Shown here: one piece after another, positions 1 to 64,000 of the stretch
Layout: every line of letters begins with the position of its first letter
Numbering within the stretch: position 1 is the stretch's first letter
DNA from: Fibrobacter succinogenes
GTDB lineage: Bacteria; Fibrobacterota; Fibrobacteria; Fibrobacterales; Fibrobacteraceae
DNA length: 64,000 nt
Assembly (NCBI RefSeq): GCF_902779965.1
Contig: NZ_CACZDK010000001.1
Coordinates: forward strand, 124,001-188,000
Direction of reading: 5' to 3'
Made by a program: the position numbers and the translations under genes
Notes under the pieces: generated by a model
Databases searched by the model: none
Seen by the model: the letters and a program-made list of their open reading frames with translations, nothing else
Told to the model about the DNA's origin: nothing

Positions 1-68
1 CGTTTATGGGCGAGTTGACATTGATTGACGACCGTAAAACCTACATCCGCGCCGGATTCAAATTCTAG
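1..68 (+). CDS. 3' end of an unidentified gene (partial)
   Basis: Reading from base 3, an open frame runs to a TAG at 66-68 and encodes about 21 residues ending in ...RAGFKF. The rest of the gene lies outside the window. A terminal phenylalanine after alternating hydrophobic residues is typical of the last strand of outer-membrane beta-barrels, but so short a piece cannot be assigned. This frame is preferred because it ends cleanly just before a repeat-rich gap. Confidence 0.4.
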   Translation, partial: FMGELTLIDDRKTYIRAGFKF

Positions 69-100
69 ACGATAGGAGTAGACTGTTAACAGTAGGCAGC

Positions 101-148
101 CCTTCGACAGGCTCAGGGAACTGATTAGGTTGGTGTGCTTGCCGAACC
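101..148. repeat. Dispersed intergenic repeat, TTCGACAGGCTCAG family
   Basis: The segment contains CCTTCGACAGGCTCAGGG, then GGTTGGTG and CTTGCCGAACC. The reverse complement of the same ordered words occurs at 4880-4929, and a part of it at 12101-12122. It is non-coding and lies between genes. Confidence 0.7.
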
Positions 149-175
149 ATGCCGCGATTATAAAACTTTTCACTT

Positions 176-232
176 TCTACCGACTACTTCCTACTGTCTA
201 CTAATCACTAACCACTAACCACCAACCACTAG
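176..232. repeat. CTACTTC / CTAACCA low-complexity repeat in the leader of the U32 gene
   Basis: A strand almost without G is built from the words CTACTTC, CTACTGT, CTAATCA and CTAACCA. The same words recur upstream of slyD, cimA, the trmJ-like gene, the DUF2062 gene and ddh, and in reverse orientation near 49.73 and 50.40 kb. It ends about 10 bases before the start codon of the following gene. Confidence 0.75.
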
Positions 233-241
233 CCTTTGTTT

Positions 242-1531
242 ATGAAAAAGCCTGAACTTTTAGCACCTGCGGGTGACCTTGTGCGAATGAAGTATGCGTT
301 TGCTTATGGTGCAGACGCTGTATATGCAGGGCAACCTGCTTTCTCGTTGCGCGCTCGCGAAAATGGTTTCAAGAACTTGGACGACCTTGCCGAAGGCATC
401 GCCTATGCGCATGAACATGGCAAAAAGTTTTACCTTACAAGTAACGTCATTCCGCGAAATGTGAAGGTGGAATCGTTCCAAAAGGCTTTGAATGCAGCTT
501 TGGAACTCAAACCTGATGCGCTTATTGTTGCGGATCCGGGCTTTGTGGGTTGGCTTTTGAAGGAACATCCCGAAACGGAAGTGCATTTGTCTGTGCAGGC
601 GAATACCACTAACTACTTGGCCGCTTCGTTTTGGAAAAATCTAGGTGTTCGTCGAATTATTTTAAGCCGTGAACTTCGTCTATCTGAAATTTTAGAGATA
701 AAGAAGCAAGTTCCAGACCTTGAACTGGAAGTGTTCGTCCATGGCGCTGTTTGTATGGCAATGTCTGGCCGTTGCATGCTCTCGAACTGGGTGACGCACC
801 GTGACGCCAATCAGGGCGCCTGCGATAACAGCTGCCGCATGCCGTATCGTTTGTACGCGAACTCCGGTCCACAGGTTGAGGACTATCGTGAACACGAAGG
901 CTCGTTTACGCTCCAGCGCACGGATCGCCCTGAACTGGACCCGATTGCGCTCGACGAAGACACTTGGGGAACGTACTTTATGAGTAGTCGCGACCTTTGC
1001 GCCTTGGATGTAATCCCGGAACTTGTGGCGGGCGGGCTTGATTCGTTCAAGATTGAAGGCCGTACGCGCTCGGTTTACTACTTGAGCCAGGTGGTTCGCG
1101 CTTACCGTATGGCTATTGATGCGGTTGCTGCCGGGAATCCGGTGCCCGAAGAAAGCCGCCGTGCAATTCGATTTGTCGATGGGCGAGGCTTTATGCCGGG
1201 ATTCTTGCGTGGTCCCTTGCCGCAGAATTACGAGGCAACGCATGTGGATGCCGAAGGCGGCTGTGTTGCAGCTCAGGTCAAGGATTTTGATGCGGCTACT
1301 GGCGCATGCCTTGTGAACGTGAAGAACCCGTTTTCGATGGATGATACCTTAGAACTCATGACTCCCGACGGAATGAACCCTGTTGAGGTCGAAGAACTAC
1401 TAGATTTTAGGGGCGCTGCCGCTGATAGATTGAATCCGGGAACTGAAGGGCGAGTTTTTCTGGGAAAAAATACCTTAAAAAACGAAAAAAACGCCAAATT
1501 CAGCTTTCTTGTGAAAAAATCGAAGGCTTAG
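242..1531 (+). CDS. trhP: Peptidase U32 family protein, TrhP/YegQ-like
   Basis: The protein has about 429 residues and matches the U32 family along its length. It starts KPELLAPAGDLVRMKYAFAYG and carries the U32 signature EVFVHGAVCMAMSGRCMLSN, followed by HRDANQGACDNSCRMPY. That cysteine spacing (C...C...C...C) and the RD-NQG-C-C-R context resemble E. coli YegQ/TrhP, which takes part in prephenate-dependent 5-hydroxyuridine formation at the tRNA wobble position. Despite the name, these proteins are generally not peptidases; the cysteines are thought to hold an Fe-S cluster. The ATG at 242 is chosen over a TTG two codons upstream. No clear Shine-Dalgarno is visible, and the leader is a CTAACCA repeat. 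Other U32 paralogues (RlhA, UbiU) are less likely because of the HRDxNQG motif. Confidence 0.8.
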   Translation: MKKPELLAPAGDLVRMKYAFAYGADAVYAGQPAFSLRARENGFKNLDDLAEGIAYAHEHGKKFYLTSNVIPRNVKVESFQKALNAALELKPDALIVADPGFVGWLLKEHPETEVHLSVQANTTNYLAASFWKNLGVRRIILSRELRLSEILEIKKQVPDLELEVFVHGAVCMAMSGRCMLSNWVTHRDANQGACDNSCRMPYRLYANSGPQVEDYREHEGSFTLQRTDRPELDPIALDEDTWGTYFMSSRDLCALDVIPELVAGGLDSFKIEGRTRSVYYLSQVVRAYRMAIDAVAAGNPVPEESRRAIRFVDGRGFMPGFLRGPLPQNYEATHVDAEGGCVAAQVKDFDAATGACLVNVKNPFSMDDTLELMTPDGMNPVEVEELLDFRGAAADRLNPGTEGRVFLGKNTLKNEKNAKFSFLVKKSKA

Positions 1532-1559
1532 CAGTGCATTAATAAAATAGATTTGTGTT

Positions 1560-2027
1560 ATGGCTGTCGATGAGGCGACAAAAAAGCAGGACGAGTTAGA
1601 ACTTTATCAAATTGATGATAAAGCTATCGTCCCATTCTTCCAGAAACATCTGGAGGAATTACGGCAGTTCATTCACGATCACGAACACAACAATCTTTGC
1701 TTGTTGGTGTTGCTGAAACAATTTATTCGTACTTACCGCATGCCGTTCAATATGCAGCGCTATATGGAAGTCCAGAGGACTTTTATCCAGCGCTCTTTGC
1801 ACGACAAAATTCAGGACCGCCAGCAGGCGGTAAGCCATTGGATTCAGGAATTTGCAGGCCGGCACCGCAACCGCATGATCCAGCTGCAATGCTTGTATCT
1901 TGATCGCGTTAAGGACCGCTTGCTTCCTGAAATCGAAAAACTGCTCGAAAACCGGATTGACCATCTGCAAGAAAAACTCGGTGAACAAGGTTCTGAACAA
2001 ACTTCGCACGATTCCACGAATCCATAA
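1560..2027 (+). CDS. Small helical protein of unknown function
   Basis: A 155-residue, charged, probably all-helical protein starts 28 bases after the U32 gene, so the two are likely co-transcribed. No signal peptide or membrane segment is visible. The C-terminal half (about residues 85-145) is rich in Arg, Gln and Leu in heptad-like spacing, so a coiled coil is possible. I do not recognise a family. Composition matches the neighbours, and the frame is kept from the ATG at 1560. Confidence 0.6.
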   Translation: MAVDEATKKQDELELYQIDDKAIVPFFQKHLEELRQFIHDHEHNNLCLLVLLKQFIRTYRMPFNMQRYMEVQRTFIQRSLHDKIQDRQQAVSHWIQEFAGRHRNRMIQLQCLYLDRVKDRLLPEIEKLLENRIDHLQEKLGEQGSEQTSHDSTNP

Positions 2028-2536
2028 ATGAAAAAAATATGGATTCCTGCCAGTTTATCCTGGATTTGTTCCGGGACGGGGATGATGTTGTTTTATGCTA
2101 GTAACATAAACTAGTTTTGTTCCACAATCCGCTGCGCTCTTTCGACTGTAAATTACGTTCTATGATACAGCATGTAACTCAGTGAAAATCAACAAGTTAC
2201 ATTTTTCTTATTCGTAAAAAGTGCCTTTTTTACGCAAAAATCGCCGTTTTGTGTAAAGTTTGTATGTTTAATGTAAGAAAAATCTTGTCAAGGGATGTTT
2301 GAAAAAATACCTGTTGATAACTTGTGCTAATAATAAGTGATAATTTTGTTGCACATACGTTCGTAAGGATGGTGTAAATTGGAAAAATTTGGATAAAAAT
2401 TGTTTTTAAAAAATTATTGCCGATTTTGAACAAAAAATGGACATTTAATTTTTTTTTCGTTTGTGGCGCTTGTTCTTGCAAAATCCTTTCTTATTTTTTG
2501 CTTGCTCTTTTATAATCTTGACTGGTTTTTTAGATC
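2028..2536. promoter_or_regulatory. AT-rich intergenic region with DnaA-box-like sites before the second dnaA
   Basis: This 0.5 kb stretch has no convincing gene and becomes very AT-rich toward its right end. It contains a DnaA-box-like site in reverse orientation, TGTTGATAA (2312-2320; reads TTATCAACA). A second, CGTGGATAA (2536-2544; reads TTATCCACG, one mismatch to TTATCCACA), overlaps the GTG start codon. Two inverted repeats are present: ATGTAAC/GTTACAT (2172-2178 and 2196-2202) and CGTAAAAA/TTTTTACG (2213-2220 and 2227-2234). It could be a self-regulated promoter or an origin-like element; neither is shown. Confidence 0.45.
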
Positions 2537-3997
2537 GTGGATAATACTGTTTCTTTGTTGGATATTGCAGAGTCGCCCTGGCAACAGGTGCTCGACCGCG
2601 TGCGTTCGGAATGTAAGGACTTTTTTGGTGCCGTGATTCTTGACGCTCTTGGTTACGAGGGAATGTGCAATGGCTATGCCATGCTTACAGTTCCTGACGA
2701 GCTTCGCGAAAATTGGGTAAATTCCCATTATGGGGATTTATTGCGCAAGTCCTTTACGACTGTATTCGGTAGTGAATTTGTTGATTATCGCATTCGCCAG
2801 ATTGCGCCTTCGGATCCGATTCCAGAAATCAAGCTCACGATGCCTGTTATCCCGAAGGTTGTACAAGCTCCGAAACCGGTAAAGCGTCCGAAACAGGCTT
2901 TATCGCTTTATGCACGATATACGTTTGAAAACTTTGTCGAAGGGGAGTGCAATTCTACCGCATTCCGCGCTTGTCAAGCGGTTGCCGAAAATCCGGGCGA
3001 TCCGTCCTTGAATCCGTTGTTCGTGTATGGCGAAAGCGGCCTCGGCAAGACTCATTTGTTGCAGTCTATTGCTGCTAAGATCCAGAAAAGCCGCCCTGAA
3101 GCTTCTATTGTTTATTGCCATGCTTACGATTTCTTGCGCGATGCTACTGCGATGGCTTCTGCCTTGCACAACAAGACGGGCAATGTGCGTGAACTTGCTC
3201 AGAAGTTCCGCGAACGCTATGAACTTTGCGATGTCCTTTTGCTCGATGACGTGCAACTCTTGGAAAAGGGCCTCTGGACGCAGGAACGCCTTGCCATATT
3301 GATTAGGCATTTGCGTGCCGAAGGCAAGCAGGTGGTGATTTCTTGTGACCGTCATCCGTCCAAGTTCAAGGTTGTCGATACGGATTGCGATCGCAGTGCT
3401 TCGAAATCTTCTATCCCGAGCATTTCCAAGAAGCTTTTGACTCCGCTTGAATCTTGTGTTGCCGTGGGTATTGACGAACCGGATCTTGCAACCCGCATGC
3501 ATTTGATTAGTAAAAAATCTGAGGACTTGCCGTTTGCAAAGGCAGACCGCGAAGAAATTTGCCGTTACCTTTCGATGCCGCCTCGCAAGAACGTGCGCTT
3601 GATTGAAGGTCTTTTGAATTTCCTCGGCGCGATGAACATGTTCTGCAAGGCTGATTTGAACTTGAATAGCGTCAAGCGTCTTGTGGCTCCGTCAGAACAT
3701 GGTGGCCATGTGGAACTGACGGCCAAGAATATTATTGAAGCAGTCGCGCTGGAATACCGCGTTGAAGTTTGCGAGCTTTCGTCGAAGCGCCAGTCTGCTT
3801 CGATTTCTACACCCCGCAAGGTGGCGATGTTCCTTTGTCGTGAATTGACGACGGACTCGCTCCAGAATATTGGTGCTATGTTCTGTAGGGACTATGCCAC
3901 TGTAATCGCCGCCATAAATTCCCTAAAAAAGCAGATGGAAAAGGATGCGTCCCTTGCAAGACGCATTCAAGATATCCGTTATATGTTGGAAGCCTAG
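2537..3997 (+). CDS. Divergent DnaA paralogue (AAA+ replication-initiator-like protein)
   Basis: This 486-residue protein keeps the DnaA architecture: an N-terminal domain (about 1-85), a short linker, an AAA+ core and a C-terminal helix-turn-helix domain (about 390-486). Walker A is GESGLGKT (165-172), Walker B is LLLDDVQ (near 234-240), and the sensor II arginine lies in KNVRLIEG. Two key sites differ from the canonical DnaA at the end of this window. The arginine finger in the SRF motif is replaced by Pro303 (LLTPLES), and the DNA-recognition motif KDHSTV is RDYATV (Tyr453, Ala454). It probably binds ATP but may not form the usual DnaA helix or read the usual box. The start is GTG with no clear Shine-Dalgarno. 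An SDR gene follows after one base, suggesting translational coupling. It is more likely a regulator than the initiator. Confidence 0.85.
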   Translation: MDNTVSLLDIAESPWQQVLDRVRSECKDFFGAVILDALGYEGMCNGYAMLTVPDELRENWVNSHYGDLLRKSFTTVFGSEFVDYRIRQIAPSDPIPEIKLTMPVIPKVVQAPKPVKRPKQALSLYARYTFENFVEGECNSTAFRACQAVAENPGDPSLNPLFVYGESGLGKTHLLQSIAAKIQKSRPEASIVYCHAYDFLRDATAMASALHNKTGNVRELAQKFRERYELCDVLLLDDVQLLEKGLWTQERLAILIRHLRAEGKQVVISCDRHPSKFKVVDTDCDRSASKSSIPSISKKLLTPLESCVAVGIDEPDLATRMHLISKKSEDLPFAKADREEICRYLSMPPRKNVRLIEGLLNFLGAMNMFCKADLNLNSVKRLVAPSEHGGHVELTAKNIIEAVALEYRVEVCELSSKRQSASISTPRKVAMFLCRELTTDSLQNIGAMFCRDYATVIAAINSLKKQMEKDASLARRIQDIRYMLEA

Positions 3998-3998
3998 C

Positions 3999-4865
3999 AT
4001 GATTGCTTTATTGACGGGTGGCGCCGGCGTCGTAGGGAAGGCGTTGTGCCGGGAACTTATAGCACGGGGCGTGTGTGTCCGCGTCTTGACGCTTCCGGGC
4101 GATTCTTTGGCGAAGTCCTTACCGAGCGAGGTGGATGTTCGTTACGGCGATGTGACCGATTTTGATTCTATTCGAGGGGCGTTCGAAAACGTTGATGTCG
4201 TCTATCACTTGGCGGCAATTCTTTTATCGACAAAACGCGGTGCGTTTGAACATGTGAATACGGACGGCACGCGAAATGTGTTGGAAGCTAGCAAGCTTGC
4301 AGGTGTTCGCCGTTTCCTTTATGTTTCGAGCATTTCGGTGACGTATCCGGTGCTCACTCCTTATGGCGAAAGCAAAAAGAAGGGCGAGGCTTTGGTGCAG
4401 GCGTCTGGACTCGACTGGACGATTGTGCGCCCGACGCTTGTGATTGGCGATGGGGGCGGTGTCGAGTTCAACATGTTCCGCGATTACGTAAAGCGATTCC
4501 CGGTTTATTTTATGCCGGGTGGCGGTAAGTGCTTAAAACGCCCGGTCCGCAGTGTGGACTTGGTCAAGGGAATTGCCGTGGCAGGGCTTATGTCGAGTGC
4601 GGTGGGGAAGACTTACGCTCTTGCTGGCTCGACCGTGATGACGATGGCGGAGATGGCGGCGCATGTTTTGAAAAATGCCGGGATGCGCCACTTGATGATT
4701 CCGCTGCCGTGGTGGATTTCGAAACGGCTTGCCGTCTTGAAAAACTGGATTGGCGGCGAGCGCGTGTCTGCCGAGCAGGCTTTGGCGGGATTCTTGTACG
4801 ATGCCGCCCCGTCCATCAAAGAGGCTGAATGCGACCTCGATTACCATCCGGGCAGCCCGTTTTGA
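3999..4865 (+). CDS. NAD(P)-dependent epimerase/dehydratase (extended SDR)
   Basis: A 288-residue Rossmann protein. The nucleotide-binding glycine motif TGGAGVVGKAL is at residues 6-16, followed by an acidic segment (RYGDVTDF) and the HLAA motif. The catalytic pair is YGESK, in PYGESKKKGEALV. This pattern fits the extended SDR family that acts on nucleotide sugars or sterol-like substrates. The substrate cannot be read from sequence. The ATG at 3999 is one base after the stop of the DnaA-like gene, so a longer form reading through that stop region is unlikely. A dense set of repeats follows the stop. Confidence 0.8.
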   Translation: MIALLTGGAGVVGKALCRELIARGVCVRVLTLPGDSLAKSLPSEVDVRYGDVTDFDSIRGAFENVDVVYHLAAILLSTKRGAFEHVNTDGTRNVLEASKLAGVRRFLYVSSISVTYPVLTPYGESKKKGEALVQASGLDWTIVRPTLVIGDGGGVEFNMFRDYVKRFPVYFMPGGGKCLKRPVRSVDLVKGIAVAGLMSSAVGKTYALAGSTVMTMAEMAAHVLKNAGMRHLMIPLPWWISKRLAVLKNWIGGERVSAEQALAGFLYDAAPSIKEAECDLDYHPGSPF

Positions 4866-4879
4866 GTGCTTAGAACTTT

Positions 4880-4929
4880 GGTTCGGCAAGCTCACCAACC
4901 TTATCGAGGTCCCTGAGCCTGTCGAAGGG
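4880..4929. repeat. Dispersed repeat, TTCGACAGGCTCAG family (reverse orientation)
   Basis: GGTTCGGCAAGCTCACCAACC followed by CCTGAGCCTGTCGAAGGG is the reverse complement of the element at 101-148. It directly adjoins the AAGTTCT-type element at 4931-4973. Confidence 0.7.
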
Positions 4930-4930
4930 C

Positions 4931-4973
4931 CAACTAAGTTCTAAGAGCGCAGCGGGCTAAGTTCTGCCAACTT
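4931..4973. repeat. AAGTTCT dispersed repeat
   Basis: It reads AACTAAGTTCTAAGAGCGCAG, then CGGGCTAAGTTCTGCCAACTT. Near-identical copies are at about 6652-6696 and 8515-8570. Shorter relatives occur near 12212, 40978, 51869 and 58768. All are intergenic. Confidence 0.75.
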
Positions 4974-5089
4974 AAAAAACTTCTATATAATACATTTCTC
5001 TCAAAATTGGGCGCTTTTTGGCATTTTCCCTGTATAAATAGTAAATATATATTGGTCTAAATTAGACTAAATAAATTATATTAGTTACC

Positions 5090-6439
5090 ATGAATAAGAA
5101 AAAATTGCTTGCTCTTTTGGTTTCCTCCGCATTCCTTTTTGCTGCATGCGGTGAGGACGATCCGGTTTCTCCCAACAATAAAGAAATTTCGTCATCTTCT
5201 GTTGCTGAAGACGATGATTGCGATTCCGCTAAATGCAACGAAAAGTCTTCTTCTTCAAAATCCGTAGATAAGAAGTCTTCGGATTCAAAGGATGGTGACA
5301 AGAAATCTTCAGATTCCAAGGACGAAAAGAAATCTTCTTCCTCCACTAAGGATGAAAAGTCCTCTTCTTCTGTCAAGGATGAGGCGAAGTCTTCTTCGAG
5401 TGCTGATGCTCCTAAGTCTTCTTCATCTTCTGCAGCTGTTCCTGAAGGACCTCGTGCTGCAAAACTTACGGACCTGGAAAAGAATATTGAACTAAAGCTG
5501 TTCGATCAGACGGTTTACCTTTCTACCGGTAGCAAGCTGGGTCTTGTCGCTCTCCGCATTCCGGATGAAATGTGGTTGGTGACCTATACGGATTTTGCAA
5601 ATGGCGAAGTGAAGTTTGTCGATGGCAATGTCGGCAAGCAGTATGCAGAAACGGATGCCGTTAAAAAGATTTTGGAAAAAGTCAAGACCGGTATAACGAT
5701 TTCGTTCATTGTCGATAAGGATGGCGTCGTCAAGTATGCGGTCAATGGCTCGAAGGAATATAGCGAAGCTGTAAAGGCTAGCGTTGCGGTCCTGAAGGGC
5801 AAGGTTTCCAAGGCCGAAGATATTAAGGACAAAATTTACAAGTGCACCGATGGCGACACCACAAGAACTTTCACGTTCTTTGACAATTCGTATATCGTTG
5901 AAAATGGAGTTGGTGATAAAGTTGCCTATTGGATTGGCGGCCATTATGATATCCAACGTAGCACGTTGTTGATGCGTCCGGCGTACTATAACAAGTCTGT
6001 TTATTCGATGTTCACCTATTCTGTTGGAACGGATAACACTATCGCTCCGTCTGATGGCAAGGCTATGAACTGCAATGTCGAAGCTAGCGATTATGCATAT
6101 GAAAAGGCTAGCGATTTTGTCGGTGAATGGCAGGCTTCTAATAACGGCATTGATTGGGAATTCTCGCTCAAGGCTGATGGAACGTTCGAACTGGCTGCTT
6201 TTGAAGGCAATAAGAATGTCGAATCTAAGACCGGCGTTTGGGAAGTTTATGGTTACCACATGATGATGCGTAACACGGGCTGCTTGCATCGTGAAACGTG
6301 TACATCGAGCATTCATGGGCAACTCCAGACAGGACCGATCGATAAAGCAACCAACAAGATTAGCGGATTCTCGTTCATCCATAGTGACCCGGATACGCCG
6401 AAGATTCCGACCTCCTTTGACGCCCCGCAGTACGAGTAG
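5090..6439 (+). CDS. Serine-rich-linker lipoprotein of unknown function
   Basis: A 449-residue exported lipoprotein. The signal peptide ends in the lipobox LFAAC (Cys near residue 20). It is followed by about 90 residues of Ser/Lys/Asp-rich low-complexity linker (KSSSS, KSSDS and similar), the kind common in Fibrobacter surface lipoproteins. The C-terminal 300 residues look globular and beta-rich. A segment near residues 350-400 (FVGEWQASNNGIDWEFSLKA) resembles lipocalin-like or extracellular stress-domain sequences that start with a G-x-W motif. No catalytic motif is recognised. A TATAAT hexamer lies about 100 bases upstream (4986-4991), which is weak promoter evidence. Confidence 0.7.
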   Translation: MNKKKLLALLVSSAFLFAACGEDDPVSPNNKEISSSSVAEDDDCDSAKCNEKSSSSKSVDKKSSDSKDGDKKSSDSKDEKKSSSSTKDEKSSSSVKDEAKSSSSADAPKSSSSSAAVPEGPRAAKLTDLEKNIELKLFDQTVYLSTGSKLGLVALRIPDEMWLVTYTDFANGEVKFVDGNVGKQYAETDAVKKILEKVKTGITISFIVDKDGVVKYAVNGSKEYSEAVKASVAVLKGKVSKAEDIKDKIYKCTDGDTTRTFTFFDNSYIVENGVGDKVAYWIGGHYDIQRSTLLMRPAYYNKSVYSMFTYSVGTDNTIAPSDGKAMNCNVEASDYAYEKASDFVGEWQASNNGIDWEFSLKADGTFELAAFEGNKNVESKTGVWEVYGYHMMMRNTGCLHRETCTSSIHGQLQTGPIDKATNKISGFSFIHSDPDTPKIPTSFDAPQYE

Positions 6440-6776
6440 TTGTGTTTAGAACTTAGACAACTGCGTAAGGCGAGTGAAGCAGGATTGCTTGCAAGCCTAT
6501 TTAACGCTAAAGCGTTGTCTCTTGAGCTCTCAGAAATAGTCAAATATTTTTTGACTGCTTCATTCGCTTTTCGAGACTTTCCGAGCCTAGCAGTTGAGAT
6601 TAGAGCGAAGTGATAATCGCACTTAGAACATTACTCTTCCCTCTAAGTTATGCGAACTAAGTTCTAAGAGCGGAGCGGTCTAAGTTCTGCCAACTTGCAT
6701 TTTATAATGCGTTTGAAAAAAGGCATCGCTCATGTGCGGTGCTTTTTTTTATTTTTCCAGCATAGAGGATATTGAA
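6440..6776. other. Repeat-bearing intergenic region ending in a terminator
   Basis: The stretch holds an AAGTTCT-type repeat at about 6652-6696 and partial copies near 6447. A terminator-like hairpin occupies 6716-6750. No gene is supported. Confidence 0.5.
6723..6750 (+). terminator. Terminator-like hairpin just before nadE
   Basis: GCATCGC (6723-6729) pairs with GCGGTGC (6736-6742, one G-T pair), preceded by A-run and followed by eight T. It is a good Rho-independent terminator for transcription from the left. An upstream in-frame ATG of the next gene (6732) lies inside this hairpin, so the start at 6777 is preferred. Confidence 0.7.
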
Positions 6777-8252
6777 ATGAAACTTTATGTGGTGCAGATG
6801 AAAATTCTGCCGGGTAATGTGCCGGCGAATATGCAAACGATGAAGGCTGCTTTTGACCGTGCTAAGGCTGCCGAAGTCGATTGCGTTGTGTTTCCGCGAA
6901 ATGCTTTGACGGGCCCTTCTAACAAGGCTCTTCCTGTCGATTGGGCGGAAATCCGTAAGTATGCAGGCAACATGCCATTCTTCTTGTGCGGCGACGTGCT
7001 CGATGATACTCCGCTTTTGAATATAGCGCATGTGACGCATGGCAGCGATTTTTATGTAGTGGGCCGCCGTGAAGTCGAAAATAAGGAACTTTCGCATTTG
7101 GCAAAAGACTGCGCGATGCCGGTCGTGTGCTTGAACGGTGTTGGGACCGACAATACCGGTAAGAACATTTATGCGCTCTCTGGTGGAAGCCGCGTGTTCG
7201 ATTGCGATGGTAAGGTTGTCTTTGAAATGCCGCTCTTTAGCGAAGCTGAAGCTGTTGTTGAATTTATCGATGGCAATGTGCAAGTTTATGCGGAATCGGC
7301 AAAGCCATACCCGAGCGAAATTGCCGAAATTCATGATGCGCTAGTGTTCATGATTCGTGAAAACTTGAAAATGTTCCACATTTCGCGCATGGTGATTGGC
7401 GCTAGTGGCGGTATCGATAGTGCTGTTTCAGCCGTGCTTTATTCTGAAGCGATTGGACCGGAAAATGTGTTCCTCGTGAACATGCCGACGCGCTTCAATT
7501 CCGATACGACGAAGAATGCTGCTCGCGACTTGGCCGAGAACTTGGGAACGCCTTACATGGTCGCTCCGATTTCTGACATTATAGAATCAGTTTGCCATAC
7601 ACTTGAACGTTGCTCTTTTGTGCGTAACGATACCGTGATGAAGGTCGCGGGAATCAACCACGAAAACTTGCAGGCGAGGACTCGTTCCGCTTCTATCCTT
7701 TCAACGGTCGCGTCAGTAGTGGGCGGTGGCGTCACTTGCAATGGCAACAAGAGCGAAGCGATGGTTGGCTACTGCACGTTGTACGGCGATTCTTGCGGCG
7801 TGATGTGCGCTATTGGCGACTTGTGGAAAACGCAAGTCTATGAACTCGCTCGTTATATCAACCGCGATAAGGAAATTATCCCGAAGGCATCGATTGATAT
7901 TCCGGCGAGCGCAGAACTTTCCGAAGCGATGAACGTGGACGAAGGCAAGGGCGACCCGATTCTTTATCCGTACCACGACAAGCTTTTTGCGATGTGGGTC
8001 GAGAAGGGGGTAAGTCTGAACTTTACCGAAAAACTGTTGCTGGAAGGGACGCTTTGCGAAACGCTCGGTGTCGATGCGGCTTACTTCAAGTCGAAGCTCC
8101 CGACGGTTGAAGCAGCCCTCGAAGACATGCGCCTTTGGTACCGCCGTTTCAAGGGACTTGCATTGGCGAAGCGTATCCAGTTCCCGCCGATACTTTCTGT
8201 GAGCGGACACGCCTTCGGCGGCGAATACCGCGAAAGCCAGGTGAGTGGTTAG
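6777..8252 (+). CDS. nadE: NAD synthetase with a degenerate glutaminase (nitrilase) domain
   Basis: A 491-residue protein that makes NAD from deamido-NAD and ATP. The synthetase half is well conserved, with the P-loop GASGGIDSAVS near residues 207-217 and later matches to the ammonia-channel and ATP-binding regions. The N-terminal half is a nitrilase-type fold but only about 190 residues long instead of about 270. The catalytic Glu in the usual FPEL motif is Arg41 (VVFPRNALTG). The segment that should carry the catalytic Cys (CEDxW) is absent; the sequence passes straight to the later VCLNGVG and GGSRVFD motifs. The enzyme therefore probably uses free ammonia. The ATG at 6777 has an upstream GAGGAT; the earlier ATG is inside a terminator. 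Confidence 0.85.
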   Translation: MKLYVVQMKILPGNVPANMQTMKAAFDRAKAAEVDCVVFPRNALTGPSNKALPVDWAEIRKYAGNMPFFLCGDVLDDTPLLNIAHVTHGSDFYVVGRREVENKELSHLAKDCAMPVVCLNGVGTDNTGKNIYALSGGSRVFDCDGKVVFEMPLFSEAEAVVEFIDGNVQVYAESAKPYPSEIAEIHDALVFMIRENLKMFHISRMVIGASGGIDSAVSAVLYSEAIGPENVFLVNMPTRFNSDTTKNAARDLAENLGTPYMVAPISDIIESVCHTLERCSFVRNDTVMKVAGINHENLQARTRSASILSTVASVVGGGVTCNGNKSEAMVGYCTLYGDSCGVMCAIGDLWKTQVYELARYINRDKEIIPKASIDIPASAELSEAMNVDEGKGDPILYPYHDKLFAMWVEKGVSLNFTEKLLLEGTLCETLGVDAAYFKSKLPTVEAALEDMRLWYRRFKGLALAKRIQFPPILSVSGHAFGGEYRESQVSG

Positions 8253-8280
8253 TGATTAGTGGTTAGTTAACAGGGTTGCT

Positions 8281-8358
8281 GTCATCCTCGCTTTGGCGAG
8301 GATCCATACGATTCCAATAGCGTTTACAAAATGTATGGATCCTCCTTCGGAGGATGAC
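8281..8358. repeat. Two-hairpin palindromic element (REP/MITE-like)
   Basis: The ends are GTCATCCTC and GAGGATGAC, and inside them GGATCCATAC pairs with GTATGGATCC. Each arm also folds on itself (CCTCGC-tttg-GCGAGG; TCCTCC-ttcg-GGAGGA). The same architecture is at 49776-49847. Partial arms occur near 19433, 22402 and 32433. Confidence 0.75.
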
Positions 8359-8566
8359 TTTGCCGCAATAGAAGCCTCCCTTTGAGATTGTGGGGACTGA
8401 ACTCAACTTTTACAAGCCAGCTTTTTATACCTCAGAGGCGCGAAGTGCCGATCTCATTCCTCAAAGCGAGCTAACTTCTAGTAGCTTAGAGCTTAGAACT
8501 TAGAACAATGCACTTCTCTCTAAGTTCTAAGAGCGCAGCGGTCTAAGTTCTGCCAACTAAGTTCTG

Positions 8567-8630
8567 CCTACTGACCACTTCCTACCGTCTACCGTCTACT
8601 GTCTACTTCCTACTTCCTACTTCCTACTAA
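8567..8630. repeat. CTACTTC heptamer tract upstream of slyD
   Basis: The tract reads CTACCGT, CTACCGT, CTACTGT and then three CTACTTC heptamers in series. It belongs to the same family as 176-232, 43272-43342 and others. Confidence 0.75.
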
Positions 8631-8636
8631 TTTTTC

Positions 8637-8644
8637 TACATTTG
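8637..8644 (+). promoter_or_regulatory. TAnnTTTG promoter-like motif before slyD
   Basis: TACATTTG matches the Bacteroidota -7 consensus TAnnTTTG exactly and lies 49 bases before the slyD start. There is no obvious TTTG at the -33 position, because that stretch is repeat sequence. Confidence 0.4.
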
Positions 8645-8692
8645 TGCTTCAATGTTCAACCGCGGGTTCGCCTGCGATTATAAAGGATATTT

Positions 8693-9304
8693 ATGAAAAT
8701 TGCTGAAAAAACAGTCGTTCAGATGCATTACACCCTCAAGTCTGACGAAGGCGCCGTGATCGATTCTTCGGAAGGTCGCGAACCGCTCCAGTACATCCAG
8801 GGCATGCACATGATCGTTCCGGGTCTCGAAAAGGCAATGGTCGGTCACGATGTGGGCGACAAGTTTGATGTTGTCGTGATTCCGGCCGAAGGTTACGGCG
8901 AATACGATGAACGCATGACTCAGGAAGTCCCGCTCAACGTGTTCCAGGGAGTCGACAAGGTCGAAGCTGGCATGGCTTTCTTTGCCCAGACTCCGGGTGG
9001 TCCGATGCAAATCCGCATCAAGTCCGTTGGCGAAAAAACTGCTGTTATCGATGCTAACCACGAACTTGCGGGCAAAAACCTCAACTTCGCTATTGAAGTT
9101 GTGAGCGTGCGCGAAGCTACCGAAGATGACCTTAAGCCGTTTGAACACCATTGCTGCTGCGGTGGCCACGAAGGTGAAGATCACGAATGCAAGTGCGGCG
9201 AAGAAGGTCACGAATGCGAATGCGGTGGTCACGGCAACAAGGAAAACTGCGATGGTAACGGTGGTTGCGGTTGCCCCAACCATGATAAGCATCACGGCAA
9301 GTAA
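8693..9304 (+). CDS. slyD: FKBP-type peptidyl-prolyl isomerase, SlyD-like
   Basis: A 203-residue cytosolic prolyl isomerase and chaperone. The FKBP half opens VVQMHYTLKSDEGAVIDSS. The conserved MHMIVPGLEKAMVGHDVGDK is followed by the insert-in-flap domain (about 70-130). The last 50 residues are a metal-binding tail dense in His, Cys, Glu and Gly (for example HHCCCGG and HECECGG), as in SlyD proteins that deliver nickel. The start has the leader AAGGATATTT, a good Shine-Dalgarno. Length and domain order are normal for the family. A terminator follows at 9346-9385. Confidence 0.92.
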   Translation: MKIAEKTVVQMHYTLKSDEGAVIDSSEGREPLQYIQGMHMIVPGLEKAMVGHDVGDKFDVVVIPAEGYGEYDERMTQEVPLNVFQGVDKVEAGMAFFAQTPGGPMQIRIKSVGEKTAVIDANHELAGKNLNFAIEVVSVREATEDDLKPFEHHCCCGGHEGEDHECKCGEEGHECECGGHGNKENCDGNGGCGCPNHDKHHGK

Positions 9305-9345
9305 TGCTTCGGGCTTGGCCCGCTAGTATTGCTCAAAAAAATTTG

Positions 9346-9385
9346 AAAAAAGGCTTGAACTCTTTGTACGTTCTGGCCTTTTTTT
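9346..9385 (+). terminator. Rho-independent terminator after slyD
   Basis: AAAAAAGGC (9346-9354) pairs with GCCTTTTTT (9376-9384) across a 21-base loop, and ends in a T-run. It lies 41 bases after the slyD stop. Confidence 0.7.
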
Positions 9386-9433
9386 ATTTAATTTAAAATA
9401 AGGAGTGTGGTTAAAATCACTAGAGGATGCCGT

Positions 9434-10906
9434 ATGCGCTTTGCTAAAATCTTATCTGTGGCCGCGTTGCCAATGTTCCTGTTTGCTTGTAGCGATGACA
9501 ATTCGTCGCTTAAAGTCAATAATCCTGAAGGCGAAACTCCGCAGGACTCTTCAAAGGTTGAACCGCCTCCTAATATCCCCGATGAAGATTTGAAACCGAT
9601 TGCTAGGGATTTTTCCTCGATTTGGAGCGGCAATGGTACGGTCGAAGATCCGTTCCTTGTGACGAATGAAAAACAGTTGGCTTCGATTGCTTTTTATGTC
9701 AACGATTCCTCGATGACTTTTAAGGACAAGTTCTTTAAGGTAACAGCGGATATCGCTCTTACAAAAGCTTGGAGCCCGATTGGAATTTTTGGAAAGAATC
9801 CTAATGGTTTGGGTAACCGCGTCTTTAGCGGTTCTTTTGATGGCGCCTCCAAGACTATTTCTGGATTGACGATTAACGATACTGCTGCGTATACAGGTCT
9901 TTTTGGACTTGTTCGCGGTGCTCGTATTAGCAATGTTGTCATTAAGGATGCCAAGGTGAATGTTGGCTCTGTTGCTGGTGTGCTTGCTGGTTTGGCGGAT
10001 TCTGTGACGGTAGAAAATTGCACGATTGATAATGCCGAAATCAAGGGTACGGAACATGTCGGTGGCTTGGTTGGCGAAGCCAAGTACGTTACTGTAACGA
10101 ATATTGCGGTGACGGGTTCTGTAAGTGGCACAAACAATGTTGGTGGTGCTATGGGCAGCGTGCAAAACGGAACGCTCACGAATTTGACAAATTCTGCTAC
10201 TGTGACTGGTAAATCTACTGTTGGCGGTGTTGTCGGCGGTTCTTCGAGCGTAGGCGACGAAAGCTCTATTTCCATGGCTTTGAACTATGGTGCTGTGTCG
10301 GGAACAAAGGATGTCGGTGGTGTTGCTGCAAAAATTTCAACGACCAAGATGGAACGTGTCGGCAACTATGGCGCCTTGACTGCGGACGAAAGTTCGATGA
10401 GCAATGTCGGTGGTGTTGTCGGTGTGGCTTCGAACAAATCTGTTATCAATGAAGTATTCAATGCAGGAACCATTACGATAACGAAGGTGATGGCTGCTGG
10501 AGGCGTCATTGGTAGCTTGAAGGCTGTTACGGCAACTAATGTGTTTAATCAGGGTGAAATTTCTGGTCAAGCATCCAACTTAGGAGGCCTTGTTGGTATT
10601 GTAGATAATGATGCTAAACTGGAATCGGGTTATAACTCGGCTAAGGTTCCTGATAATAATCTTTCTGGAATGGTGGCTGGCAAGGTTGCTTCGACCGCAA
10701 CGGTTACGAACGTTTATTATGACAAGACCGTTGGCGGCTCGTGCCTCGTTGTTGCAAACCAAATGGGTATGGAACTTCCGACCGGATTTACGACCGAAGA
10801 AATGAAGGCGGCGACGTTTGTGGCGACTTTGAATGGCGCTGGCGCCGTTTGGGCAATCGATCCAGCTAAGTTTGGCGGCTATCCGTCCTTTAGCTGGGCC
10901 AAGTAA
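9434..10906 (+). CDS. GLUG-repeat surface lipoprotein
   Basis: A 490-residue lipoprotein. A basic N-terminus and hydrophobic stretch end in the lipobox LFAC (Cys near residue 17). From about residue 150 to 430 it carries repeats of the form NVGGVVG...N.G.V.G, the GLUG motif found in bacterial surface proteins and adhesins; these probably form a beta-helix. Before them, IWSGNGTVEDPFLVTNEKQL is the usual entry sequence of such domains. The function may be adhesion or polysaccharide contact, but no enzyme motif is seen. The ATG at 9434 begins the signal peptide; a nine-codon extension to 9407 would spoil it. Confidence 0.78.
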   Translation: MRFAKILSVAALPMFLFACSDDNSSLKVNNPEGETPQDSSKVEPPPNIPDEDLKPIARDFSSIWSGNGTVEDPFLVTNEKQLASIAFYVNDSSMTFKDKFFKVTADIALTKAWSPIGIFGKNPNGLGNRVFSGSFDGASKTISGLTINDTAAYTGLFGLVRGARISNVVIKDAKVNVGSVAGVLAGLADSVTVENCTIDNAEIKGTEHVGGLVGEAKYVTVTNIAVTGSVSGTNNVGGAMGSVQNGTLTNLTNSATVTGKSTVGGVVGGSSSVGDESSISMALNYGAVSGTKDVGGVAAKISTTKMERVGNYGALTADESSMSNVGGVVGVASNKSVINEVFNAGTITITKVMAAGGVIGSLKAVTATNVFNQGEISGQASNLGGLVGIVDNDAKLESGYNSAKVPDNNLSGMVAGKVASTATVTNVYYDKTVGGSCLVVANQMGMELPTGFTTEEMKAATFVATLNGAGAVWAIDPAKFGGYPSFSWAK

Positions 10907-10922
10907 TTTCTACATTTAGAAC

Positions 10923-12035
10923 ATGGCTAAAAAGAAAAAATTTTGGAAGTCGCCTTCTGCCGAGGCGGCTTTTCGTGGTAAAGAAGACAATCTCCGCAAA
11001 ACTCTTCGCGAGATTGTAAGTGGTCAGAGCAGTTTGTTGCACCGTCCGGACGATTTGTACGAGGCGATTGCGAACGGTCTTGATGAAATCGAAAAAATCA
11101 AGGATGTCAAAGTCCAGCTGGAACTTTTGGCTTGGACGCTTCGTGCCGATTTCTTGGCGTTCAAGGCGGATGACGAAGAAATGGATACGTGGAACGATTT
11201 GTTCTACGATGCAGGAACATTCTTTATTGAAGTCGCAAAAACTTATGACGACAAAGATTACGTTGCCGACTTGATTCACGATTTGGCAGTGCGCCATGTG
11301 GGTGGGGAAGGCCGCGAGGTCGTGTTCCTCTCGATTGAAGATGTGATGCCGGTTGAACGCGCTAAGGCTTTGATTGTCGAACTGCTTGGCGTGATTGACG
11401 CCACGGAACTTGAAAATCGCGAAGATGTTCTCGATGCCATTTGCGACATGGCCGATGCTATCAAGGATACCGAAAATTTTGCGAAAGCTTCGCTTTACAA
11501 GGATCCGGACAAGAGCAATGCTACGCTTATCGACATTGCGAACTCTTACTTTGTCGCAGGCGATATTGCGATGGCCAAGCAATGGCTTGGCGATGTGAAG
11601 GATCCAGGCGCTGAAGACGAAGAAGCGTTCCTCGATTTGCAGGCCGCCATTGCCGACCGCGAAGGCCGCAAGACGGATTGTCTCAAGTTCGCCACGCGTT
11701 TGTACGAATGCTTCCCGAAGGTCATGAACCTTTCGAGACTTTGCATGCTCAAGAGCGGTTCGGAACTCGATAAGCTTTTGATTGACCATGTGAAGTACCG
11801 CAGCAATGCTTGCGACACGAGCTACATGATGCTCCTTGCGAACCTCAAAAAGTTTGAGTTGCTGGGCCAATACGTCAATCACTTCGAAAAGGAATTGCCT
11901 GCGCAAGACGCCGCTGAATTGAATGCGATTTCGGATGAACTCGAACGTGCGGGCGAAAAGGAACTCGCGAAGCACATCCGCGAATGGACCGTCGAAGAAC
12001 CCGAAGACGCTGAAGCCTTTGACGACAAGGAATAG
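10923..12035 (+). CDS. Cytosolic helical repeat protein of unknown function
   Basis: A 370-residue protein without signal peptide or membrane segments starts KKKKFWKSPSAEAAF. The body is strongly acidic and helical, with TPR-like pairs of helices (for example IANSYFVAGDIAMAKQWLGD near residues 205-225), suggesting a solenoid that binds a protein partner. It resembles a widespread uncharacterised family of helical-repeat proteins, but I cannot name it with confidence. It begins 16 bases after the GLUG lipoprotein, and a TACATTTA motif (10911-10918) sits directly before the start. Confidence 0.6.
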   Translation: MAKKKKFWKSPSAEAAFRGKEDNLRKTLREIVSGQSSLLHRPDDLYEAIANGLDEIEKIKDVKVQLELLAWTLRADFLAFKADDEEMDTWNDLFYDAGTFFIEVAKTYDDKDYVADLIHDLAVRHVGGEGREVVFLSIEDVMPVERAKALIVELLGVIDATELENREDVLDAICDMADAIKDTENFAKASLYKDPDKSNATLIDIANSYFVAGDIAMAKQWLGDVKDPGAEDEEAFLDLQAAIADREGRKTDCLKFATRLYECFPKVMNLSRLCMLKSGSELDKLLIDHVKYRSNACDTSYMMLLANLKKFELLGQYVNHFEKELPAQDAAELNAISDELERAGEKELAKHIREWTVEEPEDAEAFDDKE

Positions 12036-12382
12036 CGATTACTGCGATAAGCCGGGCGTTGCGGGCTGGCGTCTGAAGCCCGCTAGAGAGGGTGATGGAT
12101 GGTTCGGCAGGCTCACCAACCTTTTCTATGTCATTAGCCTGACGAAACAGAAATCAGGGGGAGACTTCCCCCACCTAACAACTTCCTACCGTCTACTTCC
12201 TACCGTTTACTCTAAGTTCAGCCAACTTTCTTTCGTCTTTGACCTTTCGCTTCGCTCAAGTTCCAAATGCTAACCTCGGTCATGTCAAAACAAGTTTTGC
12301 CGCGACTCTCGGAGGACGCATTTGTCGTCTATCCATAATCACTTTCTACTTCCTACTGTCTACTAATTACTATTTTTATAAC
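12036..12382. repeat. Composite of dispersed repeats between two genes
   Basis: It contains a GGGCTGGCG...GAAGCCC element (about 12054-12100) and part of the TTCGGCAGGCTCACC family (12101-12122). A GGGGGAGACTTCCCCC hairpin (12152-12172) and CTACTTC words (about 12180-12213 and 12343-12372) follow. The first and third items recur together at 51532-51579 and 51641-51662. No gene is supported, although the cimA frame runs open into it as far as 12239. Confidence 0.65.
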
Positions 12383-14014
12383 ATGAATTCTTCTAAAAAA
12401 GTCCTTTTATACGATACAACTCTCCGTGACGGTAACCAAGACCGTAAAATAAGTCTCTCTTTAGCCGACAAGGTGCAGATTGCACGAATTTTGGACCATT
12501 TTGGATTTGACTATATTGAAGGCGGTTGGCCGAACCCCAGCAATCCGACAGACGAAGAATTTTTCAAGCTTATCAAGGATGTAAAGCTCAAGCACGCAAA
12601 GATTGCCGCTTTCGGTTCTACGCGTCGTCCTAAAATTTTGCCGGAAAATGATCCGCTTTTGCAGGCTTTGATCAAGTCCGAAGCTCCGGTCAAGACGATT
12701 TTTGGTAAGAGCTGGGATTTGCATGTAACGGATGTGATTCGCACGACGCTTACGGAAAACCTCGACATGATCGAGTCTTCTGTGGCATACCTCAAGGAAT
12801 ATTCTGAGGAAGTGATTTACGATGCCGAACACTTTTTTGATGGCTACAAGGCAAATCCGGAATACGCGATTGAAACGCTCCGAGCCGCAGAAAAGGGCCA
12901 TGCCGATTGCATCGTGCTTTGCGATACGAACGGTGGAACGATGCCGTGGGAAATCGAAAAAATCATAGCGGATGTGCAAAAGCATATTTCTACTCCGCTT
13001 GGCATCCATGTGCATAACGATAGCGGACTTGCTGTTGCGAACTCGCTCTACGCCGTGAAGGCCGGTTGCTTGATGGTGCAGGGCGTGGTAAACGGTTACG
13101 GTGAACGTTGCGGTAATGCAAACCTTACGACGATTGCTGCCGATTTGAAGTTCAAGATGGACCGCGATTTTGCTGCCGCTAAAAAGTTGAGCCATTTGCG
13201 CCAGCTGAGCGGCAACATCGACCAGATTGTGAATTTGCCGAGCGACGTGCATGCTCCGTATGTGGGCGATGCCGCATTTGCCCATAAGGGTGGTGCGCAT
13301 ATCGATGGCGTCATGAAGGTTTCTCGCAGTTTTGAACATATCGACCCGCATTCCGTGGGTAATGATCGCGTGTTTGTGACGAGCGACCAAGCGGGTGGTT
13401 CTCTTGTTGTGGAAAAACTCAAGGCTATCAAGCCGGGTATCGACAAGAAGGATCCGCTGGTAGCAAGCCTCCTCAAAGAAATCAAGGAACGCGAAAACGC
13501 TGGCTGGCATTTTGACAGCGCCGAAGCAAGCTTTAAGTTGCTCGTTTATCGCCACTTGGGAATGGTCAAAGAACCGTTCAAGGTGCTCAACTACCGCGTA
13601 ATCGAAGATAAGACTCCGCAGGGTGTTTCTGTATCGCAGGCAACGGTCAAGCTTCAGGTGGGTGACAAAATCAGTCATCAGGTGAGCGAAGGGGATGGTC
13701 CGGTGAACGCTCTCGATGCAGCTCTCCGCAAGGCACTTTTGCCGTTCTTCCCGTGCATGGAAAGCGTACGCCTCGACGACTTCAAGGTGCGTGTGCTCGG
13801 TTCCAACGTGGCATCCGATGCGACGGTTCGCGTATGGACAACGTTTGGCGATGAACACGGCTACTGGAACATGGTCGGTGTTTCGAGCAACATCATTGCT
13901 GCTTGCTGGACTGCTTTTGTCGATGGCCTTACATACAAGATTCTGATTGAAGACAAGGTCATTGCAAACGCTTACAAGCACATTGATGTGGCATCCGCGT
14001 CTGGTGCAAAATAG
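12383..14014 (+). CDS. cimA: Citramalate synthase
   Basis: A 543-residue enzyme of the 2-isopropylmalate synthase family. It condenses pyruvate and acetyl-CoA to (R)-citramalate, the threonine-independent entry to isoleucine. The N-terminal TIM barrel has LYDTTLRDGNQDRKISLS (the DTTLRDG metal motif) and the HxH motif in GIHVHNDSGLAVANS. The AHKGGAHIDGVMK segment marks the barrel-linker junction, and a LeuA-type allosteric dimer domain ends the protein. The length and the GNQ after RDG fit the CimA subgroup rather than LeuA. The start at 12383 is preferred to an upstream in-frame start, since the extra residues are repeat-derived. hisD follows after 24 bases. Confidence 0.88.
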   Translation: MNSSKKVLLYDTTLRDGNQDRKISLSLADKVQIARILDHFGFDYIEGGWPNPSNPTDEEFFKLIKDVKLKHAKIAAFGSTRRPKILPENDPLLQALIKSEAPVKTIFGKSWDLHVTDVIRTTLTENLDMIESSVAYLKEYSEEVIYDAEHFFDGYKANPEYAIETLRAAEKGHADCIVLCDTNGGTMPWEIEKIIADVQKHISTPLGIHVHNDSGLAVANSLYAVKAGCLMVQGVVNGYGERCGNANLTTIAADLKFKMDRDFAAAKKLSHLRQLSGNIDQIVNLPSDVHAPYVGDAAFAHKGGAHIDGVMKVSRSFEHIDPHSVGNDRVFVTSDQAGGSLVVEKLKAIKPGIDKKDPLVASLLKEIKERENAGWHFDSAEASFKLLVYRHLGMVKEPFKVLNYRVIEDKTPQGVSVSQATVKLQVGDKISHQVSEGDGPVNALDAALRKALLPFFPCMESVRLDDFKVRVLGSNVASDATVRVWTTFGDEHGYWNMVGVSSNIIAACWTAFVDGLTYKILIEDKVIANAYKHIDVASASGAK

Positions 14015-14038
14015 AGTTTTAATAGAAGGTTCGTGAAA

Positions 14039-15328
14039 ATGAAAATCGTAAAAGTTACTCCGAAGTCTCAAGAGATTGACAGAATTTGTGGTCGTGAAGT
14101 TGCTCCGAGCAAGGAAATTCACGACAAGGTCATGGATATTCTCGCCGACATCAAGAACGGCGGTTATGCGAAGGCTGTGGAATACGCCCAGAAGTTCGAT
14201 GGTCTGAAGGGTAAGAACCTCCGCGTCTCCGAAGCCGAAATCAAGAAGTCTGCTGCCAAGTGCCCGCCCGAAATGCAACGCGCTCTTAAGCAGGCGATTA
14301 AGAACGTTCGCGATTTCCACGTGAACCAGATGGAAGATTCCTGGCTCATGGAAGGGAAGGACGGCGTGGTTCTCGGTCAGCGAATCCGCCCGATGAAGCG
14401 TGTTGGCCTTTATGTTCCGGGTGGTGCAGGCATTTACCCGAGCACGGTGATTATGAATGCGGTTCCGGCCATTGTCGCTGGCGTCAAGGACATCGTTGTC
14501 GTGACTCCGATCAAGGGCGAAATCAACCGCGCTGTGGCTTTTGTGCTTTGCGAACTTGGCATTACCGAAGTTTACCACATCGGTGGCGCTCAGGCTATCG
14601 GCATGCTTGCTTATGGTGCCAAGGATGCTAAGGGCAAGGTTGTCGTGGAACGCGTCGATAAGATTGTGGGCCCGGGTAACGTCTTTGCCGCTGTCGCGAA
14701 GAAGGAAGTTTTTGGCATTGTCGATATCGACATGGTTGCAGGCCCGTCCGAAGTGCTCGTGCTTGCTGATAACACCTGCGATCCGGATTTTGTCGCTGCC
14801 GACCTCTTGAGCCAAGCAGAACACGGTTCTGGCTTCGAAGCCGCTATTTGCATTACGGACAACATGGAAACCGCACAGATGATTAGCGAATGTGTGGACA
14901 TCCAGGTTGAAAATTCCCCGAAGAAGGAACTCCTCACGAAGGTGCTCGACAACTTCGGTCGCATCCTCGTGGTAAAGGATTGGTTCGACGGCGTTGCCAT
15001 TGCTAACGCCATTGCTCCGGAACACATGGAAATTATGACGGACGAAGCTGAAACGATGGCTGCCCAGATTGAAAATGCGGGCGCCGTGTTTATCGGTCCG
15101 TGGTCTTCTGAACCGGTGGGCGACTACTTTGCTGGCCCGAACCACGTTCTCCCTACAAACGGCACGGGTCGCTTCTTCAGCCCGCTCGGTGTTTATGACT
15201 TCCTCAAGCGCATGAGCATCATCAAGTATTCCGAAAAGGCCATCAAGAAGAACGCGAAGGCAATCGCTGTCGTGGCAAACGAAGAAGGCTTCATCCACCA
15301 CGCCGCCGCTGTCCTCAAGAGACTTTAA
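14039..15328 (+). CDS. hisD: Histidinol dehydrogenase
   Basis: A 429-residue enzyme for the last two oxidations of histidine synthesis. Diagnostic segments are VGLYVPGGAGIYPSTVIMN, IVGPGNVFAAVAKKEVFG and MVAGPSEVLVLAD. LLSQAEHGSG carries the zinc-site Gln and His, and NAIAPEHMEI holds the catalytic Glu-His pair. Length is normal. A GTG at 14033 is an alternative start two codons earlier; the ATG at 14039 sits at better distance from AGAAGG (14023-14028). It lies in a transcription unit with cimA, an unusual pairing away from the other his genes. Confidence 0.93.
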   Translation: MKIVKVTPKSQEIDRICGREVAPSKEIHDKVMDILADIKNGGYAKAVEYAQKFDGLKGKNLRVSEAEIKKSAAKCPPEMQRALKQAIKNVRDFHVNQMEDSWLMEGKDGVVLGQRIRPMKRVGLYVPGGAGIYPSTVIMNAVPAIVAGVKDIVVVTPIKGEINRAVAFVLCELGITEVYHIGGAQAIGMLAYGAKDAKGKVVVERVDKIVGPGNVFAAVAKKEVFGIVDIDMVAGPSEVLVLADNTCDPDFVAADLLSQAEHGSGFEAAICITDNMETAQMISECVDIQVENSPKKELLTKVLDNFGRILVVKDWFDGVAIANAIAPEHMEIMTDEAETMAAQIENAGAVFIGPWSSEPVGDYFAGPNHVLPTNGTGRFFSPLGVYDFLKRMSIIKYSEKAIKKNAKAIAVVANEEGFIHHAAAVLKRL

Positions 15329-15460
15329 TCGCGAATTGTCATGCCCGCCGGAGCCTGTGCTGAGCGCAGTCGAAGTAAGCGGGCATCTCCCGGCAGTGAT
15401 GTCATTCCGGCCTCCGAGCCGGAATCTCCTTACACAGTTCTATTTTCATTTTATGAAACG

Positions 15461-15484
15461 GCTCCGCATTTTGCGGAGCTTTTT
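15461..15484 (+). terminator. Rho-independent terminator after hisD
   Basis: GCTCCGC (15461-15467) pairs perfectly with GCGGAGC (15473-15479) across five bases and is followed by TTTTT. It separates hisD from purL. Confidence 0.85.
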
Positions 15485-15487
15485 CCG

Positions 15488-15517
15488 TTTGAAAATATCC
15501 TCAAATTGCTATATTTG
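15488..15517 (+). promoter_or_regulatory. Bacteroidota-type promoter candidate for purL
   Basis: TTTG (15488-15491) and TATATTTG (15510-15517) are separated by 18 bases. This is close to the Bacteroidota sigma-factor layout of TTTG at -33 and TAnnTTTG at -7. The purL ATG is 33 bases downstream, and the preceding terminator leaves this as the only candidate. It is the best two-part match in the window. Confidence 0.55.
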
Positions 15518-15550
15518 GGGCGGTAAATATTTAGGCTAAAAGAGGTCAAA

Positions 15551-18500
15551 ATGCTCATTCTTCGTGGTACTCCGGCTCTGTCGGATTTCCGTCTGCAAAA
15601 GCTTTCATCTGATTTTAAGGCCGCTGGGATTCCGGTTGCATCTGTCTATGCCGAATTCCTCCATGTGGTGGATCTGTCCGCCGACCTGACCGCTTCCGAA
15701 AAGGAAACGCTCGAAAAGGTCCTTCATTACGGCCCGATGCGCGAAGTCAAGGCGCTCGAAGGTGAACTCTTTGTGGTCTGCCCGCGTCCGGGTACGATCA
15801 GCCCGTGGAGCTCGAAGGCTACCGATATCGCTCACATTTGTGGCCTCCCGGCAATCAAGCGCATCGAACGCGCTATTGCTTATTACGTGAAGTTTGAAGG
15901 TGCTGCTCCAGCTGGCGCCCGCGAAAAGATTACGGCCAAGATTCATGACCGCATGACGCAGGCCGTGTTTGCCGATACTGCATCTCTCGAAGTTTTGTTC
16001 AGCAAGGAAGAACCGCGTCCGCTTAACGTTGTGCCGGTGCTTACCGAAGGCCGCGACGCCCTCGTGAAGGCCGACAAGGAAATGGGCCTTGCCCTCTCCG
16101 CCGACGAAATCGATTATCTCGTCAAGAATTTCACTGAACTCAAGCGCAACCCGACCGATGTTGAACTTTACATGTTCGCTCAGGCCAACTCGGAGCACTG
16201 CCGCCACAAGGTGTTCGGTGCCGAATGGACCATCGATGGCGTGAAGCAGGACAAGTCCCTGTTCCAGATGATCAAGAACACTTACCAGCTCCACAATTCC
16301 AACATCTTTAGCGCCTACAAGGATAACGCTGCTGTGATGAAGGGCGCTACGGCTGGACGTTTCTACGCCGACCCGCGCAACAACAAGTACGACTTCCACA
16401 ACGAAGAAGTCGATATCTTGATGAAGGTCGAAACCCACAACCACCCGACGGCTATTTCTCCGTTCCCGGGTGCAGCAACGGGTAGTGGTGGCGAAATCCG
16501 CGACGAAGGTGCAACGGGTAAGGGTTCCAAGCCGAAGGCCGGCCTCACGGGCTTTAGCGTTTCGAACCTCAAGCTTCCGGGTGCCGTTCAGCCGTGGGAA
16601 AAGGACTTTGGTAGTCCGTCTCGCATTGCTTCCGCTCTCGACATCATGATTGATGGCCCGCTCGGTGGTGCCGCGTTCAACAACGAATACGGCCGTCCGA
16701 ACATCCTCGGTTACTTCCGTACGTTCGAACAGGAAGTTTCTTCTGAAAAGGGTACCGAAGTCCGCGGTTACCACAAGCCGATTATGCTTGCTGGCGGTCT
16801 CGGTAACATCAAGCACCAGCATATTGAAAAGGGCCACATCGACCCGGGTGACCACTTAATCGTTCTCGGTGGTCCGGCTATGCTCATCGGTCTTGGTGGC
16901 GGTGCAGCTAGCTCTGTTGCTAACGGTGCCGGTAACGAATCTCTCGACTTTGCTTCTGTGCAGCGTGAAAACCCGGAAATGGAACGCCGCTGCCAGGAAG
17001 TCATCGACCGCTGCTGGGCGATGGACGAAGAAAACCCGATTACGTTTATTCATGACGTGGGTGCAGGTGGACTTTCTAACGCCTTCCCGGAACTCGTGAA
17101 CGATGGCGGCCTCGGCGGTAAGTTTGAACTCCGCAATGTGCCGAATGACGAACCGGGCATGAGTCCGTTCGAAATCTGGAGTAACGAATCCCAGGAACGT
17201 TATGTGATTGCAATCGCCGGCGACAAGCTCGATGTGTTCGACGCGATTTGTAAGCGTGAACGCTGCCCGTACGCAGTGGTGGGCGAGGCTATCCCAGAAA
17301 AGCACTTGACCCTTACGGACAAGCACTTCGGTACGACTCCGATTGACATGCCGCTGGGTGTGCTCCTCGGCAAGCCGCCTCGCATGATCCGCAATGAAAA
17401 GTCTCAGAAGCGCCCGCTCTCTTCTCAGGTGGTGCCGGCTGGCGTGACGGTGAAGGACCTTGCACATCGCGTGCTTGCTAACCCGACCGTTGCAGATAAG
17501 ACGTTCTTGATTTCTATCGGTGACCGTTCCGTGACGGGTATGATTTGCCGCGACCAGATGGTTGGTCCGTGGCAGGTTCCGGTGGCTGACTGCGCCGTGA
17601 CCAGTGCTACGCTTGATACTTACGAAGGTGAAGTCATGAGCATGGGCGAACGCGCTCCGATCGCTCTTATTTCTCCGGCTGCCGCTGCCCGCATGACGGT
17701 CGCTGAATCTCTTACGAACATGGCTGCCGCTTGCGTGCCTGATATGGGCCGCGTGAACTTGTCCGCAAACTGGATGGCTACGCCGAACTACGAAGGCGAT
17801 GGCGCTGACTTGTACGAAGCCGTGAAGTCTATCGGTATGGAACTCTGCCCGGAACTTGGTATTACGATTCCGGTCGGTAAGGACTCCATGAGCATGAGTA
17901 CCGTGTGGCAGGATGAAAAGGGTAGCCACCGCGTGACTGCTCCGATTTCTCTTGTGATTAGTGCCTTTGCTCCGTGCGCTGACGTTCGCAAGACGCTTAC
18001 GCCGCAGCTCCTGCAGGACAAGGATTCGACCCTCGTTCTCGTGGACCTCGCTCGTGGCAAGAACCGCATGGGCGCATCCATTGCCGCTCAGGTTTACAAC
18101 CTCCTCGGTGACAAGGCTCCGGATGTCGATTCCGCTAAGGAACTCCGCGCCTTCTTCGAAACGATCCAGAAGCTCAATGCCGATGGCAAGATTATGGCTT
18201 ACCACGACAAGAGCGATGGCGGCCTCTTTACGACGGTTGTCGAAATGGCTTTCGCAGGCCACGTGGGCGTGACGCTCGACGCTACTGCTCTCAAGGGCAA
18301 TGTGATTGACGCTTTGTTCAACGAAGAACTCGGTGCCGTTCTCCAGGTTGCAAACGCAGACCTCGCTGCTGTGAAGGCCGCATTTGAAGCTGTCGGTCTC
18401 GGCGATACCGTTTCTGAAATCGGTAAGCTCAACGATACGTACAACATTGTGATTGGCGACTACGCCGAAGGCCTCTCTGACCTTCGCGCCATCTGGAGTG

Positions 18501-19426
18501 ATACGACTCGCCGCATTGCCGCTCTCCGTGACAATCCGGAATGTGCCGAAAGCGAATACAAGCTCAAGCTCGAACAGGACGATCCGGGTATCACGCCGAA
18601 GGTCACGTTCGATCTCGCTGCTAGCGCCAAGGTCATTAAGGATTACGCAAGCCGCCCGAAGATGGCTATCCTCCGTGAACAGGGCGTCAACGGCGAACTC
18701 GAAATGGCTGCTGCATTTGCAAAGGCTGGCTTCGAATCTATCGACGTTCACATGACGGACATTCTCGAAGGTCGCGTAAGCCTCAAGGACTTTAACGGTC
18801 TCGTCGCTTGCGGTGGCTTTAGCTACGGTGACGTTCTCGGTGCAGGCGAAGGCTGGGCCAAGAGCATCTTGTTCAACCCGAAGGCTCGCGCTGAATTCGA
18901 AGCTTACTTCAACCGCAAGGATACCTTCACGCTCGGCGTTTGCAACGGCTGCCAGATGGTCTCGAACCTCAAGGATTTGATTCCGGGCGCCAAGCATTGG
19001 CCGCGCTTTGTGCAGAACATCTCCGAACGCTTCGAAGCCCGCTTCTGCTCTTTGAAGGTCGAAGATACTCCGGCTGTGCTCCTCAAGGGAATGGCTGGTT
19101 CTGTGCTCCCGATCGCTGTTGCTCACGGCGAAGGCCGCGCGGAATTCGCTAGCCGGGTCGCCGCCGAGGAATGCTTAAAGACGGGTCTTGTGGCGCTCCG
19201 CTATGTGGACGGCAGGCACGAATACACCGAACGCTACCCGCTCAACCCGAACGGCTCTCCGTTCGGCATTAACGGCCTCTGCTCCGAAGACGGTCGCGCA
19301 CTCGTCATGATGCCGCACCCGGAACGTGTGTTCCGTACTTGCCAGTACTCCTGGCATCCGGCTGAATGGGGTGAAGACGGCCCGTGGATGCAGCTCTTCC
19401 GCAACGGCCGCATTTTTGTGGGGTAA
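15551..19426 (+). CDS. purL: Phosphoribosylformylglycinamidine synthase (large, single-chain type)
   Basis: The 1291-residue enzyme converts FGAR to FGAM with glutamine and ATP in purine synthesis. It is the fused proteobacterial/eukaryotic type. The order is an N-terminal domain (1-150), a linker helix (about 180-220), a synthetase core with [19 protein letters not shown] near residues 293-311 and a second core half. A class I glutaminase domain (about 1035-1291) completes it. The glutaminase triad is visible: Cys in GVCNGCQM (near 1132), His in HGEGRAEF or MPHPERVF, and Glu in HPER. A strong AGAGG (15541-15545) lies five bases before the start. Codon use is very biased toward C-ending codons, consistent with high expression. 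Confidence 0.97.
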
Positions 19427-19507
19427 TTAATTTGTCATCCTCGCGACCTGTGGTGAGCGAAGTCGAACCAAGGCGAGAATCCATACATTTCCTCAGTTAA
19501 TACAAAA

Positions 19508-19545
19508 CCGCTTCCTGCTTCACCGCAGGGGCTTTTTTTTTGTAT
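19508..19545 (+). terminator. Terminator after purL; one copy of a 25-bp direct repeat
   Basis: CCTGC and GCAGG form a short stem around TTCACC, followed by GGGGC and nine T. The 25 bases 19508-19532 are identical to 22492-22516 at the other end of the KYGYPCG/radical SAM cassette. Confidence 0.6.
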
Positions 19546-19604
19546 AGCTTATTGTTAATAGTTTATGTGCTTTGTATAATAAAATATTGCTTACAAGGTT
19601 TTGT

Positions 19605-19614
19605 TATATTTTTG
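19605..19614 (+). promoter_or_regulatory. Promoter-like motif before the KYGYPCG repeat gene
   Basis: TATATTTTTG resembles TAnnTTTG with two extra T, and a TTG lies about 16 bases upstream (19587-19589). It lies in an AT-rich leader 78 bases before the start codon. The AT-rich leader also has a small inverted repeat, TGAATT/AATTCA. Confidence 0.3.
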
Positions 19615-19691
19615 TTACAATTATCCAACAGTGAAATTTTTTTTTATGATAAATGATGAATTTTCAATAATTCACCAAAAAGAGGTAATTT

Positions 19692-20852
19692 ATGGCAAAT
19701 GAAATGGTTGTATTACAGGGTCAATCTTTCTCGATTGAACTGCAATCAATGCTTGGTTCCACTAATTATGGGTGGACTCTGACCAAACTTCCGCAGGGAA
19801 TCGCCCTGCTGAGTACAGAAACAGCTCCGTTGGCTGCAGGGGTTGCACCTGTTATCCAACGATTCTGGTTTGGTGCTGTTTCCGCAACGGAAGATAAGGC
19901 TGAACTTGAATTTACGTTGGTTAATTTGACGGATATGTCCGCTGCGAAAAAGACGCATACAGTGCTTCTGAATGTGATTCCAAGCGATTCCGAAGAATTT
20001 GCAAAATTTAGCGAAAACACTAACGCTTCAATCAGAGCTGTCGCCGGCCCTGCAATGCCCTATGGCCTTGTTCTCGGTTCGGCCGAAGCTGTTGTTAAGT
20101 ACGGTTATCCCTGCGGCGCAAATGAAACTGCTTTGATGAAGTACGGCTACCCTTGCGGTGTCAGTGATTTGCCTTTGATGAAGTACGGCTACCCTTGCGG
20201 TGTTAGTGATTTGCCTTTGATGAAGTACGGCTATCCTTGCGGTGTCAGTGATTTGCCTTTGATGAAGTATGGCTACCCTTGCGGCGCACAAGATGCAGCA
20301 TTAAATAGAGAAGCCGCAATGATCTATGGCTTCAAGAGCAGTGCAAATGAAGCTGCTTTGAAGTACGGCTATCCCTGCGGTGCGAATGACGCTGTTTTGA
20401 TGAAGTATGGCTATCCTTGCGGCGCACAAGATGCGGCTTCAAATAGAGAGGCTGCTATGATCTATGGCCTCAAGAGCAGTGCAAATGAAACTGCGTTGAT
20501 GAAATATGGTTATCCTTGTGGTGTGCAGGACGCAGCTGTGAAGTACGGTTATCCCTGTGGTGCTCAGGATGCGGCTTTGAATAGAGAAGTTGCTATGGCA
20601 TACGGTTTCAAGAGCTGTTCCAGTGAAGCTGCTTTGAAGTACGGTTATCCTTGCGGTGTTCAGGATGCTGCTTTGAAGTACGGTTATCCTTGCGGTGTTC
20701 AGGATGCTGCCTTGAAGTACGGTTATCCTTGCGGTGTTCAGGATGCTGCCTTGAAGTACGGCTATCCTTGCGGTGTTCAAGATGCTGCAACGAAAAAAGA
20801 TGCTGCAATAATCTATGGCTTCAAGTGTGATTCGCAGAAGTCTGACTGTTAA
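19692..20852 (+). CDS. KYGYPCG-repeat protein with chagasin-like N-terminal domain; candidate multi-core RiPP precursor
   Basis: A 386-residue protein without a signal peptide. Residues 1-100 look like a beta-sandwich of the chagasin/I42 protease-inhibitor type, with GSTNYGWTL in place of the family's NPTTGYxW loop and RFWFGAV further on. From residue 136 the heptapeptide KYGYPCG occurs 13 times without one change. It is separated by six- or seven-residue linkers (VSDLPLM, VQDAAL, ANETALM) or, four times, by a longer block with a variant motif YGFK/YGLK. Another YGLV precedes the series. Each perfect unit offers two Tyr, a Pro and a Cys. A radical SAM/SPASM gene follows after 71 bases, so the repeats are its likely substrates. 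The start has AGAGG at 19681-19685. A structural, metal-binding or secreted role is also possible. Confidence 0.8.
   Translation: MANEMVVLQGQSFSIELQSMLGSTNYGWTLTKLPQGIALLSTETAPLAAGVAPVIQRFWFGAVSATEDKAELEFTLVNLTDMSAAKKTHTVLLNVIPSDSEEFAKFSENTNASIRAVAGPAMPYGLVLGSAEAVVKYGYPCGANETALMKYGYPCGVSDLPLMKYGYPCGVSDLPLMKYGYPCGVSDLPLMKYGYPCGAQDAALNREAAMIYGFKSSANEAALKYGYPCGANDAVLMKYGYPCGAQDAASNREAAMIYGLKSSANETALMKYGYPCGVQDAAVKYGYPCGAQDAALNREVAMAYGFKSCSSEAALKYGYPCGVQDAALKYGYPCGVQDAALKYGYPCGVQDAALKYGYPCGVQDAATKKDAAIIYGFKCDSQKSDC
20097..20774 (+). repeat. Tandem coding repeats of 39/42 bp encoding KYGYPCG units
   Basis: Thirteen units lie in frame. Units 2-4 are 42-bp repeats and units 10-13 are 39-bp repeats, each group nearly identical at DNA level, so both arose by recent local duplication. 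Other units use different synonymous codons (GGT/GGC, TAT/TAC, CCC/CCT) while the heptapeptide stays fixed, which points to selection on the protein. Confidence 0.9.
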
Positions 20853-20873
20853 ATAAATCAGAATACATGATCA

Positions 20874-20910
20874 AAACAGCCTGCTGGCAATGGATGCTGG
20901 CCGGCTGTTT
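20874..20910 (+). promoter_or_regulatory. Intergenic hairpin between the repeat protein and radical SAM genes
   Basis: AAACAGCC (20874-20881) pairs with GGCTGTTT (20903-20910). The loop can form a further GGC/GCC stem. The Shine-Dalgarno GGAGG (20911-20915) of the next gene abuts the stem, then six T follow. It may cut read-through or shield the ribosome site, so that substrate is made in excess of the enzyme. Confidence 0.5.
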
Positions 20911-20923
20911 GGAGGTTTTTTAA

Positions 20924-22384
20924 ATGGCAAATATTGGGTATCAACCCGTCACTGCAGTCTGGGAAGTAACGATGGGCTGCAACTTTCGCTGTGGGCATTG
21001 TGGTTCATCTTGTGAGGGCGCTCTCCCGGGACAATTGAGCACCGAAGAAGCTCTTGATTTATGTGATCAGATTGCAGATATTGGATTGAAATGGATTACC
21101 TTGTCTGGAGGCGAACCTCTTACGAGACAAGATACACCTGAACTGGTGAAACGACTTTCCGGTAATGGCGTTATCGTGAATATGATCACGAACGGTTGGC
21201 TCCTTGACGCAAAGATGGCGAAAAAGTTAAAAGAAAATGGTATTGCCACTGTTGCGATAAGCATTGACGGAACGCCCGAAATCCATGACAAAATCAGGAA
21301 AAAAGGTGCCTTTGAACATGCAAGGCAGGCTTTTGCTGCAATGAAGGAATTGGGAATAAAGACCGGTGCTGTTACGACCATTACGAAGCAGAACATGGAT
21401 ATTCTCCCGGAATTGAAGGAAGAACTTATTCGCATGGGCGTTAACACGTGGCAGGTTCAACTCGGTTTGCCTATGGGTAATTTGAAGGAACGCCCTGATT
21501 GGCTCCTTGAACCGAGACAGGTCAAAGACATCATTGATTTTTGCTACGATACGGCAAAAGAAGGGCGAATTGATATTTATCCTGCCGATTGTATTGGATA
21601 TTATTCAATGAAGGACCTTGAAACAAGGCGTATGTCCTACAAGTCAAATGGTTATTCCTTGTGGGATGGCTGCAATGCTGGAATTCGCGGTTTCGGGATA
21701 TTGCATAATGGCGATATCTTGGGTTGCACCTCGATTCGATCCAAGGAATTCATTGAGGGAAATATCCGCGAAAGAAAGCTCCGTGAAATTTGGGAAGATA
21801 AAAATGCATTTTTGTGGCGTCGTCAGATGACAAAGGACAAACTTTCTGGCTCTTGCAAAAAATGCATTTATGGTTCCAAGTGCCTTGGCGGCTGCCCGAA
21901 TACGCGTCTCACGATGAAGGGTAGCATTTATGAGGAAAATGAATATTGCGCATACAACCTTTCTCTAAAGGAAAAGGAAACAAAGTATGGCAAGTGCGAC
22001 AGTGCTGCTGCTTTGCTCAAACTGGCAGAAGCGTTGATTCCGCAGGGCAACTATCAGGAAGCCTCCTTTGCCTTGAAGCGTGCACAAGAACTGGAACCCA
22101 ATAACGCCGATGTTTACAGGGCGATGGGTTACAGCGAATTCATGTGCGGTAACTATGAATCGTGCCTTGAAGCAAACGAAAAGGCTTTGAATATCAATAG
22201 CATGGATACTTATGCTATGGGTGGTCGAGCACTTGCCTTGTTTCGACTCGGGCAGACTGATGAAGGTTTGCGTGTTATGCAAGAGGCTGTCTCGTTGTCC
22301 GGAGGTCAGGATCCGAATCTTATCCAAGATCTCAGATATATGACATCCGACATGGCTGCAAAAGCTGCATACGCAAGTAAATAG
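20924..22384 (+). CDS. Radical SAM/SPASM protein with C-terminal TPR repeats
   Basis: A 486-residue protein. The radical SAM cluster motif is CNFRCGHC (Cys19, 23, 26), with SGGEP at residues 62-66. A SPASM region (about 250-345) has GCNAGIRGFGIL, GDILGCTS and CKKCIYGSKCLGGCPNTR, so two auxiliary Fe-S clusters are likely. Residues 360-460 form TPR-like helices (EALIPQGNYQEASFALKRAQ and EPNNADVYRAMGYSEF). SPASM enzymes of this type commonly install thioether or carbon-carbon crosslinks in ribosomal peptides. The TPR tail could hold the repetitive substrate. GGAGG lies eight bases before the ATG. No RRE, protease or transporter gene is adjacent. Whether it belongs to a named maturase family cannot be decided here. 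Confidence 0.9.
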   Translation: MANIGYQPVTAVWEVTMGCNFRCGHCGSSCEGALPGQLSTEEALDLCDQIADIGLKWITLSGGEPLTRQDTPELVKRLSGNGVIVNMITNGWLLDAKMAKKLKENGIATVAISIDGTPEIHDKIRKKGAFEHARQAFAAMKELGIKTGAVTTITKQNMDILPELKEELIRMGVNTWQVQLGLPMGNLKERPDWLLEPRQVKDIIDFCYDTAKEGRIDIYPADCIGYYSMKDLETRRMSYKSNGYSLWDGCNAGIRGFGILHNGDILGCTSIRSKEFIEGNIRERKLREIWEDKNAFLWRRQMTKDKLSGSCKKCIYGSKCLGGCPNTRLTMKGSIYEENEYCAYNLSLKEKETKYGKCDSAAALLKLAEALIPQGNYQEASFALKRAQELEPNNADVYRAMGYSEFMCGNYESCLEANEKALNINSMDTYAMGGRALALFRLGQTDEGLRVMQEAVSLSGGQDPNLIQDLRYMTSDMAAKAAYASK

Positions 22385-22491
22385 CTTTGTTGCATTATGT
22401 CATCCCGGATTCGTCATCCTCGGAGCGAAGCGTAGGGGATCCATACTTGTCATCTCGGCCTTGTGTCGGGATCGTCTTCTTGCTTGAAAAT

Positions 22492-22526
22492 CCGCTTCCT
22501 GCTTCACCGCAGGGGCGGTTTTTTGT
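22492..22526 (+). terminator. Terminator after the radical SAM gene; second copy of the 25-bp direct repeat
   Basis: The 25 bases 22492-22516 repeat 19508-19532 exactly. Here CCGC also pairs with GCGG, giving a longer stem (CCGC...CCTGC/GCAGG...GCGG), followed by TTTTTT. Both copies are followed by TTTTTTGTAT. Confidence 0.65.
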
Positions 22527-22538
22527 ATCACATTCAAA

Positions 22539-23324
22539 CTATTTTAAAAGAATGCTTTTTCCATTCGTGAATCCATTGTGTTCAACACTGACTACATAAC
22601 GATCGGCTGGCGCATTGCTAGAATCCCAGGAGATCCTATTTACCCCTTTTATAGCATGAGAAATTCGAACATTTGATACAATGATACCACTAGAATTTGT
22701 CACCGTAATAAGGGCTTCTCCAGCTGATTCTAGTTCAAAGCTAATGGATTTACGATCAACACCTTTCACTTTAATCTTTTCAGGTTCTTTTCCCTGGGCA
22801 TCCGAGTTCGGATTCTTTTTGATCACATCCTTGTCAACATAAATGCAGTCCACTTTTTTTGTTTCTATGGTTGCATCTTCATCAATGACTTCACCTTGGT
22901 TCATAATTGCAACAAGTTTCTTGTCCGATTGAATAGTGCTAGCGTAAGATTCTAGATCGTCTCGCTTGAAGCCTTCGTTGTTCAGATTTTTTACAGTTAA
23001 TTTTTCACGACGAATACTAGTTTCAAGAGTATCGCCATTATTGATAAAAACAATTTCTACCGGCTTATTTTTTTCACCACGTAGCAAATTCTGGACAACA
23101 TCCATCTTTTTACAATATGTACTATTTCCGTTCACGGAAATAATTACATCACCTTTCTGTAACTTTGAATCAGCAGCAGGAGTTCCCGGAATAACACTCA
23201 CAACCTCAGCACCTTTTTCAGCTGGTGTGATTGCAATACCAATACCATAAAATGTTTCATCTGCAATTGCGGAAGTTGCAACAACAGCTGCGATTGATAC
23301 CATTTTTTCAAAACTATGCTTCAT
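22539..23324 (-). CDS. Exported PDZ-domain protein with a T9SS-like C-terminal tail
   Basis: A 261-residue protein with a signal peptide (about residues 1-21). A PDZ domain follows at about 25-100; its core is GIGIAI...VVSVIPGTPAADSKLQKGDVIISVNG. It lacks any protease domain, so the PDZ probably binds peptide ends or acts as a scaffold. The last 70 residues (GEALITVTNSSGIIVS...RYVVSVEHNG...SILLK) resemble the FlgD-like fold or the type A sorting tail of the type IX secretion system, which Fibrobacter uses. It is the last gene of a three-gene minus-strand unit. The gene converges on the radical SAM cassette, and its codon use is AT-richer. Confidence 0.7.
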   Translation of the reverse strand: MKHSFEKMVSIAAVVATSAIADETFYGIGIAITPAEKGAEVVSVIPGTPAADSKLQKGDVIISVNGNSTYCKKMDVVQNLLRGEKNKPVEIVFINNGDTLETSIRREKLTVKNLNNEGFKRDDLESYASTIQSDKKLVAIMNQGEVIDEDATIETKKVDCIYVDKDVIKKNPNSDAQGKEPEKIKVKGVDRKSISFELESAGEALITVTNSSGIIVSNVRISHAIKGVNRISWDSSNAPADRYVVSVEHNGFTNGKSILLK

Positions 23325-23362
23325 TATAATAATTCCTTTTTATCATCTGATTATTCATCTTT

Positions 23363-24610
23363 TCAGAAAAAATCCTTTTCGTTAGCGATAATGCGGTCTA
23401 GATTTTTCAAGGGGATTTTGTACAACCCCTCGTAAGATGCGGCGTAGAGCATACCATCTATCACATCACCACCATATATAAGCGCATCTGGAAGGATATG
23501 CTTTCCATTGATGGTTGCACCGACAATCTTTCTCCATCCTTTAGGAATATTACCATAGGGTTCTCCGTAATCGCCCATATATACCTTAGGATAGGATCGA
23601 TTACCGAAAGAAAACAAGTGCACTCCATCAGACACTAGTGCGTGTTTATAAAGTATTGAATTGACATGAATTGTATAATCCAATGAATCCTTTGCAAAAC
23701 TGTCCTTGTCATGAGGACTTAGAAAAAGACTATCCATTGAAACCCATTTATTATTGGAATGATCCCATTCATATACCAATCCACTCCATTCATCGGCGAT
23801 AACCAATTTGTTTTTATGAATAAGGATGTCCATAATTGGGTTTGCAACAGTTTTTTTTGTATAATGAACTTTAGGAGGAAATGGCAATAATTTCCACGTT
23901 CTAGATCCTGATTCGAGTTCAAAAACGCCGTCTAGAGTTGCTGCATAGAACTTTCCATTCCACTCTACACCCTTATGAAATTGCAAGGGGATAATATCTG
24001 CATCATAAGTGTCATAATGAATAGGAGGAGTTTCCAAATCTATCCATGAGTCTCCATTCTGCAATCTCAGAACAGATTTGACTTCTTTTGTGACAGTATC
24101 TTTGAATCCTGCCAGGCAAACAATCAGGTTGTTTTCAAATTTGGCGATTCCATAGACCCCATATTCAATACCGTCAGAGGAATCGAGAACATTTATCTTT
24201 ATCCACTCTTTACTATCCGGCAAATATTTCAACACATCACCCGTTGTTGTTCCAATATAGAATGCGGTTGAGTCCGAGTAAAGCGTATGTACAAAGCCTT
24301 TTGAAGGCACTGAAAGAGTATCCCAGTGATTTCCATTTACGGTAGATATAAAAAGGCGTGGAGCATGCACAAAATATCCGGGTTTTCCTTCTGCAGGAAT
24401 ACTCCAGGCATCTTCAACCATAATCCATGAACCTGAATGCAACACCTTTTGCAGGCCGCTGCCTCTTGTGTTGAGTGTTTCCATGTCAGGGGTAAAAACA
24501 TTTACCCATCTATCTTGCGGAGTTTCCGTGGGTTCTGGATTCACACCAGGATCTTTAGTGCATGCAACATACAGTATACAAATAAATACAAGGTAAATAA
24601 GATTTTTCAT
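23363..24610 (-). CDS. Lipoprotein, probably a beta-propeller
   Basis: A 415-residue lipoprotein. The signal is MKNLIYLVFICILYVACTKD with the lipobox YVAC. The mature part has repeated short beta motifs with Trp and Gly (GSWIMVEDAW, GKFYAATLDGVFELE, KLVIADEWSGLVYEWDH, GMLYAASYEGLYKIP). This is the pattern of a propeller of sialidase/BNR or Kelch-like type. No catalytic residues are evident. It starts one base after the 1208-residue hydrolase ends and so is co-transcribed with it. It may be a substrate-binding partner at the cell surface, but that is inference. Confidence 0.65.
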   Translation of the reverse strand: MKNLIYLVFICILYVACTKDPGVNPEPTETPQDRWVNVFTPDMETLNTRGSGLQKVLHSGSWIMVEDAWSIPAEGKPGYFVHAPRLFISTVNGNHWDTLSVPSKGFVHTLYSDSTAFYIGTTTGDVLKYLPDSKEWIKINVLDSSDGIEYGVYGIAKFENNLIVCLAGFKDTVTKEVKSVLRLQNGDSWIDLETPPIHYDTYDADIIPLQFHKGVEWNGKFYAATLDGVFELESGSRTWKLLPFPPKVHYTKKTVANPIMDILIHKNKLVIADEWSGLVYEWDHSNNKWVSMDSLFLSPHDKDSFAKDSLDYTIHVNSILYKHALVSDGVHLFSFGNRSYPKVYMGDYGEPYGNIPKGWRKIVGATINGKHILPDALIYGGDVIDGMLYAASYEGLYKIPLKNLDRIIANEKDFF

Positions 24611-24611
24611 A

Positions 24612-27600
24612 CTAGTATCTCCAAGTGTAAAGAGGTGTCAACATGCTCGGTTCATCAAATGATTTACAACGTTCGACCGTAGGTACACTACCGAAAATAA
24701 CATTATCTTCAGCATCGAGTAATGCCATACCGCAAACAGTCTTGTCTAAAGTACTCCAATCTTTCAAATGAATGCCAACATCGCCCTCATTTACGGATTC
24801 ACCTGGGTACAGAATGAACTTTTTGAAGCTCATGACTAATTCCCATACATTTTCACCCATATTGGTAAGTGATGGAATTGAATTTGGTGTGTACCAATCA
24901 TCTGTGGGAATATAAAGTTCCTTACCTTCGGGTACACGGAACCAAATCTTTGCCTTATAGTTTTGGAGAGATACAGAACCCGTATTCTTGATAGTAACTG
25001 CTGGTTTTAGATAATTCGTTTCATCAGGAGCTGAATCATGCCATGTCATGGTTGCTGTAGCTTGCGGGATTATTCTTTCATTAACACTCTTATAAGCACT
25101 AGGTTCCAGACCCCAAATAATATTATCATTTAGGTCGTAAACAACAATCTTTGAGTTTTTGGCTGGAATCCCATAACTATGGTCGGCTGACCAATCATTA
25201 ACAAACTTATAGTTTGTCCAGTCTTCATAATGGATACGAATTTGCCAACCGTCAATATTAGGGAGAATACTACCTGCTGTTAGAACCTGATCGCTTGCAT
25301 CAAGGACGAATCTCCATTGATCTCCCCCAAGGTTTTCTAAGGACACGGGAATCTTAGGATAATCAACCTCAACAACAGGCTTATGTGCAGGATCTGCTGT
25401 AAAATAATACGCAACCTTAAAACCTGCAATATCCTTTTTACTGTTGTTTGCAACAAGAATTCTGGGACGAGATGTGTTCTTTTCGTGTTGTTCGCGTGCT
25501 TCGCGATGGAGTACATATAAAGGACTGTTCTTAGTGACTTTATCCTTAGGAGAAACAGGTGGTGTCTGTGTAGAGGGATTTGCTGCGGTGCCTGTAGCCA
25601 TTATTACATTGGGGGCGATTTCACCAGCTCCAACAACAACTGTAAAAGTAGTTGTTGCGGACAAATTGGAAAGCTGATAGTCCTTTTCGAAAGTTTTACC
25701 CGACTGGTTGGTGAATGTCACATGAAGAACTTGTCCAATACGTTTAATAGAAGGGCTGGTTGCTACAGAACCATCAAACAACGTTTCTTGGTGTTCTACT
25801 CCATTTTCATCTGTAAAGCGAACTATAGAACCTGTATCTGGAATATAACTTGCAGTAAGGGCGTAAGTTGCGTCACTAACTTTGATTTCATGGATTCCTT
25901 GGTTCAAGAAAATCGGAGCTGCATCAAAATCTCCTACAAAATCAACTGTTCCCATATTGAGGTAAATAATTTTCGAGGCATCATTATGTGCAACGTCGTC
26001 ACAATGCTGATCCAATGCACATACAATATCAAGTCCCTGCATCGTAGCTCCCGCGATGTTTATGTTCAGTTCGTCTGAGCTAAAGGGACCATGAAGAATA
26101 TCTTCCCAAGGAGCCATTGCATCATGGAAAACAAATCGTCTAGGATCAGTAAAAGCCGGGATGTTTTTTGGAGAAAGACCTTTACTGGGATCAACAAATT
26201 TTTGGCTAAATTCCGTCACAAGAGCATCGCTCTGGCCGAACCAAGTGTCTTGAATATCAACAAGAGCTTTCCACAATTCAGAATTTACTGTTTTTATAGA
26301 AGCTTTATTAATGTCAAAGCCTTCCTTCTTACTCATTTTTACAACAACATCATCAAAAAATTTACCAATAACAAAACACCCACTTGCATCATCTTCATAA
26401 TCTTCGCACAATTTTTCTGCAGTATAAGAAACAGAACCTAGTAATGAAGAGAGAACTTGTGTTGATTTCGGAGAATACAATGGTAACATATTAACTTGTT
26501 CACCATTTGGCTTTTCTGGATAAGGAGGCTTTCCATTCATCACCATGTTAATTGTTTTTACAAAATCACCTTCAGGGTCCAAATGAAGTCCATTATGGCG
26601 AGAATAATAAAGGTCATTAGCTAAAGGTTCGAGCGTATCAATTTCTATAGTTTTAGCATTAGGTTCATTAATTATACCTTTAAGAGACACATTTGCAACA
26701 TATTTCCCGATATAAGGGCCTTTAATAGTCAAATAAACTTTGTCAAAAGGATATGTGCTTGAGCCGACAGCCAAGCCAAGGACATTACATGATGGCATAC
26801 CGCTAATCAAAAATATTTCACAAAAGCCTGTATTATCAGCTGTTATTTTTTCCGTAATGGCGGAGACATAGTTTATCCAGTCCATGTCTAATTCTGCTTT
26901 AACAAGTTCATGTTCTGGAGGATTTGCTGTTTTAGAAGCATCTAAATCTTTAACAATCTTTTTCAAACCAGAAAATTTTTCTGAAATATCATCAGGATTA
27001 GTAGTAGCTAATTCTGATCCAAAATGAGGCGTATCTACGGTAATAACTTTACGGACATGATTTGCTGCATTTGCTGTTCCTGTACCATCTTCCCCTGGAT
27101 CTATTTTTAAGCCGCGAAACATTTCTCTAATAGTAAGGCCGCCTTGACTATGTCCAATCAAGTCTATATAAGTTTTTTCATTAGTTGTCCAGTCAATATC
27201 CTTTGACCCATAAAAATCATTCAGAACCTCTTTAATTCTTTCGTATAATCTCTTGGATTGGGAAGGTGTTGCATCCCAAGATGGCCTTGCTTCTATCCAA
27301 TTTCCGTCCTTATCATATTCACCAGGCGTTTGGTAGAAATAAATACCGTTTTTATTGATTGCATCACCGGTATTAGGAATATTGTATGTTCTTGCAAGAA
27401 TATCTGGTGCAGATCCGTTTTCATAGGATTTTACAAGAGCTTTCATGAATTCTGGCTGCGCTTTTTTTTCGCATCCATCGCATGGCTTTGGTGCATTTGA
27501 TTTTACACCCCATATTTCATAATCACTATTTAAACCGTGTACAAATAAAATCGGATGTGCAAGAGTTTTTCCCGGTTCACCTTTATAGGTCCACGCAGGA

Positions 27601-28238
27601 AATTCAACTTGTCTTCCTTCCCATGCCTTAATTAGGTTTTTGATGGGAGTAATATTTTTTCCATATGTATTTGCTTCTTTAAAGGATTCAAAGGAGTTCG
27701 TTGTGTAATTATATGTGTTGATATCTAGATTGTGAGGCTCCATATTATGATCTTTTTCAGTGGTGCAACCTGTCATACAAGTCCACAAATATTCCCTCCA
27801 CTTAAACTTACCTTTATATGTAATTCTGTTTCCGCAAGTTATAGTATAATTCATAGTGTAATGAGCCATCCAATACTTGCGAGGAATTTTATAATGAATG
27901 TTGCCGATTTGACCCGAAATTTTTTCCACTTCTTTTTTGAGTTCTCCGACTAATGACTCAACATGGAAAACTCCATCTTTAAAATTATCTCCTGTCATGT
28001 TAACGATATCACGACAATAACCTTGTGGAAGGTAATGATTATCATCGTATGTAACAATCAAATCCTTGGTAACCTTCACACCCGGTCTCACAATTTCTTT
28101 TATCCAATCAGGATTATCTGAATTACCGGAACCTGGCAAAATTTCTGACACGGCAAAGTCCCATTTTTCCAAAGCATTACTAGTGCTAACAAGGAATAGT
28201 AATGCAGGAATAACAATTTTTAATAAATTTTTAAACAT
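24612..28238 (-). CDS. Large secreted alpha/beta hydrolase (PGAP1/lipase-like) with two C-terminal carbohydrate-binding-like domains
   Basis: A 1208-residue exported enzyme (signal peptide 1-22). The hydrolase domain shows the oxyanion turn HPILFVHGLNSD near residue 230 and the nucleophile elbow LIGHSQGGLT near 363. VDTPHFGSELA follows, the typical order in PGAP1-like and class 2 lipase hydrolases. Residues about 940-1075 and 1085-1200 form two related beta domains (RPRILVANNSKKDIAGFKVAYYF and AVTIKNTGSVSLQNYKAKIWF). Their pattern recalls family 3 carbohydrate-binding modules. An esterase acting on plant cell-wall material would fit a Fibrobacter, but the substrate is unknown. It is the first gene of a three-gene operon; its codons are AT-rich compared with purL or cimA. 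Confidence 0.7.
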   Translation of the reverse strand: MFKNLLKIVIPALLFLVSTSNALEKWDFAVSEILPGSGNSDNPDWIKEIVRPGVKVTKDLIVTYDDNHYLPQGYCRDIVNMTGDNFKDGVFHVESLVGELKKEVEKISGQIGNIHYKIPRKYWMAHYTMNYTITCGNRITYKGKFKWREYLWTCMTGCTTEKDHNMEPHNLDINTYNYTTNSFESFKEANTYGKNITPIKNLIKAWEGRQVEFPAWTYKGEPGKTLAHPILFVHGLNSDYEIWGVKSNAPKPCDGCEKKAQPEFMKALVKSYENGSAPDILARTYNIPNTGDAINKNGIYFYQTPGEYDKDGNWIEARPSWDATPSQSKRLYERIKEVLNDFYGSKDIDWTTNEKTYIDLIGHSQGGLTIREMFRGLKIDPGEDGTGTANAANHVRKVITVDTPHFGSELATTNPDDISEKFSGLKKIVKDLDASKTANPPEHELVKAELDMDWINYVSAITEKITADNTGFCEIFLISGMPSCNVLGLAVGSSTYPFDKVYLTIKGPYIGKYVANVSLKGIINEPNAKTIEIDTLEPLANDLYYSRHNGLHLDPEGDFVKTINMVMNGKPPYPEKPNGEQVNMLPLYSPKSTQVLSSLLGSVSYTAEKLCEDYEDDASGCFVIGKFFDDVVVKMSKKEGFDINKASIKTVNSELWKALVDIQDTWFGQSDALVTEFSQKFVDPSKGLSPKNIPAFTDPRRFVFHDAMAPWEDILHGPFSSDELNINIAGATMQGLDIVCALDQHCDDVAHNDASKIIYLNMGTVDFVGDFDAAPIFLNQGIHEIKVSDATYALTASYIPDTGSIVRFTDENGVEHQETLFDGSVATSPSIKRIGQVLHVTFTNQSGKTFEKDYQLSNLSATTTFTVVVGAGEIAPNVIMATGTAANPSTQTPPVSPKDKVTKNSPLYVLHREAREQHEKNTSRPRILVANNSKKDIAGFKVAYYFTADPAHKPVVEVDYPKIPVSLENLGGDQWRFVLDASDQVLTAGSILPNIDGWQIRIHYEDWTNYKFVNDWSADHSYGIPAKNSKIVVYDLNDNIIWGLEPSAYKSVNERIIPQATATMTWHDSAPDETNYLKPAVTIKNTGSVSLQNYKAKIWFRVPEGKELYIPTDDWYTPNSIPSLTNMGENVWELVMSFKKFILYPGESVNEGDVGIHLKDWSTLDKTVCGMALLDAEDNVIFGSVPTVERCKSFDEPSMLTPLYTWRY

Positions 28239-28392
28239 AAAATATCCTCAAGGATTAGTCTGTTCTAAAAAATAATGGAGGATATATATAAATTTATTTG
28301 GAATGTGTCAATTTTTTTTTGTTGTTGTTTGTAAAAAATAGTTTATTTTAGTGTTAGGTTTAGATGGCGTAAGCACTAAGAAAAAATGGCGT

Positions 28393-28838
28393 GAAAAAAG
28401 TGAAAGTACAATGAAATCTCTCGTTATTTATGTTCACGGGAAAGGCGGCAACGCCGACGAAGCGAATCACTACAAACCCCTTTTCCTGAACTGCGATGTC
28501 ATCGGTTTTGATTACAAGTCCGTAACTCCTTGGGACGCCAAAAAAGAATTCTCGTCTTACTTTGATTCCGTTTCTGCGGGCTATGACGAAGTTTTCTTGA
28601 TTGCAAATAGCATAGGGGCGTTCTTCTTGATGAACGTGCTTGGCGATAAACGTATCAAGCAAGCCTTCTTCATTTCGCCGATGGTCAACTTGGAAAAGCT
28701 GATTTGCGATATGATGGCATGTGCGGGCGTTTCGGAGGCTGAACTCCGCGAAAAGAAAACGATTGCGACATCTTTCGGTGAAACGCTTTCGTGGGAATAC
28801 CTTTGCTACGTGCGGGAAAATCCAATCCAGTGGAACAT
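28393..28838 (+). repeat. Duplicated segment, copy 1 (hydrolase 5' part)
   Basis: This segment matches 31322-31767 at high identity over about 446 bases. At 28839 the sequence jumps to one matching 32609 onward, so 841 bases present in copy 2 (31768-32608) are missing here. Confidence 0.85.
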
Positions 28839-28857
28839 TTTTACTTTCCTTTATTAA
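28411..28857 (+). pseudogene. Truncated alpha/beta hydrolase (broken copy)
   Basis: The 148-residue reading frame is nearly identical to the first 143 residues of the intact hydrolase at 31340-31948, including VIYVHGKGGNAD and the nucleophile region ANSIGAFF. After PIQWN it ends in FTFLY and stops, because a deletion fused it to the region upstream of the next gene. The Asp and His that complete the catalytic triad in the intact copy (GSKDN; GGEHWFH) are lost. An active product is unlikely. Confidence 0.8.
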
Positions 28858-28890
28858 ATCTATGAAAGGCTATGTTGCTATATTGCAAAC

Positions 28891-31254
28891 ATGGCTTATT
28901 ATAAATATTTTTTGCTGTTGCTTGCAGTTTCTTTTCTGCATCCTTGTGATGCGAAGCAAACGGAATCTGTTGTCGAATTATCTTCGGATGTAACACAAAG
29001 TTTTGAAGGCTTTGTTCGCGATACAAGCGCGTATGTCATGGTTGTGGATTCGAACGTTCACGATAGTGCCTTTAAAGAGACTCTAGTCCCTGTGGAAAAT
29101 GGCGGCTTTGTAGAGTATTTTTCCAGATATCCGTATAAAAAAGAGACAAATAGAAATAAAATTTTCTTCGCCTATTCTGATTCCTTAAGCCCTTTTGTAA
29201 AAAGCCGTTCCGAAACATTTTCGTTCCTTGATGTTCTTACGTTTGCGTATGTCAATCGTTATCCAATGGAGATTTGCCCTGATGATATTTGGCTTATGAT
29301 ATTAGATGGCTTTCGCCTTCATGTAAAGAATAATCACAAAGCTTTGAAAAAAGTTTTTTTTGCCCCGGGTGCAGATTCTGTAATCTCAGTTCGTGATAAA
29401 TCTTTGACGTATGAATCTACGCATCGGGAATGGTTTTGGACATTTGCAAATTTGTTTGAATCATTGCAGTCTAAATTGCCTTCAAAAACGGGGAATCCGC
29501 TAAAAACGAGGTTCTCGACAACGAGTCCGATAGATTACAATATTTCTCTGTCTATGGGAATGGCTGAACCTTCGCATTTCTATCCATATATCGATTGGAC
29601 TACTTTTGGAATCCCCAAAATCAAGGTTAACGGAACTAAAGAGGATTGGATTCTGCTTAAGGAATCCTTTAACAAGTTGGCTTTGCAGTTGAATATGAAG
29701 TGGTGGGCAAAAGTCCTTAATCCAATTCTTGATGAATTTATCAAGATTTTTGACGGTAAAATAAATTTAGAACATTGGAAAGAAATTTACAAATATTATA
29801 AACGAGATGGGTGCTGTAGTACTCGCTTTGGCGGGTGGATTTCTAGGTTTTTCCCTTATAGGGACCGACTGATTCGCGATGGAAATGTACGCTCTGTAAA
29901 GCGTACGAATTGGAATGAAAGTATTAACTTTGATGACATTTCGCAGGGAATCTCGGTTGTCGATGTAGCTTGGCATTACTTAGATAGAACGATTCCTTTA
30001 AAGCTCTATACTGGTATTGTAGGAATCCAAGTCGATAACACGACTAAAATGTTGAAAGCGGCTAGAGGGTATGCTCTGATGTCCTATGGATTGCTGAATT
30101 TTAAGGAAATTGCTAAGGGAACGAAATATATTCCAGGAAAGACTCAACGCTTGCATGAAACTTTAGCGATTTCGGACTCTATGAATATTTATGGTGATAA
30201 AGGCTTGCTTTATTCAACCCATGACCTTGAAGAAATTGAACGCTTTGCGGAAATGTCTTATTTAGATAGGGAATATCTTGATTTTGATCTTGATTATGAT
30301 AGTTGGGAATCTAAAATGAAGTTCGATTTTGGTAAACCAAATTTGGCGATTAATTTGTATCGAAATGGAGAGCTGCAAGACCATTTGTTTTATTATGCCC
30401 ATCCTCAAATAGATGGTGATGGAGCAATGGTTTCGTTCAAAGGGGTTGGGTATTGGGAAAAAAATGCTGCCATCAAAAAGTTTTTTAAACAACGGAAAAT
30501 TCCTATAAACGGAACAGTTAATGAATTTCCAAATGAAAAGACTCTCCCTAAATTCAATCTGGAAATATTTATCGATACGGTTATTTTAAAAGAAGGGAAA
30601 AAGTTTAATAAAAACATGGATAATCTTAGATTGGGGATAATTGGGACTTTGAAAAAATCATGTGGCTGGCGGATTGAAAGAGCTATATATCGTCATCATA
30701 AATATGATTTTAATGATTCTATTGTGGCTACAATTTCGTATAAGGATGAAGGACGCGTTGATTCTGTTTCTATGAATTTAAAACCTGAAATTAGTTCTTT
30801 TCAAGAAGAAATTCGTTCTATCTTGAAATATGCGTGGATGCCTCCAAATGTTCGCTTCGTTGTAGGTAGTGAAATTGCACAAGAAATTGTTGATAAGATC
30901 AAAGTCCGAATAACATTATCTAAAGATTATCGAATGGTATGCAAACAGAATGGGCTTATTTCAAAGGATTCTGTTGATGTGATTTCGAGGGCTTGGCATT
31001 TAAGTAAAGGAAAAGCCAAATCTCTTTGTAACGCAATTGATTTTTCGAAAGACCTTGCTACTGGTGAAATTTATCGCTATCAGTGTGAAAAGTTCGATGA
31101 AAAGGATGAAAAATTAAAATCGTCCAAAAATATTCAAGGTTTTGCAATTTTTAGTTTCGATAAATATAGCGGCTACGATCGTGAAATGTCGAAGAGAACT
31201 CTGAAAGACCTGTTCGTCTCTCTTAAAATTCCACCCTGCTTTGTGGAGGAATAA
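28891..31254 (+). CDS. Exported DUF4419 protein, long form
   Basis: A 787-residue protein with an N-terminal signal (MAYYKYFLLLLAVSFLHPCD) in which Cys could be lipidated, though the lipobox is poor. Residues about 30-390 match the DUF4419 family. Characteristic words are NRYPMEICPDDIWLMILDGF, RFSTTSPIDYNIS, FGIPKIKVNGTKEDWILL and GGWISRFFPY. The biochemical function of that family is not known to me. The C-terminal 390 residues are absent from the shorter paralogue at 32661-33878 and show no family I recognise. The start follows TATATTGCAAAC, with no Shine-Dalgarno. It is probably transcribed independently of the broken hydrolase. Confidence 0.75.
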   Translation: MAYYKYFLLLLAVSFLHPCDAKQTESVVELSSDVTQSFEGFVRDTSAYVMVVDSNVHDSAFKETLVPVENGGFVEYFSRYPYKKETNRNKIFFAYSDSLSPFVKSRSETFSFLDVLTFAYVNRYPMEICPDDIWLMILDGFRLHVKNNHKALKKVFFAPGADSVISVRDKSLTYESTHREWFWTFANLFESLQSKLPSKTGNPLKTRFSTTSPIDYNISLSMGMAEPSHFYPYIDWTTFGIPKIKVNGTKEDWILLKESFNKLALQLNMKWWAKVLNPILDEFIKIFDGKINLEHWKEIYKYYKRDGCCSTRFGGWISRFFPYRDRLIRDGNVRSVKRTNWNESINFDDISQGISVVDVAWHYLDRTIPLKLYTGIVGIQVDNTTKMLKAARGYALMSYGLLNFKEIAKGTKYIPGKTQRLHETLAISDSMNIYGDKGLLYSTHDLEEIERFAEMSYLDREYLDFDLDYDSWESKMKFDFGKPNLAINLYRNGELQDHLFYYAHPQIDGDGAMVSFKGVGYWEKNAAIKKFFKQRKIPINGTVNEFPNEKTLPKFNLEIFIDTVILKEGKKFNKNMDNLRLGIIGTLKKSCGWRIERAIYRHHKYDFNDSIVATISYKDEGRVDSVSMNLKPEISSFQEEIRSILKYAWMPPNVRFVVGSEIAQEIVDKIKVRITLSKDYRMVCKQNGLISKDSVDVISRAWHLSKGKAKSLCNAIDFSKDLATGEIYRYQCEKFDEKDEKLKSSKNIQGFAIFSFDKYSGYDREMSKRTLKDLFVSLKIPPCFVEE

Positions 31255-31321
31255 AAGCGTAATTGCTGATATGTGATCACTGTTGCCATGCCTGCATAAA
31301 TATTGTTATATTGCATGTTGC

Positions 31322-31767
31322 GAAAAAAGTGAAAGTACAATGAAATCTCTCGTTATTTATGTTCACGGGAAAGGCGGCAACGCCGACGAAGCGAATCACT
31401 ACAAACCCCTTTTCCCAAATGGCGACATCATAGGTTTTGATTACAAGTCCGAAACTCCTTGGGACGCCAAAAAAGAATTCTCGTCTTACTTTGATTCCGT
31501 TTCTGCGGGCTATGACGAAGTTTTTTTGATTGCAAATAGCATAGGGGCGTTCTTCTCGATGAACGCGCTCGCTGATAAGCGAATCAAGAACGCTTATTTC
31601 ATTTCGCCGATGGTCAACTTGGAAAAGCTCATTAGCGACATGATGATGTGGGCGGGCGTTTCGGAGGCGGAACTCCGCGAAAAGAAAACGATTGCGACCG
31701 CTTTTGGCGAAACGCTTTCGTGGGAATACCTTTGCTATGTGCGGGAAAATCCGATCCAGTGGAACAT
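31322..31767 (+). repeat. Duplicated segment, copy 2 (hydrolase 5' part)
   Basis: This is the partner of 28393-28838. It sits in the intact hydrolase gene. Confidence 0.85.
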
Positions 31768-31948
31768 CCCGACGCAGATTCTGTACGGTTCGAAGGACAA
31801 CTTGACTTCCATCGAGACGATGGGCGAGTTCGCCAAGAGAATTGGCGCTCCGCTCACTGTAATGGAGGGTGGCGAACACTGGTTCCATACGGACGAACAG
31901 ATGCAATTTTTAGACAGGTGGATTGAAAAATGTCAGAACAAACATTAA
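31340..31948 (+). CDS. Small alpha/beta hydrolase (intact copy)
   Basis: A 202-residue cytosolic hydrolase. LVIYVHGKGGNADE forms the oxyanion turn. The nucleophile is Ser in IANSIGAFF. QILYGSKDNLTS supplies the Asp and GGEHWFHTDEQ the His, so the triad is complete. It resembles the small serine hydrolases of the YdeN/RBBP9 type, where the nucleophile motif departs from GxSxG. The substrate is unknown. Its end overlaps the start of the M41-like gene by 19 bases, suggesting translational coupling. The ATG at 31340 is chosen because the broken copy shares homology from just before it. Confidence 0.8.
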   Translation: MKSLVIYVHGKGGNADEANHYKPLFPNGDIIGFDYKSETPWDAKKEFSSYFDSVSAGYDEVFLIANSIGAFFSMNALADKRIKNAYFISPMVNLEKLISDMMMWAGVSEAELREKKTIATAFGETLSWEYLCYVRENPIQWNIPTQILYGSKDNLTSIETMGEFAKRIGAPLTVMEGGEHWFHTDEQMQFLDRWIEKCQNKH

Positions 31949-32424
31949 CTCGCGAATCCTTAATTGAATTTTTCGGTGAACAAGAATTTGAAAAACTTTG
32001 CCGCCACGAGGCGGGCCACGCTCTAATCGCATTCCTGTTCAAGCGCCAGATTGATTACGTCAGAATCAACAATTCCAAGGAAAAGCCGAGCGTGACACGA
32101 ATGCCGGGAAGCTCACTCGAAGGCTCTGCCCACATTGCTATTGCAGGCCATATGTCGGACTTTTTGATTCGCAAAAATTTCGCTTGCGACCTCGATACGG
32201 TCATGAAAGAATTGCCGATGGAACTTTACAGGAGCGATCCCGATTACCAGAGCTTTCAGGCAGCTTGTTATTACTACCAGCTTGCCGAAACAAACGTCGT
32301 CGAACAGGTTTACAACCTCATGATGGCTTGCCAAAAGTCGCTTACTGCAATCGTTGCCACCCTCAACGAAAAGACGAATTTGAGTGGTGCCGACCTTGCC
32401 GCCATAATGAATGGTAATAGATAA
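31930..32424 (+). CDS. Stand-alone M41 (FtsH-type) zinc peptidase-like protein
   Basis: A 164-residue protein with HEAGHALIAFLF near residues 27-38, which is the FtsH/M41 zinc motif HExxH plus its usual flanks. An alpha-helical part follows with GHMSDFL and FACDLDTVMKEL, where an Asp could be the third zinc ligand as in M41. It has no AAA+ module and no membrane segment. Free M41-like domains of this kind are rarely characterised; peptidase activity is plausible but unproven. It overlaps the hydrolase gene, and the corresponding region is missing from the first copy of the duplicated module. Confidence 0.7.
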   Translation: MSEQTLTRESLIEFFGEQEFEKLCRHEAGHALIAFLFKRQIDYVRINNSKEKPSVTRMPGSSLEGSAHIAIAGHMSDFLIRKNFACDLDTVMKELPMELYRSDPDYQSFQAACYYYQLAETNVVEQVYNLMMACQKSLTAIVATLNEKTNLSGADLAAIMNGNR

Positions 32425-32660
32425 AGTCTCTCAGGTCCGTCATCCTGAGCAATGCGAAGGATCCAGTTAATTTCTGCTTTCGCATTACAAGAATTTATTG
32501 GATCCTTCATTTCGCTAGCGCTTCATTCAGGATGACGAAATGCAGTATGTCATTCTCGTCCCGGAACAAGTCCGGGATGACTGTCGGGCATCTCCTTTTT
32601 ATACATTATTTTACTTTCCCTTATTAAATCTCTGCAAGGCTATGTTTTTATATTGTTTGC

Positions 32661-33878
32661 ATGCATCGCTTTTACAAATTCCTTCTCCTCCTCCTTGCCG
32701 CATACGTTCTCTCTTCTTGCGGAGACGAAAAAGTCATCAAATTGTCTTCGAACGTGAAGCAAAGCTTCGAAGGCTTTGTCCGCGATACGAGTGCGTATGT
32801 CATGATTGTTGATTCTAGCGTTCAAAGCAAACCTTTTAAAGAAAAACTTGTTCCTGTTGAAAAGGGTGGTTTTGCAGAACATTTTTCTAAAAATAAAGAT
32901 GAAATAGGGGGACGCAAGATTTTTTATGCGTATTCCGATTCGATAAGTCCTTTTGTCAGAGGATGGTCTGATAAATCATCTTTCTTTGATGTCGTTAAAC
33001 TAGCGTTTGCCAATCATTATTCCTTGGAAATAAATCCGGATGATATTTGGCTTATGATTTTGGATGGTTTCCGCTACCATGTCAAAAGCAATCGCGAAGC
33101 TTTGAAAGATAAGTTTGTTGCTCCGGGAACGGATACTATAGTTACTTTTGAGGATAATTCGCTGACCACCGAATCAACGCATCATGAATGGTTCTGGACG
33201 CTTGCGAATTTATTTGAAGTCTTGCAGTCCAAGTTGCCCGAAGAGACTGGGTTGCCGCTTAAAACAAAGTTCTCGACGACAAGCCCGGTGGATTACAACA
33301 TTTCTAGTGCGATGGTCATGGCTGTGGCTGCGGAGTATTATGTTTATTTGGTTTCTACGCTTTGCGGAATCCCCAAAATCAAGATAAATGGTAAAAAAGA
33401 AGACTGGATTTTGCTCAAGGATTCTTTCAACAGACTTGCATCGCGTCTGGATATGGATTGGTGGGCTGTTGGGCTTAATCCTGTTCTAGATGAGTTTATC
33501 AATGTCTTTGATGGCAAGATAAATATGGATCATTGGAGAGGAATATACAAGCATTACATTCCGGAAGGGTGTGGCAATGTGACTTTTAACGGTTGGATTT
33601 CTAGATTTTTCCCATACACTGGATTAGATTTAAGCGCGAGTAATTTAGACGAAATTGTTGAAGTTTATAAAAGGCATTCTCCGGATTGGAATGAACGATT
33701 GGATGTTCGGAATGTTCCTAGAGGTGTGACCTCGATACGGATTGAATGGAAATATTTTGATGAAATGATTCCTTTGAGGCTTTATACTGGTTTTATTGGT
33801 GTTCAAGTTGATACCACCACGAATATGTTGAAAGCAGCCCGAGGCTACGCTCTTTTTGAAAGCCTTGAGGAAAAATAA
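32661..33878 (+). CDS. DUF4419 lipoprotein, short form
   Basis: A 405-residue lipoprotein with a clear lipobox (YVLSSC, Cys near 20). It is closely related to residues 1-400 of the protein at 28891-31254, with SFEGFVRDTSAYVMIVDS, INPDDIWLMILDGFRYH, KFSTTSPVDYNIS and CGIPKIKINGKKEDWILL. It ends where the longer paralogue begins its extra domain (MLKAARGYAL). It probably sits in the inner leaflet of the outer membrane or on the surface. It is the third gene of the duplicated hydrolase / M41 / DUF4419 module. Confidence 0.75.
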   Translation: MHRFYKFLLLLLAAYVLSSCGDEKVIKLSSNVKQSFEGFVRDTSAYVMIVDSSVQSKPFKEKLVPVEKGGFAEHFSKNKDEIGGRKIFYAYSDSISPFVRGWSDKSSFFDVVKLAFANHYSLEINPDDIWLMILDGFRYHVKSNREALKDKFVAPGTDTIVTFEDNSLTTESTHHEWFWTLANLFEVLQSKLPEETGLPLKTKFSTTSPVDYNISSAMVMAVAAEYYVYLVSTLCGIPKIKINGKKEDWILLKDSFNRLASRLDMDWWAVGLNPVLDEFINVFDGKINMDHWRGIYKHYIPEGCGNVTFNGWISRFFPYTGLDLSASNLDEIVEVYKRHSPDWNERLDVRNVPRGVTSIRIEWKYFDEMIPLRLYTGFIGVQVDTTTNMLKAARGYALFESLEEK

Positions 33879-34096
33879 TTTTCTTAAAACGAGATGGAAA
33901 TTCCCACTTAAGCGTGTGTAGCTCATAGCTCAGAGCGTAGCGACCCCATAGCCCATACCTCGTTTGACAAATCGTCAACACTTTTCTTCTTACATTTTGC
34001 GATTTAGCCCATCATTGATATATATTTAAATTCGGTGTTATGGGCTTTCGTTGTTTGGGGAATAAACGCGAATGGCTTAGAACCAAAGGATTAACT

Positions 34097-35521
34097 ATGA
34101 AACAGCACATTCGCGTCGCCGCGCTTTGCAGTGCGCTTTCTTTGACATTGGTCTCAAATTCTTTTGCGGCGGATTTGCCGACGGCAAACGAAATGTTTGC
34201 CAAGATGGGCTTTGGCATAAACATCGGGAACACAATGGAAGTTCCCCAGAATCCGACATGGTGGGGCAATAAGTTCCCGACCGAAGCGTACATAGATTCG
34301 GTCAAGGCGGCGGGCTTCAGCACCATTCGCATTCCGTGCGCGTGGTACAGCCATTCAAACGCATTGTCTCGCGATTCCAGCAGGGCTGATATTGTTCCGG
34401 GCGGTGGCCCGAACGAGATTGCTTCAAGTTGGATGGATTCGGTGCAGACGGTCGTGGATTATTGCATGCGTGCAGGGCTTGTGACGATTCTGAACATCCA
34501 CTGGGATAACGGCTGGCTTGAGGGCAACTTGAACGATCAAGAAAAGGACAAGGTGAATGCTCGCCAGAAGGATTTCTGGACGCAAATTGCAACGCACTTC
34601 AAAAACTACAACGAAAATTTGCTTTTCGCCAGTGCGAATGAACCCGCGACAACGGATGACAATTACAAGCACGAAACTGAAATCCTGATGACGTATCACC
34701 AGTCGTTTGTGGATGCCGTGCGTGCCACGGGAGGCAATAACGCAAGTCGTACGCTCGTGATTCAGGGGCCTTCGACAAGCATCGACCGCACGAGTGAAGT
34801 GATGCCGGTGAGCAAACTCCCGAAAGATGTAATTGCGAACCGCTTGATGGTCGAAGTGCATTTCTACGACCCCTATACGTACACGCTCTTGAATGATGTG
34901 GTCGATTGGGGCGCTCAAGTCTATCCGCAGTACTACTGGGGCGACGACCTCGCGACTGGTGCGGATATTGTGCATAACTGCGGCTACAACGCTTGGGCAG
35001 GTGCCATGGGCGACAAGTGCACCAGTGCCCAGATTCAGGACCAGTTTGGCAAGATGAAAAAGAACTTTGTCGATAAGGGCGTGCCTGTGATTATCGGCGA
35101 GTTCGGTGCGAATGACCGCGTGGGGGTGTTGACCGGCGACAATTATGCGAAACACCGCAAGGGCCGCCTCGCTTATTACGATGCTGTTATGAAACTTGCA
35201 AAACAAAACAAGGTGGTGCCTATCGCTTGGGATACGGGCCACGAAGGCGAAAACAACATGACGATTATCCGCCGCCAGACAGACCCGGATGGCTCCGTGT
35301 TCGACAAGGACGTTCTGAACATCATGCGTCATGCGTACGGCCTTGCGGATTATGTGAACAACGGCATTACGCATGTGGAAAATTTCAAGACCGATGATGG
35401 ATCGATTTCCATATTCAAGCGCAATCGACCGGCGCTGTCTCGCAGTTTGCGCACCTCCCGCACTTACGATTTGCTTGGCAAGCAGAACCCGCAAGCAAGA
35501 GTCGTGAAAGTCAAAAAGTAA
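34097..35521 (+). CDS. Secreted GH5 endoglucanase (cellulase)
   Basis: A 474-residue secreted glycoside hydrolase. The signal peptide ends near SNSFA-AD. The GH5 barrel shows GFGINIGNTMEVP, STIRIPCAWYSH, LNIHWDNGWLEG, the acid/base Glu in FASANEPATT and the nucleophile Glu in VPVIIGEFGAND; WDTGHEG follows. These are the standard GH5 landmarks of endo-beta-1,4-glucanases. The last 70 residues (about 405-474) are a short basic tail, perhaps a sorting or binding segment; no carbohydrate-binding module is evident. The ATG at 34097 begins the signal sequence; an upstream in-frame ATG at 34040 would bury it. Confidence 0.9.
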   Translation: MKQHIRVAALCSALSLTLVSNSFAADLPTANEMFAKMGFGINIGNTMEVPQNPTWWGNKFPTEAYIDSVKAAGFSTIRIPCAWYSHSNALSRDSSRADIVPGGGPNEIASSWMDSVQTVVDYCMRAGLVTILNIHWDNGWLEGNLNDQEKDKVNARQKDFWTQIATHFKNYNENLLFASANEPATTDDNYKHETEILMTYHQSFVDAVRATGGNNASRTLVIQGPSTSIDRTSEVMPVSKLPKDVIANRLMVEVHFYDPYTYTLLNDVVDWGAQVYPQYYWGDDLATGADIVHNCGYNAWAGAMGDKCTSAQIQDQFGKMKKNFVDKGVPVIIGEFGANDRVGVLTGDNYAKHRKGRLAYYDAVMKLAKQNKVVPIAWDTGHEGENNMTIIRRQTDPDGSVFDKDVLNIMRHAYGLADYVNNGITHVENFKTDDGSISIFKRNRPALSRSLRTSRTYDLLGKQNPQARVVKVKK

Positions 35522-35529
35522 AAGAAATA

Positions 35530-35556
35530 GCCTCGTAAAACAACGAGGCATTTTTT
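35530..35556. terminator. Terminator between the convergent cellulase and alcohol dehydrogenase genes
   Basis: GCCTCGT (35530-35536) pairs perfectly with ACGAGGC (35543-35549), followed by ATTTTTT. Confidence 0.85.
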
Positions 35557-35560
35557 GAAA

Positions 35561-36778
35561 TTAGTGATTTCCTTTCACAATGCGGTAGAGTTCTTCGAGT
35601 TCCTTTGCGTTTAAAATCTTAGGCACGGGGTAAAGCGGATTTGCTTCTTTGCTGGCTGATTTTGCAAGTGTTGGAATGTCTTCGGTTTGGATGACGTCCA
35701 AAAATTCTGGAATGCCCATAGATTGGTTGAGTTCGCGGATTTGCGCAATGAACAGAGTTGAAGCCTCGTGATTGTCTATTTCGGCAGGCACGGCTCCAAT
35801 GGCTTTCGCGAAAAATCCAAGGCGTTTTTCGGCGGCTTCACCATAGTATTTTAGGACATGCGGTAAAATAACTGCGTTTGCAAGGCCATGCGGCGTGTGG
35901 TACATGCCGCCAAGGCTATGAGCAATGGCGTGTACGTAACCGACGTAAGCTCGTGTGAAAGCGAAACCCGCAAGGTACGAGGCCTTTTGCAAGTTTTCTC
36001 TTGCCTTGATGTTGTGCCCGTCGTTATAGGCGTTCTGGATATTTTCGATGATGAGGCGGCCTGCAATAATGGCTGCTTCGGCGCTCCCGTTAAAATTGCT
36101 GTAACCGATGTACGCTTCGATGGCGTGTGTGAGGGCGTCCATGCCTGTTGTTGCTGTAAGGTGTGGCGGTAAATCGAGCGTGATGTTTGCATCGAGAATC
36201 GCAAGGCGCGGAATGAGAACAAAGTCGTTAATCGGGTATTTTTCGTGTGTTTGCGGATTCGAAATGACTGCGGCGACAGTCGCTTCGCTCCCGGTGCCTG
36301 CGGTTGTGGGAATGGCTACAAGGTATGGGATTTTGTGCAATACCCGCAATGTCCCGCGCATCCATGAAATCGGAGTCCATGGCCTAGCAATGCGTATGCC
36401 GACTCCCTTTGCACAATCAATTGCGGAACCGCCGCCAAAAGCGACAAGTCCCTTGCATTTGTTTTTCTTGTAAATGCGCGTGGCATCCTTGATGTTGTCT
36501 ATAGTTGGATTGGGAATGGTTCCGTTGTAAATGGCATAGCCGATGTTTGCATCATCCAAATACTTTTTAATGTTTTGGAAATGTTCTGTCTGTTCAAGAA
36601 TTGTGTCTGTGACAAGAAGAACTTTGCCAATGTTGTGTGCCTTGAGATGGTTAGGGAGTTCGCGTATACGCCCTGCGCCATGAACAATCTGCGGTTCGCG
36701 CCAAGGCATAAAATGGACGCCTACGAAAAAAACTTTTTGAAAAGCACGACATGCGAATCTGTAAAGTATGGATGCCAT
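35561..36778 (-). CDS. Iron-containing alcohol dehydrogenase
   Basis: A 405-residue group III alcohol dehydrogenase. Family landmarks include VAFGGGSAIDCAKGVGI, PYLVAIPTTAGTGSEATVAAVISN, DANITLDLPPHLTATTGMDALTHAIEAYI and AHSLGGMYHTPHGLANAVILPHV, whose Asp and His bind iron. It starts 12 bases after the aldehyde dehydrogenase ends, and a GAAGG lies before the ATG at 36778. A later ATG (PWREPQIVHGAGR) is an alternative, since the first 23 residues are not typical of the family. It probably reduces the aldehyde handled by its partner. Confidence 0.88.
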   Translation of the reverse strand: MASILYRFACRAFQKVFFVGVHFMPWREPQIVHGAGRIRELPNHLKAHNIGKVLLVTDTILEQTEHFQNIKKYLDDANIGYAIYNGTIPNPTIDNIKDATRIYKKNKCKGLVAFGGGSAIDCAKGVGIRIARPWTPISWMRGTLRVLHKIPYLVAIPTTAGTGSEATVAAVISNPQTHEKYPINDFVLIPRLAILDANITLDLPPHLTATTGMDALTHAIEAYIGYSNFNGSAEAAIIAGRLIIENIQNAYNDGHNIKARENLQKASYLAGFAFTRAYVGYVHAIAHSLGGMYHTPHGLANAVILPHVLKYYGEAAEKRLGFFAKAIGAVPAEIDNHEASTLFIAQIRELNQSMGIPEFLDVIQTEDIPTLAKSASKEANPLYPVPKILNAKELEELYRIVKGNH

Positions 36779-36790
36779 AGTAAACCTTCA

Positions 36791-38248
36791 TTACATAGAC
36801 TTGATGAATCGTAAAGCCTTCTCTGCAAGTCCCTGAATCTTGGAATGTAAAGAGCCAAAGTGTTTTCCGTAAGGCGGATGGAAGAACGTGACTGCGTCAA
36901 AGCCTTTCTGTTGCATGATGTTGCGTTCGTGGCTAAACGTCTTGAATCCGTAAAAGCCGTGGTAATTGCCGGTTCCGCTCATGCCTACGCCGCCAAAAGG
37001 TACGTCTAAATTTTCGATTTGGATAATCGTGTTATTTACGCACGAAGAGCCCGATGTTGTGTTGCTTAAAACGTAATTGATTTCGCTCTTGTTTGTTCCG
37101 AAAATGTACAATGCAAGCGGTTTCGGATGACTTTGAATAAATTGTATGGTTTCTTCAAGATTCTTGTAGGCGACAATCGGAAGAATCGGTCCGAAAATTT
37201 CGTTTTTCATGATTTCCATGTCGGGCGTGACATTTGTGAGAACTGTAATAGGCGTATAGCAATTGTCGATATCGCTTACGCCTCCGATGACTTGTGTTGC
37301 TCCTTTGGCTATGGCGTCTTTAATAAGCGCTGCATGACGTTCTGTAGCGCGTTTGTCTACAATATGGACAAAGTCTTTGCATTCGTGGCGCTTGGCGTCA
37401 GTATCTCCGAACATGTACTTGATTTCATTTGCAAATGCTTCTGCAAGTTCTTGAACTTTGTCTTGCGGACAAAGTGCGTAGTCCGGTGCGATGCATGTTT
37501 GGCCCGCGTTCAGTGTTTTGCCCCAAGCGAGCTGCTTGATGTGGCGCTTGATATTTGCTTTCGGGAGTATAATTGCAGGCGATTTCCCACCGAGCTCAAG
37601 CGTAATGCTTGCGTGATTCTTGGCTGCCATTTCTGCAATGTGTGCGCCGACATTTGGACTCCCTGTGAAAAATACATGGTCGAAAGGAAGTGCTAATAAC
37701 TCGTCTCCGATTTCAGATCCGTTGCCTTCGATGATGGCAATTTCGTTTTCGGGGAACGTGTCTGCAAAAAGCTTCGCTAAAAAGGCGCTCACATGCGGTG
37801 TCTTGTGCGATGGCTTTGCCATAATGACATTGCCTGCGGCAATGGCCGAAATAATCGGATTGACAAGCAGCAAATACGGATAATTCCAGGGCGAAAAGAT
37901 GAGCACGCGCCCTTTGGGCTCGTAATGGAGAACGCTTTTGGATGTTGGCAAAAAGAACACTCGACTTGCTTTTTTGTCGTTCATCCAGCGATTCAAATGA
38001 CTAATGGTGTAATCAATTTCTTCGATGATGGGAAAAACTTCACTAAGCCAAGCCTCAAATTTGGGCTTGTGAAAGTCCAGCCAAACGGCGTTGTAAAAGT
38101 CAACTTGCCTTTGGATTACGGCATCACGGAGTTTTTTCAGTTTTTCTATGCGCTCTTTGGCGGTCGTTTGCGCAATTTTCCAACGATTTTCACCTTGTGC
38201 GTCGAAAATCCTTTCAATGTCTTTTTTTTGTATTTCGTTCATACTCAA
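36791..38248 (-). CDS. Aldehyde dehydrogenase (NAD(P)-dependent)
   Basis: A 485-residue ALDH-family enzyme. The cofactor region is IFSPWNYPYLLLVNPIIS and MAKPSHKTP. The catalytic Glu lies in LELGGKSPAII, and the catalytic Cys is in GKTLNAGQTCIAPDY. PFGGVGMSGTGNYHG is near the end. The overall pattern is closest to the fatty-aldehyde/coniferyl-aldehyde branch (AlkH, CalB). With the following alcohol dehydrogenase it forms a two-gene unit for interconverting an acid, aldehyde and alcohol. Two in-frame ATGs lie close together; 38248 is kept. Confidence 0.88.
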   Translation of the reverse strand: MSMNEIQKKDIERIFDAQGENRWKIAQTTAKERIEKLKKLRDAVIQRQVDFYNAVWLDFHKPKFEAWLSEVFPIIEEIDYTISHLNRWMNDKKASRVFFLPTSKSVLHYEPKGRVLIFSPWNYPYLLLVNPIISAIAAGNVIMAKPSHKTPHVSAFLAKLFADTFPENEIAIIEGNGSEIGDELLALPFDHVFFTGSPNVGAHIAEMAAKNHASITLELGGKSPAIILPKANIKRHIKQLAWGKTLNAGQTCIAPDYALCPQDKVQELAEAFANEIKYMFGDTDAKRHECKDFVHIVDKRATERHAALIKDAIAKGATQVIGGVSDIDNCYTPITVLTNVTPDMEIMKNEIFGPILPIVAYKNLEETIQFIQSHPKPLALYIFGTNKSEINYVLSNTTSGSSCVNNTIIQIENLDVPFGGVGMSGTGNYHGFYGFKTFSHERNIMQQKGFDAVTFFHPPYGKHFGSLHSKIQGLAEKALRFIKSM

Positions 38249-38356
38249 TAAGATAGAACATATTAACTAAAATGTTGTTTTTATAACAGCAAAAAACAAA
38301 CCTTTTTTAAAAGTAATTTGATTCCTTTTTTACATGTATTTTTATAAATTGGAACT

Positions 38357-38872
38357 ATGGGTTCCTTAATTAAGTATAAAGGCAAAGTACCTCAAGTGGG
38401 CGAACGGGTCTTTTTGGCCGAAGGCGCTTGCTTGGTTGGCGATGTGAGTGTCGGCGATGATTCGTCAGTATTTTATAATGCGGTTATTCGTGCAGACCTT
38501 GCTGAAATAAAAATCGGTAAGCGCACAAACATTCAAGACAATGTATGTATCCATGTGTCCACGGGTGTTGGTGTGAATATTGGCGACGAGGTGACTGTTG
38601 GTCATGGTGCGGTGCTTCACGGATGTACGATTGAGGATAACGTTCTCATTGGCATGGGAGCCATTCTCATGGATGGGTCGCATATCAAAAAGAATTGCAT
38701 TATCGGTGCTGGTGCGCTTGTGACGCATGGTAAAGAATTCCCAGAAGGATCGCTTGTTATGGGCGCTCCGGCGCATGTCGTCAGAACATTGACGACAGAC
38801 GAACTCAAAAACGTAAAGATAGGCGTAGAACACTACTTGGACGCAAAGGATGAACTTTTAAAAGATGTATAA
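38357..38872 (+). CDS. Gamma-carbonic anhydrase-like hexapeptide-repeat protein
   Basis: A 171-residue left-handed beta-helix protein (VGDVSVGDDSSVFYNAVIRAD, IGKRTNIQDNVCIHVSTG, VTVGHGAVLHGCTI). The three His of the gamma-carbonic anhydrase/YrdA metal site are present (IHVS, VGHG, LHGC). It may be a carbonic anhydrase or a metal-binding acyltransferase-fold protein such as PaaY/YrdA. Its stop overlaps the next gene's start by eight bases, so it is the head of the lipid kinase/LpxD transcript. Confidence 0.83.
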   Translation: MGSLIKYKGKVPQVGERVFLAEGACLVGDVSVGDDSSVFYNAVIRADLAEIKIGKRTNIQDNVCIHVSTGVGVNIGDEVTVGHGAVLHGCTIEDNVLIGMGAILMDGSHIKKNCIIGAGALVTHGKEFPEGSLVMGAPAHVVRTLTTDELKNVKIGVEHYLDAKDELLKDV

Positions 38873-39830
38873 GTTCTTTTTCCTCATTAATCCGGTGAGT
38901 GGAGGTGGTCAAGGTAAAGTTATCCATAAGTTCCTTCCTGAAATTATGGAGTCGATGGATTTTAAATCCGACGAATGGAAGGCTGAATTTACACGTAAAG
39001 AAGGGATGGATGAACAAATCCTGAATGCCCTTGCATCGACCGAAACACTTGTTGCTGTTGGTGGCGACGGAACGGTTTCGTCGGTGTTTTCTATTATGCT
39101 AGCCTCTGAATATGCAAGTAAGGTGCAGATTGGGCTTATCCCGCTTGGTACAGGGAACGATCTTGCTCGTGTGCTTGGCTTGTATAAACCGTTTGTAGAC
39201 AAAGGACTTTTGTATCTGGTGCGCAGGCTGTTGCTTGCAAAGTCCAGGCCTTTTGATATTTGGATGGTGAATGGCAAGTACGCCTTGGCGAATTATTTTT
39301 CGGCAGGCATTGATGCTCGTATTGCACACGATTTTAATCAAGACCGAGCAACGGGCGTAATCTCTTCGAATTCTGTTGTTGCAAATAAATTGCATTACGT
39401 CAAGCGTTTCTTTGCCGATAGAGCTTACTATTTAAAGAGTGGTCGCATTTCGATGGTGGACCGCGATTCACAAGATGTTGAAAATATCGATTTGACGGGG
39501 CACAAGACTGTTATTGTTGGCAATATTCCGAGCTTTGCCAGTGGCGCAAATCCGTTTTTTAAATCGGATATGGCTGATGGATATTTGGAAGTTGTCTGTG
39601 TGCCGAACATGTTGAATTTTTTGCTTGCGATTGCAATGGGTGGCGTTCCTGTTTTGGGGTACTTGCTGAAAAAGTACTTGCTCAAGTCGCGCAAAGTGCG
39701 TTCTTTGAAACTCGAACTCGCTGATAACGAGTACATTCAATTGGATGGCGAAGATTTGAGCGGTAAAGCGGGCAATCGCGTTTCGATTGAATTTGCGACT
39801 CAGGTGCGCATGCTCTCGTTGGAGGAATAA
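38865..39830 (+). CDS. Diacylglycerol kinase/lipid kinase family protein
   Basis: A 321-residue kinase of the DAGK/YegS type. The ATP-binding motif is VAVGGDGTVSSVF, with NPVSGGGQGK at the N-terminus and IPLGTGNDLARVLGL next. These match diacylglycerol kinase catalytic domains. The lipid substrate cannot be told. The stop overlaps the lpxD ATG (TAATG at 39828-39832), so the gene is coupled to lipid A synthesis. Confidence 0.85.
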   Translation: MYKFFFLINPVSGGGQGKVIHKFLPEIMESMDFKSDEWKAEFTRKEGMDEQILNALASTETLVAVGGDGTVSSVFSIMLASEYASKVQIGLIPLGTGNDLARVLGLYKPFVDKGLLYLVRRLLLAKSRPFDIWMVNGKYALANYFSAGIDARIAHDFNQDRATGVISSNSVVANKLHYVKRFFADRAYYLKSGRISMVDRDSQDVENIDLTGHKTVIVGNIPSFASGANPFFKSDMADGYLEVVCVPNMLNFLLAIAMGGVPVLGYLLKKYLLKSRKVRSLKLELADNEYIQLDGEDLSGKAGNRVSIEFATQVRMLSLEE

Positions 39831-40849
39831 TGCTTTCGGTAAAAATATCGGAAGTTCTTGAACAAATGAATTTAAAGAAGCCTTCGGATGAGGGCTCTTT
39901 AAATTTTGAACTGACTGGATTTTCTTCGCTCGAACAGGCGGGACCGCACGATGTCTCGTTCTGGACGGGAGACGCTAAAACGGAAACCGGACTTGCCGGG
40001 AATGCGGGCGGCGTGAGCGCTGGTGCTTTTGCTGGCGTTACGGCCGGTTTGCTTTTTGTTCCGAGTTTGTATGAAAAATATTGCGCTGATGGATGTTCTG
40101 AACTTTTGCCCAAAGTGCAATTTGTCTGCCCGGTCGAAAATCCGTACCATGCGATGGTGACGTTCATGCGTGAATTTGTCGAACGTCGTGAATTTTTTGA
40201 AGAAACTAATATCGCGCCATCTGCGCAAGTTCATGCTTCGGCTGTTGTTGAAGGCGTGGTGGGTGAAAACGCTGTGATTGGCCCTAATTGCGTTGTGATG
40301 AAAGGCGCTACAATTGGGGCTGGGACGATTCTCGAAGCGAATGTGACCGTTTATCCGCGAGTGACGATTGGCGAAGATTGTGTGTTCCAGGCGGGGACTG
40401 TAATTGGCCCGCGCGGCTTTGGATTTTATGAGTATCAAGGCAAGCGTCGTATGGTGCCGCATTTGGCGGGCGTTCGCATCGGGAACCGCTGTAGCTTTAG
40501 TGCAAATGATGTCGTTGCGGCAGGCTTTATTTCGCCAACCGTAATCGGCGATGATTGCCATTTCGATACGTTCGTGCAAGTGGCGCACAATTGCCGTCTC
40601 GGTAACAATATCATGATGGCGTCGCAGTCTGGAGTGGCGGGTTCTGTCGTGATGGAAGACGATGTGGAATTTGCCGGCGGCGTGCAGTCCGCTGGGCATT
40701 TGACGATAGGGAAGGGCGTGAAGGTTGCCGCGAAAGCGGGAGTTACCAAAAGCCTTAAGGCGGGCAAGGTTTATGCCGGTTACCCAGCCGAAGAAATCGA
40801 TGTGTGGCGTCGTTCTGTCGTGAAACTCCGCATGATGGGAAAGCGGTAG
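39830..40849 (+). CDS. lpxD: UDP-3-O-acylglucosamine N-acyltransferase
   Basis: A 339-residue enzyme that transfers the second hydroxyacyl chain onto UDP-3-O-acylglucosamine in lipid A synthesis. It has an N-terminal uridine-binding domain (1-110), then hexapeptide repeats (VHASAVVEGVVGENAVIGPN). VIGPRGFGFYEYQGKRR and DTFVQVAHNCRLGNN follow; the His in VAHN is the catalytic base. Length is normal. It shares a start/stop overlap with the lipid kinase. Only lpxC and fabZ of the pathway's other early genes follow nearby. Confidence 0.92.
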   Translation: MLSVKISEVLEQMNLKKPSDEGSLNFELTGFSSLEQAGPHDVSFWTGDAKTETGLAGNAGGVSAGAFAGVTAGLLFVPSLYEKYCADGCSELLPKVQFVCPVENPYHAMVTFMREFVERREFFEETNIAPSAQVHASAVVEGVVGENAVIGPNCVVMKGATIGAGTILEANVTVYPRVTIGEDCVFQAGTVIGPRGFGFYEYQGKRRMVPHLAGVRIGNRCSFSANDVVAAGFISPTVIGDDCHFDTFVQVAHNCRLGNNIMMASQSGVAGSVVMEDDVEFAGGVQSAGHLTIGKGVKVAAKAGVTKSLKAGKVYAGYPAEEIDVWRRSVVKLRMMGKR

Positions 40850-40856
40850 GGTGTGG

Positions 40857-40975
40857 GGTATGGGGTCGCTCGTAAACTCGCTATGGGGACGCTACGCTTT
40901 GGGCTTTAAAAATATTTTTTTATGCCCATAGCCCATAGCTCAAAGGACCGTAAGGTCCGCGCCCATAGCTTAACA
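40857..40975. repeat. CCATAGC dispersed repeat
   Basis: A low-complexity stretch built of CCCATAGC, GGGGTCGCT and AAGGACCGTAAGGTCC words. Related pieces lie at 33921-33961 and 49860-49895. AAGTTCT elements (40978-40998) join on the right. Confidence 0.6.
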
Positions 40976-41013
40976 AGCTCTAAGTTCTAAGTTCTTGACT
41001 TTCAAGAGTGCAA

Positions 41014-41021
41014 TATTTTTG
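41014..41021 (+). promoter_or_regulatory. TAnnTTTG promoter-like motif before lpxC
   Basis: TATTTTTG matches TAnnTTTG and lies 18 bases before the start codon. A CTTG is 16 bases upstream of it (40994-40997). Confidence 0.4.
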
Positions 41022-41039
41022 TAAATTCCCGTTACCTAA

Positions 41040-41942
41040 ATGAAAAAAGATTCTCGAAAAATCCCGCAACCATGGGAATTTAATTCTGCGTCTTTGTCTT
41101 ATGGCAAAGCGAACGTAAAAATTGAAGTTCAGGAGCGAAATCCGCAACTGGAGCCTCGCGTTGAATGGCGTGTGGGCGGTCGTCATTTTTACAGTACTGA
41201 TTGTGCAAAATGTTTTGCCGATTTGAAGTACAGCGTTGCTCGAACTTCGATTTATGAATCCAGCGAAGGCGCGCATGCTTTAAAGCTTGCGTCCTCTGAA
41301 CATCTGGCTCCCGTTTTCTTGATGTGGCCGTCACGCAGTTTTGTGGTTGATGTCACTTGCAATGAAAATGGAACTGCGGAGGTTCCGTTGATGGATGGTA
41401 GTGCGCTTCCGTTCTTTTTGGCGCTTCGCAAGAATGTGGGCGTTCCCGAAGAACTCGCGTTTTATGATGCTCCGGTGCATGCTGCGTGGGATTTGTTCCG
41501 CACGGATCGCCATGATTCCAAACCTTACGGTTCTGTGAAAATTACACCGAGCGAAGCTTTCGAAGTGGAATATGTTTTAGATCGCAACGATGGCGAGAGG
41601 CGTTTTACGTCCGCGGCTAGCGTTTCGATTTATTCGGCAGAACATTTGTACAATGTTTTTGCTGCGAGAACTTTTATCTTGAAAAACGAATTTGACGAAG
41701 CCCGCAAAGCAGGTTTGCTTGGTGGGGTGGATTCTTCCTGTGGGTTGTTGCTCGATGATTCTGCGGAGGCTAATGTTTCGTTCAGAGTTGCCGATGAACC
41801 TGCTCGTCATAAAATCCTCGACCTGTTGGGAGACCTTTGCTTTATGAAGCCTAAGCTCCCGAAAGTTCGTTTGGAAATCATTAACGGTGGTCATTTGAGC
41901 CACAGAACAATCTTAGAAAAGGTGTTGCCTTATGCTTTATAA
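41040..41942 (+). CDS. lpxC: Divergent UDP-3-O-acyl-GlcNAc deacetylase
   Basis: A 300-residue zinc deacetylase, the committed step of lipid A synthesis. The Glu-His of SSEHLAPVF matches the LpxC Glu78-His79 site. MDGSALPFF follows, then FAARTFILKNEFDEARKAGL and the zinc-binding EPARHKILDLLGDL, where His and Asp sit as in the canonical RHKxLDxxGDL. The catalytic His of the SGHxxN motif appears in GGHLSHR. The N-terminal part lacks the usual HTG...PA words and is hard to align, so the protein is diverged but probably active. It overlaps fabZ by 11 bases. In many Bacteroidota LpxC and FabZ are fused; here they remain separate genes. Confidence 0.82.
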   Translation: MKKDSRKIPQPWEFNSASLSYGKANVKIEVQERNPQLEPRVEWRVGGRHFYSTDCAKCFADLKYSVARTSIYESSEGAHALKLASSEHLAPVFLMWPSRSFVVDVTCNENGTAEVPLMDGSALPFFLALRKNVGVPEELAFYDAPVHAAWDLFRTDRHDSKPYGSVKITPSEAFEVEYVLDRNDGERRFTSAASVSIYSAEHLYNVFAARTFILKNEFDEARKAGLLGGVDSSCGLLLDDSAEANVSFRVADEPARHKILDLLGDLCFMKPKLPKVRLEIINGGHLSHRTILEKVLPYAL

Positions 41943-42369
41943 TGAAGAACAAGTTCATGCCCTCCTCCCTCAGAAGGCTCCGTTTGCTTTCGTAGATGAA
42001 ATTCTCGAAATCAACGAAGGTGACCAGCCGTCTATCGTTGCTGTGTGGCACGTGACCGGAAAGGAAAAGTTCTTTGATGGTCATTTCCCGAACAATCCGG
42101 TGCTTCCGGGCGTGATTCAGATTGAATCCATGGCTCAGGCTGCTACGCTTTTGACGATGATTGCTAGAAAGACTGATGTCAATGGTAAGCGCCCGGCATT
42201 CATGGGTGTCGAAAACTGCCGTTTCCGCGCTCCGGTGATTCCGCCGCAGGATTTGACTCTCAAGGTGACGCTTTTGATGTCTCGTCATGGAATTTATAAG
42301 TATTCCGGAGAAATTTATCAAGGCGAAACACTTATTTGCAAGGCGGATTTTAGCGCAGCGATGGTTTAA
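41932..42369 (+). CDS. fabZ: 3-hydroxyacyl-ACP dehydratase
   Basis: A 145-residue hot-dog enzyme for fatty acid elongation. The FabZ active-site words are complete: KEKFFDGHFPNNPVLPG with the catalytic His and QIESMAQAATLL with the catalytic Glu. PLVDRI-like PFAFVDEILEI comes earlier. Length is normal. It overlaps lpxC, which ties the choice between phospholipid and lipid A synthesis into one transcript. Confidence 0.93.
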   Translation: MLYNEEQVHALLPQKAPFAFVDEILEINEGDQPSIVAVWHVTGKEKFFDGHFPNNPVLPGVIQIESMAQAATLLTMIARKTDVNGKRPAFMGVENCRFRAPVIPPQDLTLKVTLLMSRHGIYKYSGEIYQGETLICKADFSAAMV

Positions 42370-42374
42370 GTGTT

Positions 42375-43277
42375 ATGACGCGGACTGATGATAAATTGAA
42401 TGTTTTGATTCTTGCGGCGGGGCTTGGCACAAGGCTAAGGCCGTTGACGAATGAAATCCCGAAACCATTGGTTCGCGTTTATGATAAAAGCATTCTCGAA
42501 ATCCAGATGGAACGGGCGAAGTCTCTCGGAGATATTCGCCTGCATGCCAATGCTCATTACTTGGCGGAACAGATCGTTTGTGAAGGCGAACGCCTTGGTT
42601 TTGAACGAGTTTGGGAAGAACCCGAAATCCTTGGAACGGCAGGACCCTTGCGCCGGATTTATGCGGCGGGGTATCGCGGCGGTCTCTTGATTATGAATGG
42701 TGACGCGTATTGTAATTTTGACTTGAAAAAGTTTGTTGCAAATGCACGTGCCGCATATGAGGCGGGGAAGGCTGATGGCTCGAATCGCTGTGAAGTGGCT
42801 CTCTTGGCGGTTGATTTCCCGAAGGTGAACACGTTCCGCGTGGGTGCAGATGGTTGCCTTGTGGGCGTTGCCGGACGATTCGGAAGCGAAGATGGTTTGG
42901 CGGCGACATTCTCTGGAATCTCGTGGTACAGCGATGAAGCTCTTGCTAGAATCCACGATGGTGAATTCGATATCCGTGAATTTTGGAAGCAAGAAATTGC
43001 TGCTGGCCGTGCGCCGTTCGTTGATATGTCGCAGTTGCATGCAACGTGGATTGATATGGGATCGCCCGAAGGCTTGATGGCTGCGGTGGATGCCCGCAAA
43101 CAAGAACTTGGCCGTGAAAAAAACGAAGCGGTTGTAGAACCTGGCGTGAATGTCCCCGCTTCTGCAAGAGTTGTTCATTCTGTTTTATATAAAGGTGCTG
43201 TAATTTCTGAAAACGAAGTCGTTCAGGATGAAATTCGAGGGAAAAATTTCTTCTGGCAAATTCCTCCTAACCACTAA
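42375..43277 (+). CDS. Sugar-nucleotidyltransferase (NDP-sugar pyrophosphorylase family)
   Basis: A 300-residue enzyme with the signature LILAAGLGTRLRPLTNEIPK and NGDAYCNFDLKKFV (metal-binding Asp). It resembles MurU, HddC and mannose-1-phosphate guanylyltransferases. The last segment (VPASARVVHSVLYKGAVISE) begins a short hexapeptide-like tail. It follows fabZ after five bases, so a role in envelope sugar activation is likely, but the sugar is unknown. Confidence 0.83.
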   Translation: MTRTDDKLNVLILAAGLGTRLRPLTNEIPKPLVRVYDKSILEIQMERAKSLGDIRLHANAHYLAEQIVCEGERLGFERVWEEPEILGTAGPLRRIYAAGYRGGLLIMNGDAYCNFDLKKFVANARAAYEAGKADGSNRCEVALLAVDFPKVNTFRVGADGCLVGVAGRFGSEDGLAATFSGISWYSDEALARIHDGEFDIREFWKQEIAAGRAPFVDMSQLHATWIDMGSPEGLMAAVDARKQELGREKNEAVVEPGVNVPASARVVHSVLYKGAVISENEVVQDEIRGKNFFWQIPPNH

Positions 43278-43342
43278 ACACTAACCACTGTCTACTTCCT
43301 ACTTCCTACTTCCTACTTCCTACTTCCTACTTCTTACTATCC
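43272..43342. repeat. CTACTTC heptamer tract directly before the trmJ-like gene
   Basis: CTAAACACTAACCACTGT is followed by six perfect CTACTTC heptamers (43292-43333) and TTACTATCC. The next gene starts at 43344, so the tract forms its whole immediate leader. There is no Shine-Dalgarno. Confidence 0.85.
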
Positions 43343-43343
43343 T

Positions 43344-44135
43344 ATGCGTAAATTTAGAGTTGTTTTAGTAGAACCGGAACATCCACACAATGTGGGGTTT
43401 GTCGCACGTGCCATGCACTGCTATGCATTGCCGGAGCTTTATATTGTTTATCCCAAGCGCGATAAGGTTTTGGATAAATCTTACCATACGGCTGCTAATA
43501 GCCATGACATCTTGGATAACGCTAAGGTCGTCCACAAGTTTGAAGATGCTATTGGCGATTGCTCTTGTGCGGTCGCTTATAGCCGCCGTATTTTTGCAAG
43601 CTCCATCAAGCATACGATGGTGCAGAATTTGTCTGACATGCTTCCGGAAGATGGAACGATTGCGCTTGTGTTCGGTCGTGAATCTTGCGGCCTTGCGCTT
43701 GAAGAAGTAAATGCTTGCACGTACCAATGCGAAATTCCGGTGCCGGGACTCATGAGCTTAAATTTAGGACAAGCTGTTTCGATTAGCTTGTACGAGCTTT
43801 GCCGTTCCGGGGCTCTCGCGAATGGCGAGGGCCGCGCGAAGCGCACAACGCGAGGCGTTGCCGAAACGGGTCCTGCAACAATCCAGCAGATTGATGGCTT
43901 CAAAAAGTTCCTCGACCGCTATTTGACTGGCCAATACCACGACCAAGCTTGGCGCGACAGTTTCCTCAACACGCTTTTGCAGCGCTTGCACCCGACGCGC
44001 AACGAACTTTCGGCGCTGTTTGGACTCTTGCGCAATTTGGCAGGCAAGCCTGCTCGCTTGGAACATGCCGCTGAAAAAGCTGCCAAGCAAGCCGCGCAAA
44101 ATGCAGAAGGGAAGGATTCGTCGAAATCCAAGTGA
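43344..44135 (+). CDS. TrmJ-like RNA ribose methyltransferase (SPOUT family)
   Basis: A 263-residue SPOUT methyltransferase. LVEPEHPHNVGFVARAM matches the TrmJ/TrmH start. The knotted cofactor site has ALVFGRESCGLALEEV and PGLMSLNLGQAVSISLYEL. It probably 2'-O-methylates a tRNA (TrmJ acts at position 32), though a tRNA/rRNA choice cannot be made. The C-terminal 100 residues form a helical extension ending in an Ala/Lys-rich tail. The start lies two bases after a heptamer repeat tract, without Shine-Dalgarno. Confidence 0.82.
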   Translation: MRKFRVVLVEPEHPHNVGFVARAMHCYALPELYIVYPKRDKVLDKSYHTAANSHDILDNAKVVHKFEDAIGDCSCAVAYSRRIFASSIKHTMVQNLSDMLPEDGTIALVFGRESCGLALEEVNACTYQCEIPVPGLMSLNLGQAVSISLYELCRSGALANGEGRAKRTTRGVAETGPATIQQIDGFKKFLDRYLTGQYHDQAWRDSFLNTLLQRLHPTRNELSALFGLLRNLAGKPARLEHAAEKAAKQAAQNAEGKDSSKSK

Positions 44136-44157
44136 CGCTTAACGCCGGAGATTTGAC

Positions 44158-45132
44158 ATGTACGAAATATTGCCATACAGCCCGGAAATAGAAAAACGTT
44201 GGGATCGTTTTGTAATGAATGATTCCGTGAACGGTACATTTCTCCAAACGCGTAAGTTTTTGAATTATCATCCCGAAGGCCGATTCACGGACGCTTCGTT
44301 CTTTGTGGAAAAGAGCGGTATTGTTGTTGCCGTTGTTCCGGGCTGTAATGTAGATGGCAAGTTTGTTTCGCATCAAGGTTCAACTTTTGGTGGCCCTGTC
44401 ATTTCAAAAGATTTTTATTCTGGCCACAAAATTCTTGAAATTATCAAAACTATTGACGATTATATTGTTCGAAATTTCAAGGGCGTAAAGTTAAAACCGA
44501 CTTCTTCGATTTTTGCAACGATGCCAACGGATCTGCTTGATTATGCTTTGGAACATTCGGGATTCTGTCGCCATACGGAACTGAGCTGTTATACGCCGCT
44601 TGCTAAAAATATTGATCCGCTTGAAGCCTGCAAACGTGAATGTCGCCACAACTTTAAACAAACTGAAAAGCTGAACTTGACCTACGGCGAGATTCCTGAT
44701 AGCGAAATGGAACAATTTTACGATTTTCTCGTGCTGTCAAAGGCTCGTCATAATACGACTCCAGTTCATTCTTTAGCGGAATTGCGGGACCTCAAGCAGA
44801 GATTCCCGAGTGAAATTTTATTTCGCGGTGTTTGGTTAAATAATGAAAATGGTCAAGACCGTGTTTATCTTTCGGGCATGATGATTTTCGTTTTCAATCA
44901 AGCGAAAGTGTTTCATTTCCAGTATCTTGCGCCCGATGACTCTAAACGCGATACGAACGCAACGACTGCTTTGTTTGTAAATGCTATGCGCGAAGCCGCT
45001 GAAACAGGCTATGAAAAATTCTCGTGGGGGATTTCCACTGAAAATGGCGGCGACTACCTGAACGAAAATCTCTATCGTTTCAAGGAATCGTTTGGCGCGC
45101 TCCCATGCGTAAACGCTAGATACGAGAAATGA
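44158..45132 (+). CDS. FemAB/GNAT-like acyltransferase
   Basis: A 324-residue protein. Residues 180-300 match the FemAB/GNAT acceptor fold (KAFHFQYLAPDDSKRDTNATTAL-like segment, then EAAETGYEKFSWGISTENGG). The N-terminal half has a related fold (TFLQTRKFLNYHPEGRFTDASF), as in two-domain FemX-type enzymes. Such proteins attach acyl or aminoacyl groups to cell-wall precursors or capsule sugars. The substrate is unknown. It starts 22 bases after the methyltransferase. Confidence 0.7.
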   Translation: MYEILPYSPEIEKRWDRFVMNDSVNGTFLQTRKFLNYHPEGRFTDASFFVEKSGIVVAVVPGCNVDGKFVSHQGSTFGGPVISKDFYSGHKILEIIKTIDDYIVRNFKGVKLKPTSSIFATMPTDLLDYALEHSGFCRHTELSCYTPLAKNIDPLEACKRECRHNFKQTEKLNLTYGEIPDSEMEQFYDFLVLSKARHNTTPVHSLAELRDLKQRFPSEILFRGVWLNNENGQDRVYLSGMMIFVFNQAKVFHFQYLAPDDSKRDTNATTALFVNAMREAAETGYEKFSWGISTENGGDYLNENLYRFKESFGALPCVNARYEK

Positions 45133-45298
45133 GTTGGTAGAATCCGGCTAGTTCTGTGCTAGGTTCCGGCTCAAGGGCCGGAATGACGTATCGGAATGAC
45201 ATGGGAGCCGAATACAGCGACAAGTTTACTTGTTCATTGTTGAGGCGAACCTGTCATGCGCTCAGCGCAATGACGTCATGGCGGACCAGATCCGCCAT

Positions 45299-45730
45299 CT
45301 AAGCTTTAAGTTCTAAGCTTTCTTTCAAAAAATCTTCATACTCATAGATGTAATCGCTTTCGTCGTAATGCTCCGAGGCAAGCACCATGCACACGGCTCC
45401 CGAAGAGAAATTCTCGATTTCGCGCCAGTGCATTGTAGGAATATAGAGCCCGTGATAGGAACGGTTCAGCGAATACTTGGATCGAGTTTTTCCATCGTCC
45501 AGAATCACATCGAAGCTACCGCTAGCGGCAATGATTAACTGGCGAAGCTTGCGATGGGCATGGCCTCCACGTGTCGTTCCGCCTGGAACGTCGTACAGAT
45601 AATACACGCGCTTGATATCAAAGGGAATTAACTCGCCGCCTTCGACTACGCTCAAGTTGCCGCGCTGGTCGTGGGCGATGGGGATATCAATCAAACGGGG
45701 TTCTTTCAACTGTTGTTCGTTCCATTCCAT
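45299..45730 (-). CDS. FdtA/WxcM-like cupin (dTDP-sugar 3,4-ketoisomerase)
   Basis: A 143-residue cupin. DQRGNLSVVEGGELIPF, then RVYYLYDVPGGTTRGGHAHRKLRQLI and YHGLYIPTMHWREIENFSSG are typical of the FdtA/WxcM group. It isomerises dTDP-4-keto-6-deoxyglucose for surface polysaccharides. The active His pair GHAH is intact. It stands alone without other dTDP-sugar genes nearby. Confidence 0.8.
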   Translation of the reverse strand: MEWNEQQLKEPRLIDIPIAHDQRGNLSVVEGGELIPFDIKRVYYLYDVPGGTTRGGHAHRKLRQLIIAASGSFDVILDDGKTRSKYSLNRSYHGLYIPTMHWREIENFSSGAVCMVLASEHYDESDYIYEYEDFLKESLELKA

Positions 45731-45749
45731 ACCGCTAATATAACAAAAC

Positions 45750-45767
45750 CATCTCGAATGAGATGGC
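45750..45767 (-). terminator. Terminator between the HTH and cupin genes (minus strand)
   Basis: CCATCTC and GAGATGG pair perfectly around GAAT, and on the minus strand a TTTTGTT run follows. It ends transcription of the HTH gene before the cupin gene. Confidence 0.75.
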
Positions 45768-45778
45768 TTGCTTGAAAA

Positions 45779-46222
45779 TTATTTCCAGTGTTTCAGCTGC
45801 GAAAGGTGCGAATCAAAAAAGGCTCGTCGTTCGTTGTCGGGCTTGTTTTCTGGATTCGGCATGTGCGAAATAAGAAAATCAAGCAACGAGTCTTTGCTGG
45901 TGTAGGCGAACTTGCCGTCTGCATAGCACCATTTGCAGTAATCTTCGTTGAAACTGCCGTCGATTTCGCGGCTGATGATGGCGTCGTCACCGAGGGGCAT
46001 TCCGCAGCATTGGCAGAAAAGCTGGCGCGGAGCGCCTAGCAATGTGTTGATTGAAACGTTAAATTCCTTGGATAGAACTTTAAGCATCTCGGTGTTTGGC
46101 TGTGTTTCGCCAGTTTCCCAACGGCTTACGGCTTGTCTCGTCACGTGTACGCGTTCGGCCATCTGTTCTTGAGTCAGGTTGTGTTTTTCGCGAATATTCT
46201 TGAGTATTTCTGGGACGTTCAT
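45779..46222 (-). CDS. XRE-family regulator fused to a zinc-ribbon domain
   Basis: A 147-residue protein. The N-terminal helix-turn-helix is IREKHNLTQEQMAERVHVTRQAVSRWETG (residues about 8-37). A zinc-ribbon domain with CQCCGMPL and YCKWCYADGKFAY follows, of the type called putative zinc ribbon (often about 60 residues, attached to various domains). It probably binds DNA and senses metal, redox or a ligand via the ribbon. The start at 46222 is the first Met before the HTH; nine further residues to 46249 are not typical. Confidence 0.82.
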   Translation of the reverse strand: MNVPEILKNIREKHNLTQEQMAERVHVTRQAVSRWETGETQPNTEMLKVLSKEFNVSINTLLGAPRQLFCQCCGMPLGDDAIISREIDGSFNEDYCKWCYADGKFAYTSKDSLLDFLISHMPNPENKPDNERRAFFDSHLSQLKHWK

Positions 46223-46887
46223 AAAATTTCCTTTTTGTTGATGGCTCAAATATACCTAGAGCTTTGTGTTAAATCAAGAAACAGTCTGTTGCCTTCTGTA
46301 AAAGATAAAGGGTTTCTTTGGGGTAAAAATACTCTTCTTTAAACGGTTTGTAAAACGTAATGTTAACAATTTTTAATAATAAATTTGTAACGAAAAGTTT
46401 AATGAAAAATGCGGTTTACGTAACGGATCGTTCCACTTCAATATTGGCAAGAAATTTGCTAAGGAGATGAATGTTAAAATTAGTAGTGAGAAAAGTTACA
46501 AATCGTTAGGAAAAAAGAAAATATGCGTTTTGTAAAGTTGATTACTTAGAATATTTTTTACATATGTAAAAATTATCTTTTCGACGCAAGCCCGCTTTAT
46601 TGCTGGCTTTAGCTATGAATAGTTGTTATTTTGTTTAAATTATTATAATACTTATAATTCAATTTTTGATTTTTGTTTACTTTTCAAATTTTTTAACTAT
46701 ATTCAAATACAGGATTGGGGGCGCTTGCGAAATTGGACGATGCGAGTGTCTTTGCAGTTTAACACTTTATCTATTCCAACTTGGAATACTAGAAATTGGA
46801 GTAAATAAATCATTACTAAATGCTTTCGTGATGCTCTTTTTATAAATATTGTACTTATTTTAGGTGTAAATAAAAGATTGGGTTGAC
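46223..46887. other. Long AT-rich intergenic region with a perfect 18-bp palindrome
   Basis: No credible gene is seen in 665 bases; short ORFs here have poor composition. A perfect palindrome TTTTTACATATGTAAAAA lies at 46555-46572. A downstream GACGCAAGCC...GGC stretch (about 46583-46613) faintly resembles part of a c-di-GMP riboswitch but lacks the rest. Repeat families of other gaps are absent here. Confidence 0.4.
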
Positions 46888-48891
46888 ATGAGATTATTTG
46901 ATGAACATGTAGTATTGCGTTTCGCGCTGTTGCTGGCGTGTTTTTTGTTCGCAGAATCTATTCCAGATATTCTGAACTTTTCTGAGCACGCTTATGATTT
47001 CGTGCCGTATTTCTTGGCAATAGTGTTTCTGGCGTATGTTGCGCTATTTTACAAGTTCCCCCTAGATAGTCGCAAAATTAGGAACGATGTGGATATTCCT
47101 GAACCGAAAGTGGTTGAGCCTATTCGTGACCTTAAAAAAGATCTTCTCGAAAAAGATGAAATGTTCCAGATGATGATCGATGTATCGTCGGATGGTTTTT
47201 GGACGTTTGATGTAGCGTCGGGTAAGGTTTATTGGTCAAATCGCATTGCCAAGTTGCTTGATGCCGAAAATACAAGCCTTGAAGATTCCTTTGAGCCTTT
47301 GCAAAAACGTGTGATTGAGAGCGACTGGAATGCGTTCCGTGAACAGCTGAATGCGGCATTGCAAAAGGCTGGCACATTCTCTTGCAATTTAACTTTGCTG
47401 GATGCTTCTAAGAAAAATGCTAAGTTTGTTATTAGCGGACGTGTACAAAGTAATGACTTGGGCCGCCCAATTCGAGTGATTGGTTCCTTGACCGAAAAGA
47501 TTGAACGCAAGTCGGAAGAACGCGAAGCTTATAATTTTGTTTATCAAGATGCGTTGACGGGTGTTTATAATCGCAAGTATTTCCTCGAAAAACTCAAGAT
47601 GGATGTTGATATTGCTGCTAAACGTCCGGATTATGTTTTTGCAGTTGCGCTTTTAGATATCGATAGTTTTGGTGCTATCAATGCTTCTTATTCTATCAAT
47701 ATTGGTGATAATGTTCTTCGTACGATTGCAGACCGTTTAAAATCGATTGCTCGCCCGGATGATTGCGTGGCTCGTATTGGACCTGATGTTTTTGCTCTTA
47801 TTTTACACAATATCGAAAGCCGCGATCCTAATGATGATTTGATTCCGCTTGTTCGTAATATTCATAATAAAGTCAAAGCTCCAATTCTTTTAGAAGGCAA
47901 GGATCTTTATATTAGCGTCTCGATGTCTATTGTGATAAATCAAGATGTCGATTGCGTTGAAGATATTCTTGCCAATGCAAACGCAAGCCTTCGCGATATG
48001 AAGAAAGGTATTAACCACGGCGGTATCCAATTCTTTAGCGGTGGTATTCGCGAAAAGGCGATGAAGCTTTATAAGCTTGAGTTCGAAATTCGCAGAGCAA
48101 TTCAGGCTCAAGAATTTGTTCTCATGTACCAGCCAATTGTCGATATTCGTGCCGGAAATAAAATTGTCGGATTCGAAGCGCTTGTGCGTTGGAACCAGTC
48201 TGAACGTGGTATTATTTCTCCTGCTGAATTTATTCCGATTGCCGAAGAAACGGGGCTTATTGTGCCGATGGGCGCGCTGATTTTGCGCATGGCATGCCGC
48301 CAGACAAAGCTTTGGGTCGATATGGGCTATAAGGATATTCAAGTTGCGGTGAACTTCTCGGCAAAGCAGTTCTCGATGGACTCGATGGTTGATGATGTGC
48401 GTCGTGTTTTGACCGAAACGAACTTGAATCCGCGTAATTTGAAGCTTGAGATTACGGAATATACGGCAATGTGCGAAGCCGATAAGACAATTGAAATTAT
48501 GCGTGCTCTTTCGAACATGGGCATCCAGATTTCGATTGATGACTTTGGTACCGGTTATAGTTCGCTTTCGTACTTGAAACGTTATCCGGTGCATACGCTC
48601 AAGATGGACAAGTACTTTGTGGACCATGTGGCCGATAACGAAGAAGATGCCGCTTTTGCCCGCATGGTGATTGGTATTGCAAAGTCCTTGAATTTAGACC
48701 TTATTGCAGAAGGTGTGGAAACTAAGGAACAGTTGGACTTCCTTTATTGCGAAGGATGCCGCTTGATTCAGGGATTCTACTTTAGCAGACCGCTTAATAC
48801 GGAGATGGCGCTAGAGTATATGAAGAATCATTATAATGTTCCGGTGCAGGGTTCCACCTTCGAAACGGAACAGGAAGCCGTTAAGGTTTAA
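46888..48891 (+). CDS. Membrane PAS-GGDEF-EAL protein, probable c-di-GMP phosphodiesterase
   Basis: A 667-residue protein with two N-terminal transmembrane helices (about 8-26 and 38-56), a PAS-like domain (90-200), a GGDEF domain (about 215-385) and an EAL domain (about 400-650). The GGDEF signature is degenerate, RIGPDVF near residue 298, so diguanylate cyclase activity is unlikely. The EAL core is intact: FEALVRW, NFSAKQFS, EITEYTAM, DDFGTGYSSLSYLKRYPVHTLKMD and AEGVET. It should cleave c-di-GMP, with the degenerate GGDEF perhaps binding GTP or acting as an adaptor. The start at 46888 begins the first hydrophobic segment. It converges with tatD, overlapping by four bases. Confidence 0.88.
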   Translation: MRLFDEHVVLRFALLLACFLFAESIPDILNFSEHAYDFVPYFLAIVFLAYVALFYKFPLDSRKIRNDVDIPEPKVVEPIRDLKKDLLEKDEMFQMMIDVSSDGFWTFDVASGKVYWSNRIAKLLDAENTSLEDSFEPLQKRVIESDWNAFREQLNAALQKAGTFSCNLTLLDASKKNAKFVISGRVQSNDLGRPIRVIGSLTEKIERKSEEREAYNFVYQDALTGVYNRKYFLEKLKMDVDIAAKRPDYVFAVALLDIDSFGAINASYSINIGDNVLRTIADRLKSIARPDDCVARIGPDVFALILHNIESRDPNDDLIPLVRNIHNKVKAPILLEGKDLYISVSMSIVINQDVDCVEDILANANASLRDMKKGINHGGIQFFSGGIREKAMKLYKLEFEIRRAIQAQEFVLMYQPIVDIRAGNKIVGFEALVRWNQSERGIISPAEFIPIAEETGLIVPMGALILRMACRQTKLWVDMGYKDIQVAVNFSAKQFSMDSMVDDVRRVLTETNLNPRNLKLEITEYTAMCEADKTIEIMRALSNMGIQISIDDFGTGYSSLSYLKRYPVHTLKMDKYFVDHVADNEEDAAFARMVIGIAKSLNLDLIAEGVETKEQLDFLYCEGCRLIQGFYFSRPLNTEMALEYMKNHYNVPVQGSTFETEQEAVKV

Positions 48892-49721
48892 ATCCCATAA
48901 CACTTTCTTGTGTTTTCACGACAGTGCTTGTAGAGATCTTCTACGGGCACGTTTTTTATTTCGGCGAGTTTGTCGGCAATGAACGGAATGTAGCCGGAAT
49001 GGCAGGGCTTTCCGCGGAAGGGGACGGGCGCCATGTAAGGGGCGTCGGTCTCCAAAAGCATTTGACCGAGCGGTACGAGCGCTGCTGCGTCTCGGACGTT
49101 TTGTGCGTTGTTGAACGTGACGATTCCCGTGAATCCGACGAAGATGTTTGCGTCTAGCTGAAGGAGTTGTTCGACGAATTCTGGCGTGCCTGTAAAGCAG
49201 TGGACGTGAATGTTGCGGTTGTGGAGGCTCGCGGCGCGGAGCACGGCGAGGGCGTCGTCATCGGCTTCGCGGAGGTGGAGTACGAGTGGCTTGCTGCTTT
49301 CGATGCCGAGTTGCAAATGGCGTTCGAAGAGCTTGACTTGAGCGGCCTTTGTTTCGGCGCCGTAATGGTAATCGAGGCCGAATTCTCCGCAGGCGACGCA
49401 TTTGGGGTGGGCGAGGTATTCGAGAAGTCGAGTTTCGTCTTCGGCGGTCTCTGTTTCTACATACTCGGGATGGATGCCGTAAGCGGTGTAGACGAATGGA
49501 TATTTTTCGCTGAGTTCGCAGGCGCGGTCAAAGTCAGCCGGGTCGCAGGCGACGTGGATAAATGCTTCGGGTTGTGCAATCTTGGAGGCTGCCGCTTTTT
49601 CTTTGGCGGAGCTGCGTTCGGTCGTGAATCTGGCGGTTTGGAAACGTTCGAGAAGCGCGTCAAAGGATTCGCCCGCATGGCGCTCGTAAGAGTCGATGTG
49701 ACAATGAGTATCGATGAACAT
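48888..49721 (-). CDS. tatD: TatD-family metal-dependent DNase
   Basis: A 277-residue hydrolase of the TatD/YcfH group. The metal-binding FIDTHCHID is at residues 2-10, the Glu in CGEFGLDYH, and the His in LVLHLRE and VHCFTGTPE; Asp appears in LLETDAPYM. All expected ligands are present. Residues 30-55 contain an Ala/Lys-rich insertion before IHVACDP that is longer than usual. It is isolated and convergent with the EAL gene. Confidence 0.9.
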   Translation of the reverse strand: MFIDTHCHIDSYERHAGESFDALLERFQTARFTTERSSAKEKAAASKIAQPEAFIHVACDPADFDRACELSEKYPFVYTAYGIHPEYVETETAEDETRLLEYLAHPKCVACGEFGLDYHYGAETKAAQVKLFERHLQLGIESSKPLVLHLREADDDALAVLRAASLHNRNIHVHCFTGTPEFVEQLLQLDANIFVGFTGIVTFNNAQNVRDAAALVPLGQMLLETDAPYMAPVPFRGKPCHSGYIPFIADKLAEIKNVPVEDLYKHCRENTRKCYGI

Positions 49722-49724
49722 GAT

Positions 49725-49768
49725 TTAGTAGACAGTAGGAAGTAGACAGTTGGAAGTGGTTGGTGGTT
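49725..49768. repeat. CTACTTC/CTAACCA repeat in reverse orientation
   Basis: AGTAGACAGTAGGAAGTAGA and GTGGTTGGTGGTTA are the reverse complement of the family seen at 176-232. It joins a two-hairpin palindrome (49776-49847). Confidence 0.75.
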
Positions 49769-49775
49769 AGGGGCG

Positions 49776-49847
49776 TCATCCTTGGCCGAGAGGCCGAGGA
49801 TCCATACAGTTTTTATTACAATGTATGATTCTCCTTCGGAGAATGAC
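49776..49847. repeat. Two-hairpin palindromic element, second full copy
   Basis: The arms are GTCATCCTTGGCC-gaga-GGCCGAGGATCCATAC and GTATGATTCTCCTTCGGAGAATGAC. The architecture equals 8281-8358 with compensating changes in the stems, which argues that the folding is what is kept. Confidence 0.75.
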
Positions 49848-49893
49848 TGCTAAAAACTCATGCTCAAAGCGACCGTAGGGAGCGAGCTCATAG

Positions 49894-50361
49894 CTAGTAG
49901 TTTACTTCCAGAATCTCGTAAACAATTTTTCCGCGGGGGGCTTGGACTTCGATGGTGTCGCCGGCTTTTTTGCCTTGGAGCGCTTCACCGATGGGGGACT
50001 TCATGCTGATGCGTCCCTGGAGCGGGTCGATTTCCTTGTCGCCAACGATGCTGTAGACCTTTTCGCGCTTGGTTTTCTTGTCAAGCATCTTGACTGTTGC
50101 GCCAAAGCGGATGGAACCGTCCTTGGTAGCGGCGTTTTCGACAATCTGTGCACCATCCAGAATGCGGTCGAGTTCACGCAAGCGGCGGTCAATTTCGCGC
50201 ACGCGCATACGCCCGTAAGTGTAGGCGGCGTTTTCGCTGCGGTCGCCTTCGGCAGCAGCGGCTTGCACCTGGTTGATCATTGCCGGGCGTTCGACATATT
50301 TGAGATGTTCCCATTCTGCCTTGAACTTTTCAAAGCCTTCTTTCGAAATCAAGTGTTTCAT
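49894..50361 (-). CDS. greA: Transcription elongation factor GreA/GreB
   Basis: A 155-residue cleavage factor for backtracked RNA polymerase. The N-terminal coiled coil (1-75) has RPAMINQVQAAAAEGDRSENAAYTYGRMR, the acidic tip conserved in Gre factors. The C-terminal FKBP-like part holds SIVGDKEIDPLQGRISMKSPIG and AGDTIEVQAPRGKIVYEI. Length is typical. YTYGRMR, instead of the YHAAKE seen in GreA, is closer to GreB, so the subtype is open. It stands alone between repeat-rich gaps. Confidence 0.92.
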   Translation of the reverse strand: MKHLISKEGFEKFKAEWEHLKYVERPAMINQVQAAAAEGDRSENAAYTYGRMRVREIDRRLRELDRILDGAQIVENAATKDGSIRFGATVKMLDKKTKREKVYSIVGDKEIDPLQGRISMKSPIGEALQGKKAGDTIEVQAPRGKIVYEILEVNY

Positions 50362-50385
50362 GGGGGAAAATTTAGAAAAAGTGTA

Positions 50386-50446
50386 TAGTGATTAGTGGTT
50401 GGTGGTTAAGGAACAGTAGGAAGTAGTCGGTAGGAAGTAGGAAGAT
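50386..50446. repeat. CTACTTC/CTAACCA repeat in reverse orientation
   Basis: GATTAGTGGTTGGTGGTTA, then AGTAGGAAGTAGTCGGTAGG and GAAGTAGGAAG, is the same family in reverse complement. It lies between greA and the FISUMP lipoprotein gene. Confidence 0.75.
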
Positions 50447-50503
50447 TTTATAATCGCGGCAAAGCCGCCTAACTATTACTGTTTACTAATCACTAATAAA
50501 AAC

Positions 50504-50511
50504 TATATTTG
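50504..50511 (+). promoter_or_regulatory. TAnnTTTG promoter-like motif before the FISUMP lipoprotein
   Basis: TATATTTG is an exact match 26 bases before the start codon. The -33 region reads GTTTA rather than TTTG. Confidence 0.4.
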
Positions 50512-50537
50512 GTAAAAACTTTGTTTGAGAGTGTTTT

Positions 50538-51527
50538 ATGTTGTTGAAGAATTTGTGGTGTGGAAAGACGTCTTTGCGTAGGTGCGTGGCTGTTGCTGCT
50601 GTTTCTAGTTTGCTTGTGCTTGCGGCCTGCGGTGGCGATAGCGGTACTAGCGCTTCAAACAACGATGGAACGTCTGATTCTGAAGAGATTCAGAGTTCTT
50701 CTAGCAGCACAAAAGTTGAATCATCGTCCAGCGTCATTCTGAGTGGCGATAGCCATGAAGAATCTAGTAGCAGTTCATCATCGAGTTTGAAGTCTGTTTC
50801 ATCTTCTAGCAAGCAGTTGAGTTCCTCTTCGAGCGGGAAAAATGGTGATGGCTGGAGCTGGGACGTGCCGAAGGAAGATCGTTTGAATCCTGAAATAGCC
50901 TACGACTCAATGACGGATTCCCGCGATGGTCAAATCTATAAGACTGTGAAAATTGGTAATCAGGTCTGGATGGCTGAAAATTTGAACTATGCCGATAGTG
51001 TCAAAACTCCGAGCTTAATAGGTAAAAATTGGTGCTATGCCAATAAGGCTGAAAATTGTGCCGTGACTGGCCGCCTTTACACCTGGGCGGCGGCGATTGA
51101 CTCGGTGAAGCTCGCGACTGATGCCGGCAATCCGCAGGACTGCGGTTTGGACAAAAGCTGTACTCTGCCTGATACGGTGCAGGGCATTTGTCCGCCGGGC
51201 TGGCATTTACCGGAGAAAAAAGAGTGGGATACTTTGCTTACCAAAGTCGGTGGGGAAGCAACGGCACTCAATGTTCTCAAGTCGCAGACGGGGTGGTTTC
51301 GTAAAGGCAACGGCTCGGATGATGTGGGCTTTTCCGCACTGCCTGCTGGCGACAGGATCAACAATGGCAATTTCTTCGACATTGGCAAACTCGCCGGCTT
51401 CTGGAGTGCTTCTGAGACAGATTACAACTACGCCAATGCCTTGGACTTGGGCTACTGCAGCAACTATGCGGCCCTGGGTTACTACAACAAGAGCTTCGGT
51501 TTTTCTGTTCGTTGCCTGAAGGACTAG
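50538..51527 (+). CDS. Lipoprotein with Fibrobacter major paralogous domain (FISUMP)
   Basis: A 329-residue surface lipoprotein. The signal ends LVLAAC (lipobox). A Ser-rich linker of about 65 residues follows. The rest matches the domain first known as the major paralogous family of Fibrobacter succinogenes. Its words are DGQIYKTVKIGNQVWMAENL, GRLYTWAAA, GICPPGWHLPEKKEWDTLL, GFSALPAGDRINNG, GFWSASE and SFGFSVRCLKD. The fold is related to the C-type-lectin-like FGE superfamily. Its role is unknown; a polysaccharide- or host-contact protein is often suggested. It supports the taxonomic assignment. Confidence 0.9.
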   Translation: MLLKNLWCGKTSLRRCVAVAAVSSLLVLAACGGDSGTSASNNDGTSDSEEIQSSSSSTKVESSSSVILSGDSHEESSSSSSSSLKSVSSSSKQLSSSSSGKNGDGWSWDVPKEDRLNPEIAYDSMTDSRDGQIYKTVKIGNQVWMAENLNYADSVKTPSLIGKNWCYANKAENCAVTGRLYTWAAAIDSVKLATDAGNPQDCGLDKSCTLPDTVQGICPPGWHLPEKKEWDTLLTKVGGEATALNVLKSQTGWFRKGNGSDDVGFSALPAGDRINNGNFFDIGKLAGFWSASETDYNYANALDLGYCSNYAALGYYNKSFGFSVRCLKD

Positions 51528-52008
51528 TCGGGGCGTTACGGGGCTGGCGATTGAAGCCCCGTTCGAGGGGGTGATGGAAGACTTGCCCTTAGAAGGAGGT
51601 GCCCGCTCGGTGGCGGGCATGACAATAGGGCTAGGCTGCAATCAGGGGGAGACTTCCCCCTTTTATAGAACAAGACATTACTAGATTGCTTCGCTTCGCT
51701 CGCAATGACGTGCGAGGCGAATGCTGCAGAACCGCTTGCGTGTTCTATTGCTGAGCCGATACCGTCATGCGCACTGCGCAATGATGTGCAAGGTTATACA
51801 GCACGAACGCTTGCATTCGTATTGGATAACCGCAGCAGTCATGCGCTCTGCGCAATGACGTTTCCTGCTGCCAACTAAGTTCTGTCTACTTCCTACTTCC
51901 TACTTCTTACATCCTACTTCCTACAACCTTCATTCGATTGTGATTTCTACCACTTTCGTTTAATCTTGTAATTTACTATCTTTGGCGCAAATAATTAAAA
52001 GAGGTGAT
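51528..52008. other. Repeat-rich intergenic region
   Basis: It holds the GGGCTGGCG/GAAGCCCC element (51532-51579) and an AGGGGGAGACTTCCCCCT hairpin (51644-51662). TCATGCGC-tctg-GCGCAATGACG-type elements (around 51765-51790 and 51838-51861) and three CTACTTC heptamers (51886-51906) follow. A TATCTTTG promoter-like motif lies at 51977-51984. No gene is supported. Confidence 0.6.
51977..51984 (+). promoter_or_regulatory. TAnnTTTG promoter-like motif before the DUF2062 gene
   Basis: TATCTTTG is an exact match 25 bases before the start at 52009. An alternative TTG start at 51982 lies inside it, which argues against that start. Confidence 0.4.
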
Positions 52009-53835
52009 ATGGTAAGAAAAAAACGGTCCGAATCAAAGTATAAGCGATTGAGCCGTATTTATTATAATCGAATGTTTCCGCGTAGGCAAGATGCGATTCA
52101 GGTGGCATGGTCGGTTGCAGCTGGGGTGTTTATTGGCATTTGGCCGACGATTGGTGTCGCCATTATTTTGACGGTTGCGTTTTGTGCGCTTTTCCGGTTG
52201 CCGAAGGTGCCGGGGATTGTTTCGTCGTTTGTGGCAAACCCGCTGACTCAGTTCGGTTTTTTCTATCCGACGGGTTACATGCTCGGGTGCAAAATTGTCC
52301 ATCCCGAAGCGATTAAGTTTGACTTTTTGGAAGAATTTCAGGGGCTTTCCTTCAAAAATTTCACGACGGTTATCGGTCATTTGTGGAATGATGCTGCAGA
52401 CCACCTGTTGGCGTTCATGATTGGCATCACAATTGTTGCTGCGATTGGCGGAGTTATCTTCTTTTTTCTAGCTTATTTCATCGTAAGTTACAGAAAGAAA
52501 AAATGGATTGCGGCAAAGACGGGTTATATCCATAACTTGATTGCCGAAGATGAAGTTTTAATCAAAGAAGCACACAAAGGAAAGAAACCTATGATGCACA
52601 TCTATCCGTTCAAGGCTTTGCGTCCGGTGAACCCGGCTGAAGCTGAGACCATCTCTGCGCTCCCTTACGACGTGATGAACCGCGCCGAAGCCAAGGCTAT
52701 GGCTGAAGGACTCCCGCATTCTTATTTGCGCGTGACCCGTGCCGAACTTGAACTTCCGGATTCCGTTGACGCTTACGATCCGAAGGTTTACGCTCATGCT
52801 CGTGAAAATCTTGACAAGATGATTGAAGACGGTGTTATTGCCTTCGACAAGAAGCCTTGCCTTTATGTTTATCGTCAGACCATGAACGGTCGTGAACAGT
52901 ACGGCCTTGTTTGCTGCGTTCCGGCTGCAGATTATTTCAATGGCACGATCAAGAAGCACGAACTTACCCGCGCAGACAAGGAAGAAGATCGCTTGCGCCA
53001 TGTGCTTGCTACGAATGCCAACACGGGTCCGGTGTTCCTCACTTATCGCGATAACGGCCAGTTCGATATTTTCGGTGCCGTGACCAAGCGCAAGCCTGTT
53101 TACGACTTCGTGAGCAAGGGCGATGGCTTTGGCCACACGGTTTGGGTCATCGATGATGACGCTGAAATCGAAGCTATTCGCAAGTCCTTTGAATCTGTGC
53201 CGGTGAGCTATATTGCTGACGGTCACCACCGCAGTGCTGCTGGTGCCCGTGCAGCCAGCTACCGTGCCGAACAGAATCCGAACAACACGGGCAACGAAGA
53301 ATACAACCGTTACCTCGCCATCCTCTTCCCGAGCACCCAGCTCAAGATTCTCGATTACAACCGCGTCTTGAAGGACTTGAACGGTCGTACTCCGGAACAG
53401 CTCATGGAAGAAATGAAGCTTGTGTTCGACATTGAAGAACTCGATTCTATGCAGAGCCCGGCCAAGCAGAACCAGGTGAACTTCTACATGGGCGGCAAGT
53501 GGTATGCTTGCACGTTTAAGGACAAGTTCCTCAAGAACTTGGGCCCGGTCGATAGCCTTGATGTGGCTCTCCTCCAGAAGCTCGTGTTGAAGCCGCTTTT
53601 TGACATTGACGATCCGCGTACATCGAAGCGCATCGACTTTGTCGGTGGCATCCGTGGTCTTGGCGAACTGGTGAAGCGCGTCGATAGCGGTGAATGCGCC
53701 TGCGCCTTTGCTATGTACCCGACCACGCTCGATCAGCTCATGAGCATTGCTGACGCTGGTGAAATCATGCCGCCGAAGAGCACGTGGTTCGAACCGAAGC
53801 TCCGCGACGGTCTCTTGGTCCACACGCTCGACTAA
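52009..53835 (+). CDS. DUF2062 membrane protein fused to DUF1015
   Basis: A 608-residue reading frame with two parts. Residues 1-185 are a DUF2062 membrane domain: FPRRQDAIQVAWSVAAGVFIG, then KVPGIVSSFVANPLTQFGFFYP, with three or four transmembrane helices. Residues about 195-608 are DUF1015, starting MMHIYPFKALRPVNP and including VSYIADGHHRSAAGARA. That cytosolic family carries a conserved DGHHR motif and is related to ParB-fold serine kinases, according to my recollection of the literature. At the joint an ATG (52591) follows AAAGGAAAG, so a separate DUF1015 protein could start inside. AGAGG (51999-52003) precedes the first start. Confidence 0.8.
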   Translation: MVRKKRSESKYKRLSRIYYNRMFPRRQDAIQVAWSVAAGVFIGIWPTIGVAIILTVAFCALFRLPKVPGIVSSFVANPLTQFGFFYPTGYMLGCKIVHPEAIKFDFLEEFQGLSFKNFTTVIGHLWNDAADHLLAFMIGITIVAAIGGVIFFFLAYFIVSYRKKKWIAAKTGYIHNLIAEDEVLIKEAHKGKKPMMHIYPFKALRPVNPAEAETISALPYDVMNRAEAKAMAEGLPHSYLRVTRAELELPDSVDAYDPKVYAHARENLDKMIEDGVIAFDKKPCLYVYRQTMNGREQYGLVCCVPAADYFNGTIKKHELTRADKEEDRLRHVLATNANTGPVFLTYRDNGQFDIFGAVTKRKPVYDFVSKGDGFGHTVWVIDDDAEIEAIRKSFESVPVSYIADGHHRSAAGARAASYRAEQNPNNTGNEEYNRYLAILFPSTQLKILDYNRVLKDLNGRTPEQLMEEMKLVFDIEELDSMQSPAKQNQVNFYMGGKWYACTFKDKFLKNLGPVDSLDVALLQKLVLKPLFDIDDPRTSKRIDFVGGIRGLGELVKRVDSGECACAFAMYPTTLDQLMSIADAGEIMPPKSTWFEPKLRDGLLVHTLD

Positions 53836-53920
53836 TTGCTAGCAGGTCGCGCGGCTTTGTTGCATGAAAATTGCGGCATTGCCATACAAAATGCGCGGCC
53901 TTTGCAAAAGCGAAATTGGG

Positions 53921-53949
53921 AAATCCTCGAATGTATCGGGGATTTTTTT
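53921..53949. terminator. Terminator between the convergent DUF1015 and porin genes
   Basis: AAATCCTCGA (53921-53930) pairs with TCGGGGATTT (53936-53945), with one T-G pair, and then TTTT follows. It serves the plus strand and, less well, the minus strand. Confidence 0.75.
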
Positions 53950-53951
53950 GT

Positions 53952-55343
53952 TTAGAACGAAACTTTACCTTTGAACGTGACACTACTGAAATCGCGGTAT
54001 TGGCCGTACATTCCATCCTTGCCGTCAGGGCCTTTCAAGTATAAATCGCCGATAAGGCTGAGGGTTATGGCGTCAGTTAGTTTGTAGTCGAATTCGAATT
54101 CGCTTGCTGTAGAGTAGTTACACAAATCAAGTGCCCCAGAAGCTGAAATGGTCAGGGTCTCGTTTAGGAGTGTCTTTTCTATGCTGAGGGTTGCTTGGTG
54201 TTCATACTGCTTGCGGTCCAAGTATTTTCTGTACTTGAAAACAACATCTGAAATGTATTGCGCGGTAATCGTCCAGCCGCCGCTCAATGTCCAGTCGAAA
54301 CCGACAAGGCTTACAAGCTGGTGCCTTTGCTTGCTCGATGTAACCTTTTCTTCGTAGAAAAATTGCTCAATTTGGTAATCTGCGGTTGTCTGGATATGCC
54401 GCATAGGGAAGAACGCCGTTTCTAGACGGAATACAAAATCACCTGCTGGGATTGCTGCATCGGCGCCAATCATGGACATGCGTTTGTACTTGCCCGTAAC
54501 ATCAATCATGCCGACATCCTCTGCGGATTCCGGGGATTCATAAAAGTAGGGCGAGTATTTGATAAATGGCGTGTCATCCCATCCGTAAAACCCATACAAA
54601 GATAAGTCTGCTACAGATGTGTAGAAGCTTGCACGAAGTGCATATTCGCCATTGTTAATGTCTTTGTGGGGAAGTTCAAAATCGTCATAGAAAAAGGGGC
54701 AAAAAAATTGAATTCCGTCCATTTGGTCTGGGAACGAGTGTGCACGGAGCGGATTTTTGGCGGCGATCGGTAAAATGCTCGGCGTAAAGAAAGGAATGTA
54801 ATAGGCATCGACTTGAGCTTTGTCAGTCAAGAGCGATAAACGCACTGCATCGATTCCGAGTTTAGATTCGTTATAATCGTTTGCGACAACTCTTGATTCA
54901 TCAAAGGGACTTACGACATCTGCAATTTGAATGTCATCGGCTTTTCCCCATGAGACTATCTGGCGACCGATACGGAGCGCGAATATTCCGTTTTTCCAAT
55001 CGATATAGGCTTCTTTTAGCCTTAGTGCGAAAGATCCGTCTTCGTCGATGAATCCGGACATTCCGTTAGAAGATTGGCTTCCTATGGCGTCGTGGATCAA
55101 TTGGCCGTTCACATAGATCATGGCATCGTCGTAGAACGCCTTGACGGAGCCATCGAAAATGGTTTGGCCGAGCAAAAAATCGCCTTTCTGCTTGTGGGCG
55201 TTTGGGAGGCCTATGCCTGCTTGGGTTGTGAGGCTTCCGCTAAATGCGATTTCTTGCGCGTGAAGCGTTGGGGCTGAAAAGTGAGCCATTGTTGCAAATG
55301 CTATGGCTGGGATTGCCGTTGTGAAAAAGGAATGCTTATTCAT
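53952..55343 (-). CDS. Outer-membrane beta-barrel protein (DUF1302-like porin)
   Basis: A 463-residue protein with a signal peptide ending near LHAQE. The mature chain has alternating-hydrophobic strands (FSGSLTTQAGIG, ALRIGRQIVSWGKADDIQIADVV) and ends in VTFKGKVSF with a terminal Phe, as outer-membrane barrels do. RIGRQIVSWGKADD is characteristic of DUF1302-type barrels encoded beside RND exporters. The preceding gene's stop overlaps this start by four bases. It is probably the outer-membrane partner of the RND protein in the same operon. Confidence 0.8.
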   Translation of the reverse strand: MNKHSFFTTAIPAIAFATMAHFSAPTLHAQEIAFSGSLTTQAGIGLPNAHKQKGDFLLGQTIFDGSVKAFYDDAMIYVNGQLIHDAIGSQSSNGMSGFIDEDGSFALRLKEAYIDWKNGIFALRIGRQIVSWGKADDIQIADVVSPFDESRVVANDYNESKLGIDAVRLSLLTDKAQVDAYYIPFFTPSILPIAAKNPLRAHSFPDQMDGIQFFCPFFYDDFELPHKDINNGEYALRASFYTSVADLSLYGFYGWDDTPFIKYSPYFYESPESAEDVGMIDVTGKYKRMSMIGADAAIPAGDFVFRLETAFFPMRHIQTTADYQIEQFFYEEKVTSSKQRHQLVSLVGFDWTLSGGWTITAQYISDVVFKYRKYLDRKQYEHQATLSIEKTLLNETLTISASGALDLCNYSTASEFEFDYKLTDAITLSLIGDLYLKGPDGKDGMYGQYRDFSSVTFKGKVSF

Positions 55344-57739
55344 ACTTCCTCCTTTTCTTTGCCAAAGGGGTTTGCTACGTGCAATAGAGCGGGTGTAATT
55401 GTGTAGTCCGCAACCAACGCACTTGAAAGACCAACGATAACGAGAACTCCGAGAACCGCCAAGAAGTGCATGGGGCTAAACAGATAAACGCTGAACATGG
55501 AACACAAAATAATGGTCGTCAGGAACATCGTTGCTCCGATTTCGCGGAAGGTTGTTTCCATGGCCTTTTCGCTAGAACCCATTTGTTCATGTTTCATTTT
55601 CAGGTGTGTTGTTAAATGGATGGTGTCGTCAACGGCAATGCCTAAAACCATGGGCATCACGGTGATGGTGCTGAAGTCAAGGGCGTAATTGAAATACCCC
55701 ATGACGCCACCCACGAGAATGACCGGAGCCACGTTCGGAATCATGCCGATAAGGCCAAGCTTAAGGCTTGAGAATGCGAATACGAGCATGATGGCGATGA
55801 TGACAAGCGAAAACCCGAAGGACTTTAAGCCACCAAAGACAATGCGGTTGCTCATTTCGGAATAGCGAATCATGTCGCCAAGCAAGGTGCATTTTGCGCC
55901 TGGGAAAAGTTTGGCAAGTTTTGCTTTCAAAGCGTCCATATTGGCAAGGGCTTCTTCCGTTGCAAACTGCGTCATGTCCACGCTGACAACGGTTGTCTTG
56001 AAATCGTCATCCATGGCATCGCTAAAGTCGTTATGCATTTCAATCGATGAAAGTTCCATTAACTGTGCAAGAATGTATTCGTCTTCGGGGACAGTGTACA
56101 TTGAATCTTTGCCCTCGTTGAGGGCGCGGTTCATTTCTTTCAGGATGCTTGTCGCCGAGGCAACGCGAGCCTTTCCGCCCGACCATTTGGTGAGCGAGAG
56201 CGTTCCGAGATAATCTTCAAGCTGCAACAGCGCTTTCATGTTTTCGGGTTTCTTGAATGCGCCTTCTTCATCGTAAGAAATCATCACTGAATAGCTGTAC
56301 TGATTGCCTAGTTTTTTCTTCAGCATTTCCTTGGTTTTTTGGATGTAGGGCATCTTGTCGCCTGTGATGGTCAGGTAATCTAGCTGTGCCGTGATTTTGA
56401 ACATCCCCGGAATGAATGCGGCGATAACCAATGCGCAAATGACGATGAATGATTTCTTTCTGTTGTAGACAAATTTAGACCATTGTGAAAAGTAAAGATC
56501 CAACTTTGTTGCTCCATTAACATCCAATGCTTGGGGCGTGCAGTCCTTACCGAATGAAAGTAAAATTGGAATAAGGACAGTAACGTAGATGTAAATTGCA
56601 AGAACGATAAGAGCGGATGTTTTACCCATCCATTCAAGTGGCTTCATGTTCACGAACAGGAAACTGATAAATGATGCCATGGTCGTAAGAACCGTGAACA
56701 GCACCGGCCATCCGCATTCCTCGACGCACTTGATGGCTGATTCCTTGCGCTTGCCTGTACGTCTAAAATGCAGCTTGAACATCTTGATGTAGTGTACGGA
56801 ATAGCCAACCGCAAGAGCCATGCCAAGAACAACCGGCAATGTTACCAGTGCGGAGTCTGCTTTTTCTCCAAAAAACGACATGGCTCCAAAAACTGAGGCG
56901 ATTGCGCTGATTGTAGCTACAGCCGGAACAATCACGCCAAACACGTTGTGTAGGCAAATTGCCAAGAACAAAAGCATTACGATAACGCTGCAGATGACTC
57001 TTACACCGTATTCGGGGACTTCGTAACGGTCTTCGTTCGCGCTGTCGTAAGGCATACCACCACCATAAAGCATGAATCCTTTGTTCTGGAATTCTTCGCT
57101 TTCGATAATGTTCATCAGCTTGTAGCCGATGTCTGTTGAAACTTCGTCAATTTCGCCATTGTACTTTTCTTCAAGCTCTTTTCCAGCGAAAGGATGGAGC
57201 GAAAGAGAAATCCATGTTTCTTTGCCGTCATCGCTGACAAGCGAATTGATGAGTGCGTTCGTTTTTTCGCTACCGCGCATCACGAGGGCACGCGCTTTTG
57301 CAAGCTCAGCGGAATCTGAAGGGATGCCGTTTCCGTAAGGCTTTACAATCGAAAATCCTTCGTCATTGCCGACAGGAATATCTACTTCGACGATAGATGT
57401 CAGGCGGTCTGCAAACGGAATTTCATCACGCATGCGGTTGCCTATTTTTTCGATGACCTTCAGTATTTCTTCGCTAAAGACATCGCCTTCGCCTTGCTTT
57501 ACAATAAGAACGCCGACACCGTTCAGGTTCCCGAATGTTTCTTCGTATTTTTTGGTGTTGATGGTGATTTCGTCTGAGTTGCCGAACCAGCCTTCTTCGC
57601 CAAGAGCAAGCGAAAAATTGCTCAAGCCTAAACAGCAAACGACCGTGACGATAAGCAAAGTGGCAAGAATCTTAAAGCGGTTGCGAATTTGCGCCTGTCC
57701 GACCTTGCCGAAAAATTCGTTGAACTTTTCGACTTTCAT
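55340..57739 (-). CDS. RND-superfamily exporter (MMPL type)
   Basis: A 799-residue membrane protein with two repeats of one N-terminal helix, a large periplasmic loop and five or more helices. Landmarks are SALVTLPVVLGMALAVGYSVHYIKMF and TITVMPMVLGIAVDDTIHLTTHLKM, both the conserved GxxxD/YxxH segments of the RND/MMPL core. It matches the RND exporters often paired with a LolA-like protein and a DUF1302 barrel, thought to move lipids across the envelope. The last codons overlap the porin gene start, so all three are one transcript. Confidence 0.88.
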   Translation of the reverse strand: MKVEKFNEFFGKVGQAQIRNRFKILATLLIVTVVCCLGLSNFSLALGEEGWFGNSDEITINTKKYEETFGNLNGVGVLIVKQGEGDVFSEEILKVIEKIGNRMRDEIPFADRLTSIVEVDIPVGNDEGFSIVKPYGNGIPSDSAELAKARALVMRGSEKTNALINSLVSDDGKETWISLSLHPFAGKELEEKYNGEIDEVSTDIGYKLMNIIESEEFQNKGFMLYGGGMPYDSANEDRYEVPEYGVRVICSVIVMLLFLAICLHNVFGVIVPAVATISAIASVFGAMSFFGEKADSALVTLPVVLGMALAVGYSVHYIKMFKLHFRRTGKRKESAIKCVEECGWPVLFTVLTTMASFISFLFVNMKPLEWMGKTSALIVLAIYIYVTVLIPILLSFGKDCTPQALDVNGATKLDLYFSQWSKFVYNRKKSFIVICALVIAAFIPGMFKITAQLDYLTITGDKMPYIQKTKEMLKKKLGNQYSYSVMISYDEEGAFKKPENMKALLQLEDYLGTLSLTKWSGGKARVASATSILKEMNRALNEGKDSMYTVPEDEYILAQLMELSSIEMHNDFSDAMDDDFKTTVVSVDMTQFATEEALANMDALKAKLAKLFPGAKCTLLGDMIRYSEMSNRIVFGGLKSFGFSLVIIAIMLVFAFSSLKLGLIGMIPNVAPVILVGGVMGYFNYALDFSTITVMPMVLGIAVDDTIHLTTHLKMKHEQMGSSEKAMETTFREIGATMFLTTIILCSMFSVYLFSPMHFLAVLGVLVIVGLSSALVADYTITPALLHVANPFGKEKEEV

Positions 57740-57759
57740 GATTAGCTGTCCTGGTTTGT

Positions 57760-58548
57760 TTATTTCACCTGTTCGCGTTCGAGTGCGCTTACGGTAAAGT
57801 AACTTTCATTGACCTTCTCATCGTATTTGAGGTTCTTGACTTCGTAGACAGTTTTGTGGTTTGTTTGGACGTTCGTCATGGTCATCTTGAGCGTAGACCA
57901 GTAACCGTTTACTTGCTGGATATTATCGGCGGTAAGCGTTTTTTGCAAGCGGTTCTGCTTGTCGAAATATTCTCCCTTTTGTACAACATAGGTTTTCTTG
58001 TTCACCCAGGAGACGCGGCGGCTTATTTTTGCCTTCGGGTCTTTAGCCTTGGCTTCTAGAATCCAACAGTCGATGCCGTTTATTTTTTCTTCGCCGAGGA
58101 GGGCGAAGTTGTCCTTGGAGAGACTGCGGTTGCCAAGGTCGTCGTATGTGAAGTCGGTTCCCTGGAAGTCGTCGTCCTTGCTTGAACCGGAAACGCGGCG
58201 CACCTTTTTCATGGCTGGAAGGTAGATCCAGCTGTCGCTATCGACGGTAGAGCCGTCGGCTTTGTCGGGGTAGTCGTAGGTGAGGTAGCTGATGCCCGCC
58301 ACGTCGCGCGGCGTTTTGAACATGAGAACGGTCTTGTCGGTTGTGCCGTCCTTCATGGTGTAGGAGACGATTTCGCGGTTACGGGTCTTGCCGTTTTTAT
58401 CAATCAATGTCACGGAAATGAGGCCGGAAGATGTTTTTCCGGAGGGCAAGTCGTGGACTTTTTTGGCGATTTCGCTTGCAGACTGCGCAAAACTGGTTGT
58501 GAAAAGCAGAAAACTAGCGCTAAGGGTGCTTAAAAAAAGATTTTTCAT
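57760..58548 (-). CDS. Periplasmic LolA-like outer-membrane lipoprotein-sorting protein
   Basis: A 262-residue exported protein (signal peptide ends near TSFA-QS). The SDSWIYLPAMKKVRRVSGSS, DDDFQGTDFTYDDLG and ISRRVSWVNKKTYVVQKGEYF words are those of the LolA-like family encoded beside RND/MMPL exporters. It has a half-barrel fold that could carry a lipid between membranes. It is the first gene of the LolA-like / RND / barrel operon and lies 20 bases before the RND gene. Confidence 0.85.
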   Translation of the reverse strand: MKNLFLSTLSASFLLFTTSFAQSASEIAKKVHDLPSGKTSSGLISVTLIDKNGKTRNREIVSYTMKDGTTDKTVLMFKTPRDVAGISYLTYDYPDKADGSTVDSDSWIYLPAMKKVRRVSGSSKDDDFQGTDFTYDDLGNRSLSKDNFALLGEEKINGIDCWILEAKAKDPKAKISRRVSWVNKKTYVVQKGEYFDKQNRLQKTLTADNIQQVNGYWSTLKMTMTNVQTNHKTVYEVKNLKYDEKVNESYFTVSALEREQVK

Positions 58549-58900
58549 TTTTCTCCTTCAAAAAGTCCAAAGGCGGTTTTTGTGAAAATCGCTTGACTCT
58601 TTTGTAAGAAAATTATATCAATTTGCGCGGATTTGAAATTTTTTTTGAAAAATTTTATTCCGAGTTGTATTTTTATCTGAAAAACGTTTGCTTTTCTTCT
58701 GCGTTGGGGTTTTAGGGGCGGAGCCCCTAGGCGGTGGATTGCTTCGGCCCCTTACTGGGGCTTTTTCTAAGCTCTAAGTTCTAAGTTCTGCCAACTTTTT
58801 CATACCTACTAATATTACATGAATTTCCTTCCTACTTCCTACTTCCTACTTCCTACTTTCCTATATTTTCCACGCAAAAATTTTTAACAAGGATATTCTT
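58549..58900. other. Intergenic region with AAGTTCT and CTACTTC repeats
   Basis: An AAGTTCTAAGTTCTGCCAACTT element is at about 58768-58799, and CTACTTC heptamers (three perfect plus a variant) are at about 58831-58860. A GGGGCGGAGCCCCTAGG palindrome lies near 58715-58730. TATATTTT (58862-58869) may be a promoter motif for ddh. No gene is supported. Confidence 0.6.
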
Positions 58901-59884
58901 ATGGCAAAGATTGCTATTCTCGGTTACGGTAACCTGGGTCGCGGTGTGGAATGCGCCGTGAAGCAGGCTCCGGATATGGAACTCGTCGCGGTTTTCACTC
59001 GTCGTGACCCTGCTACGGTCAAGATTCAGACGGCAGGCGTTCCGGTGTTGAACGTTTCTGAAATGGAAGCCTGGAAGGACAAGGTGGACGTGCTCATCAT
59101 TTGCGGTGGCTCTGCTACGGACCTGCCGGTGCTCACCCCGAAGTACGCTTCTATGTTCAACGTGATCGACTCCTTCGACACCCACGCCAAGATTCCGCAG
59201 CACTTCGCTGCTGTTGACGCTGCTGCCAAGGCTGCCGGCAAGATTGCTATGATTTCTGTCGGTTGGGACCCGGGTATGTTCAGCCTGAACCGCGTGTACG
59301 CCCAGTCTATCCTTCCGGAAGGCAAGGACTACACGTTCTGGGGCAAGGGTGTTTCCCAGGGCCACAGCGATGCTGTCCGCCGCATCAAGGGCGTGAAGAA
59401 CGCGAAGCAGTACACCTGCCCGGTGGAATCTGCTCTCGAAGCTGTGCGTAGCGGTTCTATGCCGGAACTTACGACTCGCCAGAAGCACACTCGTCTCGTT
59501 TACGTTGTTGCAGAAGAAGGTGCTGACAAGGCCTACATCGAAAACGCCATCAAGACGATGCCGAACTACTTCGATGAATACGACACGACGGTCAACTTCA
59601 TCAGCGAAGAAGAATTCAACAAGAACCACAGCGGGCTCGCTCACGGTGGTTTCGTGATCCGTACCGGCAAGACCGGCATGAATCTGGAACACACGCACGT
59701 GATCGAATACAGCCTGAAGCTCGATTCCAACCCGGAATTCACGACGAGCGTTCTCGTGGCTTACGCCCGCGCAGCACTCCGTATGAAGGCTAACGGCCAG
59801 ACCGGTTGCAAGACCGTACTCGACGTGCCGCCTGCATACCTCAGCACTCTGAGCGACGACGATCTCCGTGCTCATTGCCTGTAA
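58901..59884 (+). CDS. ddh: meso-diaminopimelate dehydrogenase
   Basis: A 327-residue NADPH enzyme that makes meso-diaminopimelate in one step from tetrahydrodipicolinate. The Rossmann start is AKIAILGYGNLGRGVE. The family words VDVLIICGGSATDLP, NVIDSFDTHAKIPQHF, SVGWDPGMFSLNRVYA and GKGVSQGHSDAVRRI are all typical of Ddh, as is the length. AAGGATATTCTT before the ATG provides a good Shine-Dalgarno. Codon use is strongly biased, which fits high expression. It feeds lysine and peptidoglycan. Confidence 0.93.
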   Translation: MAKIAILGYGNLGRGVECAVKQAPDMELVAVFTRRDPATVKIQTAGVPVLNVSEMEAWKDKVDVLIICGGSATDLPVLTPKYASMFNVIDSFDTHAKIPQHFAAVDAAAKAAGKIAMISVGWDPGMFSLNRVYAQSILPEGKDYTFWGKGVSQGHSDAVRRIKGVKNAKQYTCPVESALEAVRSGSMPELTTRQKHTRLVYVVAEEGADKAYIENAIKTMPNYFDEYDTTVNFISEEEFNKNHSGLAHGGFVIRTGKTGMNLEHTHVIEYSLKLDSNPEFTTSVLVAYARAALRMKANGQTGCKTVLDVPPAYLSTLSDDDLRAHCL

Positions 59885-59906
59885 TTGGTAGAAATTGGTC
59901 GAAATT

Positions 59907-59944
59907 GTTCCTCTTTGTGTTATGCAAAGGGGAACTTTTTTTAT
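59907..59944 (+). terminator. Rho-independent terminator after ddh
   Basis: GTTCCTCTTTG (59907-59917) pairs with CAAAGGGGAAC (59925-59935), one wobble, then TTTTTTTA. It is a strong terminator directly after the ddh stop. Confidence 0.9.
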
Positions 59945-59990
59945 TTTATGAAGTGAGTCGTTTTATAGACGTTAACAGGAGAAGAAAATT

Positions 59991-60842
59991 TTGCGTAATT
60001 TTTTGAAAAAATTCACCACAATTGTTGTGCTATTTTTATGTTGTTCGTTTTTCGAATCTTGCGCAATGATTTTTTCTGTAAGTTCGCCTAATCTCTCGCA
60101 ATCCGAGTATGATGTTTTGCGTGTGAGCAATCCTAAAATGGCCCAGTGCTATGAATCGCATTTTAGGGGTGGCATGTTGGCGTTGGATCTTTTGTTTTGG
60201 CCGTTTATGATTGTTGATGCTCTTGGTGGTCATTATACTTACTATGCTTATGAACCTGAATATTGCCAAGTCACGCCCTTTGAGGAAGCGAAACCGGCGT
60301 ATGATCCTTGGGGAGAACCTCCGAAGATTACAAGCAAGGTCAAGTCCGACCAAAATACAAACAAAAAAATTGAGCCTGCCGTAAAACCGCAGCCGCAAAA
60401 GAAAAAACCGTCTCGTCCGATTTTCGTAGCCGTTCTTGAATCGACTTCTGGTGGAGTTCTTAAACTTCATGAAGCCCAGTTTATAACAAATGTGTTGAGA
60501 GAAGAAGCGGTTAGGGCTTTGTATTCGAAACTGAATGTTACCATTATGACTCGTGAGAATATTATTGAAATGCTCCCGCCTGATAAATCTCTTGAAGAGT
60601 GCGAAGGGGCTTGCATTGTTGAAACTGGAAAAAATATCAGCGCCGATTATGTTTCGCAAGCGAGAATCGGAACGTTTGGAAAAAATTTGACGATTTCTGT
60701 TGAGCTTTATCGAACTTCCAATAACAAGTTGATTGCTAGCTTTAATTCGAAGGCTCGCGATATTGATGCGCTTGAAGAAGATATTCGTGCAAAGGCGGCG
60801 GGTATGTTCTATGAAGTTATTCGTGAAGAAACTGAAAAGTAA
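59991..60842 (+). CDS. Lipoprotein with a TolB/CsgG-like domain
   Basis: A 283-residue protein that starts with TTG after AGGAGAAG (59977-59984), which decides the start. The signal ends in the lipobox FESC (Cys near 24). A hydrophobic stretch, GGMLALDLLFWPFMIVDALGG (about 60-80), could be a membrane anchor. After a Lys/Pro-rich linker, PIFVAVLESTSGGVLKLHEAQ to the end resembles the TolB-N/CsgG/LpoB-like fold of outer-membrane assembly factors, with ISADYVSQARIG and NLTISVELYRTSNNKLIAS. The function is unknown. It is the first of three adjacent envelope genes. Confidence 0.65.
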   Translation: MRNFLKKFTTIVVLFLCCSFFESCAMIFSVSSPNLSQSEYDVLRVSNPKMAQCYESHFRGGMLALDLLFWPFMIVDALGGHYTYYAYEPEYCQVTPFEEAKPAYDPWGEPPKITSKVKSDQNTNKKIEPAVKPQPQKKKPSRPIFVAVLESTSGGVLKLHEAQFITNVLREEAVRALYSKLNVTIMTRENIIEMLPPDKSLEECEGACIVETGKNISADYVSQARIGTFGKNLTISVELYRTSNNKLIASFNSKARDIDALEEDIRAKAAGMFYEVIREETEK

Positions 60843-60937
60843 TATTTAATGAAACATTGAAATCGCTTGATTTGCGATTGTAAAAAGTCTACCGTTAAAA
60901 TTTTCGGAGGGCTTTTTTCTTTTTATAGTTTATATTT

Positions 60938-61447
60938 ATGAGTATGAGAGTGTCTATAAAATTGTGTTTGCTTACTTACGTGTGGCTTTGTTGCTGCTAC
61001 ATGGCTTGTGATCCTGCGTATGATTATGATTACAATCCTGGGTATGTTAAAGCTCTTAAGCCGGCTGACGTGGATTCTTTGGAAATGCGAGTCTACAGCA
61101 ATGATTCGCTGATTGCTACCAAATATAGCCGTACCTCTGAAAATGGCGGGGAAGCCAGTTTCTTTTTCGCTGATTATTGCTATGGTAAGGAGCATGCTGG
61201 CAAAAGCTTCGATTTTACCATTGCTATTGTTTTTTTCTGCGGCGACAAGAAAGTTGATCTGCCCACATACAAGGTTAAAACAAAGACCGATTCCAGTGGA
61301 TTTGCGGATGAAGTAAAGTTCTACATAGCTGAATTTGATGAAAGAAAGGTCAGCGGCGATTATTCGCTTGAGACTTTCCTTGCTCCTGAAGATACTGCTT
61401 GCGGTAAGTTCGTGAACTATGCCGTCCTCAATGTCAAGGAGGAATGA
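60938..61447 (+). CDS. Small lipoprotein of unknown function
   Basis: A 169-residue protein. The signal peptide has two candidate starts (Met1 or Met3) and a lipobox-like YMAC. The mature part begins DPAYDYDYNPG, rich in Tyr and Asp, and then has beta-rich segments. No family is recognised. The stop overlaps the start of the next reading frame (ATGA at 61444-61447), so translation is coupled. Confidence 0.55.
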   Translation: MSMRVSIKLCLLTYVWLCCCYMACDPAYDYDYNPGYVKALKPADVDSLEMRVYSNDSLIATKYSRTSENGGEASFFFADYCYGKEHAGKSFDFTIAIVFFCGDKKVDLPTYKVKTKTDSSGFADEVKFYIAEFDERKVSGDYSLETFLAPEDTACGKFVNYAVLNVKEE

Positions 61448-62208
61448 TGAAGCGCATTGCCGTACTGATTTTTTGCTTAGTGGCGTATTCTGCAGCGGGT
61501 TTATTTGAAGTTTCGCCGCAAGACTGAAAATTCCTCCAGATTCTTCATCCGTATTTTGAACTTTCCGTTGGTGGAATGTATTCGGTAATGGATTACAAGA
61601 CCAAATCAAAGACAAACTATTATCATGACTTAGAACGTGATGAAATGGTTTATGACAAGGACCTTTATTACGATATCTATTCTTTTGAAGGGGGCGGTCC
61701 TCTGCTTGATTCTAAGATTGGTATCGGTTTTGCAAGACGGGTTGCCTTGTATTTGAGTTTTGGCTGTTTTTGGTCTGCTGGGGAACATCGTTATAAGATT
61801 TATTCGCGTGACAAAGAGGAATATTCCGAAGAAGATGCTAGATTCAGATTCTTTGGGGGATTGGGACTCAAATGGTATCCTGTTGTAAATGAACAAAATC
61901 CTCTTAATGGATTTTTCCTCGGAACGTCTTTTAAACTTGTTTCCCTTTTCGGAAACGAAAAATCAAGGGAAAAGTACGGAATGTACTATGTCGAGGGTGA
62001 ATCTTTTATCGAGTTTGAAATAGGAAAGGTCTGGAATATTTCGGATTCCTATTCGTTAGGCTTTTCTGTAAAGGTTGCAGGTGGTTTCGGAGGTGAAACA
62101 GAAAAGGTTGATGGCTTCCGAGTCGATAAAAACAGGGAACAAAAGGATGATGATATTACGCTAAATAGCAAGCATATCGGAGCAGTTATTACGTTTGTCC
62201 GGAAATAA
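61444..62208 (+). pseudogene. Exported beta-rich protein interrupted by an in-frame TGA
   Basis: From ATG 61444 (or 61447) a signal peptide reads MKRIAVLIFCLVAYSAAG, then LFEVSPQD. A TGA follows at 61525-61527 in the same frame, and the frame goes on without another stop to 62208. The downstream part (FELSVGGMYSVMDYKT onward, 210 residues from its first Met) has beta-barrel-like alternation. A single G-to-A change of a Trp codon (TGG) would restore a 254-residue exported protein. A sequencing error, a recent null mutation or translation from an internal ATG without signal are the choices. Confidence 0.7.
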
Positions 62209-63384
62209 TTACTTTAACTTTTCTTTCAACGCAGAAATTTCTTCCGAAGTCATTCCCAGTTTTTGCAAATATTTTTCTGTAGCGTCCGCCCAATCGGCTT
62301 TGTCTGTATTGGGAACGTCAATCCCTTCGGCGTGGTAGACCGATTGCAAATTTTTTAGAACGACTGCTTTGTAAAAATCGATTTGATGTGCGTTTAAGGA
62401 GACTTGCATGTCATCAATGACCGTGAAGTAGTTGATGAATGTCTGGGCGTAGTCTGCTTGGATTTCTTCGGCAGTGGCGCCCATCAGTGCTTCTAGAACG
62501 GCGATTGTAAAGCCGGTACGGTCCATGCCGTAGGTGCAATGCACTAAATAGGGTGCTTCATGTTCAATCATGTAGCGGAAACCTGTTGCAAGCCCTACTT
62601 TGAATGGCATGGAATAGAATTGTACGGGCATCGACAAGAAGACGGCGTCTTGCGATGAGTAATAGGAACTATCAAAGTTCTGGTAAGATCTAGCGTAAAT
62701 TTCGGTATCTGTTAAATTGATAAACGTGGCGATGCCGGCTTCTTTTGCAAGTGAATCCGCATAGTGGTTGCGACCGATAGAGTAGTCTATGGGACTTGAT
62801 GAACGGTATAGTTTGTTTGCGCCCATGCCTGTAGTGTGGACTTTTCGGAAGTTGGCGAAATCTTGAATTGAAAGTTCGGGGTAACTTTCTTTGTATAAAC
62901 TCATGTATTGAACATGCCGCATTATATCAATGCCGAAAAGATAGCCGCCTTTGTCTTTCATCTTCACGGTGACTTTTATGGGCGTCTTGACGTCGGATAT
63001 TTTAAGGACTTCAGCGGCTTCGCCGTAATGGATGGCTAGCATTAGGCGCTCGGCACCGCTCACTGCAGAAAGCGAAAAACCTGCGATGGGGACGTCATTG
63101 GTTGATTCTACGACAGGCATTTCGAGGGTGTCGTAGCCGACGATTGCAACAGTTACGATATCGCCAATTTCGAATTCGGTTAAAAATGAATCCGCCGGAT
63201 AGTCGAGGAAAAGGTCGGTGGATAAGAGCTGACCTGTGCTGTCTCCCCAAATAGAGGTGTGAAGTTCACCCTCCTGTTTAGTGGGGGTAGTGAACGAAAT
63301 TTCTTTTACGACAAAAGCCGGATTTGGCTCGCTACAGGCGATTAAAAACAGTGCGCAGAAAACGATTGCTGTAAAATGTCGCAC
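62209..63384 (-). CDS. Lipoprotein protein-tyrosine phosphatase-like protein
   Basis: A 391-residue lipoprotein (lipobox LIAC). Residues about 190-340 form a tyrosine-phosphatase domain. The P-loop LVHCTYGMDRTGFTIAV carries the CxxxxxR signature, and RSSSPIDYSIGRN and FINLTDTEIYARSYQ occur upstream as in the Y_phosphatase3 family. The N-terminal 150 residues look like a beta domain of unknown role. It lies 27 bases downstream of dnaA on the same strand and so may be transcribed with it. The substrate, protein or inositol phosphate or lipid, cannot be told. Confidence 0.8.
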   Translation of the reverse strand: MRHFTAIVFCALFLIACSEPNPAFVVKEISFTTPTKQEGELHTSIWGDSTGQLLSTDLFLDYPADSFLTEFEIGDIVTVAIVGYDTLEMPVVESTNDVPIAGFSLSAVSGAERLMLAIHYGEAAEVLKISDVKTPIKVTVKMKDKGGYLFGIDIMRHVQYMSLYKESYPELSIQDFANFRKVHTTGMGANKLYRSSSPIDYSIGRNHYADSLAKEAGIATFINLTDTEIYARSYQNFDSSYYSSQDAVFLSMPVQFYSMPFKVGLATGFRYMIEHEAPYLVHCTYGMDRTGFTIAVLEALMGATAEEIQADYAQTFINYFTVIDDMQVSLNAHQIDFYKAVVLKNLQSVYHAEGIDVPNTDKADWADATEKYLQKLGMTSEEISALKEKLK

Positions 63385-63411
63385 TACTCCCTCGCCTTTA
63401 CATTCTAGATC

Positions 63412-64000
63412 CTAATCGTGGATGGTATTCTTCAGGCTTTCGATCAAGCGTGCAAAACTCGGATCGGTTTCCATCTCTTTCTTGACGCTCTTGATGGCGT
63501 GAACGACGGTGGAGTGGTCCTTGCCGCCAAAACGGGAACCGATGCTCTGCAAGCTGATGGGGGAGAGCTCGCGCATGAGGAACATGGCGACTTGGCGAGC
63601 CTTCGAGATTTCCTTGGTGCCGCGTCCCGGTTCGATGAGCTTGGTCTCGGGAACTTCGTAGTGCTGCGATACGGCATGGAGCACGGCGTCAAGGCTTACG
63701 CGGCGACGGAGCGTCGGAGCAATTTCGGTGACGACCTTCTGTGCGATGTTCATGTCGATGTCGTGGCTCATGAGGCTCGACTGGAGTGTGAGCTTGATGA
63801 TGGCGCTTTCGAGGCAGCGCACATTGCTTGCGATATTTTCGGCGAGGTAACGGATGACTTCGTCGCTGATTTCGAGGTGGCGTTCTTCGGCCTTTTTGTG
63901 GAGAATGGCTTCGCGCGTTTCGACGTCTGGCGGTTGGATGTCAACGGTTAAGCCCCAGGAGAAGCGGCTCACGAGGCGGTCGGAGAGGTTCTTCACTTCG
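63412..64000 (-). CDS. dnaA: Canonical DnaA, C-terminal part (partial)
   Basis: The gene extends beyond the right end of the window. The visible 196 residues include SDRLVSRFSWGLTVDIQPPD with the arginine finger (SRF), the sensor II segment NVRCLESAIIKL and the C-terminal DNA-binding domain KARQVAMFLMRELSPIS. Its recognition motif is GGKDHSTVVHAI. All are orthodox DnaA features, so this is very likely the real initiator, in contrast to the divergent copy at 2537-3997. Confidence 0.95.
   Translation of the reverse strand, partial: EVKNLSDRLVSRFSWGLTVDIQPPDVETREAILHKKAEERHLEISDEVIRYLAENIASNVRCLESAIIKLTLQSSLMSHDIDMNIAQKVVTEIAPTLRRRVSLDAVLHAVSQHYEVPETKLIEPGRGTKEISKARQVAMFLMRELSPISLQSIGSRFGGKDHSTVVHAIKSVKKEMETDPSFARLIESLKNTIHD

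Follow-up and report, generated by a model that had tools for sequence, protein, structure and literature searches.

The window, i.e., the whole stretch of 64,000 nucleotides of Fibrobacter succinogenes DNA analysed here, contains two adjacent genes encoding a repeat protein and a radical SAM/SPASM enzyme. Judged by its motifs and relatives, the enzyme very probably belongs to the splicease type and would excise part of a tyrosine from the peptide backbone at Tyr-Gly sites, so that 13, perhaps 18, sites of one protein may be spliced. The anatomy of the two proteins, their obligate pairing, the conserved Tyr-Gly, an I42-type fold and the kinship to family TIGR04103 are the observations behind this reading, and from them we infer the reaction, the number of sites used and the target of the product. 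The features of the locus are as follows:

19692..20852, plus strand: predicted substrate, 386-aa ORF with a chagasin-like domain and an X-Tyr-Gly (XYG) repeat tail
19692..20021, plus strand: chagasin/inhibitor I42-like Ig-type domain, about residues 1-110 (Pfam PF09394 and AF2 model)
20058..20849, plus strand: predicted splice-site tail with 18 X-Tyr-Gly (13 KYGYPCG plus PYG, three IYG and AYG)
20874..20922, plus strand: strong hairpin with U-run in the intergenic gap, directly 5' of the enzyme start (z -3.4 against shuffles)
20924..22384, plus strand: radical SAM/SPASM enzyme, predicted splicease, 486 aa
20978..21001, plus strand: CNFRCGHC radical SAM cluster motif (sequence, alignment)
21671..21949, plus strand: SPASM domain with seven conserved Cys (profile match, alignment)
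22001..22303, plus strand: C-terminal TPR tail (profile match)

The repeat protein and its N-terminal domain

A recount agreed with the first-pass annotation that the 386-aa protein carries 13 exact copies of KYGYPCG. These are encoded by nine DNA versions, which differ at third codon positions only and with all seven codons affected, indicating that the peptide is held by selection and is not merely the result of recent DNA duplication. Five additional Tyr-Gly sites occur in the tail outside of KYGYPCG (PYGLVL, IYGFKS, IYGLKS, AYGFKS and IYGFKC). The Tyr-Gly of the N-terminal domain (GSTNYGW) was left out of the count of splice sites, as it is lost in relatives (GYAW, GFGW, CWGW, NVGW), in contrast to the sites in the tail, which are kept. 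The repeat protein was the only YG-rich ORF among the 246 ORFs of at least 60 codons in the window (the other 245 were negative); none was found among the other 571 ORFs of ten Fibrobacter-family loci or next to five further radical SAM genes in this genome. Within the repeat tail, Pfam matched XylR_N and OTU1_UBXL; these matches were dismissed as they were short, confined to the tail, and no stretch was significant on its own.

The first ~110 residues have a chagasin-type (I42) cysteine-protease-inhibitor fold according to an AlphaFold (AF2) model built from 23 sequences (pLDDT 85). The best PDB match of this model was EhICP2 (3m88), an amoebic I42-type inhibitor, and PbICP and chagasin (2nnr, 2h7w) were also among the matches. 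At the sequence level, the relatives L105, L102 and L104 score above the PF09394 threshold (E-values of 8e-13, 4e-9 and 2e-8), and the window domain scores below it (18.4 bits against a gathering score of 27.2; E-value 0.0027). A search with the same model found no second I42 domain in the genome, and no signal peptide was apparent in the window protein. Chagasin inhibits by three canonical loops, NPTTG, GxGG and RPW. These are largely lost in the Fibrobacter domain, where GSTNYGW occupies the position of the NPTTG loop, and the I42 domain may therefore be a recognition domain only. Unlike the known I42 inhibitors, the Fibrobacter domain is fused to the tail of predicted splice sites.

The enzyme scores best with TIGR04103

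The enzyme is complete, with the CX3CX2C motif, the full set of SPASM cysteines (C250, C268, C311, C314, C320, C324 and C342) and TPRs at about residues 360-460, in line with the first-pass description of a radical SAM/SPASM enzyme with a TPR-like tail next to the repeat gene. The best curated family was TIGR04103, at 227.6 bits against a cut-off of 725, so that the enzyme is not filed as a member; second came TIGR03913 with 201 bits against a cut-off of 592. The same two families lead in the same order for the Butyrivibrio, Agathobacter, NHLP- and GG-associated relatives tested. We take TIGR04103 to be identical to IPR026482, the SPASM subclass of PlpX; PlpX itself lies outside the compared sequences. 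A genuine TIGR04103 member from a Nostoc plasmid scored 853 bits against the cut-off of 725, and its gene is located directly 3' of a Nif11 precursor with the C-terminal end ALYGLPPELF. The window enzyme shares only ~30-34% identity with this protein, and the residues common to the aligned set comprise VWE, CN..C.HCGS, GYY, W.GC.AG and the SPASM Cys. In a tree, 35 window-type and TIGR04103/03913-type enzymes split from eight other SPASM enzymes, with comparators including NirJ, PqqE, MftC, TIGR04053 and TIGR04347, on a branch whose values of 96/79 fall short of firm support. Among plasmid genes, the nearest kin of the Nostoc enzyme outside the TIGR03913 group was the Agathobacter enzyme (210 bits), and its other matches, PqqE and MftC included, reached 105 bits or less. 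The best TIGR04103 score within the phylum belongs to another Fibrobacterota enzyme (G149, L053/L064), beside which no XYG precursor was recognisable on its 3.8-kb contig.

TIGR03913 (rad_SAM_trio, GDL motif) is similar in that its enzymes follow DUF1843 peptides, most of which contain XYG (LYG, PYG) near the N-terminus (L068:1992-2752, L066:5702-5872), suggesting that the 'GDL motif' system is a splicease system, too; one DUF1843 paralogue (L068:2558-2752) has YMAT in place of YG. In contrast to the Fibrobacter substrate, these precursors are short, have a single site and occur as multiple small paralogues. On a Tropicibacter plasmid (L155:2174-4982), a radical SAM gene near TIGR04103 overlaps a gene for a trypsin-like peptidase, and genes for an M23 peptidase and for another radical SAM protein lie next to them.

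Two other families were considered and rejected. The first-pass annotation had left open whether the enzyme belongs to FibroRumin (TIGR04136), a family which, judging by its name, occurs in the same kinds of bacteria; a profile search returned five weak matches elsewhere in the genome and none at the enzyme gene. The rSAM_ACGX system likewise places a SPASM enzyme (TIGR04340) beside a Cys-Gly repeat protein (ACGX-repeat peptide, TIGR04341), but both window proteins are far below the cut-offs (115 bits against 400 for the enzyme and 10.6 against 28 for the repeat protein).

The two genes form an obligate pair

Among 111 Fibrobacter-family genomes, the enzyme was present in ten and the repeat protein in the same ten. 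The two were thus never apart, the test that had been proposed for the first-pass idea of a dedicated radical SAM/SPASM enzyme with its repetitive substrate, an idea that the obligate pairing supports. An eleventh, weak match in another genus of the family (G001, L052) lacks both motif repeats and enzyme and was taken as chance. In the closest kin of the window, the pair lies between purL and various genes, and it occurs also at three or more unrelated genomic places. No third gene was common to the different contexts, so that the system appears to consist of two genes; likewise no RRE, protease or transporter gene, the absence of which nearby had been remarked upon in the first-pass annotation, was common to them. 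Neither protein gave a PqqD match indicative of an RRE, and the genome's single PqqD gene lies on a different contig. The gap of 71 bp between the two genes is too short for a PlpY-type partner gene. As Pfam also misses the small gene following the Nostoc splicease, a partner of this type elsewhere in the genome would be missed by the search. The terminator-like hairpin in the gap may limit the enzyme relative to the substrate, resulting in a high substrate-to-enzyme ratio.

Butyrivibrio enzymes are 82% identical to the window enzyme, and the Fibrobacter enzymes are nested among those of Lachnospiraceae, which makes lateral acquisition of the cassette in the rumen probable. At 28351-31948 the window contains near-duplicate ORFs at 28351 and 31283 with the shared start MKSLVIYVHGKGGNADEANHYKPLF and a DUF4419 protein between them, a gene set that is also close to the cassette in sister genomes.

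Tyr-Gly is the conserved core

Scanning GTDB genomes with the enzyme yielded 80 related loci in Lachnospiraceae, other Clostridia, Spirochaetota, Bacteroidota, a deltaproteobacterium and a Thiodiazotropha. By inspection, a protein or peptide with XYG is encoded next to or near the enzyme in ~70 of the 80. The search of other genomes proposed in the first-pass annotation thus did find repeat proteins beside similar enzymes, though KYGYPC itself varies. No XYG precursor was within reach in ~10 loci (L083, L113, L114, L129, L130, L135, L136, L138, L140 and L141), some of which are contig ends. The precursors span five unrelated architectures: I42-type repeat proteins account for 30, and the others include GG-leader peptides with [KL]YG[IV] repeats, NHLP-leader peptides with a single AYGV-type site and, as identified by Pfam, dockerin proteins (L097, L137) and SLH proteins (L099, L100). 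The dockerin protein of L097 has a signal-like start and PPYGFP/PEYGFP repeats, and both the dockerin and the SLH relatives resemble surface proteins.

Two side observations concern these loci. The dockerin or S-layer-homology proteins with XYG tails (L097:5397-6002, L099:5195-5986, L100:5026-5976 and L137:807-1382), which adjoin enzymes of this type in Defluviitaleaceae, Oscillospiraceae and Spirochaetales, are predicted to be spliced proteins bound to the surface or the cellulosome. Enzymes without TPRs (~346-402 aa; L127, L128, L132, L133, L139, L145, L146, L065) adjoin precursors with a single XYG; most TPR-tailed enzymes have multi-site substrates, and the NHLP-type loci L121, L122, L124 and L143 combine TPRs with one site.

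That the heptapeptide occurs 'without a single change', as stated in the first-pass annotation, applies to the window copy only: sister Fibrobacter copies frequently have another residue for the Cys (KYGYPV, KYGYPN, KYGYPD, KYGFPR, as in G087), and variation also affects Pro and the second Tyr. Across 315 sites in 31 I42 proteins, the window protein included, YG is preceded by K in 68%, then by P, A, I, M and D, and followed by Y in 67% and F in 13%, then by L, V and I; Cys is at +4 in 58%. KYGYPC was exact 137 times, and the 61 single-substitution variants were distributed over the six positions as K 6, Y 0, G 0, Y 4, P 22 and C 29. The chance of none among 61 falling on the first Tyr or the Gly under an even spread is ~2 in 10^11, a figure that serves as a guide only as the copies are related. 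Thus, Tyr-Gly is the conserved core and the Cys is dispensable.

Other reactions were weighed against this pattern. The first-pass annotation had favoured crosslinks, either thioether or aromatic, within a fixed Tyr/Pro/Cys core, an expectation at odds with a core of which only Tyr-Gly is kept and with whole relatives devoid of YGYPC. A maturase forming a thioether ring from Cys to a backbone or beta carbon in each KYGYPCG, as in sactipeptides and ranthipeptides, would agree with the SPASM enzyme, the Cys in 13 of 13 window cores and the frequent Cys at +4. However, a core Cys at every site, the mark of those peptides, was not found: 29 single substitutions hit the Cys, seven I42 relatives are without YGYPC or nearly so (L074, L094, L096, L102, L104 and L105 have none at all), and the core lacks Cys in 29 of 43 other precursors. 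As the enzyme additionally reaches 75 bits with PapB compared to 228 with TIGR04103, thioether formation appears extremely improbable.

A crosslink between carbons, either a three-residue cyclophane (Tyr-Gly-aromatic) or a Lys-aromatic bond (Lys-Tyr, WgK/streptide-type), would explain the hydrophobic residue following YG at most sites, the predominance of Lys before it and a certain similarity of the enzyme to WgkB. Yet the residue after YG may be Gly (L132, L139), Thr (L065, L146) or Ala, the Lys position may hold P, A, L, M, I, D or E instead, and the Gly, for which we know of no need in these reactions, is never altered, which leaves such crosslinks very improbable. An undescribed chemistry directed at Tyr-Gly, e.g., cleavage or excision of the Tyr side chain by an enzyme distantly related to PlpX, would be consistent with a TPR clade separate from TIGR04103 and far under its cut-off. 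It is nevertheless very improbable, as the motif, the precursor-enzyme order and the NHLP-leader precursors with a single YG all match spliceotides.

Comparison with PlpX and the predicted product

Splicing remains the preferred reading. PlpX, the founding splicease, of SPASM subclass IPR026482, works together with the RRE protein PlpY and excises tyramine from Xaa-Tyr-Gly, leaving an alpha-keto amide (PMC11002830); its natural sites are MYG and LYG, and PLYGLPI or PGYGLPI, i.e., P[LG]YGLPI, have been used as tags (PMC10533398). The window pair shares two features with splicease systems, CX3CX2C and SPASM Cys in the enzyme and an adjacent precursor with conserved Tyr-Gly. As in the PlpX/PlpY system of Pleurocapsa, there are relatives with NHLP/Nif11-type leaders, and a hydrophobic residue comes after YG, with Pro often next. 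In contrast to PlpX/PlpY, no PlpY/RRE partner was seen in the Fibrobacter system, the enzyme has a TPR tail, the substrate has a folded I42 domain in place of a leader, and there are 13-18 sites per 386-aa protein with Lys as the usual X.

In the proposed mechanism, the enzyme would bind its substrate by way of the TPR tail and/or the I42 domain. The tail probably grips the long substrate, a role already proposed in the first-pass annotation and considered plausible here; the I42 domain may act as recognition module, inhibitor scaffold, or both. The enzyme would cleave SAM to generate a radical, and each XYG would lose C8H9NO (135.07 Da) in the absence of an RRE partner, yielding an alpha-keto-beta-amino acid with a predicted mass change of -135 and not -2 per site. 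The Lys would thereby become a keto-homologue joined straight to Gly-Tyr-Pro-Cys.

The product would be a polyvalent ketoamide inhibitor of proteases cutting after Lys, for which the chagasin-type fold speaks. Trypsin-like proteases are inhibited by ketoamides that have a basic residue preceding the keto group, e.g., cyclotheonamide with its Arg-type residue. Also spliceotides are reported as protease inhibitors in a review and a paper citing Scott 2022 (PMC10373908, PMC11117315), which, in combination with the inhibitor-type domain, speaks for a polyvalent protease inhibitor. Against an extracellular inhibitor role stands the window protein's lack of an apparent signal peptide. This role is less certain than the splicing itself, and we give it about an even chance. 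More tentatively, chagasin-fold inhibitors may present many keto-lysine warheads to Lys-specific rumen proteases after splicing of their tails in up to 18 positions by a TPR splicease without an RRE, with sister systems arming S-layer and cellulosome (dockerin) proteins, a scenario that we regard as somewhat doubtful.

Tyramine excision as such is known and, as cited in PMC10373908 and PMC11117315, is said to be widespread, with the title of Scott et al. 2022 naming 'peptides and proteins'; the layout at protein scale is unusual. The clade that combines a TPR tail and the lack of an RRE with I42 repeat substrates of about 4-18 sites constitutes a distinct variant; the literature searched, a set without Scott et al. 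2022 (Chem, doi 10.1016/j.chempr.2022.09.017), gave no account of it. The same literature contained neither the YGYPCG motif nor the word FibroRumin nor a combination of chagasin with radical SAM. The enzymes seem to be RRE-independent and to accept Lys, Leu, Pro, Ala, Met or an acidic residue ahead of Tyr-Gly, and would therefore suit as tools for placing ketoamides into proteins. If the reading is correct, tyramine excision would extend beyond the making of small peptides and rebuild the backbones of whole proteins at many points, in gut and rumen anaerobes and on inhibitor-type domains, S-layer and dockerin proteins.
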